Of a stretch of DNA of 55,758 nucleotides, positions 1 through 55,758 are shown piece after piece. The notes under the pieces are model-generated. The model searched no databases. It saw nothing but the letters and a program-made list of their open reading frames with translations, and was not told the origin of the DNA. The stretch comes from Allobrachymonas sp. GTDB taxonomy: Bacteria; Pseudomonadota; Gammaproteobacteria; Burkholderiales; Burkholderiaceae_C. Location: NCBI GenBank assembly GCA_030529505.1, contig JAUMWT010000010.1:1-55758 (forward strand), read 5' to 3'. The position numbers and the translations under genes are program-made. Each line of letters starts with the position of its first letter. Within the stretch, counting starts at the first letter, position 1.

Positions 1-330
1 CCTTCAATCAATGATGTTGCTGCAGTTTAACCGCCTCTCGTGACGGCATGATCTAGGCAGGGAAGGGGCTTGCGCGGCAGCCATTCGCCGTCTGTTCAGC
101 CCGCTGCATCGGCGGGGCATGGCCGAGCTGCCGGGGGTGGATGCCCGCATGATGCTTGCTGGATGCATCGTTGTTGGATGCGTGGCCGCCTCTGGCGCTG
201 CATGGTCTCCGCACGCTATCACGGTGCGCCTCGCGCATGCGTTGACTCAGTGGTTGGTGCCGCGCGCAAAAAACAGCCCGCAGAAGCGGGCTGTATGGTG
301 TGCGCCGTTGCGCTATTCTGCCGATCTGGT
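1..330. other. left-edge region without a recognisable gene
   Basis: I see no convincing gene here. The only clear element is the intrinsic terminator of the S49 peptidase at about 268-294. The open frames in this stretch have unnatural composition and look like chance or antisense frames of GC-rich DNA. Confidence 0.5.
268..294 (-). terminator. intrinsic terminator of the S49 peptidase gene
   Basis: On the minus strand there is a perfect 9-bp stem (ACAGCCCGC / GCGGGCTGT) with a TTCT loop, followed directly by a run of T. It lies about 40 bp past the stop of the S49 peptidase gene at 331 and has the right orientation to end that transcript. Confidence 0.85.
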
Positions 331-1335
331 TCAGCGCAAGTGGTTCTGGCTTTGCATTTGCAAGGCGTTGACGGCGCCCGCCCCCACGGAAGCGCCGAAT
401 TTTCTGGCCAGGCGTTCGGCCACGCTGCCGCGGTGGGTGTAGTCCACCACTTTGTCTTGCTGCACCACATCGCGCGCGACCGAGTCTACGCTGCCCAACT
501 CATCCACCAGACCGAGCCGGATGGCTTCTTGCCCGGTCCAGATCAGGCCGCTGAAGATTTCGGGCGTTTCGCGCAGGCGTTTGCCGCGGTGCTTGCGCAC
601 CACGTCGATGAATTGCTGGTGGATCTGGTTGAGCATGGTTTGCGCATGGGCTTGCTGCTCGGGCGAAACGGGGCTGAAGGGATCGAGCATGGCCTTGTTG
701 TCGCCCGCGGTGAGCAGGCGGCGCTCGATGCCCATTTTTTCCATCGTGCCAGTGAAGCCAAAGCCGTCCATGCGCACGCCGATGCTGCCCACGATGCTGG
801 CCTTGTCCACGAAGATTTTGTCGGCGGCCACGGCAATGTAGTAGGCGCCCGAGGCGCAGGTGTCGCTTACCACGGCGTAGAGGGGCTTGTTGTGTTTTTC
901 TTTCAGTCGCGTGAGTTCGTCATTGATCATGCCCGATTGCACCGGGCTGCCGCCGGGCGAGTTGATGTGCAGCACCACGGCTTTGGCCTGCTCGTTTTCG
1001 AAAGCGGCGCGCACGTCTTCGATCACGTCCTTGGCGCTGCTGCCGATGTTGTCGCTATCGGCGATCACGCCTTCGATTTCGACCACGGCCGTGTGCGGTG
1101 CGCTACGGCTGGCGTGGATGCCGCCGCTGGAAGAGGAGGAGCTTTGAAAGCTCTGGAACACGATGAGCGCAAACAGAAACAGCCAGCCCAGGCGCAGGCC
1201 CACCCGCCAGCGGCGGGCGGTGCGCTGTTCGGTGATGGCGGCCAGGGCCAGTTTTTCGAGCGTGGCGCGTTCCCAATTGCGCGAAGCGCCTGCGGGCGGC
1301 TGGTGCTGGGGCAGCGGTGGGGGTTGAGCGGACAT
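331..1335 (-). CDS. S49 family signal peptide peptidase (SppA/SohB-like)
   Basis: Predicted 334-residue membrane-anchored serine protease of peptidase family S49, which digests cleaved signal peptides and other membrane-associated peptides on the periplasmic side. A Pro/Gln-rich cytoplasmic N-terminus is followed by one membrane segment (about residues 46-62), a short poly-Ser linker and the protease domain. The oxyanion and substrate strand INSPGGS (about 125-130), the catalytic Ser in CASGAYY (Ser162) and the likely general-base Lys in AGDNKAM (Lys214) are all visible, so the Ser-Lys dyad is intact. The length fits the short SppA type. I chose the ATG at 1335 because AGGAG lies 8-10 bp upstream; a longer open frame to 1407 has no such signal. 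A strong terminator follows. A MITE-like repeat and about 490 bp separate it from pyrR, so it is probably transcribed alone. Confidence 0.9.
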   Translation of the reverse strand: MSAQPPPLPQHQPPAGASRNWERATLEKLALAAITEQRTARRWRVGLRLGWLFLFALIVFQSFQSSSSSSGGIHASRSAPHTAVVEIEGVIADSDNIGSSAKDVIEDVRAAFENEQAKAVVLHINSPGGSPVQSGMINDELTRLKEKHNKPLYAVVSDTCASGAYYIAVAADKIFVDKASIVGSIGVRMDGFGFTGTMEKMGIERRLLTAGDNKAMLDPFSPVSPEQQAHAQTMLNQIHQQFIDVVRKHRGKRLRETPEIFSGLIWTGQEAIRLGLVDELGSVDSVARDVVQQDKVVDYTHRGSVAERLARKFGASVGAGAVNALQMQSQNHLR

Positions 1336-1750
1336 GGGGTGAACTCCTGACAAACAAAAACGGGTTCGGAAAATGGGGCGAAGAGATGGTGAAGGATGAA
1401 CAGGCACGAGCAGCGGAGCGGCAAGGACCGTATTGTGCCCTCGACGTGTCCCCGATCGAAAAGCCTTGAAGCGGTTGGGTTGATGATGCGAGACGAATGT
1501 GTGTTCAGGCGCTTCGAGTCTTCAGTGATCGTGCCTCTTGATCGCCTGGGCTGGCAAAGGCTCAAGAAAGCTCAAGAAAAAGCCATGCCCATGTCGCCGC
1601 GCGCGGGGCAGCGGGGTGAGGGCGTGCTTGAGCAAGATGGCGAGCGGCAGCGACATGGCTGGATGTGCAAACGCCCGTAGCAGCAAAGGGCAGCCACGGG
1701 GTAGGCAGACAGCGGCCTTGGCACAAGCTTTCGGTTTCGATCAACCCTTG
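1336..1750. other. intergenic region between the S49 peptidase and the pyrR-side repeat
   Basis: No gene seen. It should hold the promoter of the S49 peptidase (minus strand), but I could not pick a convincing -35/-10 pair. A MITE-like element begins at 1751. Confidence 0.4.
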
Positions 1751-1925
1751 GAACTTGTTCAAAATCTCCTCGCGGGCGCTTGAAAACGGAAGCGGGCGGT
1801 TTGCTGCGTTGCAGATCTCGCCCATAGCACGGGCCATGCCCTTCGCTCATGTACTTTGATGTGCGCCTTGCATCCCATCCCGCTCCCCGTCCAAATCGCC
1901 TCACGATGAGATTTTGAACAGGTTC
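1751..1925 (+). mobile_element. MITE-like element, copy 1, overlapping the 3' end of pyrR
   Basis: Begins GAACTTGTTCAAAATCTC and ends with the inverted complement GAGATTTTGAACAGGTTC, giving 18-bp terminal inverted repeats with one mismatch. The interior shares the left arm (CTCGCGGGCGCTTGAAAA), the GCGGGCGGT block and the central hairpin with the copies at 29049 and 36450. A short extra segment near 1846-1860 makes it longer (175 bp against about 162). The flanks no longer match; on the minus strand they read TAC and CAA, each one change from TAA. No coding capacity. On the minus strand the pyrR frame runs into it and stops inside it at 1901-1903. Confidence 0.8.
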
Positions 1926-2500
1926 GTAGTGGCAGTCGAAGAGGGGTTGCCCGCTTCTTTGCGGGCTTGCAGATGAAAGCGAAAGCGCCCTTCCTCGTCT
2001 TGCTTGAGCATGAGCGATTGATCGGCTGGCAGATGCAGTTGCGTGGCGGCAACCGAGGCCTGAAAGGGCAGTTGGCGCTCGCCGCGATCCACCATCACGG
2101 CCAGTTGCACGCTGGCGGGGCGGCCAAAGTCGAAAATTTCGTTGAGGGCGGCGCGGATGGTGCGGCCGGTGTGCAGCACGTCGTCAATCAGCAGAATGTG
2201 GGCGCCATCCACCACGAAGGGCAGCGAAGTCTGTTCGGTGCGGCTCAGGCCGCGCTGGGCAAAGTCGTCGCGGTGCATGGCGGTGGAGATGATGCCAACG
2301 CTGGGCAGGCCCCATTGCTGCTGCAGGCGCTGGGCGATCCAGGCGCCGCCCGAGGTGATGCCCACCAGTTGCGTTTGTGGTGTGCGCAGGGGCTGCAGCA
2401 GCGTGCACAGTTGCTGGTAGAGGGCTTCGGCATCGGGCAGCGCCGGCAGCGTGGGGGGCGCGGCGGGGCTGGAAGTGGCAAGGGACGGGCAATCGTTCAT
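1901..2500 (-). CDS. pyrR: PyrR-type phosphoribosyltransferase / pyrimidine regulator
   Basis: 199-residue protein of the PyrR family (uracil phosphoribosyltransferase-like; in Gram-positives an RNA-binding attenuator of pyr operons). The type I PRTase signature is clear: the PRPP-binding motif ILLIDDVLHTGRTIRAAL spans about residues 102-119, with a GITSGGAWIA loop near 47-56 and the MHRDDF segment near 75-80. The start ATG overlaps the ruvX stop (ATGA), so the two are translationally coupled, and yqgE-ruvX-pyrR is a common betaproteobacterial order. The odd part is the tail. The last seven residues (NLFKISS) and the stop codon are encoded by the terminal repeat of a MITE-like element, and the preceding stretch after about residue 181 is longer than usual for the family. 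pyrB, which often follows pyrR in related genomes, is not downstream. Confidence 0.9.
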   Translation of the reverse strand: MNDCPSLATSSPAAPPTLPALPDAEALYQQLCTLLQPLRTPQTQLVGITSGGAWIAQRLQQQWGLPSVGIISTAMHRDDFAQRGLSRTEQTSLPFVVDGAHILLIDDVLHTGRTIRAALNEIFDFGRPASVQLAVMVDRGERQLPFQASVAATQLHLPADQSLMLKQDEEGRFRFHLQARKEAGNPSSTATTNLFKISS

Positions 2501-2985
2501 GGCAAAGCGTTGAGGAATTGTTCAAGGATGATACAGGCTGCGGCTGCGTCGGGGTCGCTGGCGCCCAGCGCCAGGGCCTCGGTGGTGCTGTAGCGTTCGT
2601 CCACGCCGAATACGGGCAGGCGGCAGCGTTCGGCTAATTGGCGGCCAAAGGTGGTGGCGGAGCGGGTGTTGGTGTGCGCCGCGCCATCGGGGTGATAGGG
2701 AATGCCCAGCACCAGGGCTTGCGGCTCCCACTCGCGCAGCAGATCGGCAATGGCCTGCAGGCGTGCATCGCCGCGGGCCACGATGCTGCGGCAGGGCGTG
2801 GCGTTGCGGCTGATGCGGTTGCCCACGGCCACGCCCACGCGCTTTTTGCCAAAGTCGATGCCCATGAAGCGCTCTAGCCGCGCGGGAATAGTCACAGCGC
2901 CTTGCGCCAATTCTGCGGGCAGGTACAGGCGCGCAGCCAGGGCTGTGGATGCGGGAGCCGTTGGGGTGGGGGCGTTGGAATGCAT
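2497..2985 (-). CDS. ruvX: RuvX/YqgF family RNase H-fold nuclease
   Basis: Member of the YqgF/RuvX family of RNase H-like proteins, implicated in 16S rRNA pre-processing and proposed as a Holliday-junction resolvase. The first catalytic strand GIDFGKKRVGVAVGN, the VLGIPYHPDG segment, and the VDERYSTTEAL and SDPDAAAACIILEQFL motifs near the C-terminus are all present. From the ATG at 2985 the protein has 162 residues with about 40 residues ahead of the first strand, longer than in many homologues. A start at 2865 (MGIDFG) would give the minimal domain, and a TTG at 3006 is also possible. No strong Shine-Dalgarno sequence decides between them. It lies 64 bp after yqgE and overlaps pyrR by ATGA. 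Confidence 0.88.
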   Translation of the reverse strand: MHSNAPTPTAPASTALAARLYLPAELAQGAVTIPARLERFMGIDFGKKRVGVAVGNRISRNATPCRSIVARGDARLQAIADLLREWEPQALVLGIPYHPDGAAHTNTRSATTFGRQLAERCRLPVFGVDERYSTTEALALGASDPDAAAACIILEQFLNALP

Positions 2986-3048
2986 GGGGTGGGAGCAAGC
3001 GATCAAGCCATCGCCGGATCGCGCAAGCGGCGCGGCCGGGCGGTGGCG

Positions 3049-3729
3049 TCAGGCCGTGCCGGCCTGCATCGTCAGCCGGCCGGGCGCGATGCCCAGCAGC
3101 TCGAAGGCGAGGTTGTAGCGCAGCTCCAGCGGGGTGTCGAAGATCAGGGCCTGGCTGGCTGGTACGGTGAGCCAACTGTTGTGGCGCACTTCGTCTTCCA
3201 GCTGCCCTTTTCCCCAGGAGGAGTAGCCCAGCGCAGCGAACAGCGAACGGGGGCCGCTGCCTTCGGAAAGGGCTTCGAGAATGTCACGCGAGGTGGTCAT
3301 CTGCAGGCCGTCGGGCGTTGGCAAAGACGAGGTGTAGTGCCAGCGCGCGCTTTGCCCCGCGCTTGTTTCATCGTCAGCGTCGCTCTCTGATGCAACGCCG
3401 CTGTCGTTGGCAGGCATGTGGCTGGCGGCTTCGCCTTCGTGCTGCGGGTGCAGGATGAAGCCGCGCTCGGCCTGCACCGGGCCGCCCCAGCAAACGGGCA
3501 GATCGCGCAGGTCTTGCCGCCTGAGCGGCATGCGAATCTGCTCGAACAGCTCGGCCAGCGTCATGCCCAGCGGTTTGTTGATGCACAGGCCCAAGGCGCC
3601 GTCTGCATTGTGCTCGCAGATATAGACCACGCTGCGGGCAAAGGCAGGGTCTTCCATGCCCGGCATGGCGATCAGGAAGTGTTGCGACCAGTTGACGCAA
3701 GAGGAAGGGGCGGCTGTCATGGCGGGCAT
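3049..3729 (-). CDS. YqgE/AlgH family protein (UPF0301)
   Basis: 226-residue protein of the YqgE/AlgH family, whose molecular function is not established; AlgH was named for an effect on alginate in Pseudomonas. Recognised by the N-terminal core LIAMPGMEDPAFARSVVYICEHNADGALGLCIN, the CWGGPVQAERGF motif and the C-terminal ALGYSSWGKGQLEDE..NSWLTVPA block. A segment of about 30 acidic and Ser-rich residues near the middle looks like a lineage-specific insertion. GGAG about 10 bp upstream supports the ATG at 3729. It heads the yqgE-ruvX-pyrR set. Confidence 0.9.
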   Translation of the reverse strand: MPAMTAAPSSCVNWSQHFLIAMPGMEDPAFARSVVYICEHNADGALGLCINKPLGMTLAELFEQIRMPLRRQDLRDLPVCWGGPVQAERGFILHPQHEGEAASHMPANDSGVASESDADDETSAGQSARWHYTSSLPTPDGLQMTTSRDILEALSEGSGPRSLFAALGYSSWGKGQLEDEVRHNSWLTVPASQALIFDTPLELRYNLAFELLGIAPGRLTMQAGTA

Positions 3730-4098
3730 TGTAGGTCAGCTCCATGCGGAAAGAAGGGGGCATTGGGCAGCGGGAGAATGCCGCAAGTGTCTGTTCAAAG
3801 TCTTGTGTCGCAACTGTTTTCTCATCGCTCCGTTTCACTTGCAAAAAGACTCTGGGCAGAGGTTATGCGGGCCGCGGCCAGGTATCCGACAGGGCGGCAT
3901 GACAGCTTCTGTCGCATTGGGCGAATGCCGCGTCTTGTGTCTTTTGTTCTTTTCCGAATTGGGCCTTGGCTTCAAAAAGCTTGGAGCCAGCAGATTGCAT
4001 TGCGTTGCGGAGCTGGAGATGCGCTTGAGCGAGGCGTGTTGCTGTTTGCCCGTATGGCTTTGTGGGGCAGCTTTCGTCCTCGGTCGCTTCAAGCGGCA
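3730..4098. other. intergenic region between the yqgE promoter side and the nuclease
   Basis: About 370 bp with no supportable gene. It contains the upstream region of yqgE. No clear terminator for the nuclease gene was identified. Confidence 0.4.
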
Positions 4099-4569
4099 TC
4101 AAGGCCTGGCTTGTGAAGAAGGCTGCTTTTTTCTGCGCCCCCACTGCCAGGGCGGCACGGGCCGGGCATCTGCCCACAGGCCGCGTTGTGCGGCCTGCGC
4201 CTCTTCCTGAAACAGGTACAAATGGCCATGGCCTTTGGCATAGCGGTCGTACACCCAGGCCATGCCTTGGCCGAGCATGTGTTGCGCGGCGTTCTGATCC
4301 TGGCAGTGCACATCGGCCACCACGCGGCCGTAGCGGTCGATGGTTTGGGGATGGATCGTGGCCTGCTGCCGATGGCACAAAGCGGCCAAGGTCTGCCTGG
4401 CTTGCTGGCCGAAGGGCTGGCTCTTTTCAGGGGCATCAATCGTTGCGATGCGCACTTTGGTGAGCGTGTGCTGGTTGGCTGGGCCGCAGCGGGCAAGCAA
4501 AGTGTCGCCATCGAAAACCGCCACGACGAGGCAGAGCAGAGAGGAAGCGAGCATGGAAGGATGAGGCAA
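4099..4569 (-). CDS. thermonuclease-family (SNase-like) nuclease, probable 5' frameshift
   Basis: Staphylococcal-nuclease-like domain that would cleave DNA/RNA phosphodiesters with Ca2+. The core is intact: VFDGDTLL, VRIATIDAPEKSQPFGQQA (catalytic Arg and Glu), DRYGRVVADV (second Arg) and LGQGMAWVYDRY. In this frame the only starts are TTG (4569) or ATG (4554), giving a short hydrophobic leader. Just upstream, an ATG at 4600 opens a typical Lys-Lys-hydrophobic signal peptide (MKKIALCFF...) in another frame. It begins with a run of seven A. One extra A would join the two frames into MKKNRPLLLLLLPHPSM... and then the nuclease. So this is either a sequencing or assembly slip, a frameshifted gene, or a phase-variable tract. 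The tail is Arg/Lys-rich. Confidence 0.8.
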   Translation of the reverse strand: MPHPSMLASSLLCLVVAVFDGDTLLARCGPANQHTLTKVRIATIDAPEKSQPFGQQARQTLAALCHRQQATIHPQTIDRYGRVVADVHCQDQNAAQHMLGQGMAWVYDRYAKGHGHLYLFQEEAQAAQRGLWADARPVPPWQWGRRKKQPSSQARP

Positions 4570-5145
4570 GAGCAGAAGAAGCAGAGGGCGATTTTTTTCA
4601 TAAGCAGCCGCTCACGATTCCATGATGCTGCAATGCGAGGCGTTTGGACGTGGCGCAGGACGGAGGGCGAAGCGCATGAGCCGTGGGATGGGCAGGCTTG
4701 GCCGGGCCGGGGATCGGCAGTGCCTGCGCAATGGCACAGATGGCAGATGCTGAACGGAAGACGGACGGCCAAGACGGGTGGATGGCTGTCAAGCGAGCCG
4801 CAGCCCAGACTGGCTGTCTTGGCAAGGGGTGCAACAAAGAGCCTGGTCCTTTGCCGCCTTGCCCGAAGGCTTGCTTGGCAAAGGCAGCATCTGCTGCCTT
4901 GCAAATGCGCGCCGGGCGGCTGGCCCGTTCGTGCTGTGTGTTTCGTGCTTTGCGCCTTGCAGCGACTGCCTTTGCCAAGCAAGGCACACGATGCGAAGAC
5001 TTTGAACGGGCTTTTCGCCGCGTGCTTCATGGATCGCGTGAAAAGAAAAACGCCGCAAACGGCCCCATGTGCAGGGGCACGCCCACGGCATGAGCGGTGC
5101 CGATCGCCTGGCTGGGGCCGCCGCGCCCCGGCTTCTTCTTGGCGA
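4570..5145. other. intergenic region downstream of chpA containing a long inverted repeat
   Basis: About 575 bp without a supportable gene. It holds the A7-tract leader of the nuclease (minus, 4600 downward) and an 18-nt perfect inverted repeat, CTTGCTTGGCAAAGGCAG at 4870-4887 and its complement at 4966-4983. No clear T-tract terminator for chpA was seen. Confidence 0.5.
4870..4983. repeat. 18-nt perfect inverted repeat with 78-nt spacer
   Basis: CTTGCTTGGCAAAGGCAG at 4870-4887 pairs perfectly with 4966-4983. The spacer is GC-rich. It lies downstream of chpA and upstream of the nuclease. It could form a large RNA hairpin in transcripts leaving chpA, or be the relic of an element. Confidence 0.7.
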
Positions 5146-8100
5146 TCAGGCTTTGGCGGCGGGTGCGCGTGCGTGCTGGCGCAGCAGTTCGAGCATGGCT
5201 TCTTCGGGATAGGGCTTGCCCAAAAAGCCGGTGGCGCCCAGCTCGGTGGCGTGGTCGCGGTGCTTGTCGGCCGTGCGCGAGGTGATCATGATCACGGGCA
5301 GGTCTTTCAGCTCCTCGCTGCTGCGGATGTTGTGCAGCAGGTCAAAGCCGTCCATCTGCGGCATTTCGATGTCCGACAGCACGATGTCCGGCCGCTCTTT
5401 GGCGATGGCGCGCAGGGCCGCCACGCCGTCTGCGGCCGAGGCCACGCGGTAGCCTTCGCGCTGCAGCAGGCGGCCGGTGACGCGGCGCACGGTGATGGAG
5501 TCGTCCACCACCAGCACCAGCGGCGCCGGGGGCGCTGCGGGCCTGGCTTCGCTGCCAAGCACGGCAGGGTCGGCCCGGTCGGAGCTGTAGGAGCGTATGG
5601 CTTCTTCGTAGCTGAAGGACAAAGCCACCGGGTTGTAGATGAAGAGGGCCGAGCCGTCGGGCAGCAGGGTGATGCCCGATAGCCCCGGCATGCGCGCCAG
5701 TTGCGGGCCGATGTTTTTCACCACCACTTCGTGGTTGCCCACGACGGCGTCCACGTGCATGACGATGCGCTGCGCCGCGCTGCGCAGAATCAGGACCACG
5801 TGGCGCTTGGCGCTCACGTTGGCGCTGCGGCGGCTGGCCTGCAGCATGGCGCCGGCCCAGTAGAAGGGCAGGCTTTCGCCGTGGAAGGTGTAGCTGTGGG
5901 CGTTGTAGGCTTGCTGGATCTCTTTGCTGGAGGCGCGTTGCACCGATTCGATCAGGCCGGAAGGCACGCCAAAGCGCAAGTCGCCCGCCTGCACTTCCAC
6001 CACTTGCGTCACGGCCGTGGTCAGCGGCAGCACCAGCGTGAACTCGGTGCCCGCCTGCGGGCGGCTGCGCGTTTCGATGCGCCCGCCCAGGGCCTTGACC
6101 TCGGTGCGCACCACGTCCATGCCCACGCCGCGGCCAGCCAGCGAAGTGACCTGGTCGGCCGTGCTCAGTCCGCTCTGGAAGATCAGTTGCATGGCCTCGT
6201 CGTCGCTGATCTGGGCGTCGGGCGCCAGCAGCTTGTTGGCAATGGCTTTTTCGCGAATGCGCGGCACGTTCAGGCCCTTGCCGTCGTCGCGCACCGAAAT
6301 GGCCACGTCGTTGCCATCCTGCTGCAGGCTGATTTCAATGTGGCCCACGGCTTCTTTGCCTGCTTGCGCGCGCTGCTCGGGCGATTCGATGCCGTGCACT
6401 ACGGCATTGCGCAGCAGGTGCTCGAAGGGCGAGGCGATGCGCTCGATGATGGTGCGATCCATCGCCGTTTGCGCGCCGCTGATGTTGAGCGTGACCTGCT
6501 TGCCGCTTTCCTTGGCGGCCTGGCGCACCACGCGGTACAGGCGCTCGGAAAGGCTGTCGAACTCGACCATGCGCGAGCGCAGCAAATCGTCTTGCAGTTC
6601 GCGCGCCTGGCGGGCCTGGGCGATCAGATTGTCCTCGGACGCCTGCACGGTGCGCACCATGGTGCGCTGCACCGAGGCCACGTCGTTGACCGATTCGGCC
6701 ATCATGCGCGTGAGTTCTTGCACGCGGGTGAAGCGGTCGAATTCCAGCGGGTCGAAGTTGGCGGCGTTTTCGGCCGCTTGCGCCATGCGCGATTGCATCT
6801 GCGTTTCGGCCTGCAGCTCCATGTCGCGCAGTTGCGCGCGCAGGCGGTCCAGGCTGCCGTCCATGTCTTGCATGGCCTGGCGCAGCTGCTGCACTTCGGC
6901 TTCCAGGCGGGCGCGGCTGATCATCACTTCGCCCGTGCTGCCCAGCATGCGGTCGAGCACCTGGGAGCGCACCCGCACCTGCGGCTGCATCACGGTGTGC
7001 GCCGGTGCGTGCGTGACCACGGGCATGGCCACCACGTGCTGAAGTTGGCTGGCCGCTGCTTGGCTGGCGGCCGGGGCGGCGGGGGCGGGCAAAGCCGCCA
7101 CTGCGCCACTGCCAGCGGGCTGGCTGGCCGAATCGGCTGCAGGCGCTGTGCGGGCGGCTGCCGCTTCAATCGACGAGGCGCTTGCCAAGGCCGCCACGGC
7201 TGTTGCGGCGCTTGTGTCTGCTGCGGCCGATGGGCTTGCGGGCGCGCCATCGCTGCCGGGGGAGGGCGTGGAAGCGGCATCGGTTTCAATGGTACCGGTT
7301 TCTCCATGAAGCAGGCGGGTGAAATGCTCGTCCACCTCGTCGAGCATGGCCTGCAATTGCTCCAGCGCCTGCACCGATTCGCTGTTTTTGCCCAGCGTGC
7401 CCAAATCGCTGATGGCCGATTCCATGTCGTGCACCATGGCGCCCAACTGCATGGCGCCAGCCAGGCGCGCGCCGCCCTTGAAGGTGTGCAGCAGGCGCTG
7501 CGCTTCGGTGCGGGCGCCGCCGTTGTCGGGGTGGGCCACCCATTGCCGCATCACGGCGTTGAGCTGCGGCAGCAGGGTTTGCGCTTCTTCGCGGAAGATG
7601 TCGAACAGCTCGGGGTCGATGGCGTCCGGCGTGTTGTCGCAAGTGGCAAGCGCCGGGGCCGTTGCTGGCGCGGCGGCTTGAACGAGGACGGTTTTTTCTG
7701 CAGGCGCTGTTGGCTCCGTTGCGCGGGCGTCGGGCTGTGCGGCAGGCTCGCTGGCACGGGCCTTGTGGGTCTTGTCTGTGGCGCCATCTGCCGTGCGGGC
7801 TGCTGGCGCGGCGCTTGCGGTGACGGGGGCTGCCTTGCCGGCTGCGCAAGGTTCGGCATCGCTGGCAGTGCTTGCATCGGCATCCGCCTTTGCGGCAGCG
7901 ACCGCATCCGCAGCGGGCGGCTCAGCGGCATCGGGGCTTTCGTCTGCCGTTGCCGCTTGGTCGGGTGCGGCCGTGTCTGCTGCTGTTGCTAGGGCAGCAG
8001 GCCCAGTTGGCGCTGCAAGGCCCTCAACATTTTTTTTTTCGATGCCGGCTGGCTTGGCTGGCGGCGCTGTGTCGGTGGGGCAGAAAGAGACTGCTTTGTC

Positions 8101-11100
8101 GAGCGGAACGTTTTCGACAATGGCGGCCAGTTTGCACAGCAAGGCGTGGTTGACCGGGTGATAGATGCCCGCGGCAAACTGGTGCAGTTCCTGCCGCACC
8201 ACTTCGGCGGCGTGGTGCAGGGCGTGGGCTTCGTCATTGCGGGCGCTGCGCTGGGCCAGGCGCTCAATGGCGTGTTCGATGCCGCGCGCCATCGAGGCCA
8301 GGCCGCCCATGCCCACGGCGGCCGAACTGCCCGCCAGCGAATGCGCCAGTTGCTCGCAGACATGCGGCACGGGCTTGTGGCTGGCCAGCACCCATTCGCT
8401 CAACTCTTGCACCAACTGGCGCGACCAGACGTCTGCCTCGTTGAGGTAGGCGTTGAACAGCGCCAGCGGAATGCGCATATCGCCCACGTGCTTGACTTCT
8501 TCGTCCGGCAGCCCGTCCACCATGTCTTGCAGCACGGCTTGCTGCGGCGTGGTGTCCACCAGCATGCCGAGCAGGGCGTTGCGGATGGACGAGTTGTCGC
8601 TGGCCGCTTGGCCGCTTGCCGGGGGCGTTGCCTGAATGGATGCAGCTTTTGCTGCTGCCGTTGTGGGGGCGGGGCTGTCGCTGACTTCAGGCGCAGCGCC
8701 AAAGATGGGCAGATGCAGCAAGGGCGCGTCAGCATCTGCATTGGCACCGCTTGCGGATGCAGCGGGGGCCGTGCTCGCTTCATCGGCAAACAGTTGCTCG
8801 TCAGCAGCGGGGAAGGGCGTTGCCTCGCTTGCCGGGGCAGCCGCGCCATCGTTCAGTGAAAGGCTGGGCAGATCGAAAGACAGGCCGAAGGGCGAAGCGG
8901 GGTCGGCGGCGGGTGCGGCCGGGGCGTTTGCTGGCGCAGCAGCGTCCTCCGGCGCGAAGGGGCTGTCTTCGCCTTGCGTCGCAAGGGGCGATGGCTGGCC
9001 GCTTGCCGCGATCAAGGCGGGCAGATCCAAAGCGGCGCCTGGCTGCGCTTGAGCGCCAGCGGCTTGGCTGCCTGGCCCTGGCGCATTCAGATCCAGCGAA
9101 GGCAGTTCGCCCAGGAAATGCTCTAGCGACAAGGCCGGCGCGGTGGGGGCCGCTGCTGCCGCATTGCTCGCATCGGCGGTGTCGATGTCGTCGGCAAAGG
9201 GGGAGGCCTCGTCATCGGCCGTGCTGGCGGGCGTGGCTTCCAGCGGCGGCAGTGCCAGCAGCGGGGCATTCAATTCCAGCAAGGGGGTGCCGGGTACGAT
9301 TGCGCTTGCCTGCGTGCTGCTGGCTTTGCTGGCAGCAGGCGCGTCGTCGATCAGAGCAGGCGGCTCGTCGGCGAACAGGGGCGGCTCAACGGCGGCTTCG
9401 CTTGTTTCGGCTGCAGGCGCAGGCGATTCGATGATGGCGCTTGGCAGCCGTTCGGCGGTCGGCTCGGCTTTGGTTTCGTCTGCTGCAAAGACGGCTGCGG
9501 CTTCCTCGCTGGCCGGTTCAGCCGCGGCTGTGGCCGTTGCTTCTGTCGGCGCTTCCGGTGCAAACAACAGTTCGTCTGCATCGCCTGCCAATGCATCGCT
9601 GGCCGGGGCAGGTGCTGGGGCAGCACCGTCGGTATCGGCCGCAAACACAGGCGCATCGCTGCTGGCGTCGGCCTCTGGCAGGGCAGAAAGAATCGGCGCT
9701 TCGCCGGGGATGGCGATGGGCAGGAAGCGCCCCTCTTCTTGCATGGCCGCGGCGGGCTGGCTGAAGTAGGCGTGGTGCCAGCGCGTTTTTTCCTGGCGGG
9801 CGATGGATTCGCGCCATTCGGTCAGGGCCTCCAGCGCATTGGTGGCCAGTTGCAGCAGGGGCTGGGTGGCGGGTTTGGCATCGGCCAGCCAGCCGTTGAG
9901 GGTGCGCTCCAACTCCCAGGCGGCTTCGCCGAACGAGGCCAAGCCCACCATGCGGCCGCTGCCTTTGAGGGTGTGAAAGGCGCGGCGCAGATTGGTGAGT
10001 TGCGCGGTGTCGGCCGGATTGTCTTGCAGCGCCTCGATGGCGGTGAGGGCGTTGCCGATGACTTCGGCGGCTTCTTCCAGGAAGATGTCGCGCAGGTCCT
10101 CTTCTTCGATGGGGGTGTCGACGATGCCGTCTTCGGGCAGGGCCGGGGCAGCGGCTGCCGGGGCCAGGGAGGGCGCCAAGGTGGAAACGGCCAAGGCCAG
10201 GGCCTCGGGGTTTTCAGCCTCGGCGGTTTGCAGGCTGCTGAGGGCCTGGCGGGCTTGTTGCGCCAGGGCGGGCTGCCCGGCCAGCTCGGCTTGCCGGATG
10301 ACGCCGCCGAGCTGTTCAGCGGCCGTGGCGCTGGAGAGGGTGCCAGCCGCTTGCGCGCTGACCAGATCATCCAAGGCCGGGATGTGCGTTTGCCCCAGTT
10401 GCGTGCTGGTGGTGCCCGTGTGGTCGATGGCGGGCGTGGCGGCCTCGCTTGCGGCGGCCGTTGCTGCCGGGGCGTGGACGGCCACGTTGCGGTGGGCCAG
10501 TTCTTGCGCGCTTGCGTCGAAATGGAACTGGGCCTTGGCCAGTGCGGGCTGGTAGGCCATCATGTCGAGCATGAAGGACAGCGCGCCCAGGCTGTTGCCG
10601 AGTTTGAGCACGATGGCTTGATCGGCCGGGGCGTCGATGGAGCCGGTCTGTTCTGAAGCATCCACCAATTGCTGCGCCTGCCGCGCCATGACAGTGAGGG
10701 CCTGGCTGGCCTCTTCGTAGTTGAGGGCCAGCAGCACGCCGGCGATCTTGCCAAGCTTGCCGACCGAATCGCGGGCTTGCTGCGTTTTTTGCGGATGGCG
10801 GAAGAAGTCGTCCAGCGCCTGTTCCACCTCGCCAACGGCGGTGCGGGCCTCCAGCACGACCTGGGCCAGGCTGTCCTGGTCGTTGAGCCGCGCGTACAGC
10901 GCCTCCATCCATTCGGTGGGGGGCTCCATCTGCTCGCTGTGCTGCACGGTTTGCAGGCGCTGCGCGAGCAGGGCGATGCGTTCTTCAAACTGCTTGCTGT
11001 CGCCCGGCGCCTCTTCGGCCGAGGCTTCGAGGAACAGGATGGCGGTGGCCACTTCCATGGCCACGTCGGGGTGGGGCGCCTGCCCGCTTTCAGCGGCTTG

Positions 11101-12264
11101 CGTAATGATGTTTTGCAGGGCTTGCGAGAACGGCGCGGCCACGGGCCACAGGGCGTTGAGGCTCTGGATCAGCACCTCGCTCTGGCTGCCCAGGGCCTGC
11201 AGCTTGTGCGTATTGCCTGCGCTGACGTCGGACCACACGTCTTTGAACGTGGCAATGGCCTCGCGCAACTGGCTGCGGTGTGCGGGATCCACCGTACCGT
11301 AGAGCAGTTTGTCGTAGCCGCTGACGGCAAACTGATCGAGCCGATGGCTTTGGGCAATGGCCTGGACCAGCGGGACGGCGGCGGCCGGCTGGCTGTGGCC
11401 CAGGGCGATGAAGTAGAGCAGGTCTTGCGCCAGCCGATCGGACACTTCGCCCGATGGCTGCTGCAGCAAATCGTATTGCACCGCAATGCGCGAGAGCAGG
11501 CGCTTGAGTTGATCGTCAAAGCGCAGCGCCTGATGGGCTTGCAATTGCAAGACGCCGCTGGCCAGTTGCCAGAACACGCGGGTCTTGGGCGTGCTGCCGT
11601 TTTGCCACAGGCGCAGCGTGAGCGCGGCCAGCTGATCAGCTCCCTGCTGGCCGCCCGAGCGGAACAGTTGCAGCATGCCTTCCAGGAACGGGGGCATGTG
11701 GGCTTCGTCGGGCAGGCTGGCCTCGGCGGGCAGGGCAAAGTCTTGCGCTTCCAGCCACTGCCAGGGACCATGCCACAAATCGGCGGGGTGAATGCGGTCG
11801 ATGCCGGCCAGTTGCGCCACGTCGCGGTAGGCGGGGAAGAGGCCGGGGGCGTGATCGGGCTGGCCTTTGAGCAGGCTGCTGAGGTAATCAAGCACCGAGG
11901 TGCCGGCCTGCACCACGGTTTGTGCAGCTGCAGGCGTGCACAGTTCGGGCTGGTTGATGAAGAGCTGCACGCAGCGTTCCATCGCGCCCACCATTTTGGC
12001 GGCGGCCGGGCGCTCGACCAGGTCGAGCACGCCCACGGCCTCGTGCAGGCTTTGGGCGGCCATGCGCAGCACGGCCGTGTCGAGCGCGGTGAGGTGGCTG
12101 CCGCTGGCAGCCTCGACTTCTGCGCCGAAGGCGATGAGCTGCTCGCGCACGCCGTTCAGGGTGTCGTTGAGCGAGTCCACCACCCACGCCAGCGGGCCCA
12201 GGTCAACTGCCGCTGGAGCGGATGCGTGGCTGCCGGTTGGCAACTGCTGGTCCTGATCAATCAT
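5146..12264 (-). CDS. chpA: ChpA/PilL hybrid chemotaxis histidine kinase
   Basis: 2372-residue CheA-type hybrid kinase that controls type IV pilus motility; the Pseudomonas ChpA is of similar size. From the N-terminus it has a degenerate Hpt/FimL-like region (about 20-600), then three recognisable Hpt domains with candidate phospho-histidines: His764 (HTLKGSG), His1308 (HSLAGSS, weaker) and His1593 (HTFKGGA). Dimerisation helices precede the HATPase domain with N-box at about Asn1953 (NAVVHGIE) and DDGKGLN. A CheW-like domain follows, then a C-terminal receiver (VVDDSITVRRV) with phospho-acceptor Asp2298 and KPYPEE. Very Ala/Pro-rich acidic linkers separate the Hpt domains, notably between about 830 and 1240. 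It is the last gene of pilG-pilH-pilI-pilJ-chpA, about 70 bp after pilJ. Confidence 0.95.
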   Translation of the reverse strand: MIDQDQQLPTGSHASAPAAVDLGPLAWVVDSLNDTLNGVREQLIAFGAEVEAASGSHLTALDTAVLRMAAQSLHEAVGVLDLVERPAAAKMVGAMERCVQLFINQPELCTPAAAQTVVQAGTSVLDYLSSLLKGQPDHAPGLFPAYRDVAQLAGIDRIHPADLWHGPWQWLEAQDFALPAEASLPDEAHMPPFLEGMLQLFRSGGQQGADQLAALTLRLWQNGSTPKTRVFWQLASGVLQLQAHQALRFDDQLKRLLSRIAVQYDLLQQPSGEVSDRLAQDLLYFIALGHSQPAAAVPLVQAIAQSHRLDQFAVSGYDKLLYGTVDPAHRSQLREAIATFKDVWSDVSAGNTHKLQALGSQSEVLIQSLNALWPVAAPFSQALQNIITQAAESGQAPHPDVAMEVATAILFLEASAEEAPGDSKQFEERIALLAQRLQTVQHSEQMEPPTEWMEALYARLNDQDSLAQVVLEARTAVGEVEQALDDFFRHPQKTQQARDSVGKLGKIAGVLLALNYEEASQALTVMARQAQQLVDASEQTGSIDAPADQAIVLKLGNSLGALSFMLDMMAYQPALAKAQFHFDASAQELAHRNVAVHAPAATAAASEAATPAIDHTGTTSTQLGQTHIPALDDLVSAQAAGTLSSATAAEQLGGVIRQAELAGQPALAQQARQALSSLQTAEAENPEALALAVSTLAPSLAPAAAAPALPEDGIVDTPIEEEDLRDIFLEEAAEVIGNALTAIEALQDNPADTAQLTNLRRAFHTLKGSGRMVGLASFGEAAWELERTLNGWLADAKPATQPLLQLATNALEALTEWRESIARQEKTRWHHAYFSQPAAAMQEEGRFLPIAIPGEAPILSALPEADASSDAPVFAADTDGAAPAPAPASDALAGDADELLFAPEAPTEATATAAAEPASEEAAAVFAADETKAEPTAERLPSAIIESPAPAAETSEAAVEPPLFADEPPALIDDAPAASKASSTQASAIVPGTPLLELNAPLLALPPLEATPASTADDEASPFADDIDTADASNAAAAAPTAPALSLEHFLGELPSLDLNAPGPGSQAAGAQAQPGAALDLPALIAASGQPSPLATQGEDSPFAPEDAAAPANAPAAPAADPASPFGLSFDLPSLSLNDGAAAPASEATPFPAADEQLFADEASTAPAASASGANADADAPLLHLPIFGAAPEVSDSPAPTTAAAKAASIQATPPASGQAASDNSSIRNALLGMLVDTTPQQAVLQDMVDGLPDEEVKHVGDMRIPLALFNAYLNEADVWSRQLVQELSEWVLASHKPVPHVCEQLAHSLAGSSAAVGMGGLASMARGIEHAIERLAQRSARNDEAHALHHAAEVVRQELHQFAAGIYHPVNHALLCKLAAIVENVPLDKAVSFCPTDTAPPAKPAGIEKKNVEGLAAPTGPAALATAADTAAPDQAATADESPDAAEPPAADAVAAAKADADASTASDAEPCAAGKAAPVTASAAPAARTADGATDKTHKARASEPAAQPDARATEPTAPAEKTVLVQAAAPATAPALATCDNTPDAIDPELFDIFREEAQTLLPQLNAVMRQWVAHPDNGGARTEAQRLLHTFKGGARLAGAMQLGAMVHDMESAISDLGTLGKNSESVQALEQLQAMLDEVDEHFTRLLHGETGTIETDAASTPSPGSDGAPASPSAAADTSAATAVAALASASSIEAAAARTAPAADSASQPAGSGAVAALPAPAAPAASQAAASQLQHVVAMPVVTHAPAHTVMQPQVRVRSQVLDRMLGSTGEVMISRARLEAEVQQLRQAMQDMDGSLDRLRAQLRDMELQAETQMQSRMAQAAENAANFDPLEFDRFTRVQELTRMMAESVNDVASVQRTMVRTVQASEDNLIAQARQARELQDDLLRSRMVEFDSLSERLYRVVRQAAKESGKQVTLNISGAQTAMDRTIIERIASPFEHLLRNAVVHGIESPEQRAQAGKEAVGHIEISLQQDGNDVAISVRDDGKGLNVPRIREKAIANKLLAPDAQISDDEAMQLIFQSGLSTADQVTSLAGRGVGMDVVRTEVKALGGRIETRSRPQAGTEFTLVLPLTTAVTQVVEVQAGDLRFGVPSGLIESVQRASSKEIQQAYNAHSYTFHGESLPFYWAGAMLQASRRSANVSAKRHVVLILRSAAQRIVMHVDAVVGNHEVVVKNIGPQLARMPGLSGITLLPDGSALFIYNPVALSFSYEEAIRSYSSDRADPAVLGSEARPAAPPAPLVLVVDDSITVRRVTGRLLQREGYRVASAADGVAALRAIAKERPDIVLSDIEMPQMDGFDLLHNIRSSEELKDLPVIMITSRTADKHRDHATELGATGFLGKPYPEEAMLELLRQHARAPAAKA

Positions 12265-12335
12265 CTCAAAACACCCCGAAAAATGGGGCAGTGCAGTCGA
12301 TGGGCATCGCTGCCTGCCTTGTTGTTGGTTTGGGC

Positions 12336-14543
12336 TTATTGGATCTTGAAGCGCGAAATCGACGCACGCAATTCCTGTGCCACTTTGGCCAGCTCGCGCA
12401 CGGTCTGGTCGGTCGTGCGGGTGCCTTCAGTGGCTTGCTCGGTCACCGAGAAGATCTGCTGGATGCTGCTGGCCACCGCATTGGCCTGGTTGGCCTCTTC
12501 GCTGGTGGTGGCGGAAATCTGCTGAATCAGGTCGGAGAGCTTGTTCGATACCCGGTCGATTTCTTCCAGCGCCTTGCCCGCGTTGTCCGACAGGGCGGCC
12601 CCTTGCACTACTTCCTGTGTGGAGCGTTCCATGGCGACGATGGCGTCGTGCGTGTCGTTCTGAATGGTTTTGACCAGTTCGGCAATCTGGCGCGTGGCCT
12701 CGGCCGAGCGTTCGGCCAGGCGCTGCACCTCTTCGGCCACGACCGAGAAGCCACGCCCCGCTTCACCCGCAGAGGCCGCCTGAATGGCCGCGTTGAGCGC
12801 CAGCACGTTGGTTTGCTCGGTGATGTCGGAAATCAGCTCGGTGATTTCGCCAATCTCTTGCGAGGATTCGCCCAAGCGCTTGATGCGCTTGGAGGTGTCC
12901 TGAATCTGGTCGCGGATGTGGTTCATGCCGTTGATCGAGTCGAGCACGGCCTTGTGCCCGTCAGACGCGGCCTGGCGCGCGCGCAGGGCCACCAGGGCCG
13001 AGTCCTTGGCCTGGTAAGACGCGGCGTTGATGCGCTTGGCCATTTCGAGTACCGACTGGCCGGTGTCGCGAATGGCCTGCAGCTGCTCGGCCGAGGCTTC
13101 GAGCAGGATGGCCGAGGTCAGCTCCACGTCGGCCGAGGTTTGCACCACCTTGTCGGCCGTGACTTGCACGTTGCCCACCAGGGTGCGCCACTCTTCCACC
13201 GTGTTGTTCACCGAGTCGGCAATCGCGCCGGTGATTTCTTCGGTCACGGTGGCTTCGCGGGTCAGGTCGCCGTCGGCAATGTTTTGCAGTTCATCCATCA
13301 GCAGCAGAATGGCGCTTTGGTTGCGGCTGTTTTCGGCCTCGGCCAGCTTTTGCTGCATTTCCATGCGGCGCGAATCGGCCTGCGAGACGTACACGATGCC
13401 GTACACGCACAGCAGGGCCAGCAGGCCGCACAGGGCCATGCCCGCATAGGGCCACCAGGCGGTGACGGGGTCCAACTCGCCGGGGCTGCTGCTGAGCAAT
13501 TGGCTCAGGGCGAGGATGTTGGGCATGGCCCCTTGCACGCCGGCGATGATGCGGCCGTGGGCCTGGCGCAGGGCGGCAAGGGCTTGCTCATGCTGCAGCA
13601 GCGATGCGACTTTGCGCTTGAATGGCTCGTAGGCCTGGCCGAGTTTTTCCAGGGCGGCTTGTTCCTCGGCTTGCAAAGCGGCTACGCCCAAGGTGCTGTC
13701 GCCTTCTGCCAGGATTTGGCGCAGGGCCTCGATCGCGCTCAGGTCTTTGGCCAGTTGCTGGCTCGCTTCGGGCGCATTGGCTGCTGCGCGCAACAAGCGG
13801 TCGGCCGATTTTTCGGCGCGTTCGGTCAGCAGGCCGATGTCGGCCACGGCCATGATCTGGTTGGCCGGGGCGTTGCGTTGCAGCAGGGCGGTTTTCAGGG
13901 CGTCCACCTGCGCCTGCATGGCATGGACGTCGGCATGGGCGCTGTTGGCGGCGGCAATCAGCGGTTGCAGGGTTCGCTGCTGGGCGACCAGGGTTTCAAC
14001 CTCGGGCGCCAAGGCGCTGCCCAGGTTTTTCTGGATGAGGGCCACGCTCTTGCCGCTGCCGAGCTGGGCCAGGCTGCGGCTGATGTTCTGGTAGCTGTCT
14101 TTGACTTCGGCAAAGGCGGCTTCGTCGCCCGCCACGGCGGCGTTGACGCTGTGCGACAGCCGGGCCGCGTTCAGTTGCAGCGAGCCGGCGGCCGTGAGCT
14201 GGCTGCGCGCCGTGCTGCCGCGGTTGAAGGCGTACACGCCCAGGCCGATGGCGGCCAGAAAGAGCAGGATGGCAAGCGTTGCGAAGGTGCGCCGGTGCGC
14301 GGCGGCAGGCCGGGTGCCGAGCAGCGCAAGCGATACGCCATCGGCTACGGATTTGTGCTTGTAGGCTTCCAGGTATTGCTGCTCGTCCAGTTGGGGTTGC
14401 AGCGGGGCGCCCAGATTGGTTTCCGGCTCGTCGCTGAAGATTTCGCTGTCCGAGGCCGGGGGCGCGCTGCCGATGATGGTGTCGGACGGGTCTTCCGCCA
14501 GGAACAAGTCCTGCGAGTCATTGTTTGGGTGGTTTTCTTTCAT
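12336..14543 (-). CDS. pilJ: PilJ methyl-accepting chemotaxis protein (type IV pilus chemoreceptor)
   Basis: 735-residue transmembrane chemoreceptor that feeds the Pil-Chp kinase. An acidic cytoplasmic N-terminus of about 80 residues is followed by TM1 ([21 protein letters not shown], about 84-104), a helical periplasmic sensor region of about 260 residues, TM2 near 364-388, a HAMP region and a long coiled-coil signalling domain. The hairpin tip [24 protein letters not shown] is at about 570-600. The start MKENHPNN at 14543 was chosen because it begins the acidic PilJ N-terminus; the longer upstream frame is antisense-like noise through pilI. It ends with the residues RFKIQ and carries no CheR pentapeptide. 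Confidence 0.95.
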
Positions 14544-14572
14544 GATGAACGGTGCCTTGTACCCAGTGCGGT

Positions 14573-15163
14573 TCAGTGTGAGAGGGCATGCGCTGCCAGA
14601 GTGGGGGCAGCAGCGATGTCGAGAAATTGCGGGTCTTGCGCCAGCGCCTGCAGATTGATTTCCTGCCAGTGGATGCCGTCGCCGTCGATGAAGGTGGAGC
14701 CCAGATGCGCGGGCGCGCCCTCGGCGGGCGCTTCGGATCGCACGAAGGCTTCGCGACTGCGCAGGCCCTCCAGGCCATCGACGCGAAACACCACGTTCAT
14801 GCCCAGGGCCTCGTTGAGGGCCAGCAGGCAGGGTTTGGCGCGCTTGGCCGGGTGTGCGGCAGAAGAGAAGGCAGCGGCCTGGTCGGCGGCTGGCTCGGCG
14901 GGTAAAAACGCGCCCAGCTCGACCACGCCATACACCTGGCTGCGCAGCGGCGCCACGCCCAGAAACCAGGGCTTGGTGTAGGGCAGGGGCTGAATCGGTG
15001 TCATGGCATAAATCTCGCCCGACTGTTGCAGCGGCAGCAGCAGCCTGTGCCCGCCCAGGCGAACGCCCAGCCACGAGGCGGTGAGCCCCGGTTCGCTTTG
15101 GGCTTCTTGCAGCAGCGATGCAATGCGTTGTTGCAGTTCGCGTAGCGCCTGTTTATTGGCCAT
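14573..15163 (-). CDS. pilI: PilI, CheW-like adaptor
   Basis: 196-residue CheW-domain protein that couples PilJ to the ChpA kinase. Recognised by the CheW fold segments: [57 protein letters not shown], and later [13 protein letters not shown]. The ATG at 15163 ([10 protein letters not shown]) opens the usual helical N-terminus. It lies between pilH and pilJ in the standard order, with 59 bp from pilH and 29 bp to pilJ. Confidence 0.92.
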
Positions 15164-15222
15164 GAGGGGGTTCCAAGGTTGCGTGATGCAAGTGGCAAGT
15201 GCGTGCGGGCTGGCTGGGCAGC

Positions 15223-15588
15223 TCAGTCCAGCGCGCGGATTTTTTCCAGCAGCTCGGTCGGGTTGATCGGCTTGGTGACGTAGGCGCGCGCGCCCTGGCG
15301 AATGCCCCAGACCATGTCGGTTTCCTGGTTCTTGCTGGTGCAGATGATGATGGGAATGTCGGCAAAGCGCGCGTCCTTGCTGATCTGGCGCGTGAGCTGA
15401 AAGCCGTTTTTGCCCGGCATGATCACGTCCATCAGGATCAGGTCGGGCTTCTGGCGCTCCAGCTCGGCCAGGGCGGCGTCGCCGTTGTCGGCCAGCGAAA
15501 CGGTCATGCCGTTTTTCTGCACGATGCTGGACATGAACATCTGCTCGGTTTTGGAATCGTCAACGATCAATACATGCTGAATGGGCAT
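15223..15588 (-). CDS. pilH: PilH, CheY-like response regulator
   Basis: 121-residue single-domain receiver. It has the acidic pair VDDS, the phospho-acceptor Asp in LILMDVIMP, the Thr/Ser switch region IICTSK and the conserved Lys in YVTKPINP. No output domain. In the Pil-Chp system PilH acts downstream of ChpA, with PilG, to set pilus extension and retraction. MPIQHVLIVDDS at 15588 is the natural start; it follows pilG by 7 bp, so the two are coupled. Confidence 0.94.
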   Translation of the reverse strand: MPIQHVLIVDDSKTEQMFMSSIVQKNGMTVSLADNGDAALAELERQKPDLILMDVIMPGKNGFQLTRQISKDARFADIPIIICTSKNQETDMVWGIRQGARAYVTKPINPTELLEKIRALD

Positions 15589-15595
15589 GGCGGGG

Positions 15596-15961
15596 TTACT
15601 CCTTGTTCGAGAAAGACTCGACCACTGCAAGCAGTTCGGCCTTGGTAAACGGTTTGGTCAGGTACTGGTCAGACCCCACGATGCGCCCGCGCGCCTTGTC
15701 GAACACGCCGTCTTTGGACGAGAGCATGATCACCGGCACGTGGGCGAACTTCTGGTTGCGCTTGATGATGGCGCAGGTCTGGTAACCGTCCAGGCGCGGC
15801 ATGAGGATGTCGCAGAAGATCAGGTCGGGGTGCGTGTCGTTGATGCGCGAGAGGGCGTCAAAGCCGTCTTCTGCCAGCAGCACCTCGTATCCGCCCTGCT
15901 TGAGGAAGATTTCCGCACTGCGCCGAATGGTGTTGCTGTCGTCGATTACGAGTACTTTCAA
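15596..15961 (-). CDS. pilG: PilG, CheY-like response regulator (TTG start)
   Basis: 121-residue receiver protein at the head of the Pil-Chp operon. Motifs seen: VLVIDDSNTIRRSAEIFL, phospho-acceptor Asp in LIFCDILMPRLDGY, VIMLSSKDG and YLTKPFTKAEL. The homologous reading begins at a TTG (15959-15961, read as Met: MKVLVIDDS). GGAG lies about 8 bp upstream and supports it, whereas extending to an upstream start adds a Pro/Arg/Cys-rich stretch not found in PilG proteins. A perfect FNR-type box lies about 145 bp upstream. Confidence 0.92.
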   Translation of the reverse strand: MKVLVIDDSNTIRRSAEIFLKQGGYEVLLAEDGFDALSRINDTHPDLIFCDILMPRLDGYQTCAIIKRNQKFAHVPVIMLSSKDGVFDKARGRIVGSDQYLTKPFTKAELLAVVESFSNKE

Positions 15962-16644
15962 GGCCAGTCTCCGTCTTGGAGCACGCCAAGCAGGGCCAGG
16001 GTTGAGCACTCTGCCCAAACAGGGCCGGATGCACGCCCATCCATCAGGGCATGCGGCTTGAGCCACATCCGAACCTGCGCCTGCGTGCGGGAACGCAGCA
16101 ATCTTTGATTAATATCAAATTGTTACGTTTGCTTGCGCATTCTACACAGACGGGGAGAAGCAGCTTGTAATTTCTGGAAAATACACCTGCTTTTTAGGCC
16201 AATATGTGCCATAGTGCATATTTATTGAGGCATTTTGTGGCTATTTGCCCCCATCGCCCTGCAGCACACTCGCATATCAAGTCGGTCTGGCCTGCATACA
16301 AATGGTTGCATTCATGACAATCATGGGGGCGCGGTTGATGCGGGCAAGGGATGGAAAAGGGGTGGTAAGAAGCGGTTCACAACCCCCTCGCAGGCGTTTG
16401 AAGATGGAGGCAAGCCCTTGGCGCTGCCGCATCTTTGGCGTCTTTGCTGCGGCCCGATACACTGGGCGCTGCCTGGCTGTTTTGGGGCGTGCCTTGAGCT
16501 GCGTGCGGTTGATGGCCCATTGATGATCCATTGACGACAGATGCAGCTCCCCAGCCGCAGCTCACCGGCCTTGCGAATGCGTTGCGCCGTGCAAACCACT
16601 GCATCAACGGGCGCGCTAGCTTCTTTCTTGATGAATATCCTGGT
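15962..16644. other. divergent intergenic region between pilG and hemL
   Basis: About 680 bp. The stretch 16100-16240 is markedly AT-richer than its surroundings and carries a perfect FNR-type palindrome at 16105-16118 and an imperfect dyad AATATGTGC..GTGCATATT at 16201-16222. These are probably regulatory for pilG and perhaps hemL. No gene seen. Confidence 0.55.
16105..16118. promoter_or_regulatory. FNR/ANR/Dnr-type binding site
   Basis: TTGATTAATATCAA matches the FNR-family consensus TTGAT-N4-ATCAA with no mismatch. It lies in an AT-rich patch 144 bp upstream of the pilG start and 527 bp upstream of hemL. HemL and motility genes are known targets of oxygen regulation in some proteobacteria; which gene it serves here is inference. 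Confidence 0.65.
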
Positions 16645-17949
16645 ATGCCAACAACCCTTCCTCTGAACAATGCGAACCGCGTTTTGTTTGAACGTGCCCA
16701 GCAGGTGATTCCCGGTGGCGTCAATTCGCCCGTTCGGGCCTTTCGCGCCGTGGGCGGCACGCCCCGCTTCATCCAGAAAGCGCAGGGCGCTTATCTGTGG
16801 GATGCCGCCGACCAGCGCTACATCGACTACATCGGCTCCTGGGGACCGATGATTCTGGGCCACGGCCACCCGGCCGTGCTGGCGGCCGTGCAGCAAGCCG
16901 TGCAGGACGGCTTTTCGTTTGGCGCGCCCACCGAGCGCGAGGTGGAACTGGCCGAAACCATCATCGGCCTCATGCCCGGTATCGAGATGGTGCGCCTGGT
17001 CAGCTCGGGCACCGAGGCGGCGATGAGCGCCATTCGCCTGGCGCGTGGTGCCACGGGGCGCAAGTTGCTCCTCAAGTTCGAGGGCTGCTACCACGGCCAT
17101 GCCGATGCCTTGCTGGTCAAGGCTGGATCGGGCCTGGCGACCTTCGGCGCGGCCACCAGCGCGGGCGTACCGCCCGAAGTGGTGCAGCACACCCTGGTGC
17201 TGCCCTACAACGATGTGGCGCAACTGGATCAGGCCTTTGCCCAGCATGGGACAGACATTGCCTGTTTGATCATCGAGCCCATTGCGGGCAATATGAACTT
17301 CGTGCGGCCCACGCCCGCTTTCATCCAGCGTTGCCGCGAGTTGTGCACGCAGCACGGAGCCTTGCTCATCATCGACGAGGTGATGACCGGCTTTCGCGTG
17401 GGCCTGGGCGGGGCGCAGGCCCTGCTGGGCGTGCAGCCCGATTTGACCGTGCTGGGCAAGGTCATTGGCGGGGGCATGCCGCTGGCCGCTTTTGGCGGCA
17501 AGCGCAGCGTGATGGAGCAGGTCTCGCCGCTGGGCGCGGTGTACCAGGCGGGCACGCTTTCGGGCAACCCCGTGGCCACGGCCTGCGGGCTGGCCACCTT
17601 GCGCGAAATCCAGAAGCCCGGCTTTTACGCGCAACTGGCCCAGCGCACGCGCCGTCTGGTGCAGGGCCTGCAAGCCGCAGCCGATGCGCAGGGCATCCCC
17701 TTTTCCAGCGATTGCGAAGGCGGCATGTTCGGCTTCTTTTTCCTGCCGCAATTGCCGCAGCACTACCAGCAAGTCATGCAGACCGATGCGCAGCGCTTCA
17801 ACCGCTTCTTCCACGGCATGCTGCAGCGCGGCGTGTATCTGGCCCCGGCCTTGTACGAAGCGGGCTTTGTCAGCGCCGCCCACAGCGAGGCCGATATCGA
17901 CGCCACCATCGCTTGCGCCGAGCAGGCACTGCGCGAAGCCTGGGCTTGA
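16645..17949 (+). CDS. hemL: glutamate-1-semialdehyde 2,1-aminomutase
   Basis: 434-residue PLP enzyme that converts glutamate-1-semialdehyde to 5-aminolevulinate, the second step of the C5 route to heme. Class III aminotransferase features are complete: the N-terminal [52 protein letters not shown], the [12 protein letters not shown] motif and the PLP-binding Lys in [16 protein letters not shown]. The ATG at 16645 gives the usual length; an upstream in-frame extension to 16531 is not family-like. The upstream Shine-Dalgarno sequence is weak. It diverges from pilG. Confidence 0.96.
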
Positions 17950-18271
17950 ACCTTGAAAGCCGAAAGCGGCGCTTGAAAATGGTTGCGGCGCGCGCCTTGA
18001 TTGGCCCGGTCGGCCAGCTGCTGTGCCGCGTCACGCATCGCAAATGAAGGGCCGGCAGGCTTGGCGCCTCGCCCATCTTTGTGTGCAAACGCTTGGCTGA
18101 ACAGGCGCCCGCTCGCGCAGGCGCAAGCCGTTGGTCAGCGGTGTTGCGCAGGCATTGCCGCGGAAAGCAACAGTTTGTGACGGGGGGCTGCCGCATCCTT
18201 TACAGTTTCGCCTTGGCCGCTTGCCTGCGTTGCGGGATGCTGCGGCATGCAACTTTCGCCTGGATTGGGCC
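17950..18271. other. intergenic region hemL - acyltransferase
   Basis: About 320 bp with no recognisable gene, RNA or strong terminator. Confidence 0.4.
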
Positions 18272-19123
18272 ATGTCTGTTCTGAAATTGATTGCATCCGC
18301 CGTTTTCTTCGGCCTCATCACCATCATCAGCTTTTGCCTGATGCTGCCGTTCATCGTGCTCAAACTCTTGCCGGTGCAGGCCCTGCGCGTGCCATGCAGC
18401 CGCGCCATCACGGCCGTGGCGGATGGGTGGTGTGTTGTCAGCCAGTGGTGGATTGATGCCATCAACCCCGTGCAGTGGCGCATACAACTGCCCGAGGGGC
18501 TGGATCGACGCAGCTGGTATTTGGTGATTGGCAATCACCAAAGCTGGGTGGACATTCTGGTGCTGCAAAAAGTTTTCACCGGGCGCGTGCCTTTTTTGAA
18601 ATTTTTCATCAAGCAGCAGTTGATGTACGTGCCGCTGCTGGGCATCGTCTGGTGGGCGATGGACTTTCCCTTCATGCGGCGCAGCGGTGGCGAAAACACG
18701 AAAAAGGATTTGGAAGCCGCACGCAAAGCCTGCGAAAAGTTCCGCATTTTGCCCACATCGGTCATCAACTTCGTGGAAGGCAGCCGCTTCACCACTGCCA
18801 AGCACAGTGAGAGCAAATCGCCCTATGCCCACCTGCTGTCGCCCAAGGCCGCCGGTGTGGCCGTGACGCTGGAAAGCATGGGCCCCCTGTTTGCCAGCCT
18901 GCTGGACGTAACCATTGCTTATCCCCAAGGCGTGCCCAGCTTTGCCGACGTGATGGCCGGCCGACTGCAAGAAGTGGTGGTGCACGTGCGCGCCTTGCCG
19001 CTGCCGGCCGAGCTGTTGCCGCGGCAAGGCCAGCCCCCGGTCTCGCGCACGCGGGTCCAGCGTTGGGTCAATGCCCTGTGGCAGGAAAAGGATGCCGAGC
19101 TGGCGCGGATGCTGGGGTCTTGA
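18272..19123 (+). CDS. 1-acyl-glycerol-3-phosphate acyltransferase-like protein (PlsC family, YihG-like)
   Basis: 283-residue membrane acyltransferase. A hydrophobic N-terminal segment (VLKLIASAVFFGLITIISFCLMLPF) is followed by the HX4D catalytic motif NHQSWVD at about residues 88-94, a GIVWWAMDFPFMRR segment and the FVEGSRFT motif. This is the pattern of the YihG/LPLAT subgroup, which acylates lysophosphatidate or related lipids. The ATG at 18272 places the membrane segment directly at the N-terminus. Its stop codon TGA (19121-19123) is the left copy of a 3-bp target duplication of the MITE-like element that begins at 19124. Confidence 0.9.
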   Translation: MSVLKLIASAVFFGLITIISFCLMLPFIVLKLLPVQALRVPCSRAITAVADGWCVVSQWWIDAINPVQWRIQLPEGLDRRSWYLVIGNHQSWVDILVLQKVFTGRVPFLKFFIKQQLMYVPLLGIVWWAMDFPFMRRSGGENTKKDLEAARKACEKFRILPTSVINFVEGSRFTTAKHSESKSPYAHLLSPKAAGVAVTLESMGPLFASLLDVTIAYPQGVPSFADVMAGRLQEVVVHVRALPLPAELLPRQGQPPVSRTRVQRWVNALWQEKDAELARMLGS

Positions 19124-19497
19124 GAAGCTGTTCACAGTTCCTTCGCGGGCGCTTGAATATTGAATATGTAGGTGGGCAGTCTGGGGTCAATCGAACGGCT
19201 GGGTGGACGCAGAAAACGCAGAAGTCGCGCAAAGGACACTGAAATTTCAGAACAGGCACAGCAGTTGGCTCATCAAGAACGGCCGGCTCCGCCCCCCAAT
19301 TTGTTTGCCATGCTGCGATGCGCTTACGTCACACTACAGGCATCCAAAGAAATCTGCGAATCGCTGCGCTCTCTCTGCCTCTGCGGTGGAAACAGCTTGA
19401 AAAACTTTTGCGGCTTTGGCGAAATCTCTGCGCCTTCTGCGTCCTGATTCAAGCCTTGCCATATCAAGCGAATCGCGTTGAGATCTTGAACAGGCTC
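19124..19497 (+). mobile_element. MITE-like element, long type (374 bp), inserted at the acyltransferase stop codon
   Basis: Left end GAAGCTGTTCACAGTTCC, right end GAGATCTTGAACAGGCTC, flanked by TGA at 19121-19123 and TGA at 19498-19500. Its core contains CTCTGCG-type blocks (for example CTCTGCCTCTGCGGTG) and aligns along its whole length with the reverse complement of 34719-35065. The left arm GCGGGCGCTTGAA is shared with the short elements. Non-coding; small frames inside translate the repeat. Confidence 0.8.
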
Positions 19498-19500
19498 TGA

Positions 19501-19853
19501 GGGGAGCTTTGCAAAAGCCCAAGCAGGGGCAAGGCGTGCGCATGGCGGGCCCACTTCGGTGGGGGCGGCAGTCGGGGCCAAGCCGCCCGCAGCCAAACCC
19601 TGCTCTTTTGCCTGGGCGCCGCTGCCAAAGGGGCGGCGCATTGGCTGATGCAGGCCAATCGGCAGCATTGCGTAAGATGTAAATCAGTCCAAATGTTATG
19701 GTTTGTGAAAAACTCAGGTGTTGCGTATGAAATGTGTCGCATCCTCGTCGGAGTGCTAGGCCTTCCGTGCTTGGGATGTGGTCTGAACGGGCGCTCCTGA
19801 GATGCAGGCAAAAAGAATGCTGTTTTTTTAACCGTGTTGGAAGGGAATGGAAA
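19501..19853. promoter_or_regulatory. upstream region of the plus-strand metal-chelate ABC operon
   Basis: About 350 bp, becoming AT-rich from about 19670. It should contain the operon promoter. I cannot assign a regulator: no clear Fur or FNR site was recognised. TAAGATG occurs here (about 19672) and also upstream of the opposing operon, but the match is too short to mean much. Confidence 0.35.
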
Positions 19854-20993
19854 ATGAAGCGATCTTTATCTTCAGCAATTGCCATGCTCGCATCGGCTGC
19901 GATATTTGCTGCCGCTCAAACCGCGTATGCGGCACCGCCTGCTCCAGCCAAGCAGGGAGAAACGCGAGTGATTAACGACACGATGGGCCGCAAGGTCACC
20001 ATCCAGAAAGATGTGGGCAAGATCATTGCCATCCCCTGGCCCTGGTCGAGCTTCGTTTTTGCGCTGGATGGAAAGGCCGACAGAATTTCCACCATGAGCA
20101 CGACGGCGCTGGCCTCGTACAAAAACAGCATGTTCCAGCGCCTGGCCCCCGGTTTGGCCAATTCCAAAACCAATTACATCGACGACCAGAACAAGGACGG
20201 CGGTGTTTTCGGCACGCTCAATGCCGAAGAAATTGCCAAAATCAATCCTTCCATGGTGCTGATTTACGAGCGCGAAAAAAATACGCTGTTGCCCGTGCTG
20301 GAGTCTGTAAAAATTCCGACGGTTGTGATTCAATATGGCGGCATTCCTGAGATGCAGAAAGGCTTGCTGCTGCTGGGCGATATTTTGGGCGAGCATGCCA
20401 AGAAAAATGCGAACACCATCGTCAATTGGCATGTCAATACAGAAAAACTGATCAAAGACAGGCTGAAAAACCTGCCCGAAAACAAAAAGCCGAAGATATT
20501 GCTCTTCTATAACGGCAAAATCCTGCGCCCATCTGCACGTCTATACGATAACAAGATGATTGAAACGGCAGGCGGTAAAAACGTGGCTGCTTCAAAAGCG
20601 AATCTGAGCGGTGCCGAGCAAGTCAGCTTCGAGCAGGTGTTGGCTTGGGATCCAGACATCATCCTGGTGGGCAATTTTGCAGACCATAAGCCTGACGATA
20701 TCTATGCCAACAAGCTGGCTGATAGAAACTGGCAACAGCTGAGAGCCGTTAAAAACAAAAGGGTTTACAAAGTTCCCATGGGGATTTACCGCTGGGATGC
20801 GCCTAATACAGAAGCCCATTTGTTCCAGCTGTGGTTGGCAAAAATGATGCATCCCGAGCGGTTTGCAGACATTTCTCTTGAAAAATACACCAGGGATTTT
20901 TACAAGACCTTGTTTAATCACAATCTGACGGATGCGGAAATGGCCATGATTTATCACGATGCGCTGAACGCCAAGTCCGTGAAGATCAAATAA
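19854..20993 (+). CDS. periplasmic binding protein of a FecB/BtuF-type metal-chelate ABC transporter
   Basis: 379-residue substrate-binding protein (cluster A-II/class III, the fold used for siderophores, heme, cobalamin and some oxyanions). A Sec signal peptide (MKRSLSSAIAMLASAAIFAAAQTAYAA) with an AYA-A cleavage site and no lipobox cysteine points to a soluble periplasmic protein. Family signs are DTMGRKVTIQKDVGKIIAI, VFGTLNAEEIAKINPSMVLIY, FEQVLAWDPDIILVG and a C-terminal FADISLEKYTRDFYK. Unlike the two binding proteins further on, it has an unusual IPWPWSSFVFAL segment and a Lys-rich, AT-richer coding sequence, which suggests transfer. GGAAGGGA before the ATG supports the start. The permease follows after 2 bp. 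Substrate unknown. Confidence 0.88.
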   Translation: MKRSLSSAIAMLASAAIFAAAQTAYAAPPAPAKQGETRVINDTMGRKVTIQKDVGKIIAIPWPWSSFVFALDGKADRISTMSTTALASYKNSMFQRLAPGLANSKTNYIDDQNKDGGVFGTLNAEEIAKINPSMVLIYEREKNTLLPVLESVKIPTVVIQYGGIPEMQKGLLLLGDILGEHAKKNANTIVNWHVNTEKLIKDRLKNLPENKKPKILLFYNGKILRPSARLYDNKMIETAGGKNVAASKANLSGAEQVSFEQVLAWDPDIILVGNFADHKPDDIYANKLADRNWQQLRAVKNKRVYKVPMGIYRWDAPNTEAHLFQLWLAKMMHPERFADISLEKYTRDFYKTLFNHNLTDAEMAMIYHDALNAKSVKIK

Positions 20994-20995
20994 GC

Positions 20996-21985
20996 ATGCT
21001 GCTGAAAAAATCCGGCTGGGTATGGCCACTGCTGTTGCTGCTGATTGTGCTGGCCGTGCTCATGTCGCTGGCGATTGGGCGCTATCCGCTGTCGCTGGCA
21101 AGCGTGTTGAAGGTGATTTTCAACCCGATGGAAGACGATATTGCCAACAATATCGTCTTGTCGGTGCGCTTGCCGCGCGTGCTGTTGGCCCTGATGGTGG
21201 GCGCCGGCCTGGCCATATCGGGGGCGTGCTTTCAGGGGGTTTTTCAAAATCCCCTGGTCAGCCCCGATGTGTTGAGCGTCAGCTCCGGCTCCGCTTTTGG
21301 TGCGGTGCTGGGCATCATGACGCTCAACACGGGCTGGTCCAACACCTTGTTTGCCCTGGTGTTTGGCTGCGTCAGCGTTTTCCTCACGTATTCCATGGCC
21401 AGGATTCGCGGCCAGGTCACGGCGCTGAGCCTGGTGCTTTCGGGCATCATCATTGCCGCATTTTTCAATGCATTGATTTCTGTCATGAAATACGTGGCGG
21501 ATACGGAAACGCAATTGCCCACCATCACTTACTGGCTGCTGGGCAGCTTTGCCGCAGCCACCTACCAGCACGTTTTGACGATCGTGGCGCCTGTTTTGCT
21601 GGGGGCTGCGGTGTTGCTGGCAATGGCCTACAAAATCAACATCCTGTCGTTGGGGGATGAAGAGGCGCGCATCCTGGGCATCAACCCCGTGCATTCGCGC
21701 ATCATCATCATCGCCGCTGCCACCTTGGTAACGGCTGCATGCGTAACCGTTACCGGCATCGTGGGCTGGGTGGGCCTGGTGATACCGCATATCGCGCGCA
21801 TGATCGTCGGGCCGGATCACGGCAAACTGCTGCCTGCTTCCCTGCTGATGGGGGCTTCTTTCATGGCCTTGGTCGATTTGCTGGCGCGCACGGTCAGCCC
21901 GTCTGAAATACCCGTGGGCATACTCACGGCGCTTTTGGGCGCGCCTTTTTTCGCCATTCTGTTCAGAAAAACGCAGGGTGGCTGA
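20996..21985 (+). CDS. FecCD-type ABC transporter permease
   Basis: 329-residue inner-membrane permease of the BtuC/FecCD family, expected to span the membrane about ten times per subunit and act as a homodimer. Family motifs: SVRLPRVLLALMVGAGLAISGACFQGVFQNPLVSPDVLSVSSGSAFG, the ALSLVLSGI segment, and the coupling and C-terminal motif GWVGLVIPHIARMIVGPDHGKLLPASLLMGA. Starts 2 bp after the binding-protein stop. It belongs with the preceding binding protein and the following ATPase. Confidence 0.93.
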   Translation: MLLKKSGWVWPLLLLLIVLAVLMSLAIGRYPLSLASVLKVIFNPMEDDIANNIVLSVRLPRVLLALMVGAGLAISGACFQGVFQNPLVSPDVLSVSSGSAFGAVLGIMTLNTGWSNTLFALVFGCVSVFLTYSMARIRGQVTALSLVLSGIIIAAFFNALISVMKYVADTETQLPTITYWLLGSFAAATYQHVLTIVAPVLLGAAVLLAMAYKINILSLGDEEARILGINPVHSRIIIIAAATLVTAACVTVTGIVGWVGLVIPHIARMIVGPDHGKLLPASLLMGASFMALVDLLARTVSPSEIPVGILTALLGAPFFAILFRKTQGG

Positions 21986-21986
21986 T

Positions 21987-22760
21987 ATGTTCCTGGAAGT
22001 TTGCAACGGCAGCTATCGCTATCCGGGTGCGTCTGCGCCGGTTTTGTCGGATATTTCCATGAGCGTGCGCCCCAACACGGTCATGACCATTCTGGGGCGC
22101 AATGGCATTGGCAAAACCACATTGATCAAATGCATGGCGGGCATATTGCCCTGGACGAAAGGGCGCTCCCTGATCAAGGGCAAAGAAATCCAGTCGGTGA
22201 AAGACACGGCGACGATTGCCTTTGTGCCGCAGGCCTACAAATTGAGCTACCCCTACACGGTGAAGGACTTGGTTGTGATGGGGCGGGTGCGGCACATGGG
22301 CATGCTCTCGATTCCCTCCAAAAAAGACAGGGAAGTGGCCGAACAGGTGCTGCACGAGTTGGGCATTGCCGACTTGGCAGACAGGGATGCGACCAAGCTG
22401 TCAGGCGGGCAGCGGCAGTTGGCCTTCATCGCCCGTGCGCTGGCGAGCGAGCCGGAAATGCTGGTGATGGACGAGCCCGAATCGCATCTGGACTTCAAAA
22501 ACCAGCACTTCATCTTGCGCTTGATCAGCCAGCTGGTGCGGCAGAAAGGCTTGGCCTGCATCATTAACACGCACTATCCCGAGCATGCCTTGCGCATATC
22601 CGATGCCACGCTGATGTTGGGCGAAGGCAAATACTGCGTGGGGCCAACCGAAGAAATCATTACCGAAGCCAATATCCGGGATTATTTTGATGTGAGGGCC
22701 AGAATTTCTGAAATAGAAGACGAGGGCCGAACATACAAAACGTTTTTTGTGCTGGGCTGA
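21987..22760 (+). CDS. ABC transporter ATP-binding protein (FepC/BtuD-like)
   Basis: 257-residue ATPase that powers the preceding permease. Walker A GRNGIGKTT, Q-loop region FVPQAYKLSYPYTV, signature LSGGQRQLAFIARAL, Walker B MLVMDEPESHLD and switch His in INTHYPEHA are present. The permease stop (21983-21985) is just before the ATG at 21987; AGGGTGG lies at good spacing. A GTG at 21978 overlapping the permease end is the alternative. It ends a three-gene operon; a bidirectional terminator follows at about 22987. Confidence 0.92.
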   Translation: MFLEVCNGSYRYPGASAPVLSDISMSVRPNTVMTILGRNGIGKTTLIKCMAGILPWTKGRSLIKGKEIQSVKDTATIAFVPQAYKLSYPYTVKDLVVMGRVRHMGMLSIPSKKDREVAEQVLHELGIADLADRDATKLSGGQRQLAFIARALASEPEMLVMDEPESHLDFKNQHFILRLISQLVRQKGLACIINTHYPEHALRISDATLMLGEGKYCVGPTEEIITEANIRDYFDVRARISEIEDEGRTYKTFFVLG

Positions 22761-22986
22761 AGTTGCGCACTGGCCAGGTCATGGGCTTTGAGGCTTGGCG
22801 GAGCGTGTCTTGTTGCAGGCTGGGCGCGTGATTTGCTTAAAAGTGGGCAGGTGGCAGGAGCCACGAAGCGATGTCGCGGCGCGGCCAAATCAAACAATAG
22901 ATGCTGTGCCGCTTGCATTGCCTGCCTCAAGCAGGAGATTGCGAGACGCTACTGGAGTCAGCTTCTGCACTTTGGTGTATCAACTA
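22761..22986. other. 3' region between the two converging uptake operons
   Basis: Nothing recognisable as a gene between the ATPase stop and the terminator hairpin. I looked for riboswitch-like features and found none. Confidence 0.4.
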
Positions 22987-23021
22987 GAAAAAGGGCCTTG
23001 GTTTATAGCCAAGGCCCTTTT
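22987..23021. terminator. bidirectional intrinsic terminator between the two ABC operons
   Basis: A perfect stem AAGGGCCTTGG / CCAAGGCCCTT with loop TTTATAG, an A-run on the left and a T-run on the right. It can end the plus-strand operon (stop at 22760) and the minus-strand operon (stop at 23119). Confidence 0.9.
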
Positions 23022-23118
23022 GCATGGGCCGATCAGCAAGCACAAACCGCAGTTGGCGCAGTTGGGCAGAGCTTTGCGTCAGCCAGTCTGCTCGCAGCCT
23101 GGATGCCCGCTGCCAGCT

Positions 23119-23727
23119 TCAATGCGGCAGGCAGCTGCGGCACAGCAGCCGCCCGTCCACTTCTTGCAGCTTGCAGCCCATCACCGGTTCGCCGCATTGG
23201 GAGCAGGGCTTGGAAGGCTCCATGCGGGCCTTGGGCGGCAGGGCCTGGTGGGTGGCGGTGATGGTGAACAGCTCTTCGTCGGGCGTTTCCAGAACCGCAT
23301 CGCTGCGCTGCTGGTGCAGTTGCTGGAATTCGGCCCTTTCTGCCTCGTTGAGGCTGCCAGCCATCATTTTTTGCAGCAGTTCGCCGTGGCGTGTATGGGC
23401 TCCGGCTAGCCGCGGCTTGGTGCAGACGCGCACGCCTTGGCCGGTGTTGCGATCCAGCAGGGTCAGGGCCATCTTGCCGTGGTCTTTGTAGATGAAATTG
23501 CCTTTGCCAAAGGTGCAGCCGGTGAGCACCTGCACGGCGTCTGCGCTGCAGGCATCGGTTTCGACGATGGCGACCAGCTCTTCATCTTCGGCGCGTTGCT
23601 GTTGCTGCAAAAAGCGCATGGCCGCCTTGGCGGCCTTGTAGCCAATGGCCAGTCCGGGGCAAACGTGGCCGTGAAAGGCGGCGCAGCGTTGAAAGTCTGT
23701 ACTGGCACGGATTTCCTGGGCGTTCAT
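23119..23727 (-). CDS. FmdE-family protein with C-terminal zinc finger
   Basis: 202-residue protein of the FmdE family, named after formylmethanofuran dehydrogenase operons of methanogens; its biochemical role is not settled. The N-terminal domain has the family core FHGHVCPGLAIGYKAA (His19, His21, Cys23), ETDACSADAVQVLTGCTFGKGNFIYKDHGKMAL (Cys60, Cys71) and a possible metal or cofactor site. The last 30 residues form a zinc finger (Cys175/Cys178 and Cys196/Cys199, DksA/TraR-like). It is the last gene of the minus-strand uptake operon, 58 bp after the TrmO-like gene. GGAGA before the ATG supports the start. A role in handling the imported metal or chelate is inference from the neighbours. Confidence 0.85.
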   Translation of the reverse strand: MNAQEIRASTDFQRCAAFHGHVCPGLAIGYKAAKAAMRFLQQQQRAEDEELVAIVETDACSADAVQVLTGCTFGKGNFIYKDHGKMALTLLDRNTGQGVRVCTKPRLAGAHTRHGELLQKMMAGSLNEAERAEFQQLHQQRSDAVLETPDEELFTITATHQALPPKARMEPSKPCSQCGEPVMGCKLQEVDGRLLCRSCLPH

Positions 23728-23784
23728 GGTGTAAGTCTCCTGATGGCATTGGGTTCGGCGTATTCGGAACAGGGGCTGCAGGGA

Positions 23785-24327
23785 TCAGTTCTGCATTTCT
23801 TTTTGCAGCTCTTGCATCCATTGCGGCACGGTGATTTCGCCTTCGGCCAGGTAGCTGCGGCCCGAATGCGGCTTGATGTCGATGATGGGGCTGCCATCCA
23901 CTGCCTCCAGCCCTTGCACGCGCAAGACGTTGCCTTTGCGTTCCAGCAGCTTCACCACGGTGACCAAGACGGGGTTGGGCCGCCCCGGCGTGCGGGTGGC
24001 AAACACGCCGCACAAGGGCAGCTCGCTGCGGCCCATGGGGTGGATCTTGCGCTGTTGCGTTTTGGCGGGGTCGAGCAGGTGCGGCCAGTACAGCACCATG
24101 AGGTGCGAATACTCTTCAACGCCATCCAGCAACTCTTCCAGTTCCGGCTGGATGACGAGATCAGCTTCTTGCTGGGCGTAGCGCCGGTACGGCGACGCTT
24201 GGGAAGCCGCTGCTTCACGCTCGGCGCCCTTGGCGCAACCCGTGCTCAGTTGCACGCTGCTGCGAATGTAGCCGATGGGCGTGAGCCGCAGGGGCAGGGT
24301 GGCGGTGGAGTCGGTAGAGGGATTCAT
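23785..24327 (-). CDS. TrmO/TsaA-like SAM-dependent methyltransferase domain protein
   Basis: 180-residue protein of the TsaA/TrmO (YaeB/VirR) family. E. coli TrmO N6-methylates t6A37 in tRNA-Thr with SAM; stand-alone bacterial and archaeal relatives often have unknown substrates. Seen here: LTPIGYIRSS, LVIQPELEELLDGVEEYSHLMVLYWPHLL, GVFATRTPGRPNPVLVTVVKLLERKGNVLRVQGLEAVDGSPIIDIKPH. It lacks the C-terminal domain of E. coli TrmO (about 235 residues), so it is the short form. AAGGAG lies ahead of the ATG at 24327. It is embedded in a metal-uptake operon between a binding protein and FmdE, which points to a role other than tRNA housekeeping, but this is inference. Confidence 0.85.
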   Translation of the reverse strand: MNPSTDSTATLPLRLTPIGYIRSSVQLSTGCAKGAEREAAASQASPYRRYAQQEADLVIQPELEELLDGVEEYSHLMVLYWPHLLDPAKTQQRKIHPMGRSELPLCGVFATRTPGRPNPVLVTVVKLLERKGNVLRVQGLEAVDGSPIIDIKPHSGRSYLAEGEITVPQWMQELQKEMQN

Positions 24328-24381
24328 GCGAGGCTCCTTTGTGAAAAATGAACGGAGAGGTTGCAATAGCGTGAGGTTGCA

Positions 24382-25503
24382 TCAGGGCTTGAAAACGATT
24401 TTTTCGCCCAGCGTGCCGTGGCTTTTCTGCATATCGGCGTAAACCGGCTTGCCGACCATGAAGGTGTAGATTTCATCGGCCTTGCGTGCCAGATCCACAT
24501 CGGCAAACTGCTGCGGGTACAGCACCTTGCCCACGGCATAGGCGTCGGCAATGGCGGTATCGACGTTGACGGTGTAGAACACGAAAGGCAGCAGGCGATA
24601 GACCTGTTGCTTTTGCACGGCGCTCAGGGCCTGGTAAAACTGCGGGTTCTTGCGATAGTCTTCTTGCACGAGTGGGAAGCCGCTTGCATCCACGAAGATG
24701 GTTTCGGGGTTGAGTTTGAGCAGCATTTCCTTGTCGAGCTTGAGGTGGCCGTGGCTGCCCTGGCCTTTTTCCGGCAAGGCCTTGACGGCATTGTTCACGC
24801 CCAGCCATTCAAACGGAAAGTACAGCTTGGCCGTGCCGTTGATGCCGTGCGAGCCGCGAAAACTCACGGCGCCCACATAAGCTGTTTTTTGGGGAACGCC
24901 TTTGACGCGCTTGCGCAAATCTTGCTCGGCAGCCTGGATGTAGGAAATGACGGCTTCGGCACGCTGTTCGCGTTGCAAGGCCTTGCCTGCCACGCGCAGC
25001 GAGTTGAACAAGGCTGCGTCAATGCCGGTAGCTTGGCCGTAGTCGAGGATGACAACCGGAATGCCCAGCGTTTTCTGTACCTCGTCGGCCAACGGCACAT
25101 CCATATTGGTCATGAAGATGATTTGCGGCTGCACGGCCAGCAAGGCTTCGTATTCCGGTTTTTTATGCCCCACGCCTGATCCGCCCGGGCCGATGCGCGG
25201 AAACTGGGCCAGTTCGGGGTGGGCCGTTCGATAGGGCCTGCTGCGCTGCTTTTCGGGGTAGTTCTTTTCAATGTCTTCTACGCCCACGATTTTTTCGGTG
25301 GCTTGCAGATAGGTTAGCTGGCGCAAGGTGCCCGCGCCAATGGCCACGATGCGGCTGGGGTTGTGCGGCACAGTCACGCTGCGGCCCAGGGTGTCTTTAA
25401 CGGTCACGGTGGGGGGCGCTGCCTGTGCCCACGAGGCAGCCAGCATGAGCAGCATGGCGCTGGCAGTCAGAAACTTTTGCTTGATGGCTCGGGGAGTTTT
25501 CAT
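24382..25503 (-). CDS. periplasmic binding protein of metal-chelate ABC transporter (paralogue 2)
   Basis: 373-residue FecB-type binding protein with a Sec signal peptide (MKTPRAIKQKFLTASAMLLMLAASWAQAA). It has VTVKDTLGRSVTVPHNPSRIVAIG, an unusual RPYRTAHPELAQFPRIGPGG block, YEALLAVQPQIIFMT, AYVGAVSFRGSHGINGT and a C-terminal RKADEIYTFMVGKPVY. It is clearly paralogous to the gene just upstream (25548-26663): the same blocks recur in the same order. No lipobox. GGAG before the ATG at 25503. The YVG.(V/I)S(F/Y)(R/K)G.HGI block is typical of binding proteins that I recall from anaerobes and archaea near FmdE genes (established association only from memory). Confidence 0.88.
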   Translation of the reverse strand: MKTPRAIKQKFLTASAMLLMLAASWAQAAPPTVTVKDTLGRSVTVPHNPSRIVAIGAGTLRQLTYLQATEKIVGVEDIEKNYPEKQRSRPYRTAHPELAQFPRIGPGGSGVGHKKPEYEALLAVQPQIIFMTNMDVPLADEVQKTLGIPVVILDYGQATGIDAALFNSLRVAGKALQREQRAEAVISYIQAAEQDLRKRVKGVPQKTAYVGAVSFRGSHGINGTAKLYFPFEWLGVNNAVKALPEKGQGSHGHLKLDKEMLLKLNPETIFVDASGFPLVQEDYRKNPQFYQALSAVQKQQVYRLLPFVFYTVNVDTAIADAYAVGKVLYPQQFADVDLARKADEIYTFMVGKPVYADMQKSHGTLGEKIVFKP

Positions 25504-25547
25504 CAGTTGGCTCCTTGTTGACGCGGTGGGGTTGATGGCAAAGGCTT

Positions 25548-26663
25548 TCAGGGGGCTGCAACAACGGCGCCCAAATCACCATAACTGCTTTGCATGCTGG
25601 AATAAACCGGCTTGCCGACCATGAAGGTGTAGATTTCATCGGCCTTGCATTGCAGGTGGATGTCGGCGAACTGCGCGGGATACAGGGCTTTGCCGACGGC
25701 ATAAGCGTCCACCAGGGCGGTGTCGATGTTCGAGTAGTACGACACATAGGGGAAGAGGCGGTAGACCTGCCCCGTTTGGAAGGCCTTGAGCGAGCGGAAG
25801 AAGGCGGGGTTTTTGCCCATGTCGTCTTGTATCAAGGGCCAGCCGCCTGAGTCGATGAAGAGCACATCGGGATTGAGCTTGAGCAAGGCCTCGCGATCCA
25901 GCTTGATGTGCCCAACGGGGGTGCTGGCAAAGCTTTTGGCCAGGTTGTTTGCGCCAGCCCAGTCAAACGGCAGGTAACGTTTGTTGCTGCCATTGATGCC
26001 ATGCATGCCCGCATAACTCACGCCGCCCACATAGGCCGATTGGGGCGCGATGCCTTGCACGCGGCGGCGCAAATCGGCCCGGGCGTCTTCGATGTATCGG
26101 ATGACGGCTTCGGCGCGTTGCTCGCGCTGCACGATTTTTCCCATCACGCGCAGCGATTGATACAGGTTGGCGGTGTAATTGCCTTTTTCTTCGCTGGTGT
26201 TGAGCACCACCACTGGCAGGCCCATGGTTTTTTGGGTTTCGTCGGCCAGATCGCGGCTGGGCGTGGTCATGAAAATGATGTCGGGCTTGACGGCCAGAAT
26301 GGCTTCGTAATCGGGCTTGGCTCGGCCCACGCTGGCGCCGCCCGGGCCAATGCGCGGCAGCCGGGCCAGTTCGGGGTGGGCGGTGCGGTAGGGGCGGCTT
26401 TGGTGTTTGGCGCTGTAGTTTTTCTCGATGTCTTCGGTGCCAACGGCGCGCTCGGTGACTTGCAGATAAGCCATGACCCGCATGCTGCCGCCCAGATTGG
26501 CAATCCGCTGGGGATTGGCCGGGACGGTGACCTTTCGGCCCAGCAAGTCGGTGACCGTGATGTTTGGGGCTGCGTGGGCCTGCGCTGCCACGAAAAGGCA
26601 GGCTGCTGCGGTCAGCCAGGCGGCCGTGCGGCGCCAAAGTGTTGAGTGGCTGTGTATGTGCAT
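25548..26663 (-). CDS. periplasmic binding protein of metal-chelate ABC transporter (paralogue 1)
   Basis: 371-residue FecB-type binding protein; signal peptide MHIHSHSTLWRRTAAWLTAAACLFVAAQAHAA with three His in the first ten residues. Blocks: ITVTDLLGRKVTVPANPQRIANLG, RPYRTAHPELARLPRIGPGGASVG, YEAILAVKPDIIFMT, AYVGGVSYAGMHGINGS, CKADEIYTFMVGKPVYSSMQSSYGDLG. It is a tandem duplicate of the downstream gene with 44 bp between them. AAGGAG precedes the ATG at 26663. The two may bind different forms of one substrate or act at different times; substrate unknown. Confidence 0.88.
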   Translation of the reverse strand: MHIHSHSTLWRRTAAWLTAAACLFVAAQAHAAPNITVTDLLGRKVTVPANPQRIANLGGSMRVMAYLQVTERAVGTEDIEKNYSAKHQSRPYRTAHPELARLPRIGPGGASVGRAKPDYEAILAVKPDIIFMTTPSRDLADETQKTMGLPVVVLNTSEEKGNYTANLYQSLRVMGKIVQREQRAEAVIRYIEDARADLRRRVQGIAPQSAYVGGVSYAGMHGINGSNKRYLPFDWAGANNLAKSFASTPVGHIKLDREALLKLNPDVLFIDSGGWPLIQDDMGKNPAFFRSLKAFQTGQVYRLFPYVSYYSNIDTALVDAYAVGKALYPAQFADIHLQCKADEIYTFMVGKPVYSSMQSSYGDLGAVVAAP

Positions 26664-26693
26664 GGCTTTCTCCTTGCGCTTGAAATGAAACTC

Positions 26694-27449
26694 TCAGATC
26701 GGCACCACCATGGGGTGCCCGTTGCATTGGTGCAGCGACACCGCTACGTCGTACACCCGTTCAATCAGTTCGGGCGAAAAGCCCGCGCGGTCGGTGATGG
26801 CCTGTACTTTCTTGTCCTTGAGGAACAGGAATTTGTCGCCAAAGCGCATGGCCATGTTCAGATCGTGAATGGTGAGCACGACCGCCAGGTTTTGCGCGCG
26901 CGTGATGCCTTGCACCAGGCGCATGACTTCGATCTGGTTTTTCAGATCCAGATTGCTGATGGGCTCATCCAGCAACAGCACGCTGGGCGACTGCGCCAGG
27001 GCGCGCGCGATGATGACCTTTTGCAGCTGCCCGCCGCTCAGGCTGTTGATGGGGCGCATGGACAGGGCCTGCAAGCCGAGCTGCTGCAGGATCTGTTCGA
27101 CCAGGGCATAGTCCTGCTCGCGCAAAGACCACTGCACATGCGGGCGGCGGCCCATGAGCACGGCTTCGTAAACGCTGAGCAGCGATTCGGGGTGCTTTTG
27201 CGGCACGTAGCCGATGTGGCGGGCGACCTCGCGCTGCGGCATCTCGAACACGGCTTGGCCGTCCACCAGCACGCTGCCTTTGCTGGGCTTCAGGATGCGG
27301 TTGATGCATTTCAGCAGGGTGGATTTGCCCGCGCCGTTGGCGCCGAGCAGGCAGAGGATTTCTCCGGGCTGCACATCGAATGCGATGTCTTGCAGCACGG
27401 CGTGGTTGCCGCGGTAGGCAAAGTCGATGCCGGAAACAGACAGCTTCAT
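26694..27449 (-). CDS. ABC transporter ATP-binding protein (FepC/BtuD-like)
   Basis: 251-residue ATPase. Walker A LLGANGAGKST, Q-loop region YVPQKHPESLLSVYEAVLMGRRPH, signature LSGGQLQKVIIARAL, Walker B VLLLDEPISNLDL and LTIHDLNMA switch are all present. The start ATG at 27449 overlaps the permease stop (ATGA), so the two are translationally coupled. It partners the His-rich permease and the two downstream binding proteins. Confidence 0.93.
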   Translation of the reverse strand: MKLSVSGIDFAYRGNHAVLQDIAFDVQPGEILCLLGANGAGKSTLLKCINRILKPSKGSVLVDGQAVFEMPQREVARHIGYVPQKHPESLLSVYEAVLMGRRPHVQWSLREQDYALVEQILQQLGLQALSMRPINSLSGGQLQKVIIARALAQSPSVLLLDEPISNLDLKNQIEVMRLVQGITRAQNLAVVLTIHDLNMAMRFGDKFLFLKDKKVQAITDRAGFSPELIERVYDVAVSLHQCNGHPMVVPI

Positions 27450-28756
27450 CGGTAGCTCTTCACCAGGGTGTACAGGAACATGGGGGCGCCCAAGCAAGAG
27501 GTGATGACACCCACGGGCAGGCTGCCCGTGCCGATGATGACGCGGCCGATCGTGTCAGACGCCAGCAGCAGCACAGCCCCCAGCACGCACGAAAAAGGCA
27601 CGAGCAGGCGGTGGTCGGCCCCGACCAGGCGGCGCGCCATATGGGGCGCGACCAAACCCACAAAAGCGATCACGCCAAAAAAGGCCGTGGCCAGGGCAGA
27701 CACCAAGGCCGCCGTGACCACACCGGCCATGCGCGTGCGCTTGACGTTCACGCCCAGGCCCTTGGCGGCCTCTTCGCCCGAGATCAGCGCATTCATGTCC
27801 CAGCGTTTGCTGTAAAGGTAGATGCTTGCCAGCAGCACGCCAATGCTCATCAGGCTGATCTCGCGCCAGCTGGCCCGGGCGATGTCGCCAAAGGTCCAGA
27901 ACACCACCATGGCCAACTGCGTGTCGCTGGCCAGAAACTGCAGCAGGATGGTGCCCGAGGTAAAGAGCGAGGAAAGCGCCACGCCCGAGAGCACCACGGC
28001 TTCAACCGACAAACGCTTCAAGCTCGCCAGCACCAGCACCACGGCGGTGGCGCTGATCGCACCGGCAAAGGCAAAGGCCGTCACCAAATACATGTGCGCT
28101 TGCAGCAAAACGATGGATGTGGCCGCGCCAAAAGCCGCGCCCTGGCTGATGCCAATGGTCGAGGGTGAAGCCAGCGGGTTTTTGAGCATGGTTTGAATCG
28201 TCAGGCCAGCCAAGGCCAGGCCCCAGCCACACACCAGCGCGCCCACAACCCGCGGCATGCGAATGCGCCAGATGGCGACTTGGGAGGCATCCTCGCCCTG
28301 GCCCATGAACACATGCAGCAACTCTTTCAATGAGATGGAGTAGGCGCCAAAACGGATGGCAAAGAGCGCAATGGCCGCCATCGCACCCAGCAAAACAAGC
28401 AGCCACAACCAGCGCTGGTGGTTGTGCGCCAGGTATTGCTGCGTGATGCTGCCTGGGGCGCGATGGTTCACGGCATGGGCGTGCCAGGCGTGTTCGGCGG
28501 TTTGCCGGGCGTCAGACAGTGCGGGATCAAGTGCTTGGGCGGCCGCGCTGCCCACGGAATGGGTATGCGCATGGCTGTGCGAGCCAGTGGCCTGCTGTGG
28601 ATGCGCGTGCGGGTGTGAGTGGCTGTAATTGCGCGCAGGCTGGTGCGCTGGTGCGGGGGGCGAAGCGTCCGTTGTCGGGCACGGCTTGGACGGATGGAGC
28701 GATCCGCGCCCTTGCGCTTCTTGCACTGGCTTTTCTGATGAATGGTCTGCTGGCAT
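27446..28756 (-). CDS. FecCD-type ABC permease with a long His-rich N-terminal extension
   Basis: 436-residue permease. The last about 320 residues are a normal BtuC/FecCD domain (IWRIRMPRVVGALVCGWGLALAGLTIQTMLKNPLASPSTIGISQGAAFG; FFGVIAFVGLVAPHMARRLVGADHR). The first about 110 residues are an extra hydrophilic domain rich in Pro, Ala and His, with clusters such as HSHPHAHPQQ and SHSHAHTHS and further His up to the first membrane helix. His-rich cytosolic arms occur in Ni, Co and Zn transporters and bind metal, so the cargo may be such a metal or its chelate (inference). AAGGAG precedes the ATG at 28756. It is the first gene of the six-gene minus-strand operon; a likely promoter lies at 28804-28833. 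Confidence 0.92.
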   Translation of the reverse strand: MPADHSSEKPVQEAQGRGSLHPSKPCPTTDASPPAPAHQPARNYSHSHPHAHPQQATGSHSHAHTHSVGSAAAQALDPALSDARQTAEHAWHAHAVNHRAPGSITQQYLAHNHQRWLWLLVLLGAMAAIALFAIRFGAYSISLKELLHVFMGQGEDASQVAIWRIRMPRVVGALVCGWGLALAGLTIQTMLKNPLASPSTIGISQGAAFGAATSIVLLQAHMYLVTAFAFAGAISATAVVLVLASLKRLSVEAVVLSGVALSSLFTSGTILLQFLASDTQLAMVVFWTFGDIARASWREISLMSIGVLLASIYLYSKRWDMNALISGEEAAKGLGVNVKRTRMAGVVTAALVSALATAFFGVIAFVGLVAPHMARRLVGADHRLLVPFSCVLGAVLLLASDTIGRVIIGTGSLPVGVITSCLGAPMFLYTLVKSYR

Positions 28757-28803
28757 GGCGGAAAACTCCTTGCCAATCAAGCCATCAGGCAAGATTGATA
28801 GCA

Positions 28804-28833
28804 AATATAAAAGTCATCTTAATTATGTCACAA
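28804..28833 (-). promoter_or_regulatory. probable promoter of the minus-strand uptake operon
   Basis: On the minus strand TTGTGA (28828-28833) and TATATT (28804-28809) are 18 bp apart in a very AT-rich patch, about 48 bp ahead of the permease start. Adjacent is a near-palindrome CTTGTATATAAG (28834-28845) that could be an operator. No known metal-regulator box was recognised with confidence. Confidence 0.5.
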
Positions 28834-28866
28834 CTTGTATATAAGCTTTAAGGTTTATGCGGCTAA

Positions 28867-29045
28867 GAGCCTGTTCAAGATCTCGGCGTGAGTGGGCAAA
28901 AAGCGGTGTGGGATGGGATGCAAGGCGCAAAACGCGGCGCAATAGTGCGTGCTATCGGCTGCGTGCGGTTGGCAGGTTTTGCAACACCGCAGGCCGCCCC
29001 CCAATCCGCTTGATGGCTCGCCGTGCAGAAATTTTGAACAGGCTC
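28867..29045 (-). mobile_element. MITE-like element, short type, divergent copy
   Basis: Ends GAGCCTGTTCAAGATCTC and AAATTTTGAACAGGCTC; flanked by TAA at 28864-28866 and TAA at 29046-29048. The interior matches the reverse complement of the 29049 copy more loosely (GGGATGCAAGGCGCAAA, GTGCGTGCTAT, CCGCAGGCCGCCC), so it is an older or divergent member in opposite orientation. It sits just upstream of the uptake-operon promoter. Confidence 0.8.
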
Positions 29046-29048
29046 TAA

Positions 29049-29210
29049 GAACCTGTTCCCGATCTCCTCACGGGCGCTTGAATGATGGAAGCGGGCGGTC
29101 TGCTGCGTTGCAAATCTCGTCCATAGCACGGGCTATGCCCTTCGATTTGCGCCTTGCATTCCATCCCGCACCATATCCAATCGCCTCGCGTTGAGATCGT
29201 GAACAGGTTC
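29049..29210 (+). mobile_element. MITE-like element, short type (162 bp)
   Basis: Ends GAACCTGTTCCCGATCTC and GAGATCGTGAACAGGTTC; flanked by TAA at 29046-29048 (shared with the preceding element) and TAA at 29211-29213. The interior contains a nested hairpin: GCAAATC ... CATAGC ... GCTATG ... GATTTGC. Very similar to 36450-36610 and to 1751-1925. Non-coding. Confidence 0.85.
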
Positions 29211-29213
29211 TAA

Positions 29214-29552
29214 GCAGCGCTTCCAACGTCCAAAACGTAGGCTGAGCATGCGACGCGGGTGGCAACAAAATGGATTGGAGTTTTCGCGCTGATTGGGTTG
29301 CTGCAACGGTGGGCGGCAAGAGAATTTTTTCTTGCGCAAGATGTTGATGCCTCAATCGCAAAAGGCTTTTCAGGAGCGAGCGCACTGTCTAGCAGGCAGC
29401 CTTGCCAAACCTGAAAAAGGCACAATGCGTTTTCGCATGGTCTGCGTGTTTGGGTGCTGCCAAAGTAAGGGTTCGTCGGTCTATTGGATTGGCCTTTGCT
29501 TGCTTGGCAGTTGCCGCATCCGCGCTTGTTTTCATCTTTCTTGTTTTCTGCT
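29214..29552. other. upstream region of the MFS gene
   Basis: About 340 bp with no supportable gene. It probably contains the promoter of the MFS transporter. Confidence 0.35.
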
Positions 29553-30746
29553 TTGTCTGCTGAACCGACCGATTCTCGCCAGGCGCATGCGCCCAGCCTG
29601 ATGCTGTTGCTCACCGTGATGCTGATCGGTGCGCTGGCCTTTGTGCAGGTGTATTCGGTGCAGGCCATCTTGCCGCTGCTGCTGCGCGATTTGCGGGCCA
29701 CGGTGGTGCAGGGCGGCTACATGGTGGGGGCCACGGTGCTTGCGGTGGCGCTGGTGTCGCCTTTCATGGGCATGTGCTCAGACGCAGTGGGCCGCAAGCG
29801 TTTGATCGTGGCCTCGGTTTTTTTTCTCGGCTTGGCAACGGCGGCCCTGAGTTTGGCGGGCAGTGTGCGGCAACTGGTGCTGCTGCGTTTTTTGCAGGGG
29901 CTGGCGGTGCCGGGCATCAGCGTGGTGCTGATTGCCTATCTGGGCGAAGAGTTTCAAGGCCGCAGCATGACGCGCGCCATGTCTTTCTACGTGGCCGGCA
30001 CGGTGCTGGGCGGCTTTCTGGGCCGCTTCATGATGGGGCATTTGAGCGTTGGCTTGCCTTGGCGGCAGGCCTTTTTGCTGCTGGCCTTACCCAATCTGCT
30101 GGGGGCCTTGTGGGTGGCCTGGGTGCTGCCCGCATCGCGCCGCTTTGTGCCCAACCCCAACTTCCAATCGGGCTTGCAGATGCTGGCCCAGCACCTGCGC
30201 AACCCGGCAGTGCGCGCGGCGTGTGCGCTGGGCCTGTGCGTGCTGTTTTCACTGGTGGGCTGCTTCACCTTCGTGAACTTGCACCTGGCGGCAGCGCCCT
30301 ACCGCCTGAGCACAGCGCAGTTGGGCAATGTGTTTGCCGTGTATCTGCTGGGGGTGCTGATCACGCCACTGGCGGGCAAGTTGCTGGGGCGGCTGGGGTT
30401 TCGCGCCACCATGCTGCTGGCGTTGTGTGTGTCGCTGTGCGGCTTGTTGCTGACGTTGCTGCCCAGCGTGCCTGCGGTGATTGGTGCGCTGGCGATCATG
30501 TCCAGCGGGGTGTTCGTCACCCAGTCGGCCACGATCAGCTTCGTCGCGCATGCGGTGTCGCAGGGGCGGTCGCTCGCCAGCGGCCTGTATTACATGGCCT
30601 ATTACAGCGGCGGATTCATCGGTGCCTGGCTGTGCGGCCTGGCCTATGCGCGCGGCCAGTGGCCTGCCACGGTGTGGGTGCTGGCTGCTGCCCAATTGCT
30701 GGGGCTGGCGATTGCGGTGTGGTGGATACCGCGCAGGGTGGATTGA
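29553..30746 (+). CDS. MFS transporter, YnfM/AraJ-like
   Basis: Twelve-helix major facilitator protein, probably a proton-driven exporter of small molecules at the inner membrane. The MFS motif between helices 2 and 3 is present as GMCSDAVGRKRLI, with RFLQGLAVPGISVVLIAYLGEEF in helix 4 and a second-half GKLLGRLGFRATML repeat. Most like the YnfM/Bcr-type drug-resistance group; substrate unknown. The start is uncertain: I used TTG at 29553 (MSAEPTDSR... before helix 1); ATG at 29601 and TTG at 29484 are alternatives, and none has a strong ribosome site. It stands alone between the MITE pair and purH. Confidence 0.85.
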   Translation: MSAEPTDSRQAHAPSLMLLLTVMLIGALAFVQVYSVQAILPLLLRDLRATVVQGGYMVGATVLAVALVSPFMGMCSDAVGRKRLIVASVFFLGLATAALSLAGSVRQLVLLRFLQGLAVPGISVVLIAYLGEEFQGRSMTRAMSFYVAGTVLGGFLGRFMMGHLSVGLPWRQAFLLLALPNLLGALWVAWVLPASRRFVPNPNFQSGLQMLAQHLRNPAVRAACALGLCVLFSLVGCFTFVNLHLAAAPYRLSTAQLGNVFAVYLLGVLITPLAGKLLGRLGFRATMLLALCVSLCGLLLTLLPSVPAVIGALAIMSSGVFVTQSATISFVAHAVSQGRSLASGLYYMAYYSGGFIGAWLCGLAYARGQWPATVWVLAAAQLLGLAIAVWWIPRRVD

Positions 30747-30886
30747 TGGCGACAGGTCTGTAAGCGTGGTAACTAAGTACGCCCTCACGAATCGCCTGCA
30801 TGCAGTGGGTGTTCGCGGCCGAGAGCGTAGCAGGCAAGCGGGAGGAAGTGGGCGAAACCCATCGGCGCGTGTCGGAGTGGGCAAAT

Positions 30887-30917
30887 AAAAACGGACTGGA
30901 ATGCCAGTCCGTTTTTT
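30887..30917. terminator. bidirectional terminator between the MFS gene and purH
   Basis: Stem ACGGACTGG / CCAGTCCGT with loop AATG, A-rich on the left and six T on the right. It serves the MFS gene (plus) and purH (minus), which converge here. Confidence 0.9.
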
Positions 30918-30994
30918 GCGCCTCAGCTCGCAAACAGCGCAGCTCTGATTGGGCGGCTGTGGCATCAGGCCATCGGCGAGGCATCCATGCCGCA

Positions 30995-32584
30995 TCAGTG
31001 TCTGAAGTGGCGCACGCCGCTGAAGACCATGACCACGCCGCGCTCGTTGGCCGCGTCGATCACCTCCTGGTCGCGCATGCTGCCACCGGGTTGGATGACG
31101 CAAGTCGCGCCGTGATCGATGACCACATCCAGCCCATCGCGGAAAGGGAAGAAGGCGTCGCTGGCCACCGCCGTGCCTTGCAGGCTGAGCTTGGCGTGCT
31201 CGGCCTTGATGCTGGCGATGCGCGCCGAATCCAGGCGGCTCATCTGGCCCGCGCCCACGCCGCGCGTTTGTCCGTCTTTGCAGAAGACGATGGCATTGCT
31301 CTTGACGAACTTGGCCACTTTCCACGCGAACAGCAGGTCTTGCAGCTGCTCGGGCGTGGGTTGCTTGTGTGTCACGACCTTCAGATCGGCCAGCGCCAGC
31401 GCGTGGTTGTCGGCCGTTTGCAGCAGCAGGCCCGAGCCCACGCGCTTGTATTCCAGCCGGTTGGCGCAGGCCGGCGCGTCCTCGGGCAGCGCAATCTGCA
31501 GCAGGCGCACATTGGTTTTGGGCTTGAAGATTTCCAGCGCTTCGGGCGTGAAGGCGGGCGCCATCAGCACCTCGACGAACTGCCGGGCGATCTGCTCGGC
31601 GGCAGCGCCGTCCAGCGGGCGATTGAGCGCGATGATGCCGCCAAAGGCACTGGTCGGGTCGGTCTGGAAGGCCTTGGCGTAGGCCTCGGCCGCATCTTGG
31701 CCCACGGCCACGCCGCAGGGGTTGGCGTGCTTGACGATGACGCAGGCCGGCGCATCGAATTGCTTCACGCATTCCCAGGCGGCGTCGGCATCGGCGATGT
31801 TGTTGTAGCTCAGTTCCTTGCCCTGCAACTGCTGGCCGGTGACGATGCTGCTGGGCACGGGCTGCGGGTCGCGGTACAGCGCGGCTTGCTGGTGGGCGTT
31901 TTCGCCGTAGCGCAGGTCTTGCACCTTGATGAAGCAGCCATTGCTTTGTGCCGGAAACAGTGCGCGCGCAGGTGTGCCATTGATTTGCTTTTCGTCAAAG
32001 GTGATGGACGAGAGGTAGTCGCTGATCGCGGCGTCGTACTGGGCCACGCGGTTGAAGGCCGCGACCGACAGCGCGAATTTCGTCGCCAGGCTCACGCGGC
32101 CTTGGGCCTTGAGTTCGCTCACCACTTGCGCGTATTGGCTGGCATCGGTCAGCACGGCCACGTCTTTCCAGTTCTTGGCGCCCGATCGCACCATGGCCGG
32201 GCCGCCGATGTCGATGTTTTCGATCGCATCGGCCAGCGTGCAGCCGGGTTTGGCCACGGTGGCTTCGAACGGGTAGAGGTTCACGCACAGGATGTTGATG
32301 GTGGGGATGGCGTGTTCGGTCAGCGCGGCCATGTGCGCAGGCAGGTCGCGCCGCGCCAGCAGGCCGCCGTGGATGCGCGGGTGCAGGGTCTTGACGCGGC
32401 CATCGAGCATTTCAGGAAAGCCGGTGTGATCGGCCACCTCGGTCACGGGCAGGCCGCTGTCGGCCAGCAGCTTGGCTGTGCCGCCGGTGGAGAGCAGCTT
32501 CACGCCCAGAGCGTGCAAGTCTTTGGCCAGATTGACGATGCCGGTTTTGTCGGAAACGGAAAGCAGGGCGGTCAGCTGGGTCAT
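30995..32584 (-). CDS. purH: bifunctional AICAR formyltransferase / IMP cyclohydrolase
   Basis: 529-residue enzyme of the last two steps of de novo purine synthesis. The N-terminal MGS-like cyclohydrolase domain has [46 protein letters not shown] and NLYPFE. The C-terminal transformylase has [63 protein letters not shown] and [24 protein letters not shown] at 32584 is the usual start (an ATG 9 bp upstream is possible). It follows fis and dusB in the common betaproteobacterial order. Confidence 0.97.
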
Positions 32585-32666
32585 GAGGGGCAATCCTTGA
32601 AGGTGGGGAAATCAAAGCAGAACGATGAAGTGAATCGGGTTGGTGTGCGCAGCGCGTTAGCCGCGA

Positions 32667-32921
32667 TCAGCGACTGGCACGACCGGGTGCGAGCAAGCCA
32701 TGTTGCAGCAAAAGCTTGCGCAGCGTGTTGCGGTTGATGCCCAGCCACTGCGCGGCTTTGCTCTGGTTGCCGCGGGTGTGCTGCATCACCAGCTCGAGCA
32801 AGGGCTTTTCGATCACGCGCAGCACCATGTCGTACATGCCCGAAGGCTCTTGGCCCTGCAAATCGTCCAGATAGGTTTGCAGGCTGTGGCGGACGCAGGC
32901 CTGGAGTTGTTCGTGAGCCAT
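32667..32921 (-). CDS. fis: Fis family DNA-binding protein
   Basis: 84-residue nucleoid-associated regulator. The C-terminal helix-turn-helix is clear (NQSKAAQWLGINRNTLRKLLLQHGL), as is the helical dimer core (YDMVLRVIEKPLLELVMQHTRGN). It lies between dusB and purH, a location seen in many beta- and gammaproteobacteria (dusB-fis). Probably co-transcribed from upstream of dusB. Confidence 0.94.
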   Translation of the reverse strand: MAHEQLQACVRHSLQTYLDDLQGQEPSGMYDMVLRVIEKPLLELVMQHTRGNQSKAAQWLGINRNTLRKLLLQHGLLAPGRASR

Positions 32922-33041
32922 GAGAGAAGTCTTTCGTTCCTGAAGTTCGTGAATAGGGTGAATCCAAAAAAGAAAAGCGGGTTTGGGGGCGATGGGGCGG
33001 GGTGCTGGGCGCTTGCTTGGCCCAACATCAGCGGCCCGGCA

Positions 33042-34100
33042 TCAAGCCGCCATTAACCAGGCCCGATGATCGGGGCAGAAGCTCTGCGGCGGTTCGGGCA
33101 GGCGGGGCTGCGCGTCTTGCAGGCGGGCAAAAAAATCGTCCACCGCCTGCATTTGCGCGGCGGCCGCTTCCATGCCGTTGATTTGCGCGCGCAGGGCGCT
33201 GCCACCGGGCAGGCTGGCGGCGTACCAGCCGATGTGCTTGCGCGCGCTGCGCACGCCGGTGTACTCGCCATACAGGGCGTAATGGTCTTGCAAATGGGCG
33301 CGCAGGGCCGTGCGCACTTCGGCCACCGTGGGCGGCGGCAAAAAGCCGCCGGTTTGCAGGTGGTGGGCGATTTCGCGAAACAGCCAGGGCCGCCCCATCG
33401 CGGCGCGCCCCACCATCAGCGCATCGGCCCCCGTGTGGGCCAGCACCCAGGCGGCTTTTTGCGGGCTGTCGATGTCGCCATTGGCCACCACGGGAATCTT
33501 CACCGCAGCCTTGACGGCGGCGATGGTGGCGTACTCGGCTTGCGCCTTGTAGCCTTGCTCGCGCGTGCGGCCATGCACCGTGAGCATGACGATGCCCGCC
33601 TGCTCGGCCTTTTGCGCCAGTTGCACGGCGTTGCGGCTGTGCGCGGCCCAGCCTGTGCGCATCTTGAGCGTGACGGGCACGCCTTGCGGCGCGCAGGCGG
33701 CCACCACCGCTTCGATGATCTGCAGGGCCAGCGCCTCGTTTTGCATCAGGGCCGAGCCGGCCCATTTCTTGCACACTTTTTTGGCCGGGCAGCCCATATT
33801 GATGTCGATGATCTGTGCGCCGCGGTCGATGTTGTAGCGCGCGGCTTCGGCCATTTCGGCGGGATCCACGCCTGCAATCTGCACGGCGATGGGGCCGGGC
33901 TCGCCCGTGTGGTCGGTGCGGCGCGAGGTTTTGAGGCTGTCCCACAAATCGCGGCGCGAAGTCACCATTTCGCTCACGGCATAGCCTGCGCCGAACTGGC
34001 GGCACAGTTGCCGAAACGGCCGATCCGTCACCCCGGCCATGGGGGCGACGAAGAGCCTGTTTTCAAGAGGAATGGGGCCAATCTGCATGGGTGGGCGCAA
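33042..34100 (-). CDS. dusB: tRNA-dihydrouridine synthase B
   Basis: 352-residue FMN enzyme reducing uridine to dihydrouridine in tRNA. Motifs: LFVAPMAGVTDRPFRQLCRQFGAG, QIAGVDPAEMAEAA, INMGCPAKKVCKKWAGSALM with the catalytic Cys, TLKMRTGW, VHGRTREQGY and VVANGDIDSP, GADALMVGRAAMGRPWLF. Starts MRPPMQIG at 34100, or MQIG at 34088. It diverges from dksA; fis follows after a 120-bp gap. Confidence 0.95.
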   Translation of the reverse strand: MRPPMQIGPIPLENRLFVAPMAGVTDRPFRQLCRQFGAGYAVSEMVTSRRDLWDSLKTSRRTDHTGEPGPIAVQIAGVDPAEMAEAARYNIDRGAQIIDINMGCPAKKVCKKWAGSALMQNEALALQIIEAVVAACAPQGVPVTLKMRTGWAAHSRNAVQLAQKAEQAGIVMLTVHGRTREQGYKAQAEYATIAAVKAAVKIPVVANGDIDSPQKAAWVLAHTGADALMVGRAAMGRPWLFREIAHHLQTGGFLPPPTVAEVRTALRAHLQDHYALYGEYTGVRSARKHIGWYAASLPGGSALRAQINGMEAAAAQMQAVDDFFARLQDAQPRLPEPPQSFCPDHRAWLMAA

Positions 34101-34237
34101 GGCAAAAAGGGCGCTATTGTACTTGCCTAAATTTTAAACAAACGGGCGATGCAAACCCATTCGGGCCGGCGGGCAAAGAGGCCATTGGCCGCGGATGCAA
34201 AGGGGCCTTTACCCGTCCAATTTGCTCGCCCAAACAC

Positions 34238-34266
34238 TTGCCTGCAAAGGGCAGGTACAGCACAAT
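34238..34266 (+). promoter_or_regulatory. candidate promoter of the dksA-type gene
   Basis: TTGCCT (34238-34243) and CACAAT (34261-34266) with 17-bp spacing, about 57 bp ahead of the ATG. Reasonable sigma-70 match; no experimental support. Confidence 0.4.
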
Positions 34267-34322
34267 GGGGCTAGTGACGTTTTGTTTCATCACCAATGCC
34301 GCTATGGCCGGAGGACTGATCC

Positions 34323-34718
34323 ATGCCCACCCGTTTGAATGCGACCCAATTGGCCGAATTGCAAGCCGTGCTGCTGCAGCGCAAAGCCGATATCGAGCAG
34401 CGCCTGCAAGAGGTGCACGAAGGCAAAACGCGTGCCGAACACGCCCGCGCCGTGCTCTTGCAAGACGGTGACGACGCGCCCCAGCGCAGCTCGGATCGCG
34501 AGGTGGACATGGCCCTGAGCGACTTGGGCGCGTTCGACTTGGGTCGCATCCAGGTGGCGCTGGATCGCATGGCTGTGGGCACCTATGGCTTGTGCGACGA
34601 ATGCGGCGAAGACATCGGCTTTGCCCGCCTGCAACTGGAGCCGCAAACCTCGCATTGCGTGAACTGCAAATCCCGCTGGGAAAAAGAAACGGGCAAGGCG
34701 ACCTTTCATCGCATGTAA
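34323..34718 (+). CDS. dksA: DksA/TraR family zinc-finger transcription factor
   Basis: 131-residue protein of the DksA/TraR family, which binds RNA polymerase in its secondary channel and works with ppGpp. It has a predicted N-terminal coiled coil (about residues 7-75) with an Asp-containing tip (QDGDDAP) and a C4 zinc finger (Cys91, Cys94, Cys112, Cys115: CDEC and CVNC), ending in a short helix. It is slightly shorter than E. coli DksA (151) and may be one of several paralogues in the genome. The stop codon TAA (34716-34718) is at the same time the left 3-bp duplication of a MITE-like element. Confidence 0.88.
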   Translation: MPTRLNATQLAELQAVLLQRKADIEQRLQEVHEGKTRAEHARAVLLQDGDDAPQRSSDREVDMALSDLGAFDLGRIQVALDRMAVGTYGLCDECGEDIGFARLQLEPQTSHCVNCKSRWEKETGKATFHRM

Positions 34719-35065
34719 GAGCCTGTTCAAAATCTCAAGGCAAGGCGCTTGGATCTCGCAAGGCTTGAATCAGGACGCAGAAGGCGCAGAGTTTTCGCCA
34801 AAGCCGCAGAAGTTTTCAAAGCTGTTTTCACCGCAGAGACACAGAGGGCGCAGAGCTCTTTTGATGTCTCTGTGTGACGTGAGCGCATCGCAGTATGGCA
34901 AACGAATGAGGCACGAAAGCAGCCGTTCTTGGCGCACCAACTTCTGTGCCCTCTGCGTGACTTCTGCGCCCCCTTTGCGGTTTCCGCGTCCACCCAGCCG
35001 TTCGATTGGCCTCAGACCGCCCGCTTCCATTTTCAAGCGCCCGAGAGGAGATCGTGAACAGGCGC
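34719..35065 (-). mobile_element. MITE-like element, long type (347 bp), inserted at the dksA stop codon
   Basis: Ends GAGCCTGTTCAAAATCTC and GAGATCGTGAACAGGCGC; flanked by TAA at 34716-34718 and TAA at 35066-35068. The core has GACGCAGAAGGCGCAGAG and CACCGCAGAGACACAGAG blocks, a repeat type I recognise as widespread in unrelated environmental bacteria. It aligns with the reverse complement of 19124-19497. Small frames inside it (LCALCVSAVKTA-like) are repeat translations, not genes. Confidence 0.85.
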
Positions 35066-35335
35066 TAAAAAGCAAAGAAGCCGCTCATGCTTTCTTTGCG
35101 ATGGCTTCGTGAGCGGCGCTTGCCTGGCTGGCCGCCGCCAGTCAGGAGTTGGCCATAGAAAAGAAAACGCCCCGTTGTGTTTGGACAGCGGGGCGTTTTG
35201 TTTTGTTTGAGTAGGCTGCCAAGGATGCCTGCCATGAGCCGTTTAGGCTGGTGGCTGGGCTCGGCCGATACGGCTGCCTTGCCAGCCAGTCGGCATGCCC
35301 TGCCAAGGCAGCGAGCAGCACAAGGCTGGCCAGGC
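35066..35335. other. intergenic region downstream of the dksA-side MITE
   Basis: No gene. It holds an inverted repeat GCCGCTCA (35080-35087) / TGAGCGGC (35110-35117) and the bidirectional terminator at 35164-35201. Confidence 0.5.
35164..35201. terminator. bidirectional terminator dksA / BON lipoprotein
   Basis: AAAACGCCCCG pairs with CGGGGCGTTTT across a 14-nt spacer, A-rich left and T-rich right. It fits the ends of the dksA region (plus) and of the BON lipoprotein gene (minus). Confidence 0.85.
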
Positions 35336-36187
35336 TTACGGCGTGGTCATGCCCGGAGCTGTGGGTGCGGCGGGTGAACCGATCGGCGCACCAATTGGAA
35401 CACCAGCCGCGCCTGGTGCGTAGTAAGGCGTGCCCGGTGCCGGGGCATAAGGCGCGGCGGGAGCATACGGCGTATAGGACGCACCCGGTACATAGGGCGC
35501 ATAGGCCCCGCCCGGGGCAACCGGCGTGGCGTTGGCTGGCACGGTGCTGCTGGGCAGCGGGCTGTTGATGGCGGCATCGTTCACGATCTCGAACACTTTC
35601 ACCACCTTGCGCACGCCGCTCACGCCGCTGGCCACTTCGGCGGCGCGGTCGCTTTCTTGCTGCGTGACGATGCCCATGAGGTAAACCACGCCGTTTTCCG
35701 TCGTCACCTTCACGGCGTTGGAACGCACATTGCGGCTGCCCACCAGCGCGGTTTTCACGCGCGTGCTGGTCAGGGCATCCACCGTGCCGCTGGGGTAAAC
35801 CGGGCCCACGGCCACTTCATTGACGATGTAGCGCACATTGGGCAGGGTTTTGGCGGTGGCTTCCACCAAGTCGCGGTCGGCTTGCGAAAAAACTTGTCCA
35901 GTAAGCAGCACCACACGGTTGTAACTGGTGATGCTGACTGAGCCACGGTTTTGCAGCGCCGAGCTGATGCGGCTGCTGCCACGCAGCTCAATGGCTTCGT
36001 CATCCAGTTGCGCGCCGGAGCTGCGGCGGTCGGTCGCCAGCAGAATGCCCCCGACAACGCCGGTCACCACCAGCGGCACGCAGGCACTCAGGCTGCCGGC
36101 CAAAACGCCGCTCAGCACCAGGGTGCGCAACAGGCCGGGCCAACGGCGGCGCGGGGCGGACGGCGGGATGGAAAAAGACCGGTGCAT
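35336..36187 (-). CDS. BON-domain outer-membrane lipoprotein (DolP/YraP-like)
   Basis: 283-residue lipoprotein: signal peptide with lipobox LSAC (Cys36), then two BON domains (about 65-130 and 140-205; SALQNRGSVSITSYNRVVLLTGQVFSQADRD and TALVGSRNVRSNAVKVTTENGVVYLMGIVTQQESDRAAEVASGVSGVRKVVKVFEIV). E. coli DolP supports outer-membrane integrity and BAM function at sites of anionic lipid. Unusual here is a 75-residue Pro/Ala/Gly/Tyr-rich tail with repeats of the type (Y/T)(A/T)PY(A/V)P. AAGGAG lies before the ATG at 36187. The usual neighbours (diaA/gmhA, yraN) are absent. Confidence 0.9.
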   Translation of the reverse strand: MHRSFSIPPSAPRRRWPGLLRTLVLSGVLAGSLSACVPLVVTGVVGGILLATDRRSSGAQLDDEAIELRGSSRISSALQNRGSVSITSYNRVVLLTGQVFSQADRDLVEATAKTLPNVRYIVNEVAVGPVYPSGTVDALTSTRVKTALVGSRNVRSNAVKVTTENGVVYLMGIVTQQESDRAAEVASGVSGVRKVVKVFEIVNDAAINSPLPSSTVPANATPVAPGGAYAPYVPGASYTPYAPAAPYAPAPGTPYYAPGAAGVPIGAPIGSPAAPTAPGMTTP

Positions 36188-36449
36188 GGCAAAAGCTCCT
36201 TCAAAAACATGGCTCGGTGCGCCAGCAGCCGGCCATCGCAAGTGGGCGCCCAACAAATGGGCATCAAACAGCGTGATGATACAGAGGGCTTGCCATTTGC
36301 TTCAAAGTCCGTGCTTGCGGGCACGGTAAAACCAGGGTCTGTTCACGTGCCTTTGAAAGATGCGTTGCGCTTCAAAAGCACATTCGCCAAGGAGCCAGCT
36401 GCTGCCATGCGAGGCTTGGTCAAGCTGGCAACGCAGGCAGGCCTTTTGA
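36188..36449. other. upstream region of the BON lipoprotein gene
   Basis: No gene seen. It should contain the lipoprotein promoter (minus). A MITE-like element starts at 36450. Confidence 0.35.
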
Positions 36450-36610
36450 GAGCCTGTTCACGATCTCCTCGCGGACGCTTGAAAATGGATGCGGGCGGTC
36501 TGCTGCGTTGCAAATCTTGTTCATGGCACGGGCTATGCACTTCGATTTGCGCCTTCCATCCCATCCCGCACCATCTCCAATCGCCTCGCGTTGAGATCGT
36601 GAACAGGTTC
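36450..36610 (+). mobile_element. MITE-like element, short type (161 bp)
   Basis: Ends GAGCCTGTTCACGATCTC and GAGATCGTGAACAGGTTC, nearly perfect inverted repeats. Left flank TGA (36447-36449); right flank CGA, one change from TGA. The interior is nearly the same as 29049-29210, including the hairpin region. Located in the divergent BON lipoprotein / gshA spacer. Confidence 0.85.
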
Positions 36611-36759
36611 CGAGAGCAGCCTGAAGGAAGGCAGTCTGCCAGGGCCTCAATCATCATTGAGCTTCTTGCGCAGAGACCAGTCTGCGATTTGGCGCACGCA
36701 TCAGCTGAGGCTCTGGCAGACCGCTTTGCAGCATTGAAACTGGCCTGAACAGGTTCTAA
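36611..36759. repeat. possible second inverted-repeat element abutting the 36450 MITE
   Basis: Ends with GAACAGGTTC followed by TAA (36747-36759), a right end of the same family. Inside, GCAGTCTGCCAGGGCCTCA (36631-36649) is an imperfect inverted copy of 36706-36724 (17 of 19 match). No matching left end is clear. Confidence 0.5.
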
Positions 36760-36951
36760 GCGTGCTGTTTCAGCAGATATTTCTCGTGACGGGTGCTGTG
36801 GCGCAGGAGGAAAATGGCATGGCGCAGCTCTTTGCAGACCCGCTCAAAAGAAGATAGGCCGGGCTCAGCCCCTGTGCTTCAAGGGCATGTGTTTTGCCCG
36901 AGAATGCGCCCATCGCCAAAAGAACATATTTTTGACAGGAAGGTTGTGACG

Positions 36952-38517
36952 ATGGGCAAGACCGCCTTGAACGATTCCGCCGCAGGCGTTTCCGGTGCCT
37001 GGGCCAGGGCCAATGTGCAGGCGCTGACGGCCGGGCAGTTGGCTGGCATGCGCCGTGGGCTGGAAAAAGAGAGCCTGCGCGTGCAGCCCGATGGCAGCCT
37101 GGCGCTCACGCCACACCCCAAGGCGCTGGGTTCGGCACTCACGCATCCGCACATCACCACTGATTTCAGCGAGTCGCAGCCTGAGCTGGTCACGGGCGTG
37201 CATGCGCGGGTGGAGGACTGTTTGAACGAGCTGACCCTGATCCATCAGGTGGTGTATCAGGAGCTGGCGGCCCAAGGCAATGAAATGCTGTGGGTGTCGA
37301 GCATGCCCTGCGGGCTGCCGACAGACGAGACGATACCGATCGGCATGTACGGCACCTCCAACATCGGGCGGGCCAAGAGCGTGTACCGCATGGGGCTGGG
37401 CCACCGCTACGGGCGGCGCATGCAAACCATTTCGGGCATTCACTACAACTGGTCGCTGCCGGGAGTGAGCAGCGACCAGTATCTGGGGCTGATTCGCAAT
37501 TTCCGCCGCCATGCCTTTTTGCTGCTGTATCTGTTCGGTGCATCGCCTGCAGTGTGCAGCAGTTTCGTGCAGGGGCGCGAGCATGGCCTGCAGCCGCTGG
37601 GCAAGGGGGCCATGTATCTGCCCCATGCCACCTCCTTGCGCATGGGGCGGCTGGGCTATCAAAGCGATGCGCAGGCTTCGCTGGCTGTGAGCTACAACGA
37701 TCTGGAAGGCTACACCGCCTCGCTCTATGGGGCGCTGACCGAGCCTTATCCGCCTTACGAGGCGCTGGGCATCCGCAATCTGGGCGGCGATTACAACCAG
37801 CTCTCCACCACCTTGCTGCAAATTGAAAACGAGTTCTACAGCACCATTCGGCCCAAGCGCCTCACCCGGCGGGGCGAGCGCCCGCTGCACGCCCTGCGCC
37901 AGCGCGGCGTGGAATATGTGGAAGTGCGCCTGATGGATTTGAACCCCTTCATCGACATCGGCATTGATGAGGCCACGATCCGTTTTCTGGACGTGTTCTT
38001 GCTGCATGCCCTGCTCATGCCCAGCCCGCCCGATACGCCCGAAGAAATCGCTGCGCTGGCGCACAACCAGCACCTGGTGGCCAGCCGCGGCCGCGAGCCG
38101 GGGCTGGAACTGACGTGCAAGGGCCAGCCCGTGCCGCTGCTGGCGTGGGCGCAGGCCGTGCTCGATGGCATGCAGCCCGTGGCTGAGCGCATGGATGCCT
38201 TGTCAGGTGGGCACGCCTACGCCCAGGCCGTGGCGCTGGGGCGCGAGCGTTTGCAATGCCCCGAAAACCTGCCCTCGGCCCGGGTGCTGAGCAGCGTGCG
38301 CGAGCACGATGACTGCTTCATCAGCTTCATCAGGCATTGCTCTTTGCAGGCGCAGCAGCGCCTGCGCGCCTTGCCCTTGCCAGCCGAGCAGCAGGCGCGT
38401 TTTGCGCAGATGGCTCAGCAATCGTTTGAAGCGCAGCGCCAGATCGAGGCCGATGACAAGCTGCCGTTTGAAGAGTTCCGCCAGCATTACGTGTCAGCCG
38501 AACGCTTGCTGCCATAA
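36952..38517 (+). CDS. gshA: glutamate-cysteine ligase, E. coli type
   Basis: 521-residue enzyme forming gamma-glutamylcysteine from Glu, Cys and ATP, the first step of glutathione synthesis in the cytoplasm. Type 1 GCL motifs: RGLEKESLRV, HPHITTDFSESQPELVTG, WVSSMPCGLP, GLGHRYGRRMQTISGIHYNWSLP, QLSTTLLQIENEFYSTIRPKR and VEYVEVRLMDLNPF. The length matches the E. coli enzyme. AGGAAGG about 9 bp ahead of the ATG at 36952 decides the start; an in-frame upstream extension to 36793 is not conserved in type. Convergent with the Mrp operon. Confidence 0.96.
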   Translation: MGKTALNDSAAGVSGAWARANVQALTAGQLAGMRRGLEKESLRVQPDGSLALTPHPKALGSALTHPHITTDFSESQPELVTGVHARVEDCLNELTLIHQVVYQELAAQGNEMLWVSSMPCGLPTDETIPIGMYGTSNIGRAKSVYRMGLGHRYGRRMQTISGIHYNWSLPGVSSDQYLGLIRNFRRHAFLLLYLFGASPAVCSSFVQGREHGLQPLGKGAMYLPHATSLRMGRLGYQSDAQASLAVSYNDLEGYTASLYGALTEPYPPYEALGIRNLGGDYNQLSTTLLQIENEFYSTIRPKRLTRRGERPLHALRQRGVEYVEVRLMDLNPFIDIGIDEATIRFLDVFLLHALLMPSPPDTPEEIAALAHNQHLVASRGREPGLELTCKGQPVPLLAWAQAVLDGMQPVAERMDALSGGHAYAQAVALGRERLQCPENLPSARVLSSVREHDDCFISFIRHCSLQAQQRLRALPLPAEQQARFAQMAQQSFEAQRQIEADDKLPFEEFRQHYVSAERLLP

Positions 38518-38603
38518 ACAGCAGTGGCAATCGTGGTCAACACGCGTATGTATTTTCCTGATTGGCTTGTGCCGGGAGCACGAGCCGACGTGCCAAACCG
38601 GCT

Positions 38604-39020
38604 TCATTGATCGACGGGTGAATTGCCGGGCGGCCCTGGCGTTGGCTCTTGGCCGTGCGTAGCCAACGGGGCGGGCATGGTGGGGTCTTGCGATTGGCTG
38701 CGGCGAAACAGGGCGGCGCGCGCCAGTATCAGCGTGCTGATGGGCACGGTGATGGCCAGCAGGATGATGATGAGCCAGGTTTTGAGCGAGAGGCGGCTGT
38801 GCAGCGCGGAAAAGTACACGATGGCCGCCAGGCTGGTGCACCAGGCCGCCCCTGTGGTGACGAGCGAAGGCGGGTGCATGCGCTGAAAGCAGTCTGGCAG
38901 GCGCATCAGGCCGTAGCCTGCCAGTAGCGCAAACAAGCCGCTGGCGACCAGCAGAATGCCAACCAGGGCCTGGGCCCAAAGGGGTGCCGCGGGCATGTTC
39001 GGCATATTGGGCATGCTCAT
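38604..39020 (-). CDS. mrpG: Mrp/Pha antiporter subunit G
   Basis: 138-residue protein with three predicted membrane helices (WAQALVGILLVASGLFALLAGYGLM; LVTTGAAWCTSLAAIVYFSAL; LIIILLAITVPISTLILARAALF). The LPDCFQRMHPPSLVTTGAA segment is the MnhG/PhaG signature. Last gene of the operon, overlapping mrpF by ATGA. The tail is Pro-rich and hydrophilic. Confidence 0.92.
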   Translation of the reverse strand: MSMPNMPNMPAAPLWAQALVGILLVASGLFALLAGYGLMRLPDCFQRMHPPSLVTTGAAWCTSLAAIVYFSALHSRLSLKTWLIIILLAITVPISTLILARAALFRRSQSQDPTMPAPLATHGQEPTPGPPGNSPVDQ

Positions 39021-39307
39021 TCGATCACCTCGCCGCGCAGCAGGAATTTGCCCAGGGCCACCGAGCCGACGAAGCCCGTGAGGGCGATCAGCAGGGCGGC
39101 TTCAAAATACATTTCGCTGCTGTTGCGAATGCCCAAGGCCAGAGTCATGAGCAGGCTCAGGGCATACAAAAAATCCAGGGCCAGCACGCGGTCTTGCGCG
39201 GCCGGGCCGTGAATCAGGCGCCACAGGGCGGGCAGGCCTGCCAGGCCGTAGCAGAGCAGGGCAAAGCTCAGGGCTGCTTGCAGCCAGGGGTGAAGGGCGG
39301 AAGTCAT
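39017..39307 (-). CDS. mrpF: Mrp/Pha antiporter subunit F
   Basis: 96-residue, three-helix protein with the MnhF/PhaF segment RLIHGPAAQDRVLALDFLYALSLLMTLALGI. Overlaps mrpE and mrpG by ATGA on each side, so translation is coupled. The start MTSALHPW at 39307 follows the mrpE stop overlap. Confidence 0.92.
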   Translation of the reverse strand: MTSALHPWLQAALSFALLCYGLAGLPALWRLIHGPAAQDRVLALDFLYALSLLMTLALGIRNSSEMYFEAALLIALTGFVGSVALGKFLLRGEVIE

Positions 39308-39798
39308 GCTTGGAAAATCTCCAGTAAGGGGGCCTCGTAGCACTGCTTGTAGTGCCGGATGAAGGCGGCTTCGTCATCCAGATCCCAAACGTGCAGCGTC
39401 ACGGCGCTGCTGTCGCGCGCCAGCTCGCACCACACGGTGCCGGGCACCACGGTGGTGATCATGGCCAGGGCGGCCAGGGCGCTGGGGTCGCGCACATCCA
39501 GCGGGATGGTAACGAAGGCAAAGCGCGGTGCTCGCCGGTGCAGGCGCAGCAGGCCCCAGGCTACTTCGAGGTTGGACTTGAGTACGTCGTAGCCCACGGC
39601 TAGGATGAAGCGCAGAATGCGCCAGGGTTTGCGGATGCGCGGGCGCTGTGGGCGCAGGCCGGCAAACAGCAAGGGCAGCAGCCAGCCCAGCAGCAGGGCC
39701 AGCAGCACGTGCCCGGTTGAGAGCGATTCGCTCAGCACCAGCCACATGGCTACCAGGCTGGCCGAGAGCAGCGGGGCGGGAAAGAGTTTGCGCATCAT
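39304..39798 (-). CDS. mrpE: Mrp/Pha antiporter subunit E
   Basis: 164-residue MnhE/PhaE protein: two N-terminal helices and a soluble domain with KSNLEVAWGLLRLHRRAPRFAFVTIPLDVRDPSALAALAMITTVVPGTVWCELARDSSAVTLHVWDLDDEAAF. MMRKLFP at 39798 overlaps the mrpD stop. An upstream in-frame extension is an antisense-like readthrough of mrpD. Confidence 0.92.
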   Translation of the reverse strand: MMRKLFPAPLLSASLVAMWLVLSESLSTGHVLLALLLGWLLPLLFAGLRPQRPRIRKPWRILRFILAVGYDVLKSNLEVAWGLLRLHRRAPRFAFVTIPLDVRDPSALAALAMITTVVPGTVWCELARDSSAVTLHVWDLDDEAAFIRHYKQCYEAPLLEIFQA

Positions 39799-41570
39799 GG
39801 CCGTTCTCCTGGTGCAGCCGTTTGTGAAGCGGGCAGTGGCCCTGGCTGCGGATAAGGGGCCGGCGCGGGTGCGGGTGGCTGCGCGGGCGGATCGGTGGGG
39901 CCGGGCTTGACTGGCGCTTTCATGACGGCATCCACATAGGCATGCGGGGTGTGCAGCAAAAAGGCCGTGCGCTCGGTGTAGCGCAGCACCGGGCCGGCGC
40001 GCACCGTCAGCAGCAGGCACAGCGCCAGCAGCAGGCCGATGGGCAGCACCTCGATCACTTTCAGATGCGGGGCGGGCCGCCCGCGCGGCGCCCAGAAAAA
40101 GCGGATGCCCGCGCGCGAGTAGGCGATGGTGGCGAATAGGCCTGAAAGGATGAAGAGCGCCAGCAGCACCCAGGCCGAAAAGCGCGGCATGTAGCTGGAT
40201 GCGCCCAGGCCGCCGGGGTTGAGCAGGGCCGTCATCATGGTGACTTTGCCCACGAAGCCCGACAGCGGCGGCAGGCCCGCCACCAGCAGCGCGCAGGCGG
40301 TAAAGGCCAGGCCCAGCACGGCCAGCGCGGCGGCAATGGGCTGGCCGAACAGGGGGCGTTCGCTGTCGTCGAGGTTGGTTTCGGCATCCGCTGCGGGCAG
40401 GCCGGGCTCGTGAAAGAAAAGCTGCGCCTCTTTGCCAAAGGGCATGAGCGGCACTTTTTCTTCTTCTTGGCGCGAGCGAGCGATCAGGTCGGTGACCAGA
40501 AACAATGCGCACAAGGCCAGGGTGGAGCTGATGAGGTAGTACAGCGCCCCGCCGGTGAGGTGCGCCTGCCCAAAGCCAAAGGCCGCCAGCAGCGTGCCCG
40601 ACGAGGCCAGCACCGAAAAGCCCGCCAGCCGCCCCAGGTTTTGCGAAGCCAGCATGCCGATGCTGGCAAGCAGCAGCGTGAGCAGGCCGCCCCAGATCAG
40701 CACCCCGTTGCCGAACAGTTCCGAGCCGGTGGCGCTGGCGGGAAAGAGCAGCGTCCACAGCCGCAGCACGGCGTACAGGCCGACCTTGGTCATCACGGTA
40801 AAGAGGGCCGCAACCGGCGGGCTGGCGGCAGAGTAGGCTGGCGGCAGCCAGAAGTTCAGCGGCCAGATGGCGGCCTTGCCCAGAAAGGCCATGGCCAGCA
40901 GGGCTGCGCCTGCGTGCAGCAGGCCGCGGTCATGCGCGGGCACCAGGGTGATCTTTTCCGCCATATCGGCCATGCTGAGCGTGCCGGTCACGCCAAACAG
41001 CACCGCCATGCCCAGCAGGAACATGGCCGAAGCCAGCAGGTTGATGGCGATGTAATGCAGGGCCGAGCGTACGCGCGACCAGCCCGTGCCATGCAGCAGC
41101 AGGCCGTAGGAGGCCGTGAGCATGATCTCGAAAAACACGAAAAGGTTGAACAAATCGGTGGTGAGAAAAGCCCCGTTGATGCCCATGAGCTGCAATTGCA
41201 GCAGCGAGTGAAAGTGCACGCCCGCGCGATCCCAGCCCGCGCGTGAAAACAGCAGCGCGGCCAGGCCCACGATGGCGGTGACGAGCAGCATCATGGCCGA
41301 GAGGCGGTCCACCGCCAGTGCAATGCCGAACGGTGTGGCCCAGTTGCCCGGCAGGTACACGGCCACCGCGGCGCTGCCGCTGCCTTTGCGCACCCACAGC
41401 ACCAGCGCCACGGCCACGGCCAGATTGAGCAGGCAGGCCAGCATGCCCAGCAGCCCCTTGATGGCCACGGCGCGCTCGCCCAGCAGCAGCATGCCTGCGG
41501 CCATGAGCATGGGCAGCAGCACGGGCACGATCAGCACGTGCGGCATCAGGGGGGCGATCCAGTCAATCAT
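39795..41570 (-). CDS. mrpD: Mrp/Pha antiporter subunit D (NuoM/N-like)
   Basis: 591-residue proton-translocating membrane subunit homologous to complex I NuoL/M/N. The Proton_antipo_M domain is evident: AIVGLAALLFSRAGWDRAGVHFHSLLQLQLMGINGAFLTTDLFNLFVFFEIMLTASYGLLLHG, and AFLGKAAIWPLNFWLPPAYSAASPPVAALFTVMTKVGLYAVLRL, with conserved Glu and Lys. There is a Pro-rich C-terminal tail. MIDWIAPLMPHVLIVPVLLP at 41570 is the start; it overlaps mrpC by 8 bp. Confidence 0.93.
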   Translation of the reverse strand: MIDWIAPLMPHVLIVPVLLPMLMAAGMLLLGERAVAIKGLLGMLACLLNLAVAVALVLWVRKGSGSAAVAVYLPGNWATPFGIALAVDRLSAMMLLVTAIVGLAALLFSRAGWDRAGVHFHSLLQLQLMGINGAFLTTDLFNLFVFFEIMLTASYGLLLHGTGWSRVRSALHYIAINLLASAMFLLGMAVLFGVTGTLSMADMAEKITLVPAHDRGLLHAGAALLAMAFLGKAAIWPLNFWLPPAYSAASPPVAALFTVMTKVGLYAVLRLWTLLFPASATGSELFGNGVLIWGGLLTLLLASIGMLASQNLGRLAGFSVLASSGTLLAAFGFGQAHLTGGALYYLISSTLALCALFLVTDLIARSRQEEEKVPLMPFGKEAQLFFHEPGLPAADAETNLDDSERPLFGQPIAAALAVLGLAFTACALLVAGLPPLSGFVGKVTMMTALLNPGGLGASSYMPRFSAWVLLALFILSGLFATIAYSRAGIRFFWAPRGRPAPHLKVIEVLPIGLLLALCLLLTVRAGPVLRYTERTAFLLHTPHAYVDAVMKAPVKPGPTDPPAQPPAPAPAPYPQPGPLPASQTAAPGERP

Positions 41571-41922
41571 GGGCGTCCCCTTCGGCGTCGGTCTTGCCGT
41601 CCACATGGTCGTTGTCAGACAGGCCGCGCGCGGCCAGCAGTACCACCAGGAAGAGGGCTGTGGTGGCAAAGCCGATCACGATGGCCGTGAGCACCAGAAA
41701 CTGCGGCATGGGGTCGGTGTAATTGTCGAGCGTGGGGCGCAGCCAGCGCAGCAGAATCGGCTCGCGCGCGATGTTGAGGCTGCCCGATACGAAGATGAAG
41801 AGATTGACCGCATAGGCCAGGAGCGACAGGCCGATGATGACCTGAAAGGTGCGTGGGCGCAGCAGCAGCCAGGTGCCGGATGCCGCCAGCACGCCGATGG
41901 CGATGGCCATGATTGTTTCCAT
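41563..41922 (-). CDS. mrpC: Mrp/Pha antiporter subunit C (NuoK-like)
   Basis: 119-residue, three-helix protein homologous to NuoK/MnhC: GVLAASGTWLLLRPRTFQVIIGLSLLAYAVNLFIFVSG and DPMPQFLVLTAIVIGFATTALFLVVLLAA. Start overlaps the mrpA stop by one base. Confidence 0.93.
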   Translation of the reverse strand: METIMAIAIGVLAASGTWLLLRPRTFQVIIGLSLLAYAVNLFIFVSGSLNIAREPILLRWLRPTLDNYTDPMPQFLVLTAIVIGFATTALFLVVLLAARGLSDNDHVDGKTDAEGDAHD

Positions 41923-44900
41923 CAGCTGGTTTCCTCCGCAAGGCTTGTGTCACCCTGTGTGTTGTTGCTGTGCATTTCGTTGCCAGGCTCATTGCCAGAC
42001 GGCTCGTTGGCTTGGGCCACTTCGGCGGCATGCGCCACCGATTCGGAGGTGGCGCCTTCTTCGCGCACGGGCTTGCGCTGGCGGCGGATCGACTGGTGAG
42101 CCAGCGCCGTGAGAATCAGCAGGGTAGAGCCCACCACCAGGGCAAACACGCCCACGTCCAGGAACATGGCGCTGGGTACGTGCACCTCGCCCAACCAGGG
42201 CAGGTGAAGGTGGGCGGTGTGCGCCGTCATGAAGGGGTAGCCCATCGCCATGGCGCCCACGCCCGTCAGGCCCGCGGCGATCAGGCCCACGGCGATCCAG
42301 CGGCGCAGCTCCAGCGCAAAGTGCGCCTCCACCCACTGCGTGCCCGCCACGATATATTGCGCGATCAGGCCAATGGCCAGCACCAGCCCGGCCACAAAGC
42401 CGCCGCCCGGTGCGTTGTGCCCGCGCAGAAACAGGTGCACGGCCACCAGCGCCATCACCGGCAGCAGCAGGCGCACCAGCACCGCAGGCACCATGAGGTA
42501 GCCCACGGCCGTGTCGGATGCGGTGCGCGGGCGCTCCAGACCGGTTTGCAGATCGGAGGCGAGGATGAGCTGCTGGCGCGGGGCGTCCATGCTTTCAAGC
42601 GGCGGGCGGAAGCGCCGCAGCAGCGCATAGACGGTGAGCGCCACGATGCCCAGCACGGTGACTTCGCCCATGGTGTCAAAGCCGCGAAAGTCCACCAGCA
42701 TTACGTTCACCACATTGATGCCACCGCCCTGCGGCAGCGAACGTTCCAGAAAAAAGCCCGAAATGCTTTGCGGCGTTTGGTTGCGCGTCATCAGCGCGTA
42801 CGACAGCGCCGCCATGCCCAGTCCCACGCCGAGCGAGAGCAGCAAATCGCGCCCGCGCCGCAGCCGTGCGCGCAGCGGCAGGGGGGCATCGGGCATGGGC
42901 TGGCGTTTGGGCAGCCAGCGCAGTCCCAGCAGAAAGAGGACGGTGGTGACGATTTCCACCGTGAGCTGCGTCAGCGCCAGATCGGGGGCCGAGAACCAGA
43001 CGAAGGTCATGGCCGTGGCCAGCCCCGTGCCGCTGAGCAGGATGAGCGCGGCCAGGCGGTGGAACTTGGCCTGCCAGGCCGCGGCCACGGCGCACACCGC
43101 GCCCACGATCCAGATCAGGGCAAATTCCCGGCTGGCTGCAACCGGCGCGCGCGTGCCCCAGCTCAGGCCCGACTGCCACAGCGAAGCGGCGGCCACCGCC
43201 AGGCTGGCCAGCAGAAACAAAAACACTTGCGGCTGCAAGCGCAGGGTGTGCAGGCGCTGCTGCAGCCAGCGCGCCGCCAGCGAGACACGGGCCAGCACGC
43301 CGTTGAAGGTTTGCTGCGCATCGAGCTGCAGGCGCTGCGGGAAGTAGGCCTGGATGCGCTCTTCGGCCAGCGCCCGGCGCAGCAGGGCATACAGCGCCGC
43401 GCCGCCGCTCATGGCCAGCACGCTCATGACGAGCGGTTTGTTGATCCCATGCCAAACCGCCAGGCTGTAGCTGGGCATGTCTCCGTTCACCACCGGGTTG
43501 GCGGCCATGTTCAGCAGCGCGCCCACTGTCCATTGCGGTGCCATCCCCACGGCCAGGCAGAGCAGCACCAGCATTTCGATGGGCAGGCGCATCCAGCGCA
43601 CGGGCTCGTGCGGGCTGCGCGGCAGATTGTCTGAGCGCGGGCCGAAAAACACATCCACCGTGAAGCGCAGGGAATAAGCCGTGGCAAACATCGAAGCGGT
43701 GAGTGATGCCACGGGCAGCACGATCTCGACCCAGCGTTGCGATTGCAGATACACCGTTTCGGCAAAGAACATCTCCTTGGACAAAAAGCCGTTGAGCAGC
43801 GGCACGCCCGCCATGGCCGCGCTGGCCACCAGCGCCAGAGTGCCGGTGATGGGCATGTCGCGCATCAGGCCGCTCAAGCGGCGAATGTCGCGCGTGCCGG
43901 TTTCGTGGTCGATGATGCCTGCGGCCATGAAAAGCGAGGCCTTGAAAGTGGCGTGGTTCAGGATGTGAAACACCGCCGCCACCGCCGCCATGCGGCTGTT
44001 CATGCCCAGCAGCAGGGTGATCAGGCCCAGGTGGCTGATGGTGGAATAGGCCAGCAGGCCCTTCAAGTCGTACTGCAGCATGGCGAAGTAGGCGCCAATC
44101 ACCAGCGTGATCAGGCCCAGGCTGCTCACGATCCAGAACCATTCCTGCGTGCCCGCCAGCACGGGCCAGAAGCGCGCCAGCAAAAACACCCCGGCCTTGA
44201 CCATGGTGGCCGAGTGCAGATAGCTCGAAACCGGCGTGGGCGCGGCCATGGCGCGCGGCAGCCAGAAGTGGAAAGGAAACTGCGCGCTTTTGGTGAGTGC
44301 CCCCAGCAGAATCAACACCAGCATGGGCCGGTACAGCGGGCTGGCGCGCACCACTTCACCGGCTTTGAGCACCGCATCCAGCTCGTAGCTGCCGGCGATG
44401 TGGCCCAGCAGCACGATGCCGCCCAGCATGGCCAGGCCGCCCGCGCCGGTTACCGTCAGCGCCGTGCGCGCGCCGCGGCGCGCATCCTTGCGGTGGTGCC
44501 AGTAGCCGATCAGCATGAAAGAGAACAGGCTGGTCAGCTCCCAGAAAAACACCAGCTGCACCAGATTGCCCGCCGTGACCACGCCAATCATCGCGCCCAT
44601 GAAGGCGAGCAGGAAGGAAAAGAAGCGCGGCACCGGATCTTCGCGCGACATGTAGTAGCGTGCATAAACGCTCACCAGCAGGCCGATGCCGGTGATCAGC
44701 AAGGCAAAGAGCCAGGCAAAGCCGTCAAACCGCAGGGTGAAGTTCAGGCCCACGCCGGGCAGCCAGCGCTGTTCGTAATGCAAGACCTGGCCGGCTTGCA
44801 AATCGGGCCACGTCCAGCCCACCAGCGCCAAACAGGCAAAGGCCACCAGGGCAGCCCAGCTGGCGGCGGTGTTGCGGGCATGGGTGGGCAGCAGCGCCGC

Positions 44901-44948
44901 CCCGACGCTGCCGATGAAAGGCAACGCCAGCAAGATCAGCAGGGTCAT
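41922..44948 (-). CDS. mrpA: Mrp/Pha antiporter subunit A with fused B domain (PhaAB)
   Basis: 1008-residue NuoL-like subunit fused to MnhB, the arrangement of group 2 Mrp (Pha) systems, which explains the six-gene operon. The NuoL core has LVQLVFFWELTSLFSFMLIGYWHHRKDARRGARTALTVTGAGGLAML, KSAQFPFHFWLPRAMAAPTPVSSYLHSATMVKAGVFLLARF and the long C-terminal MrpA region. The MnhB domain is near the end (LMVPAVLVRLLLPVMALVAVHLFLRGHNAPGGGFVAGLVLAIGLIAQYIVAG, about 830-900). Complex: multi-subunit Na+ or K+/H+ antiporter in the inner membrane, for pH and cation homeostasis. MTLLILLALPFIGSVGA at 44948 is the natural start. Confidence 0.95.
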   Translation of the reverse strand: MTLLILLALPFIGSVGAALLPTHARNTAASWAALVAFACLALVGWTWPDLQAGQVLHYEQRWLPGVGLNFTLRFDGFAWLFALLITGIGLLVSVYARYYMSREDPVPRFFSFLLAFMGAMIGVVTAGNLVQLVFFWELTSLFSFMLIGYWHHRKDARRGARTALTVTGAGGLAMLGGIVLLGHIAGSYELDAVLKAGEVVRASPLYRPMLVLILLGALTKSAQFPFHFWLPRAMAAPTPVSSYLHSATMVKAGVFLLARFWPVLAGTQEWFWIVSSLGLITLVIGAYFAMLQYDLKGLLAYSTISHLGLITLLLGMNSRMAAVAAVFHILNHATFKASLFMAAGIIDHETGTRDIRRLSGLMRDMPITGTLALVASAAMAGVPLLNGFLSKEMFFAETVYLQSQRWVEIVLPVASLTASMFATAYSLRFTVDVFFGPRSDNLPRSPHEPVRWMRLPIEMLVLLCLAVGMAPQWTVGALLNMAANPVVNGDMPSYSLAVWHGINKPLVMSVLAMSGGAALYALLRRALAEERIQAYFPQRLQLDAQQTFNGVLARVSLAARWLQQRLHTLRLQPQVFLFLLASLAVAAASLWQSGLSWGTRAPVAASREFALIWIVGAVCAVAAAWQAKFHRLAALILLSGTGLATAMTFVWFSAPDLALTQLTVEIVTTVLFLLGLRWLPKRQPMPDAPLPLRARLRRGRDLLLSLGVGLGMAALSYALMTRNQTPQSISGFFLERSLPQGGGINVVNVMLVDFRGFDTMGEVTVLGIVALTVYALLRRFRPPLESMDAPRQQLILASDLQTGLERPRTASDTAVGYLMVPAVLVRLLLPVMALVAVHLFLRGHNAPGGGFVAGLVLAIGLIAQYIVAGTQWVEAHFALELRRWIAVGLIAAGLTGVGAMAMGYPFMTAHTAHLHLPWLGEVHVPSAMFLDVGVFALVVGSTLLILTALAHQSIRRQRKPVREEGATSESVAHAAEVAQANEPSGNEPGNEMHSNNTQGDTSLAEETS

Positions 44949-45410
44949 GCGTATCGGGTGAAGAAAGAACGGCACTGCGGCCAGAAAACCGCATGGGCGG
45001 GGCAGATGGGCTGTGTCCAAAAAGGCTTGAACATGCCGTTTCGCATTTTAATGAAAAAGGGCTTGCCTACTGGGCGAAAAGCCTGTTTGCTCCAGTGATG
45101 CGCTGGGTTTTTACACGGCTGAGCAATGATGGGGCTGATCCATACTCAGGCAAGTGGCCGTGCCATCTTTGCCAAAGCGAGAAGGTGCAATACAGCAAAG
45201 GCCGATTTGCAGCGTTTTTGATGCAGGTTGAGGCGCGGGTGAACGTGGGTGGCACGCGCTTGAAGCGCGCAACACCACTAATTGATTCCCCCTAATAACC
45301 AGCGGGCAAGGTGGTCACATCGCACCACCATCCTCATCAGCCGTCACTATTCATCCACGTCGCTGTTTGTGCGATGGGGCAAGCTGACCCAGCCCGCAAT
45401 GGGGCAGGGC
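44949..45410. other. region between mrpA and the GNAT gene
   Basis: About 460 bp with no supportable gene. It includes the Mrp operon promoter region; no clear -35/-10 chosen. A short GCGCTTGAAGCGC stem near 45260 is the only structure noted. Confidence 0.4.
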
Positions 45411-45935
45411 TTAGAGCCACTTTTGCATGAAAAGCGCATGTCCGTGCGTCGCATCCAGCGTGTACAGCTCAAAACCGAAACGTTGGTAAGCGCCTTGGGC
45501 GCGGGTGTTGTTGGAGAGCACTTCCAGCGTCAGCTTGCAACAGCCTTGTTCGCGGGCGTGGGCCTCGGCCGCAGCCAGCAGTTGTTGGGCAACACCCTGG
45601 CCGCGCCAGGCGGGCAGCACGGCGATGTCGTGCACATTGAGTAAAGGCTGCGCCTTGAAGGTGGAAAAGCCCAAAAAACTGTTGAGCAGGCCCACTGGTT
45701 CAGCTCCGTCTGCCCAGGCGATCCAACTGGCCGCACCAGGGAAAGCCGCCAATCTCTGACACAGCGTGGCTTGTACGTCGGTCAGCAGGGGTTCTTGCCC
45801 GCCCATCGGATCTTGCGCATAAGCGTTGAGCAGTTGCACCAATGCAGCCGCATCGTGTGCGTTGTTGTAATCCACGCGGCGGATGTGAAGGGCGGGTGAG
45901 CTGGGCTGTGTAGCAGATGGTTGTTTGATAGACAT
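45411..45935 (-). CDS. GNAT family N-acetyltransferase
   Basis: 174-residue acetyl-CoA-dependent acetyltransferase. The acetyl-CoA binding motif A is clear (VHDIAVLPAWRGQGVAQQLLAAAEAHAREQG), followed by motif B (LTLEVLSNNTRAQGAYQRFGFELY). Substrate unknown; the overall pattern resembles small-molecule GNATs rather than RimI. MSIKQPSATQ at 45935 is used as the start. Confidence 0.9.
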   Translation of the reverse strand: MSIKQPSATQPSSPALHIRRVDYNNAHDAAALVQLLNAYAQDPMGGQEPLLTDVQATLCQRLAAFPGAASWIAWADGAEPVGLLNSFLGFSTFKAQPLLNVHDIAVLPAWRGQGVAQQLLAAAEAHAREQGCCKLTLEVLSNNTRAQGAYQRFGFELYTLDATHGHALFMQKWL

Positions 45936-46047
45936 GGTGGTGTGTGGGTGAGGTGCGAAGGCTGAACGACACAATGCAAACGGCCTGCCTTTACATGGCG
46001 CACTGGGTATGCGGCTGAGTGCAAGTTGTATCGGCGGGTGTTGAGTG

Positions 46048-47052
46048 TTATGGATCTTTTGTTAGGGCGGCTGGCATGCGCATACCTTCAGGGGAGAGTT
46101 CAACGTGATCGACTTTTTCGAGCAGATCGCCAAATGACTCAAATCCATATTCTTGCCAGTTCCAGCGGGGCTTCACGTATTTTTCTACGACATTGACGTT
46201 GGCCCAGCCTTTGGCGCTTTTGAATTTGTTGAAGGCTTCATTCAGAAGCTTGACCAAATCGCCAAACGGAATTTTTCGGCAAAACATTTGGCTCGCTTCA
46301 TTGGTGCGAAATTGCAAACCGCGCAAATCGCGCAACATGCCCGAGAGCTTGGCATACCCGTGGCTGCGTGAATCAAAGTCAGGCCGCGTCTGGCTGATGA
46401 GGTTGCCGATCTTCCCTACAAAGGCCCAGCCGGTGTCTTCGTCCGTGGCGTCCTTGATGGCTTTGTAGAGCAGGTTTTTTGTGGCCGTGTCCATTTGCCG
46501 GGCAATGGCTGGCCGGGAAGCGATAGGCTTTTCTGTCGCATTGCCATTGGTGGCGGGCGATGGGCCGGACTCTGTTGTGCGGGCTTCGTTCTTTTCGGGC
46601 TCCCCCAGGTTCTCAACGTAGAAAAAGCGATCGCAAGCCTGGCGGAAAGCCTCGGGCGTTTTCTGCCGGCCAAAACCATATACCACCAGGCCAGAAGCGC
46701 GAATGCGCGAAGCCAGCGGCGTGAAGTCGCTGTCGCTGGAAACCAGGCAAAAACCATCGAAATTGCCGCTGTAGAGCAAATCCATCGCGTCGATGATGAG
46801 GCTCATGTACGTAGCGTCTTTGCCTTTGGTGTAGGCAAATTGCTGGATGGGGGTGAGCGCATGTTTCAGCAAAATGTCCCGCCAGCCATTGAGTGTGTGG
46901 CTGCTCCAGTCGCCGTAAATGCGCTTGACGCTGGCGATACCGTATTTGGCGATTTCTTCAAACAGGTATTGAGCAACCGATGCCGAAGTGTTGTCGGCAT
47001 CAATCAAAACTGCCAGCTTGGTTGGCTTCATGTTTTCCATGGATAGGGGCAT
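46048..47052 (-). CDS. NYN-domain protein with C-terminal OST-HTH/LOTUS domains
   Basis: About 334-residue predicted RNA-binding ribonuclease-like protein. The N-terminal NYN (PIN-like) domain has KLAVLIDADNTSASVAQYLFEEIAKYG, IYGDWSS, TKGKDATYMSLIIDAMDLLYSGNFDGFCLVSSDSDFTPLASRIRASGLVVYGFG, with the acidic residues of the active site in place. After a Ser/Thr/Asn linker (about 155-185) come an OST-HTH/LOTUS domain (GWAFVGKIGNLISQTRPDFDSRSHGYAKLSGMLRDLRGLQFR) and a second LOTUS-like repeat near the end (EKYVKPRWNWQEYGFESFGDLLEKVDHVEL). LOTUS modules bind RNA; the biological role in bacteria is not established. Starts at 47052, 47040 or 47031 are possible. Divergent from the SulP gene. Confidence 0.88.
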   Translation of the reverse strand: MPLSMENMKPTKLAVLIDADNTSASVAQYLFEEIAKYGIASVKRIYGDWSSHTLNGWRDILLKHALTPIQQFAYTKGKDATYMSLIIDAMDLLYSGNFDGFCLVSSDSDFTPLASRIRASGLVVYGFGRQKTPEAFRQACDRFFYVENLGEPEKNEARTTESGPSPATNGNATEKPIASRPAIARQMDTATKNLLYKAIKDATDEDTGWAFVGKIGNLISQTRPDFDSRSHGYAKLSGMLRDLRGLQFRTNEASQMFCRKIPFGDLVKLLNEAFNKFKSAKGWANVNVVEKYVKPRWNWQEYGFESFGDLLEKVDHVELSPEGMRMPAALTKDP

Positions 47053-47180
47053 TCTTTCTGCGCAAGGAGTTAGGTCACCAAAAGTTGCAAACCATACAAT
47101 TTCATCATATTGATGTCACCTTGATTGGACGGATGGGGTCAGCGTTTGTCAAGAGAGGTTGACGAAAAGAAAGGCACAGC

Positions 47181-48692
47181 ATGTTGAACAAGCTCAAGGC
47201 GTTTTTCGATCTGGATCAGCCCATCGCCTGGCGCACCGAGGTGCTGGCGGGCCTGGCCGTGGCGATGACGATGATTCCCGAATCGCTGTCGTTTGCCATC
47301 CTGGCGGGCTTTCCGCCGCTCTCGGGCCTGTACGCGGCCTTTATCGCCGGGCTGGTGGCGGCCTTGTTTGGCGGGCGTCCGGGCCTGATTTCGGGCGGGG
47401 CCGGGGCCACGGTGGTCACGCTCATTGCGCTCATCCAGTCGCATGGGCTGGAATATGCCTTTGCCGCCGTGGCGCTGGCGGGAGTGATTCAAGTCATCAT
47501 TGGCATTTGCAAATGGGCCAAATACATTCGCCTGGTGCCCGAAAGCGTGATGTACGGCTTTGTGAACGGTCTGGCGGTGATTATTTTCAGCGCGCAGATT
47601 CAGCAGTTTTTCACGACCGATGCCAGCGGGCAAAAGGTGCTGCTGCAAGGCAGTGCGCTCACCACCATGGCGGTGCTGGTGGCCATTACGGTGGCGATTA
47701 CTTTCCTGTTCCCCAAAATCACCAAGAAGTTTCCGGCTTCGCTGGCGGCCATCATCGTGGTGTTTGCCATCGTGCTGATCTTCGGCATTGATACCAAAAC
47801 GGTGGGCGATATTTCGCCCATCAGCGGCTCGCTGCCGCCGTTTCATGTTCCTGCCGTGCCCTTCACTTGGGAAACGTTCAAGCTGATCCTACCCTATTCG
47901 GCCGTGGTGGCTGCCGTGGGCCTGACCGAAGGGCTGCTCACGCTGAACCTGGTGGACGAGATCACCGAAACCAAAGGCAACGGCTCGCGCGAGGCGCTGG
48001 CGCAGGGCGCATCCAACATGCTCAATGGCTTTTTCACCGGCATGGGCGGCTGCCCCATGATTGCGCAAACCTTGGTGAATCTGAATGCGGGCGCGCGCAG
48101 CCGCGTGGCGGGCGTGGTGGCCGCGCTGGCCATCATCGGCATCGTGCTGGTGGGCGCGCCGGTAATCGAGCGCATACCCATGGCTGCGCTCACGGGGGTG
48201 ATGATGGTGGTGTCTTTCTTCACCTTCAACTGGAAGAGCTTCAAGATCCTCAACAAAATGCCGCTGCCCGATGTGCTGGTGATGATCATCGTCACGGCCA
48301 TTACCATCATCTGGCACAACCTGGCGCTGGCGGTGCTGGTGGGCATCATCATTTCGGCGCTGGCCTTCGCATGGAAAAAAGCCATCGGCCTGCGCGTGGA
48401 GGCACGCACCGATGCCGATGGCCGCAAGCGCTACGTGCTGCACGGCGATTTGTTCTTCGGCTCAATCAGCGATTTCGAGCAGGCGCTGGATGTGCGGCAT
48501 GATCCCGCGCACGTCTTGATCGATTTGCAGCACAGCCGCATCGGCGACATGGGCGCGCTCGAATCCCTCAACAAAATGCAGCGCAAATACCAGGCCGTGG
48601 GCAAAACGCTGCTGCTCGCCAATCTGGATGCCCACTCGCAAGCCCTGCTGCGCAAGGCGGCAAACTTGAGCACGCTGCAAGTGGCGGGCTGA
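47181..48692 (+). CDS. SulP family anion permease with STAS domain
   Basis: 503-residue inner-membrane transporter (SLC26/SulP). The N-terminal DLDQPIAWRTEVLAGLAVAMTMIPESLSFAILAGFPPLSGLYAAFIAGLVAALFGGRPGLISGGAGATVV region is the sulfate-transporter core; the C-terminal about 90 residues form a STAS domain (LFFGSISDFEQALDVRHDPAHVLIDLQHSRIGDMGALESLNKMQRKYQ). Possible substrates are sulfate, bicarbonate or dicarboxylates; not decidable here. It is shorter than many SulP proteins. Confidence 0.92.
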   Translation: MLNKLKAFFDLDQPIAWRTEVLAGLAVAMTMIPESLSFAILAGFPPLSGLYAAFIAGLVAALFGGRPGLISGGAGATVVTLIALIQSHGLEYAFAAVALAGVIQVIIGICKWAKYIRLVPESVMYGFVNGLAVIIFSAQIQQFFTTDASGQKVLLQGSALTTMAVLVAITVAITFLFPKITKKFPASLAAIIVVFAIVLIFGIDTKTVGDISPISGSLPPFHVPAVPFTWETFKLILPYSAVVAAVGLTEGLLTLNLVDEITETKGNGSREALAQGASNMLNGFFTGMGGCPMIAQTLVNLNAGARSRVAGVVAALAIIGIVLVGAPVIERIPMAALTGVMMVVSFFTFNWKSFKILNKMPLPDVLVMIIVTAITIIWHNLALAVLVGIIISALAFAWKKAIGLRVEARTDADGRKRYVLHGDLFFGSISDFEQALDVRHDPAHVLIDLQHSRIGDMGALESLNKMQRKYQAVGKTLLLANLDAHSQALLRKAANLSTLQVAG

Positions 48693-48827
48693 CCCCGCTG
48701 CGCTTGCTTGGATGCCATGAATGCCTGTTGCCAAGGCCAGCCGAAACGGTTGGCGTGGCGGCAAGATGGCAGGCGTCGCACAGTGCAGATTTTTTTGACA
48801 AGCTTTTTTAACAAGCAAGGAAACAGC

Positions 48828-49682
48828 ATGAACGCCAATCCATCATCTCTTGACGCCCAATCCCTCTGGGCCGACATCCAGGCCGTGCGCCAGCACAAGC
48901 CGCTGGTGCACTGCATCACCAACCTGGTGGTGAGCAATTTCACCGCCAACGTGCTGCTGGCCGCAGGCGCAGCACCAGTCATGGCCCACGCGCATGAAGA
49001 GGTGGCCGACATGGCAGGCATCGCCCAGGGCCTGCTGCTCAACATCGGCACGCTCGACCCCTACTGGGTGCAAAGCATGAAGCTGGCCTTGGCCGCCGCG
49101 CAGGCCAAGGGCACGCCCGTTGTGCTTGACCCCGTGGGCGCAGGCGCCACGCCCTACCGCAATCAGGCGCTTGAAGAGCTGCTGCATACCGGGCGGCCCA
49201 GCGTGATTCGCGGCAATGCCTCTGAAGTGATGAGCATGGCGCACATCGCCGTGACTTCGCGCGGGGTAGAAAGCACGGCGCATGCCGACGATGCCTTGGG
49301 CGCCGCCCAGGCGCTGGCCCAGCGCATACAAGGCACGGTGTGCGTGAGTGGCGAGGCCGATCACATCCTGCACGCCGATGGGCGCCACGCCAGCCTGCGC
49401 AACGGGCACGAATGGCTCACGCGCATCACCGGCGTGGGCTGTGCGCTGACGGCCCTGATCGCCGCCCTGTGCAGCGTGCAAAACAAACATGGCGCAAGCG
49501 GCGACCACTGGCGCGCCACCATCGCCGGCATGGCCTGGATGGGCATTGCGGGCGAAATCGCCTTTGAAAAAGCCCAACACGCAGGCATTGGCAGCATGGC
49601 TGTGCATTTGCTGGATGCTTTGCAGCAGTTGGATGAAAAAGCGTTTAACGAGCGTTTGCGCTTGAGTGTGAAGGCCGTCTGA
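48828..49682 (+). CDS. thiM: hydroxyethylthiazole kinase
   Basis: 284-residue ribokinase-like enzyme that phosphorylates 4-methyl-5-(2-hydroxyethyl)thiazole for thiamine salvage. Motifs: [73 protein letters not shown], and the anion-hole [14 protein letters not shown] with catalytic Cys. AAGGAAAC precedes the ATG at 48828. It stands apart from other thi genes, and no TPP riboswitch was recognised upstream. Confidence 0.95.
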
Positions 49683-49801
49683 TACGAGTGACCGCCTTGA
49701 TCGAGCAGATGGCGCTGGTGCTTTGTAGCAGCGAAGAGCGTGAGAGCTTTCCCGCGCCGTCTCAAGAAAATCAACAGATGGATTGAACAGATCAATTGCT
49801 T

Positions 49802-50860
49802 ATGCCAACTCCTCACACCTCAACCGATACGCACACCACTCCTTGGCGCAAGCCCGAGCTGGTCTGCCCCGCAGGCAGCCTGCCTGCGCTCAAGGCGGCG
49901 GTCGATCATGGGGCCGATTGCGTCTATCTGGGCTTTCGCGATGCGACCAATGCGCGCAATTTCGCGGGCCTGAACTTTGATGTCGCCGCCATCGCCAGCG
50001 GCTTGCAATACGCCCACGCGCGGGGCTGCAAGGTGCTGCTGGCGCTTAACACCTATCCGCAGGCCGGGCGCGAGCAGGTGTGGCAAAGCGCCATCGACCG
50101 CGCGGCTGAATTGGGCATCGACGCGGTGATTCTGGCCGACCCCGGCCTCATGGCCTATGCCAAGCAGCGGCACCCGAATCTGCGCCTGCACTTGTCGGTG
50201 CAGGCATCGGCCACGCATGCGGCGGCCATTCAGCTTTATCACGAGCAATTCAACATCGCGCGCGCCGTGCTGCCGCGCGTACTCTCGCTGGAGCAGGTGC
50301 GCCAGCTTGCGGGCAAAACGGCAGTCGAATTGGAAGTGTTCGGCTTTGGCAGCTTGTGCGTCATGGCCGAAGGGCGTTGCGCCTTGTCGTCTTACGCCAC
50401 GGGCGAATCGCCCAACACCCACGGCGTGTGCTCGCCAGCCAAGGCCGTGCGCTGGCAAGAAACCCCAAAAGGGCTGGAGGCACGCCTGGGCGGCGTGCTG
50501 ATCGACCGCTACCGCCCCAACGAAAACGCCGGCTACCCCACGCTGTGCAAGGGCCGCTTTGACGTGGGGGAGGTGTGCGGCCAAGATGGCTACTACGCCA
50601 TCGAAGAACCCACCAGTCTCAACACCTTGGAAATATTGCCGGAACTGATGCGTATCGGCATCAGCGCCATCAAGATCGAAGGCCGCCAGCGCAGCCCGGC
50701 CTACGTCAAACAAGTCACGCAAGTCTGGCGCCAGGCCATTGATGCCTGCCACGCCCAGCCCGATCGCTACCAGCCCCGCACAGACTGGATGCAGGCGCTG
50801 GGCCAACTCTCGGAAGGGCAGCAGCAAACGCTGGGCGCTTACCACCGGCCGTGGAAGTGA
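49802..50860 (+). CDS. ubiU: UbiU, O2-independent ubiquinone hydroxylation protein (U32 family)
   Basis: 352-residue peptidase-U32-like protein that binds a [4Fe-4S] cluster and, with UbiV, hydroxylates ubiquinone precursors without O2 (prephenate as oxygen donor in E. coli). The four cluster cysteines are Cys186, Cys193, Cys210 and Cys249. This is the same spacing as the E. coli set (169, 176, 193, 232 as I recall), shifted by exactly 17. Other signs: LVCPAGSLPALKAAVDHGADCVYLG, LSVQASATH, VEVFGFGSLCVMAEGRC and ISAIKIEGRQRSPAYV. The ATG at 49802 is the first in-frame ATG near the domain. It heads a same-strand set ubiU, ClbS-like, ubiV, ubiT, ubiX, ubiD. Confidence 0.93.
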   Translation: MPTPHTSTDTHTTPWRKPELVCPAGSLPALKAAVDHGADCVYLGFRDATNARNFAGLNFDVAAIASGLQYAHARGCKVLLALNTYPQAGREQVWQSAIDRAAELGIDAVILADPGLMAYAKQRHPNLRLHLSVQASATHAAAIQLYHEQFNIARAVLPRVLSLEQVRQLAGKTAVELEVFGFGSLCVMAEGRCALSSYATGESPNTHGVCSPAKAVRWQETPKGLEARLGGVLIDRYRPNENAGYPTLCKGRFDVGEVCGQDGYYAIEEPTSLNTLEILPELMRIGISAIKIEGRQRSPAYVKQVTQVWRQAIDACHAQPDRYQPRTDWMQALGQLSEGQQQTLGAYHRPWK

Positions 50861-50937
50861 GGGCGGCGTTGCTGGGCGGCTTGCTTTGGGCATTGGCCTT
50901 GTTGGGCATCAACAGCAGAAAAAACAGAGGAACAGTC

Positions 50938-51453
50938 ATGAGCTACCCCTATGCCGACAAGGCGGCTTTCTTGGCTGAGCTGGGCAAGCGCGCCGACCTG
51001 TTCATCGCCGAGTTTGATGCGGTGGCCGAAGCGGACAAAGACAGCTTGCGCCCCACGGCCGACCGCACACCGGCGCAGATGTTGGCGTATCAGTTGGGCT
51101 GGATGAAACTGGTGCTGGCTTGGGATGCGGAAGAAGCCGCAGGCCGCCAGCCAGTGATGCCAGCGCCTGGCTTCAAATGGAATGCATTGGGGCCGCTGTA
51201 CCAACACTTTTACGCGGCCCACGCGCATTGGACGCTGGCGCAAATGCGTGCCGAGTTTGCGGCGCTGCTGGCGCGCTATCAGGCGTGGATTGGTGGTTTG
51301 ACGCAGGCGCAACTCTTTCAGCAGGGCTACCGCCGCTGGACGGGCGACAAACCCCAATGGCCGCTGGCGCGCTGGATACACATCAACACCGTGGCGCCGT
51401 TCAAAACCTTTCGCAGCAAAATCAGGGCGTGGAAAAAAGTGGGTGGTTGTTGA
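50938..51453 (+). CDS. ClbS/DfsB (DUF1706) family four-helix protein
   Basis: 171-residue protein of the ClbS/DfsB family (DinB-like four-helix bundle). ClbS is the colibactin self-resistance hydrolase; DfsB and most relatives are uncharacterised. Recognised by MSYPYADKAAFLAELGKRADLFIAEFDAV, RTPAQMLAYQLGWMKLVLAWDAEEAAG, and FKWNALGPLYQHFY...YRRWTGDKPQWPLARWIHINTVAPFKTFRSKIRAWKK. AGAGGAAC lies ahead of the ATG at 50938. It sits between ubiU and ubiV, on the same strand (77 bp after ubiU and 139 bp before ubiV), which is an unexpected place for this family. Confidence 0.85.
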   Translation: MSYPYADKAAFLAELGKRADLFIAEFDAVAEADKDSLRPTADRTPAQMLAYQLGWMKLVLAWDAEEAAGRQPVMPAPGFKWNALGPLYQHFYAAHAHWTLAQMRAEFAALLARYQAWIGGLTQAQLFQQGYRRWTGDKPQWPLARWIHINTVAPFKTFRSKIRAWKKVGGC

Positions 51454-51592
51454 GGCTCGTTGAGGCTGAAACCCAAGCCGAAGCGGCAACGCCCGCCAGC
51501 CTGCGCCCTTCAAGCCATCACTTAAAAAGCTTCCAAGCGATTCCACTTTTTTCACGCAACAACTTTCAATGGCAACCACGGAAAGAACCACC

Positions 51593-52486
51593 ATGCAACT
51601 CGCTCTGGGCCCCCTTCTGTACTACTGGTCGCGTGACGCGGTGCTGCACTTTTACGAGCAGATGGCCGCCACGGCGGTGGACGTGATCTATCTGGGCGAG
51701 GTGGTGTGCTCGCGCCGCCATGAGATGCGCCTGCCCGATTGGCTGGCGCTGGCGCAGGATTTGCGCCAGGCGGGCAAAACCGTGGTGCTGTCCACGCAGG
51801 TGCTGGTGGAATCGGGGCCAGACGCCAGCACCATGCGGCGCATTGCGGGCAATGGCGACTTTGTGGTGGAGGCCAACGACATGGGCGCGGTGCAGGTGCT
51901 GGCCAGCAGCGGCCAGCCCTTTGTGGCCGGGCCGCATCTGAATGTGTACAACCGCTTGTCGCTCAACTGGCTGGCCGAACAGGGCGCGCAGCGTTGGGTG
52001 GCCCCGCTGGAGATGCGGCACAGCGACCTGGCCCTGCTGCAAGCACAGCGCCCGGCCGACGTGCAGACCGAGGTGTTTGCGCTGGGGCGCATGCCGCTGG
52101 CGTTTTCGGCGCGCTGCTTCACGGCGCGGCAGCGCAATCTGCGCAAGGATGAATGCGGCTTCAGCTGCATCAAGCACCCTGATGGCCTGTTGCTCAAAAC
52201 CCGCGAGGGGGAGGACTTTCTGGTGCTCAACGGCATCCAGACCCAATCGGCGCGGCTGTGCAACCTCATCCACGAGCTGCCTGCGTTGCGGCAGATGGGC
52301 GTGGAGGTGCTGCGGCTCAGCCCCCAATCCAGCCACATGGCAGAGATCATCGCCACTTGGCGCGATGCCCTGCAAGGCACAATCACCCCCGCCGAGGCCG
52401 CCCGCTGCCTGCAACCGCTGCTGGTGGCGCCATCGTGCAACGGCTATTGGCACGGCACGGCAGGCATGAAACAGGTACACGCATGA
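51593..52486 (+). CDS. ubiV: UbiV, O2-independent ubiquinone hydroxylation protein (U32 family)
   Basis: 297-residue U32-like Fe-S protein, partner of UbiU. Cluster cysteines: Cys39 (GEVVCSRR), Cys175, Cys188 and Cys192 (SARC, DEC, FSC); the last three keep the E. coli spacing (180, 193, 197 as I recall). GGAAAGA 7 bp ahead of the ATG at 51593 decides the start over the ATG at 51569. The end overlaps ubiT by 4 bp. Confidence 0.93.
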
Positions 52487-53142
52487 TGCACACACAGCGC
52501 TCTTTTCAACAATCGTTCCAGGCAACATCCCAAGGCGCGGCTGATGGCGCAGGCCGCGCGGATGCTGCTTTTACCATTCCCGCACCCGTGGCGGCAGCCT
52601 TGTCTGTGCTGCCCGCGGCGCCGGGCAGCGTGGCTTTTGCCAGTGGCTTGAATTTGCTGCTGGCCCCGCACATTCCGGCCGATGTGGGCGAGGCGCTGCG
52701 CCAGCGCCACTTGCGCGTGCAGGTGCGTGATGCGCGCCTGGCTTTTGATGTGTGCTGGAACGGGCAAGCCTTTACGCTCTACACCGACCAGGCCAATCAG
52801 ACACCTGACTTGAAAACACCTGATTTGACCATTGCCGCCACAGCCGCCGATTTTTGGGCGCTGGCGCGGCGTGAGCAAGACCCCGACACCTTGTTCTTTG
52901 CCCGCCGTTTGGTGATGGAAGGCGACACCGAACTGGGCCTGATGGTAAAGAACATGATCGACGCCATCGACTTGCCCGTGTTTGACCCCCGCCACTGGCG
53001 CCTGCCTGCGCCGCGCGCGGTGGCAAACAGCTTGTGGCAGGCTCTGCCGCTGCTGTCATCGGCCTGGTCGCTTTTGCCAGCAGGGCCGTTTGGGGGCAAA
53101 CCTTTTGGCCCCAAACCACGCGGCCGCGAACCGCAACCGTAA
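52483..53142 (+). CDS. ubiT: UbiT, SCP2-domain lipid-binding protein of O2-independent ubiquinone synthesis
   Basis: 219-residue protein with an SCP2 sterol-carrier-like domain (about 50-160: [87 protein letters not shown]). UbiT binds the isoprenoid tail of quinone intermediates. The ATG overlaps the ubiV stop (ATGATG at 52483-52488). The C-terminus is basic and Gly-rich. Confidence 0.92.
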
Positions 53143-53152
53143 AGGGCCGCGC

Positions 53153-53917
53153 ATGAATATGGCCGTCATCACGCCCCAGCCGCATCCCGAAACTCTCCAG
53201 GCACTGCAATCAGCACACATGCCAGTGCAGGGTCAGCCGCGCCGCATTGTGGTGGGCATCACCGGTGCCAGCGGCGCCCTGCTGGGTGTGCAGTTGCTGC
53301 GCCTGCTGCGCGATCTGCCAGGAGTGGAAAGTCATCTGGTCGTGTCAGACGCAGGCTGGCTCACCCTGCGACACGAAACGGATCTGAGCCGACAAGAGCT
53401 CATCGCCTTGGCGCACCGCCACTACGGTTGCGCTGAAATTGGCGCGGCCATTGCCAGTGGCTCCTTCGTCACGGGCGGCATGGTGATCGCGCCTTGCTCC
53501 ATGCGCAGCCTCGCGGCGGTGGCGCACGGCCTGGCCGATAACCTGCTCACCCGCGCGGCAGACGTGACGCTGAAAGAACGCCGCCCGCTGGTGCTGTTGG
53601 CGCGCGAAGCGCCGCTGAACCTGGCGCACCTTCGCAATATGCTGGCCGTGACGGAAATGGGCGGCATCATCTTTCCGCCCGTACCAGCGTATTACCGCCA
53701 GCCGCAAACCCTGCAAGAAGCGACACTGCACACTGCCCAGCGTGTGCTGCATCTGCTGGGGCTGGGGGCGGGTGCATTGGGTGCGGCTGACGAGGCACCT
53801 GCACCTGACGCAGCCGCTTGGCAATGGCAGGGGCTGACCGCGCAGCGTGCGCCCGCAATTTCTGCGTCGCCAGCAGAGCACGCAGCCTCTGCCGTGGCGG
53901 CGTCGGCCAAGCCATAA
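53153..53917 (+). CDS. ubiX: UbiX flavin prenyltransferase
   Basis: 254-residue enzyme that makes prenylated FMN for UbiD. The core is clear: [105 protein letters not shown]. It has about 25 extra N-terminal residues and an Ala/Pro-rich C-terminal extension of about 55 residues beyond the usual 190-200. AAAGGGCC precedes the ATG at 53153; MAVITP at 53159 is an alternative. ubiD follows after 23 bp. Confidence 0.94.
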
Positions 53918-53940
53918 CCCAGCTTCTATCCAGCATCAAC

Positions 53941-55425
53941 ATGGCCTACAAAGATTTGCGTGAATTCATGGCTCAGCTCGAAGCGGCGGGCCAATTGCAG
54001 CGCGTGGCACAAAGCGTTTCTCCCGTGCTGGAGATGACAGCCGTGTGCGACCATGTGTTGCGCCACCAGGGGCCAGCCTTGTTGTTCGAGCAGGTGGCCG
54101 GGCACAGCATGCCGGTGCTGGGCAATCTGTTTGGCACCACCCAGCGCGTGGCGCAAGCCATGGGCATGGCCGATTTGCAAAACCTGCGCGAACTGGGCCG
54201 GGTGCTGGCAACGTTGAAAGCGCCGCCCGCACCCGGCAGCATGCGCGATGTGCTGGGCATGGGCGGCCTGCTCAAAAAACTGTGGCAAATGTCGCCGCAC
54301 ACCGTGCGCAGCGCGCCTTGCCAAGAGCAGGTGTGGGAAGGGGCTGATGTGGACCTGCACCGCCTGCCCATTCAGCACTGCTGGCCGGGCGATGTGGCGC
54401 CGCTCATCACCTGGGGGCTGGTCATTACGCGCGGCCCGCGCAAAAAGCGGCAAAACCTGGGCATCTACCGGCAGCAATTGCTTTCGCGCAATCGGCTCGT
54501 CATGCGCTGGTTGCCGCACCGCGGCGGCGCGCTGGACTTTCGCGACCATGCGCTGGCCCACTCTGGGCAGCCCTTTCCCATTGCGGTAGCCATTGGCGCA
54601 GACCCTGCCACCATGCTGGGTGCGGTCACGCCTGTGCCCGATACCTTGTCTGAATACCAATTTGCCGGCCTGCTGCGCGGCCACCGCACGGATATTGCAC
54701 CGGCCCTGGGGGTGCCGCTGCATGTGCCCGCACATGCCGAAATGGTGCTCGAAGGCCACATCCAGCCCGATGCGAATCACCCCAGCGGCTACGCCCACGC
54801 GCTGGAAGGCCCCTTTGGCGACCACACCGGCTACTACAACGAGCAGGCGGAGTTTCCTGTCTTCACCGTCGATCGCATCACGCTGCGTCGCCAGCCGATT
54901 TACCACTCCACCTACACCGGCAAACCGCTGGACGAACCAGCCGTGCTGGGCGTAGCGATGAACGAATTGTTCGTGCCGCTGCTGCAGCAGCAATACCCCG
55001 AAATCACCGACTTTTACCTGCCGCCCGAGGCCTGCAGCTACCGCATGGCCGTGGTGCAAATCCGCAAGGAATATGCGGGCCACGCGCGGCGCGTGATGAT
55101 GGGTGTGTGGAGCTTTTTGCGCCAGTTCATGTACACCAAGTTCATCGTGGTGGTGGATGAAGATGTGAACGCGCGCGACTGGGGCGACGTGGTTTGGGCC
55201 ATGAGCACGCGCATGGACCCCGCGCGCGACACTGTCATCATGGAGCACACGCCGATCGATTACCTGGACTTTGCCTCGCCCGTGAGCGGCCTGGGCAGCA
55301 AAATGGGGCTGGACGCCACCAACAAATGGCCGGGCGAAACGCAGCGCGAATGGGGCCGCCCCATCGTGATGGACGCCGGCGTGCAAGCGCGCGCCCAGGC
55401 CCTGTGCGATGAACTGGGGCTGTGA
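53941..55425 (+). CDS. ubiD: UbiD 4-hydroxy-3-polyprenylbenzoate decarboxylase
   Basis: 494-residue prenyl-FMN decarboxylase of ubiquinone synthesis. Motifs: [147 protein letters not shown] and [40 protein letters not shown]. Length as in E. coli UbiD. It depends on the adjacent UbiX. Confidence 0.96.
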
Positions 55426-55758
55426 CAGTTGCACGTTCGCTGCTTGGGCGGATTGAATATTTATTGGCCAGGGCCCGGTGCCCGCGCACGTGAAAGAGGC
55501 GCAGAAAAAGGATGTGGAGAGCTGCGGAAAATACAGCGGCGAATCGTTGCCTGCCTGCTTGCCCGGCGCAGCCTTTGACTGTTGTGATCGCCTTGTCGTG
55601 AACAAGCCCGGCCTGGTTCGTCTTGCGTATGACCGAGGTGATGCATTTCGGCGTGCGCATTGCAACTCCAGGCCAACTCCTTGCAGCGGGATGATGCGCA
55701 GGCCCTAGACAGCGTCGTCATGAGATATTGAGCCACAACATCAAACAACGGATTTGAG
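55426..55758. other. right-edge region without a recognisable gene
   Basis: About 330 bp after ubiD with only short, uncharacteristic frames on both strands. Nothing supportable; a gene extending past the window edge cannot be excluded. Confidence 0.4.

Follow-up and report, generated by a model that had tools for sequence, protein, structure and literature searches.

The window analysed here, a 55,758-nucleotide stretch of the Allobrachymonas sp. contig JAUMWT010000010.1, carries genes for FecBCD-type ABC importers packed together with genes for an FmdE and a TrmO-like protein, which raises the question of what such a system imports and what the two accessory proteins do in it. A sequence-only reading had proposed a single metal-uptake island without a TonB receptor, with a hint of molybdenum or tungsten as cargo. 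Of this interpretation, metal uptake by one of the two operons (operon B) and the recurrent co-location of its genes have held up, while the molybdenum/tungsten hint, the single island and the TonB-less trait have not. On the strength of sequence comparisons, we consider it likely that operon B encodes a FecBCD-type importer of nickel or a nickel chelate, NiuBDE-like in its action, acquired from Desulfobacterota and feeding urease, with steps for FmdE and the TrmO-like protein included.

Two converging operons meet at a shared terminator-like repeat

All nine open reading frames between 19854 and 28756 are intact, with the coordinates and families originally given: by Pfam, three Peripla_BP_2, two FecCD, two ABC ATPases, one TrmO_N and one FmdE. 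Operon A, on the plus strand, encodes the binding protein BP1 (379 aa; 19854..20993; Peripla_BP_2 E 2.3e-21), a FecCD permease (329 aa; 20996..21985; FecCD E 1.3e-89) and an ABC ATPase (257 aa; 21987..22760; ABC_tran E 2e-29). Operon B, on the minus strand, runs from a His-rich FecCD permease through an ATPase, the binding proteins BP2 and BP3 and the TrmO-like protein to FmdE. Common to both is a bidirectional terminator-like inverted repeat (22988..23021, not assigned to a strand) of 13 paired bases and a 7-base loop, with arms at 22988-23001 and 23009-23021; the 91 bases from 22960 to 23050 fold with an energy of -35.8 kcal/mol on one strand and -37.9 kcal/mol on the other. The 13-pair repeat, together with the A/T runs flanking it on either side, bears out the shared terminator that had been proposed.

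Convergence on a single terminator, and the FecBCD type of both importers, would suit the idea of a single functional island of all nine genes in which the two importers act in coordination. We nevertheless find this very improbable, as GC content is 0.54 in operon A against 0.613 in operon B (0.633 in the remaining window), BP1 has no orthologue in the genus, where it finds 23-28% matches only, and operon A-like genes occur only occasionally near FmdE elsewhere. Because of its lower GC and the lack of a genus orthologue, operon A was rejected as part of the FmdE system, and it is probably a separate importer adjoining operon B. The best solved relative of BP1 is 4ovk (E 2e-69), with HI_1472, which we take to be MolA, in second place (E 2e-27).

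A tblastn search of the window at E 1e-4 gave 0 matches to the two TonB receptors, methyltransferase and binding protein of a genus relative. By eye, no siderophore-synthesis genes were conspicuous in the open reading frame list of 15-34 kb, and operon B showed no neighbouring genes for formylmethanofuran dehydrogenase. An Rfam search of 17.9-30.8 kb for riboswitches returned one miRNA-family match only, far under the gathering score.

FmdE genes recur beside metal importers and nikR

To place operon B among its relatives, we surveyed 151 FmdE loci, mostly from Desulfobacterota, scoring neighbours within 8.5 kb of FmdE. The first set comprised the best 80 of at least 570 confirmed stretches; the second, 80 Desulfobacterota regions taken in list order, with one that had already been sampled passed over, from which 9 overlapping the first set were removed and in which some near-duplicates were kept. 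FecBCD-type importers were found at 46 of the 151 loci, compared with about 1.5 FecCD loci expected by chance (from a background of 46 or 47 FecCD matches in 69.7 Mb at E under 1e-50), Nik/Opp-type importers at 20 and ECF CbiM/CbiQ-type importers at 6, as in L027, where the order is DUF4198 protein, small protein, CbiM, CbiQ, ATPase, FmdE. None of the three types was present within this distance at 82/151 loci, or at 41 of the 91 whose flanks reach 5 kb or more in either direction from FmdE.

The TrmO-like gene lies immediately beside FmdE at 10/151 loci, and both genes recur beside the importer across phyla, so that the co-location with FecBCD-type importers first noticed in this window is a recurrent one and not a product of independent occurrence. 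A TonB receptor is encoded near FmdE at 31/151 loci, and also in the genus relative L024, which contradicts the suggestion that lack of such a receptor is a trait of the system. The nickel regulator gene nikR was found near FmdE at 8/151 loci (about 0.3 expected), at six of them upstream on the same strand and no more than 1.3 kb away. By blastp, Znu-like binding proteins are encoded at 4/151 loci, FeoB-like proteins at 4/151 and Fur-like proteins at 3/151, with all three kinds in L200; blastp counts replaced a crude motif scan for Fur, which misses Fur-like genes, as L200 shows. That most PF02663 genes adjoin metal-ion transporters was reported in a 2010 survey (PMC2954224), and the link between the family and metal transport is hence not new.

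A NikR operator precedes some FmdE operons

When dyads with 6-base arms were counted in 66 upstream regions, with no preset target, GTGTTA-N15-TAACAC came out on top, at 3 loci against at most 2 in shuffles; 5-base arms gave no excess over shuffles. This dyad is the published delta-proteobacterial NikR signal, GTGTTAC-[N13/14]-GTAACAC, known from NikR-controlled NikMQO importers (PMC545781), and it links FmdE operons to nickel. In the first set (1.185 Mb), which served both to suggest and to score the motif, all four sites with at most one mismatch precede FmdE-containing operons (L057, L070, L076 and L089), and the second set alone holds 3 sites, 2 of them near system genes or nikR. Across both sets, with up to two mismatches, 7 of 11 sites lie before system genes or nikR (two of the seven before nikR itself), versus 3/39 for five control palindromes, and the reversed signal gave 4 sites, 0 of them before system genes. 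The operator likewise precedes FmdE-containing operons in L039 and L187. NikR is encoded in 8 of 16 FmdE genomes tested, including those of L039, L070, L076 and L089, and was not found in the other 8. Near the two window operons, the forms tried revealed no NikR-type operator. Unlike in the NikMQO systems, the importer adjacent to FmdE is mostly of the FecBCD or Nik/Opp type, the CbiM/CbiQ type accounting for 6/151 loci.

Operon B resembles the NiuBDE nickel importer

The first gene of operon B encodes a 436-aa permease (27446..28756, minus; FecCD E 7.6e-89) with a His-rich N-terminal leader: 12 of the first 90 residues are His. The G567 copy likewise has 12, whereas none of 51 permeases sampled outside the genus has more than 7. 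The window permease is 65% identical to that of L037. Its gene overlaps by 4 bases that of the ATPase (251 aa; 26694..27449, minus; ABC_tran E 3.6e-35). BP2 (371 aa; 25548..26663, minus; Peripla_BP_2 E 1.5e-21) and BP3 (373 aa; 24382..25503, minus; E 2.6e-21) are paralogues with 59% identity over 357 residues, and 2etv is by far the best solved relative of both (E 7e-79 and 1.6e-93, respectively). In Natrarchaeobaculum, a BP3-like binding protein, permease and ATPase are encoded upstream of a [NiFe] hydrogenase operon.

Operon B looks like the metal-uptake operon it was first taken for, and it unites genes for a FecBCD-type binding protein, a permease and an ATPase, as expected of a NiuBDE-like importer. 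NiuBDE of Helicobacter pylori is a nickel/cobalt/bismuth importer of the same structural type; its paralogous binding proteins NiuB1 and NiuB2 recall BP2 and BP3, and it was horizontally acquired and supplies urease (PMC5140060), as we propose for operon B, to which FmdE, the TrmO-like protein and the His-rich leader are additions. BP2 and BP3 do not appear orthologous to NiuB/CeuE, given that 2etv is their best solved relative and that the H. pylori nickel-binding entry 4ino is matched by BP3 only (E 7e-4) and is absent from the BP2 list.

Could the cargo instead be iron, with the operon importing a siderophore or heme and the FmdE and TrmO genes as unrelated hitchhikers? The FecBCD family itself, the TonB receptors at some FmdE loci, the labelling of 2etv as a putative iron(III)-binding protein, and NCBIfam hits, weak and all under cut-off, to the ferrichrome/ferrioxamine and IsdE binding proteins would fit. 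Such a cargo is nonetheless improbable in view of the recurrence of FmdE and TrmO-like genes with the importer across phyla, the 0 iron or heme matches at the NCBIfam cut-off and the NikR operators upstream of several operons. Nor do BP2 and BP3 point to a characterised heme or siderophore clade, judged by 2etv, their best solved relative, which is not a characterised binder of either.

That the system takes up molybdate or tungstate, the metal being handled by FmdE, had been suggested by the naming of the FmdE family from Mo/W formylmethanofuran dehydrogenase operons, and HI_1472, as noted above, is one of the relatives of known structure that BP1 matches. For BP2 and BP3, however, HI_1472 lies far behind 2etv (E 1e-10 and 5e-10, respectively), and none of the three binding proteins is closest to this representative of the HI_1470-1472 molybdate importer type. 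Moreover, fmd genes adjoin only 13/208 PF02663 genes in the 2010 survey (PMC2954224), and the dyad count yielded the NikR signal rather than the ModE signals described in PMC545781. With operator, regulator gene and neighbours all indicating nickel, we give a Mo/W cargo hardly any credence.

FmdE and the TrmO-like protein

The window FmdE (202 aa; 23119..23727, minus; Pfam FmdE E 2.9e-47) scores 160.5 bits against PF02663, where the curated cut-off is 22.9. It has the core domain with a His-x-His-x-Cys...Cys metal site in common with the family structures 2glz, 2gvi and 3d00, and a C-terminal zinc finger (zf-dskA_traR) in common with two of the three (PMC2954224). The core ligands H19, H21, C23 and C60, which align with the Zn/Ni ligands of 2glz, and the finger cysteines C175, C178, C196 and C199 are invariant in 15 sequences. 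After a nickel column, the crystal metal site held more Zn than Ni, at 2.6:1 (PMC2954224). Two entries were flagged with a TGA, but their aligned part is free of stops and a selenoprotein was rejected.

In sequence comparison, the closest kin of the window FmdE are in Desulfobacterota, where 176/395 sampled genomes have FmdE-like genes, which also occur in methanogens. Other members of the class gave four matches with 29-37% identity, one at a contig end and none with an importer homologue alongside, bar one distant ATPase. In contrast to the published view of the family, nikR, NikR operators and nickel-type importers here tie FmdE to nickel, as whose cytoplasmic acceptor it probably acts; in a search mostly outside subscription journals, we found no literature assigning it to this metal.

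The TrmO-like protein (23785..24327, minus; TrmO_N E 1.9e-25; 180 aa from ATG at 24327, or 193 aa from TTG at 24366) consists of the methyltransferase domain only and exceeds the NCBIfam TIGR00104 cut-off (98.3 versus 93.25 bits). It has the invariant RPN motif of the tRNA methyltransferase TrmO/YaeB, and its K165 corresponds in the alignment to Lys122 in the protein from A. fulgidus. Unlike TrmO/YaeB, it lacks the C-terminal domain, is encoded within a metal-uptake operon, and has no DPRxxY motif, which is absent from 19 relatives as well; the C-terminal domain with this motif is required for m6t6A in E. coli (PMC4132733). Judged by its motifs, this is a TrmO-like protein without the motif needed for tRNA methylation. 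A cluster on a Salmonella megaplasmid encodes a fusion of a TrmO domain with an enzyme of the argininosuccinate-lyase family, alongside a BP3-like importer and genes resembling ThiF, ThiS and dehydrogenases.

Urease and NikR accompany FmdE in the genus

Within the genus, from which few, mutually related and incomplete genomes could be compared, urease is present in 3/4 FmdE-positive versus 0/5 FmdE-negative genomes, and NikR in 4/4 versus 1/5. The FmdE-positive genome in which no urease was found, G569, is 71% complete. In the genome from which the window comes there are two genes each for urease alpha and NikR, and a NikA above cut-off adjoins nikR and urease; one contig with urease, nikR and nikA is 9 kb long and comes from a draft with 4% contamination. 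A [NiFe] hydrogenase, found in 0/9 genomes, was rejected as the nickel sink in the genus.

These data also bear on whether the importer might carry cobalt, a corrinoid or a broad range of metals (Co/Ni/Zn), in which case FmdE would accept divalent metals in general. NiuBDE carries cobalt and bismuth too (PMC5140060), the ECF neighbours of FmdE are CbiM/CbiQ by Pfam, BtuC is the best NCBIfam match of the permeases of both operons, although under cut-off, zinc occupies the FmdE crystal site (PMC2954224), and a few FmdE genes have Znu-, Feo- or Fur-like genes in their vicinity. Set against these are the NikR gene and operators at FmdE clusters and the correlates compared in the genus, namely urease and NikR rather than a cobalt enzyme. 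We judge such an importer unlikely, if less so than the alternatives above.

A proposed route for nickel

Under the nickel reading, which draws by sequence comparison on gene content, recurrence, nickel-type importers and nikR neighbours, operators in relatives, metal ligands, FmdE kin and the co-occurrence with urease and NikR, BP2 and BP3 would capture a nickel complex in the periplasm, and the His-rich permease and ATPase would carry it inward. FmdE, as acceptor or chaperone, would take Ni2+ in the cytoplasm on its His-x-His-x-Cys...Cys site, the SAM-dependent methyltransferase domain of the TrmO-like protein might act on the imported ligand or on a pathway protein, and the nickel would serve the host urease. 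Here nickel as the actual cargo, its transfer to FmdE and all of the TrmO step are our inferences.

A wider joint reading, which we offer tentatively and think clearly less likely than not to hold as a whole, would make FmdE a general nickel acceptor of anaerobes, interchangeable among FecBCD-, NikABC- and ECF-type importers. Where TrmO-like and class I methyltransferases are partners, a nickel metallophore would be imported, SAM-dependent methylation of the ligand would unload or inactivate it, and the Salmonella megaplasmid TrmO-fusion cluster would serve to synthesise a metallophore of this kind.

The analysis also suggests another substrate for a group of proteins that now carry the annotation tRNA methyltransferase TrmO. 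FmdE is widespread and has so far been assigned no function beyond its proximity to metal transporters; the nickel link via operator, regulator gene and importer type would make its role directly testable.

Two converging importer operons

The window is the whole of contig C39 in a draft genome of 2.39 Mb that is 83.5% complete. Operon A, on the plus strand, encodes a FecBCD-type importer composed of a binding protein (BP1, 19854-20993), a FecCD permease (20996-21985) and an ATPase (21987-22760). Operon B, on the minus strand, encodes another, with a permease (28756-27446), an ATPase (27449-26694) whose gene overlaps that of the permease by 4 bases, and two paralogous binding proteins, BP2 (26663-25548) and BP3 (25503-24382), followed by a TrmO-like protein (24327-23785) and FmdE (23727-23119). 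By eye, five of the six operon B genes have a clear ribosome-binding site. Where the two operons meet lies an inverted repeat (22988-23021). The layout and coordinates of the sequence-only reading are confirmed. Its treatment of all nine genes as a single island gives way to two systems, since GC content is 0.54 in operon A versus 0.613 in operon B (0.633 in the rest of the window) and BP1 finds, besides itself, only 23-28% matches in the nine genus genomes. Near FmdE elsewhere, operon A-like genes are occasional (e.g. L045, L221, L234), and the best solved relatives of BP1 are 4ovk and then HI_1472. On these sequence comparisons operon A was treated as a putatively independent importer, to be left out of the FmdE system. 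A dispersed intergenic repeat with the core GAACAGGCTCT (positions 19488, 28866, 29036, 34718 and 36449) flanks the two operons on both sides and recurs on further contigs of the genome (L117, L118, L127).

Distribution and origin of operon B

FmdE is rare around the host: a match was found in 5/200 genomes of its family, strong only in its own genome, and in 5/369 of its class, own genome counted, with no such importer adjoining FmdE in the other four. Close copies (58-100% identical) occur in four of the nine genus genomes, and the nearest kin outside the genus, among the matches listed, are Desulfobacterota proteins at most 63% identical; 176 of 395 sampled Desulfobacterota genomes have an FmdE match at E 1e-30. 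A quick tree of 156 rows placed its three genus rows in one group (support 97) within a 59-row clade (support 99), where 35 of the 56 non-genus rows have titles: 32 Desulfobacterota-type names, two 'Proteobacteria bacterium' and one Paradesulfitobacterium. Operon B as a whole resembles Desulfobacterota operons. The comparison locus L037 runs TonB receptor, methyltransferase, permease, ATPase, binding protein, TrmO-like, FmdE, TonB receptor, methyltransferase, with identities to operon B of 65% (permease), 58% (ATPase), 52% (binding protein), 43% (TrmO-like) and 57% (FmdE). Gain by horizontal transfer would be the simplest reading of these similarities. The L037 receptor at 967-3318 matches the NCBIfam CU, PCPU, PUIUD and FCYXU motif-type receptors, all below cut-offs; PMC13188914 counts the FCYXU type among the selenoproteins.

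The operon varies within the genus. Genome G567 has permease, ATPase, class I methyltransferase, binding protein, TrmO-like and FmdE genes (L025); G569 a cut TrmO-like gene, then binding protein, FmdE, TonB receptor and methyltransferase (L024); and G568 a cut ATPase gene, then TrmO-like, binding protein and FmdE (L023), its TrmO-like protein carrying 23 His among the first 60 residues. The His-rich permease leader has 12 His in 90 residues in the window and 12 in G567, versus at most 7 in 51 permeases outside the genus. In the four operon-bearing genomes the sole PF01980 copy is the operon's own; among the five others, three have a higher-scoring TrmO elsewhere and two have none.

Genomic neighbours of FmdE point to nickel

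We pooled 151 FmdE loci (2.25 Mb), 80 from a genome scan (the best 80 of at least 570) and 71, non-redundant with these, from a Desulfobacterota survey. Within 8.5 kb of FmdE, importers of the FecBCD type were found in 46 loci, of the Nik/Opp type in 20 and of the ECF CbiM/CbiQ type in six, three of which also have FecBCD; 69 loci have at least one of these types and 82 none, and where the sequence extends 5 kb or more to each side of FmdE (91 loci), 50 have an importer. Chance alone would give about 1.5 FecCD loci in 2.25 Mb (46 strong matches in 69.7 Mb from 16 such genomes). The Nik/Opp-type binding protein of L052 has NikA as its best match, below cut-off, and peptide transport is therefore also possible. 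At L027, FmdE is preceded by a DUF4198 protein, presumably NikK, a small protein, CbiM, CbiQ and an ATPase. L174, another cluster with CbiM and CbiQ genes, has a short His-rich ORF immediately 5' of FmdE (9225-9626). Other metal genes among the 151 loci were Znu-like (four), FeoB-like (four) and Fur-like (three); L200 (6211-14650) has one FmdE gene amid all three types, and FmdE is thus found not only with nickel-type genes. Upstream of a [NiFe] hydrogenase operon on a Natrarchaeobaculum plasmid stand genes for a BP3-like binding protein, a permease and an ATPase.

Within the genus, urease alpha occurs in 3/4 FmdE-positive versus 0/5 other genomes (one-sided p 0.048) and NikR in 4/4 versus 1/5 (p 0.040), correlations that are support rather than proof because the genome sample is small and its members are related and incomplete. 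None of the nine has a [NiFe] hydrogenase. The host's own draft encodes two urease alpha proteins, two NikR and one NikA over cut-off; nikA, nikR, a ribBA-like gene and the second urease alpha gene lie together on the 9-kb contig C44 (L117, 440-7119), which is either a further nickel cluster or contamination of the draft.

NikR and its operator at FmdE loci

A nikR gene is present in eight of the 151 loci (L029, L034, L039, L070, L184, L187, L197, L200), where about 0.3 would be expected by chance (nine copies in 69.7 Mb). In six of them it shares the strand of FmdE and lies 80-1250 bases 5' of it, whereas in L070 and L200 it is 8-10 kb downstream; both NikR domains are present in the proteins of L039 and L184. 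NikR is encoded in eight of 16 genomes tested, including those of L039, L070, L076 and L089, while the other eight gave no NikR match though FmdE is present.

A dyad count with no motif supplied (66 upstream regions of 34 loci, ten shuffles as control) ranked GTGTTA-N15-TAACAC first for 6-base arms, in three loci versus at most two in shuffles; for 7-base arms, a pair of overlapping forms was seen in two loci versus one, and with 5-base arms nothing rose above the shuffles. This dyad is the delta-proteobacterial NikR signal, given in PMC545781 as GTGTTAC-[N13/14]-GTAACAC and already known to us before the count. At up to one mismatch in the first locus set, all four sites precede FmdE-containing operons: before the FecCD permease (L070, L076), before FmdE of a Nik-type operon (L089), and before a run of ExbB, TonB, receptor and FmdE (L057). 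At up to two mismatches, five of eight sites scored as near a system gene, the L057 site going unscored because ExbB was outside the query set; the second set, small by itself, gave three sites, two of them near (before FmdE in L187, before nikR in L197). Together, 7/11 sites were near, two of them preceding nikR itself, versus 3/39 for five control palindromes (Fisher p 0.0003, not a clean test because the first set had served to find the motif as well). The reversed signal gave 0/4 near sites, and none of the NikR operator forms tried turned up at the operons of the window. The earlier hint at molybdenum or tungsten was not borne out: neighbours, nikR and operator motif point to nickel.

The two accessory proteins

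PMC2954224 reports that His15, His17, Cys19 and Cys55 of the solved FmdE relative 2glz hold a metal that is part Zn and part Ni (2.6:1; the protein had passed a nickel column). The equivalents in the window, H19, H21, C23 and C60, are invariant across 15 aligned FmdE sequences, as are four zinc-finger cysteines. That most PF02663 genes adjoin metal-ion transporters was noted already in the same paper; we found no assignment of FmdE to nickel in the literature searched. The place of FmdE is constant while the importer fold varies, which fits a role as an acceptor that would take the ion whichever importer brings it in. Proteins of ~370-400 residues with an FmdE domain behind a signal-like N-terminal stretch, encoded near TonB receptors (L030, 8451-9653; L065, 4651-5769) and sharing a protein cluster with those of L033, L059 and L100, may be periplasmic (extracytoplasmic) counterparts.

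The TrmO-like gene adjoins FmdE on the same strand in 10/151 loci, from Desulfobacterota, a Chloroflexota MAG, Clostridia and Methanosarcina. All 20 sequences compared keep its RPN motif and K165, the counterpart by alignment of the SAM-contacting Lys122 in the A. fulgidus protein; none of the 20 has DPRxxY. According to PMC4132733, E. coli TrmO requires that motif for tRNA methylation and archaeal TrmO proteins likewise lack it. Given the missing motif, a ligand or protein is the more likely substrate. On a Salmonella serovar India megaplasmid (NZ_CP022016.1, L020, 1439-14163), a BP3-like binding protein, FecCD permease and ATPase accompany ThiF-, MoaD/ThiS- and Glu-dehydrogenase-like genes and two argininosuccinate-lyase-family genes, one fused to TrmO; the gene content suggests that a small chelator is made and taken up, which we offer only as a lead.

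Relation to known nickel importers

The closest parallel is NiuBDE of Helicobacter pylori, described in PMC5140060 as a nickel importer of the FecBCD type that was acquired horizontally, has two binding proteins and serves urease. Operon B shares the importer type and paired binding proteins, and probably the mode of acquisition and the urease link, and it probably works in the same way; however, BP2 and BP3 are not NiuB orthologues, and operon B is not classed as NiuBDE because they are closest to 2etv. The observation that opened this analysis was a good one, and we consider it likely that operon B, which is real, recurs elsewhere and was probably transferred, is a nickel-uptake operon with two accessory proteins.
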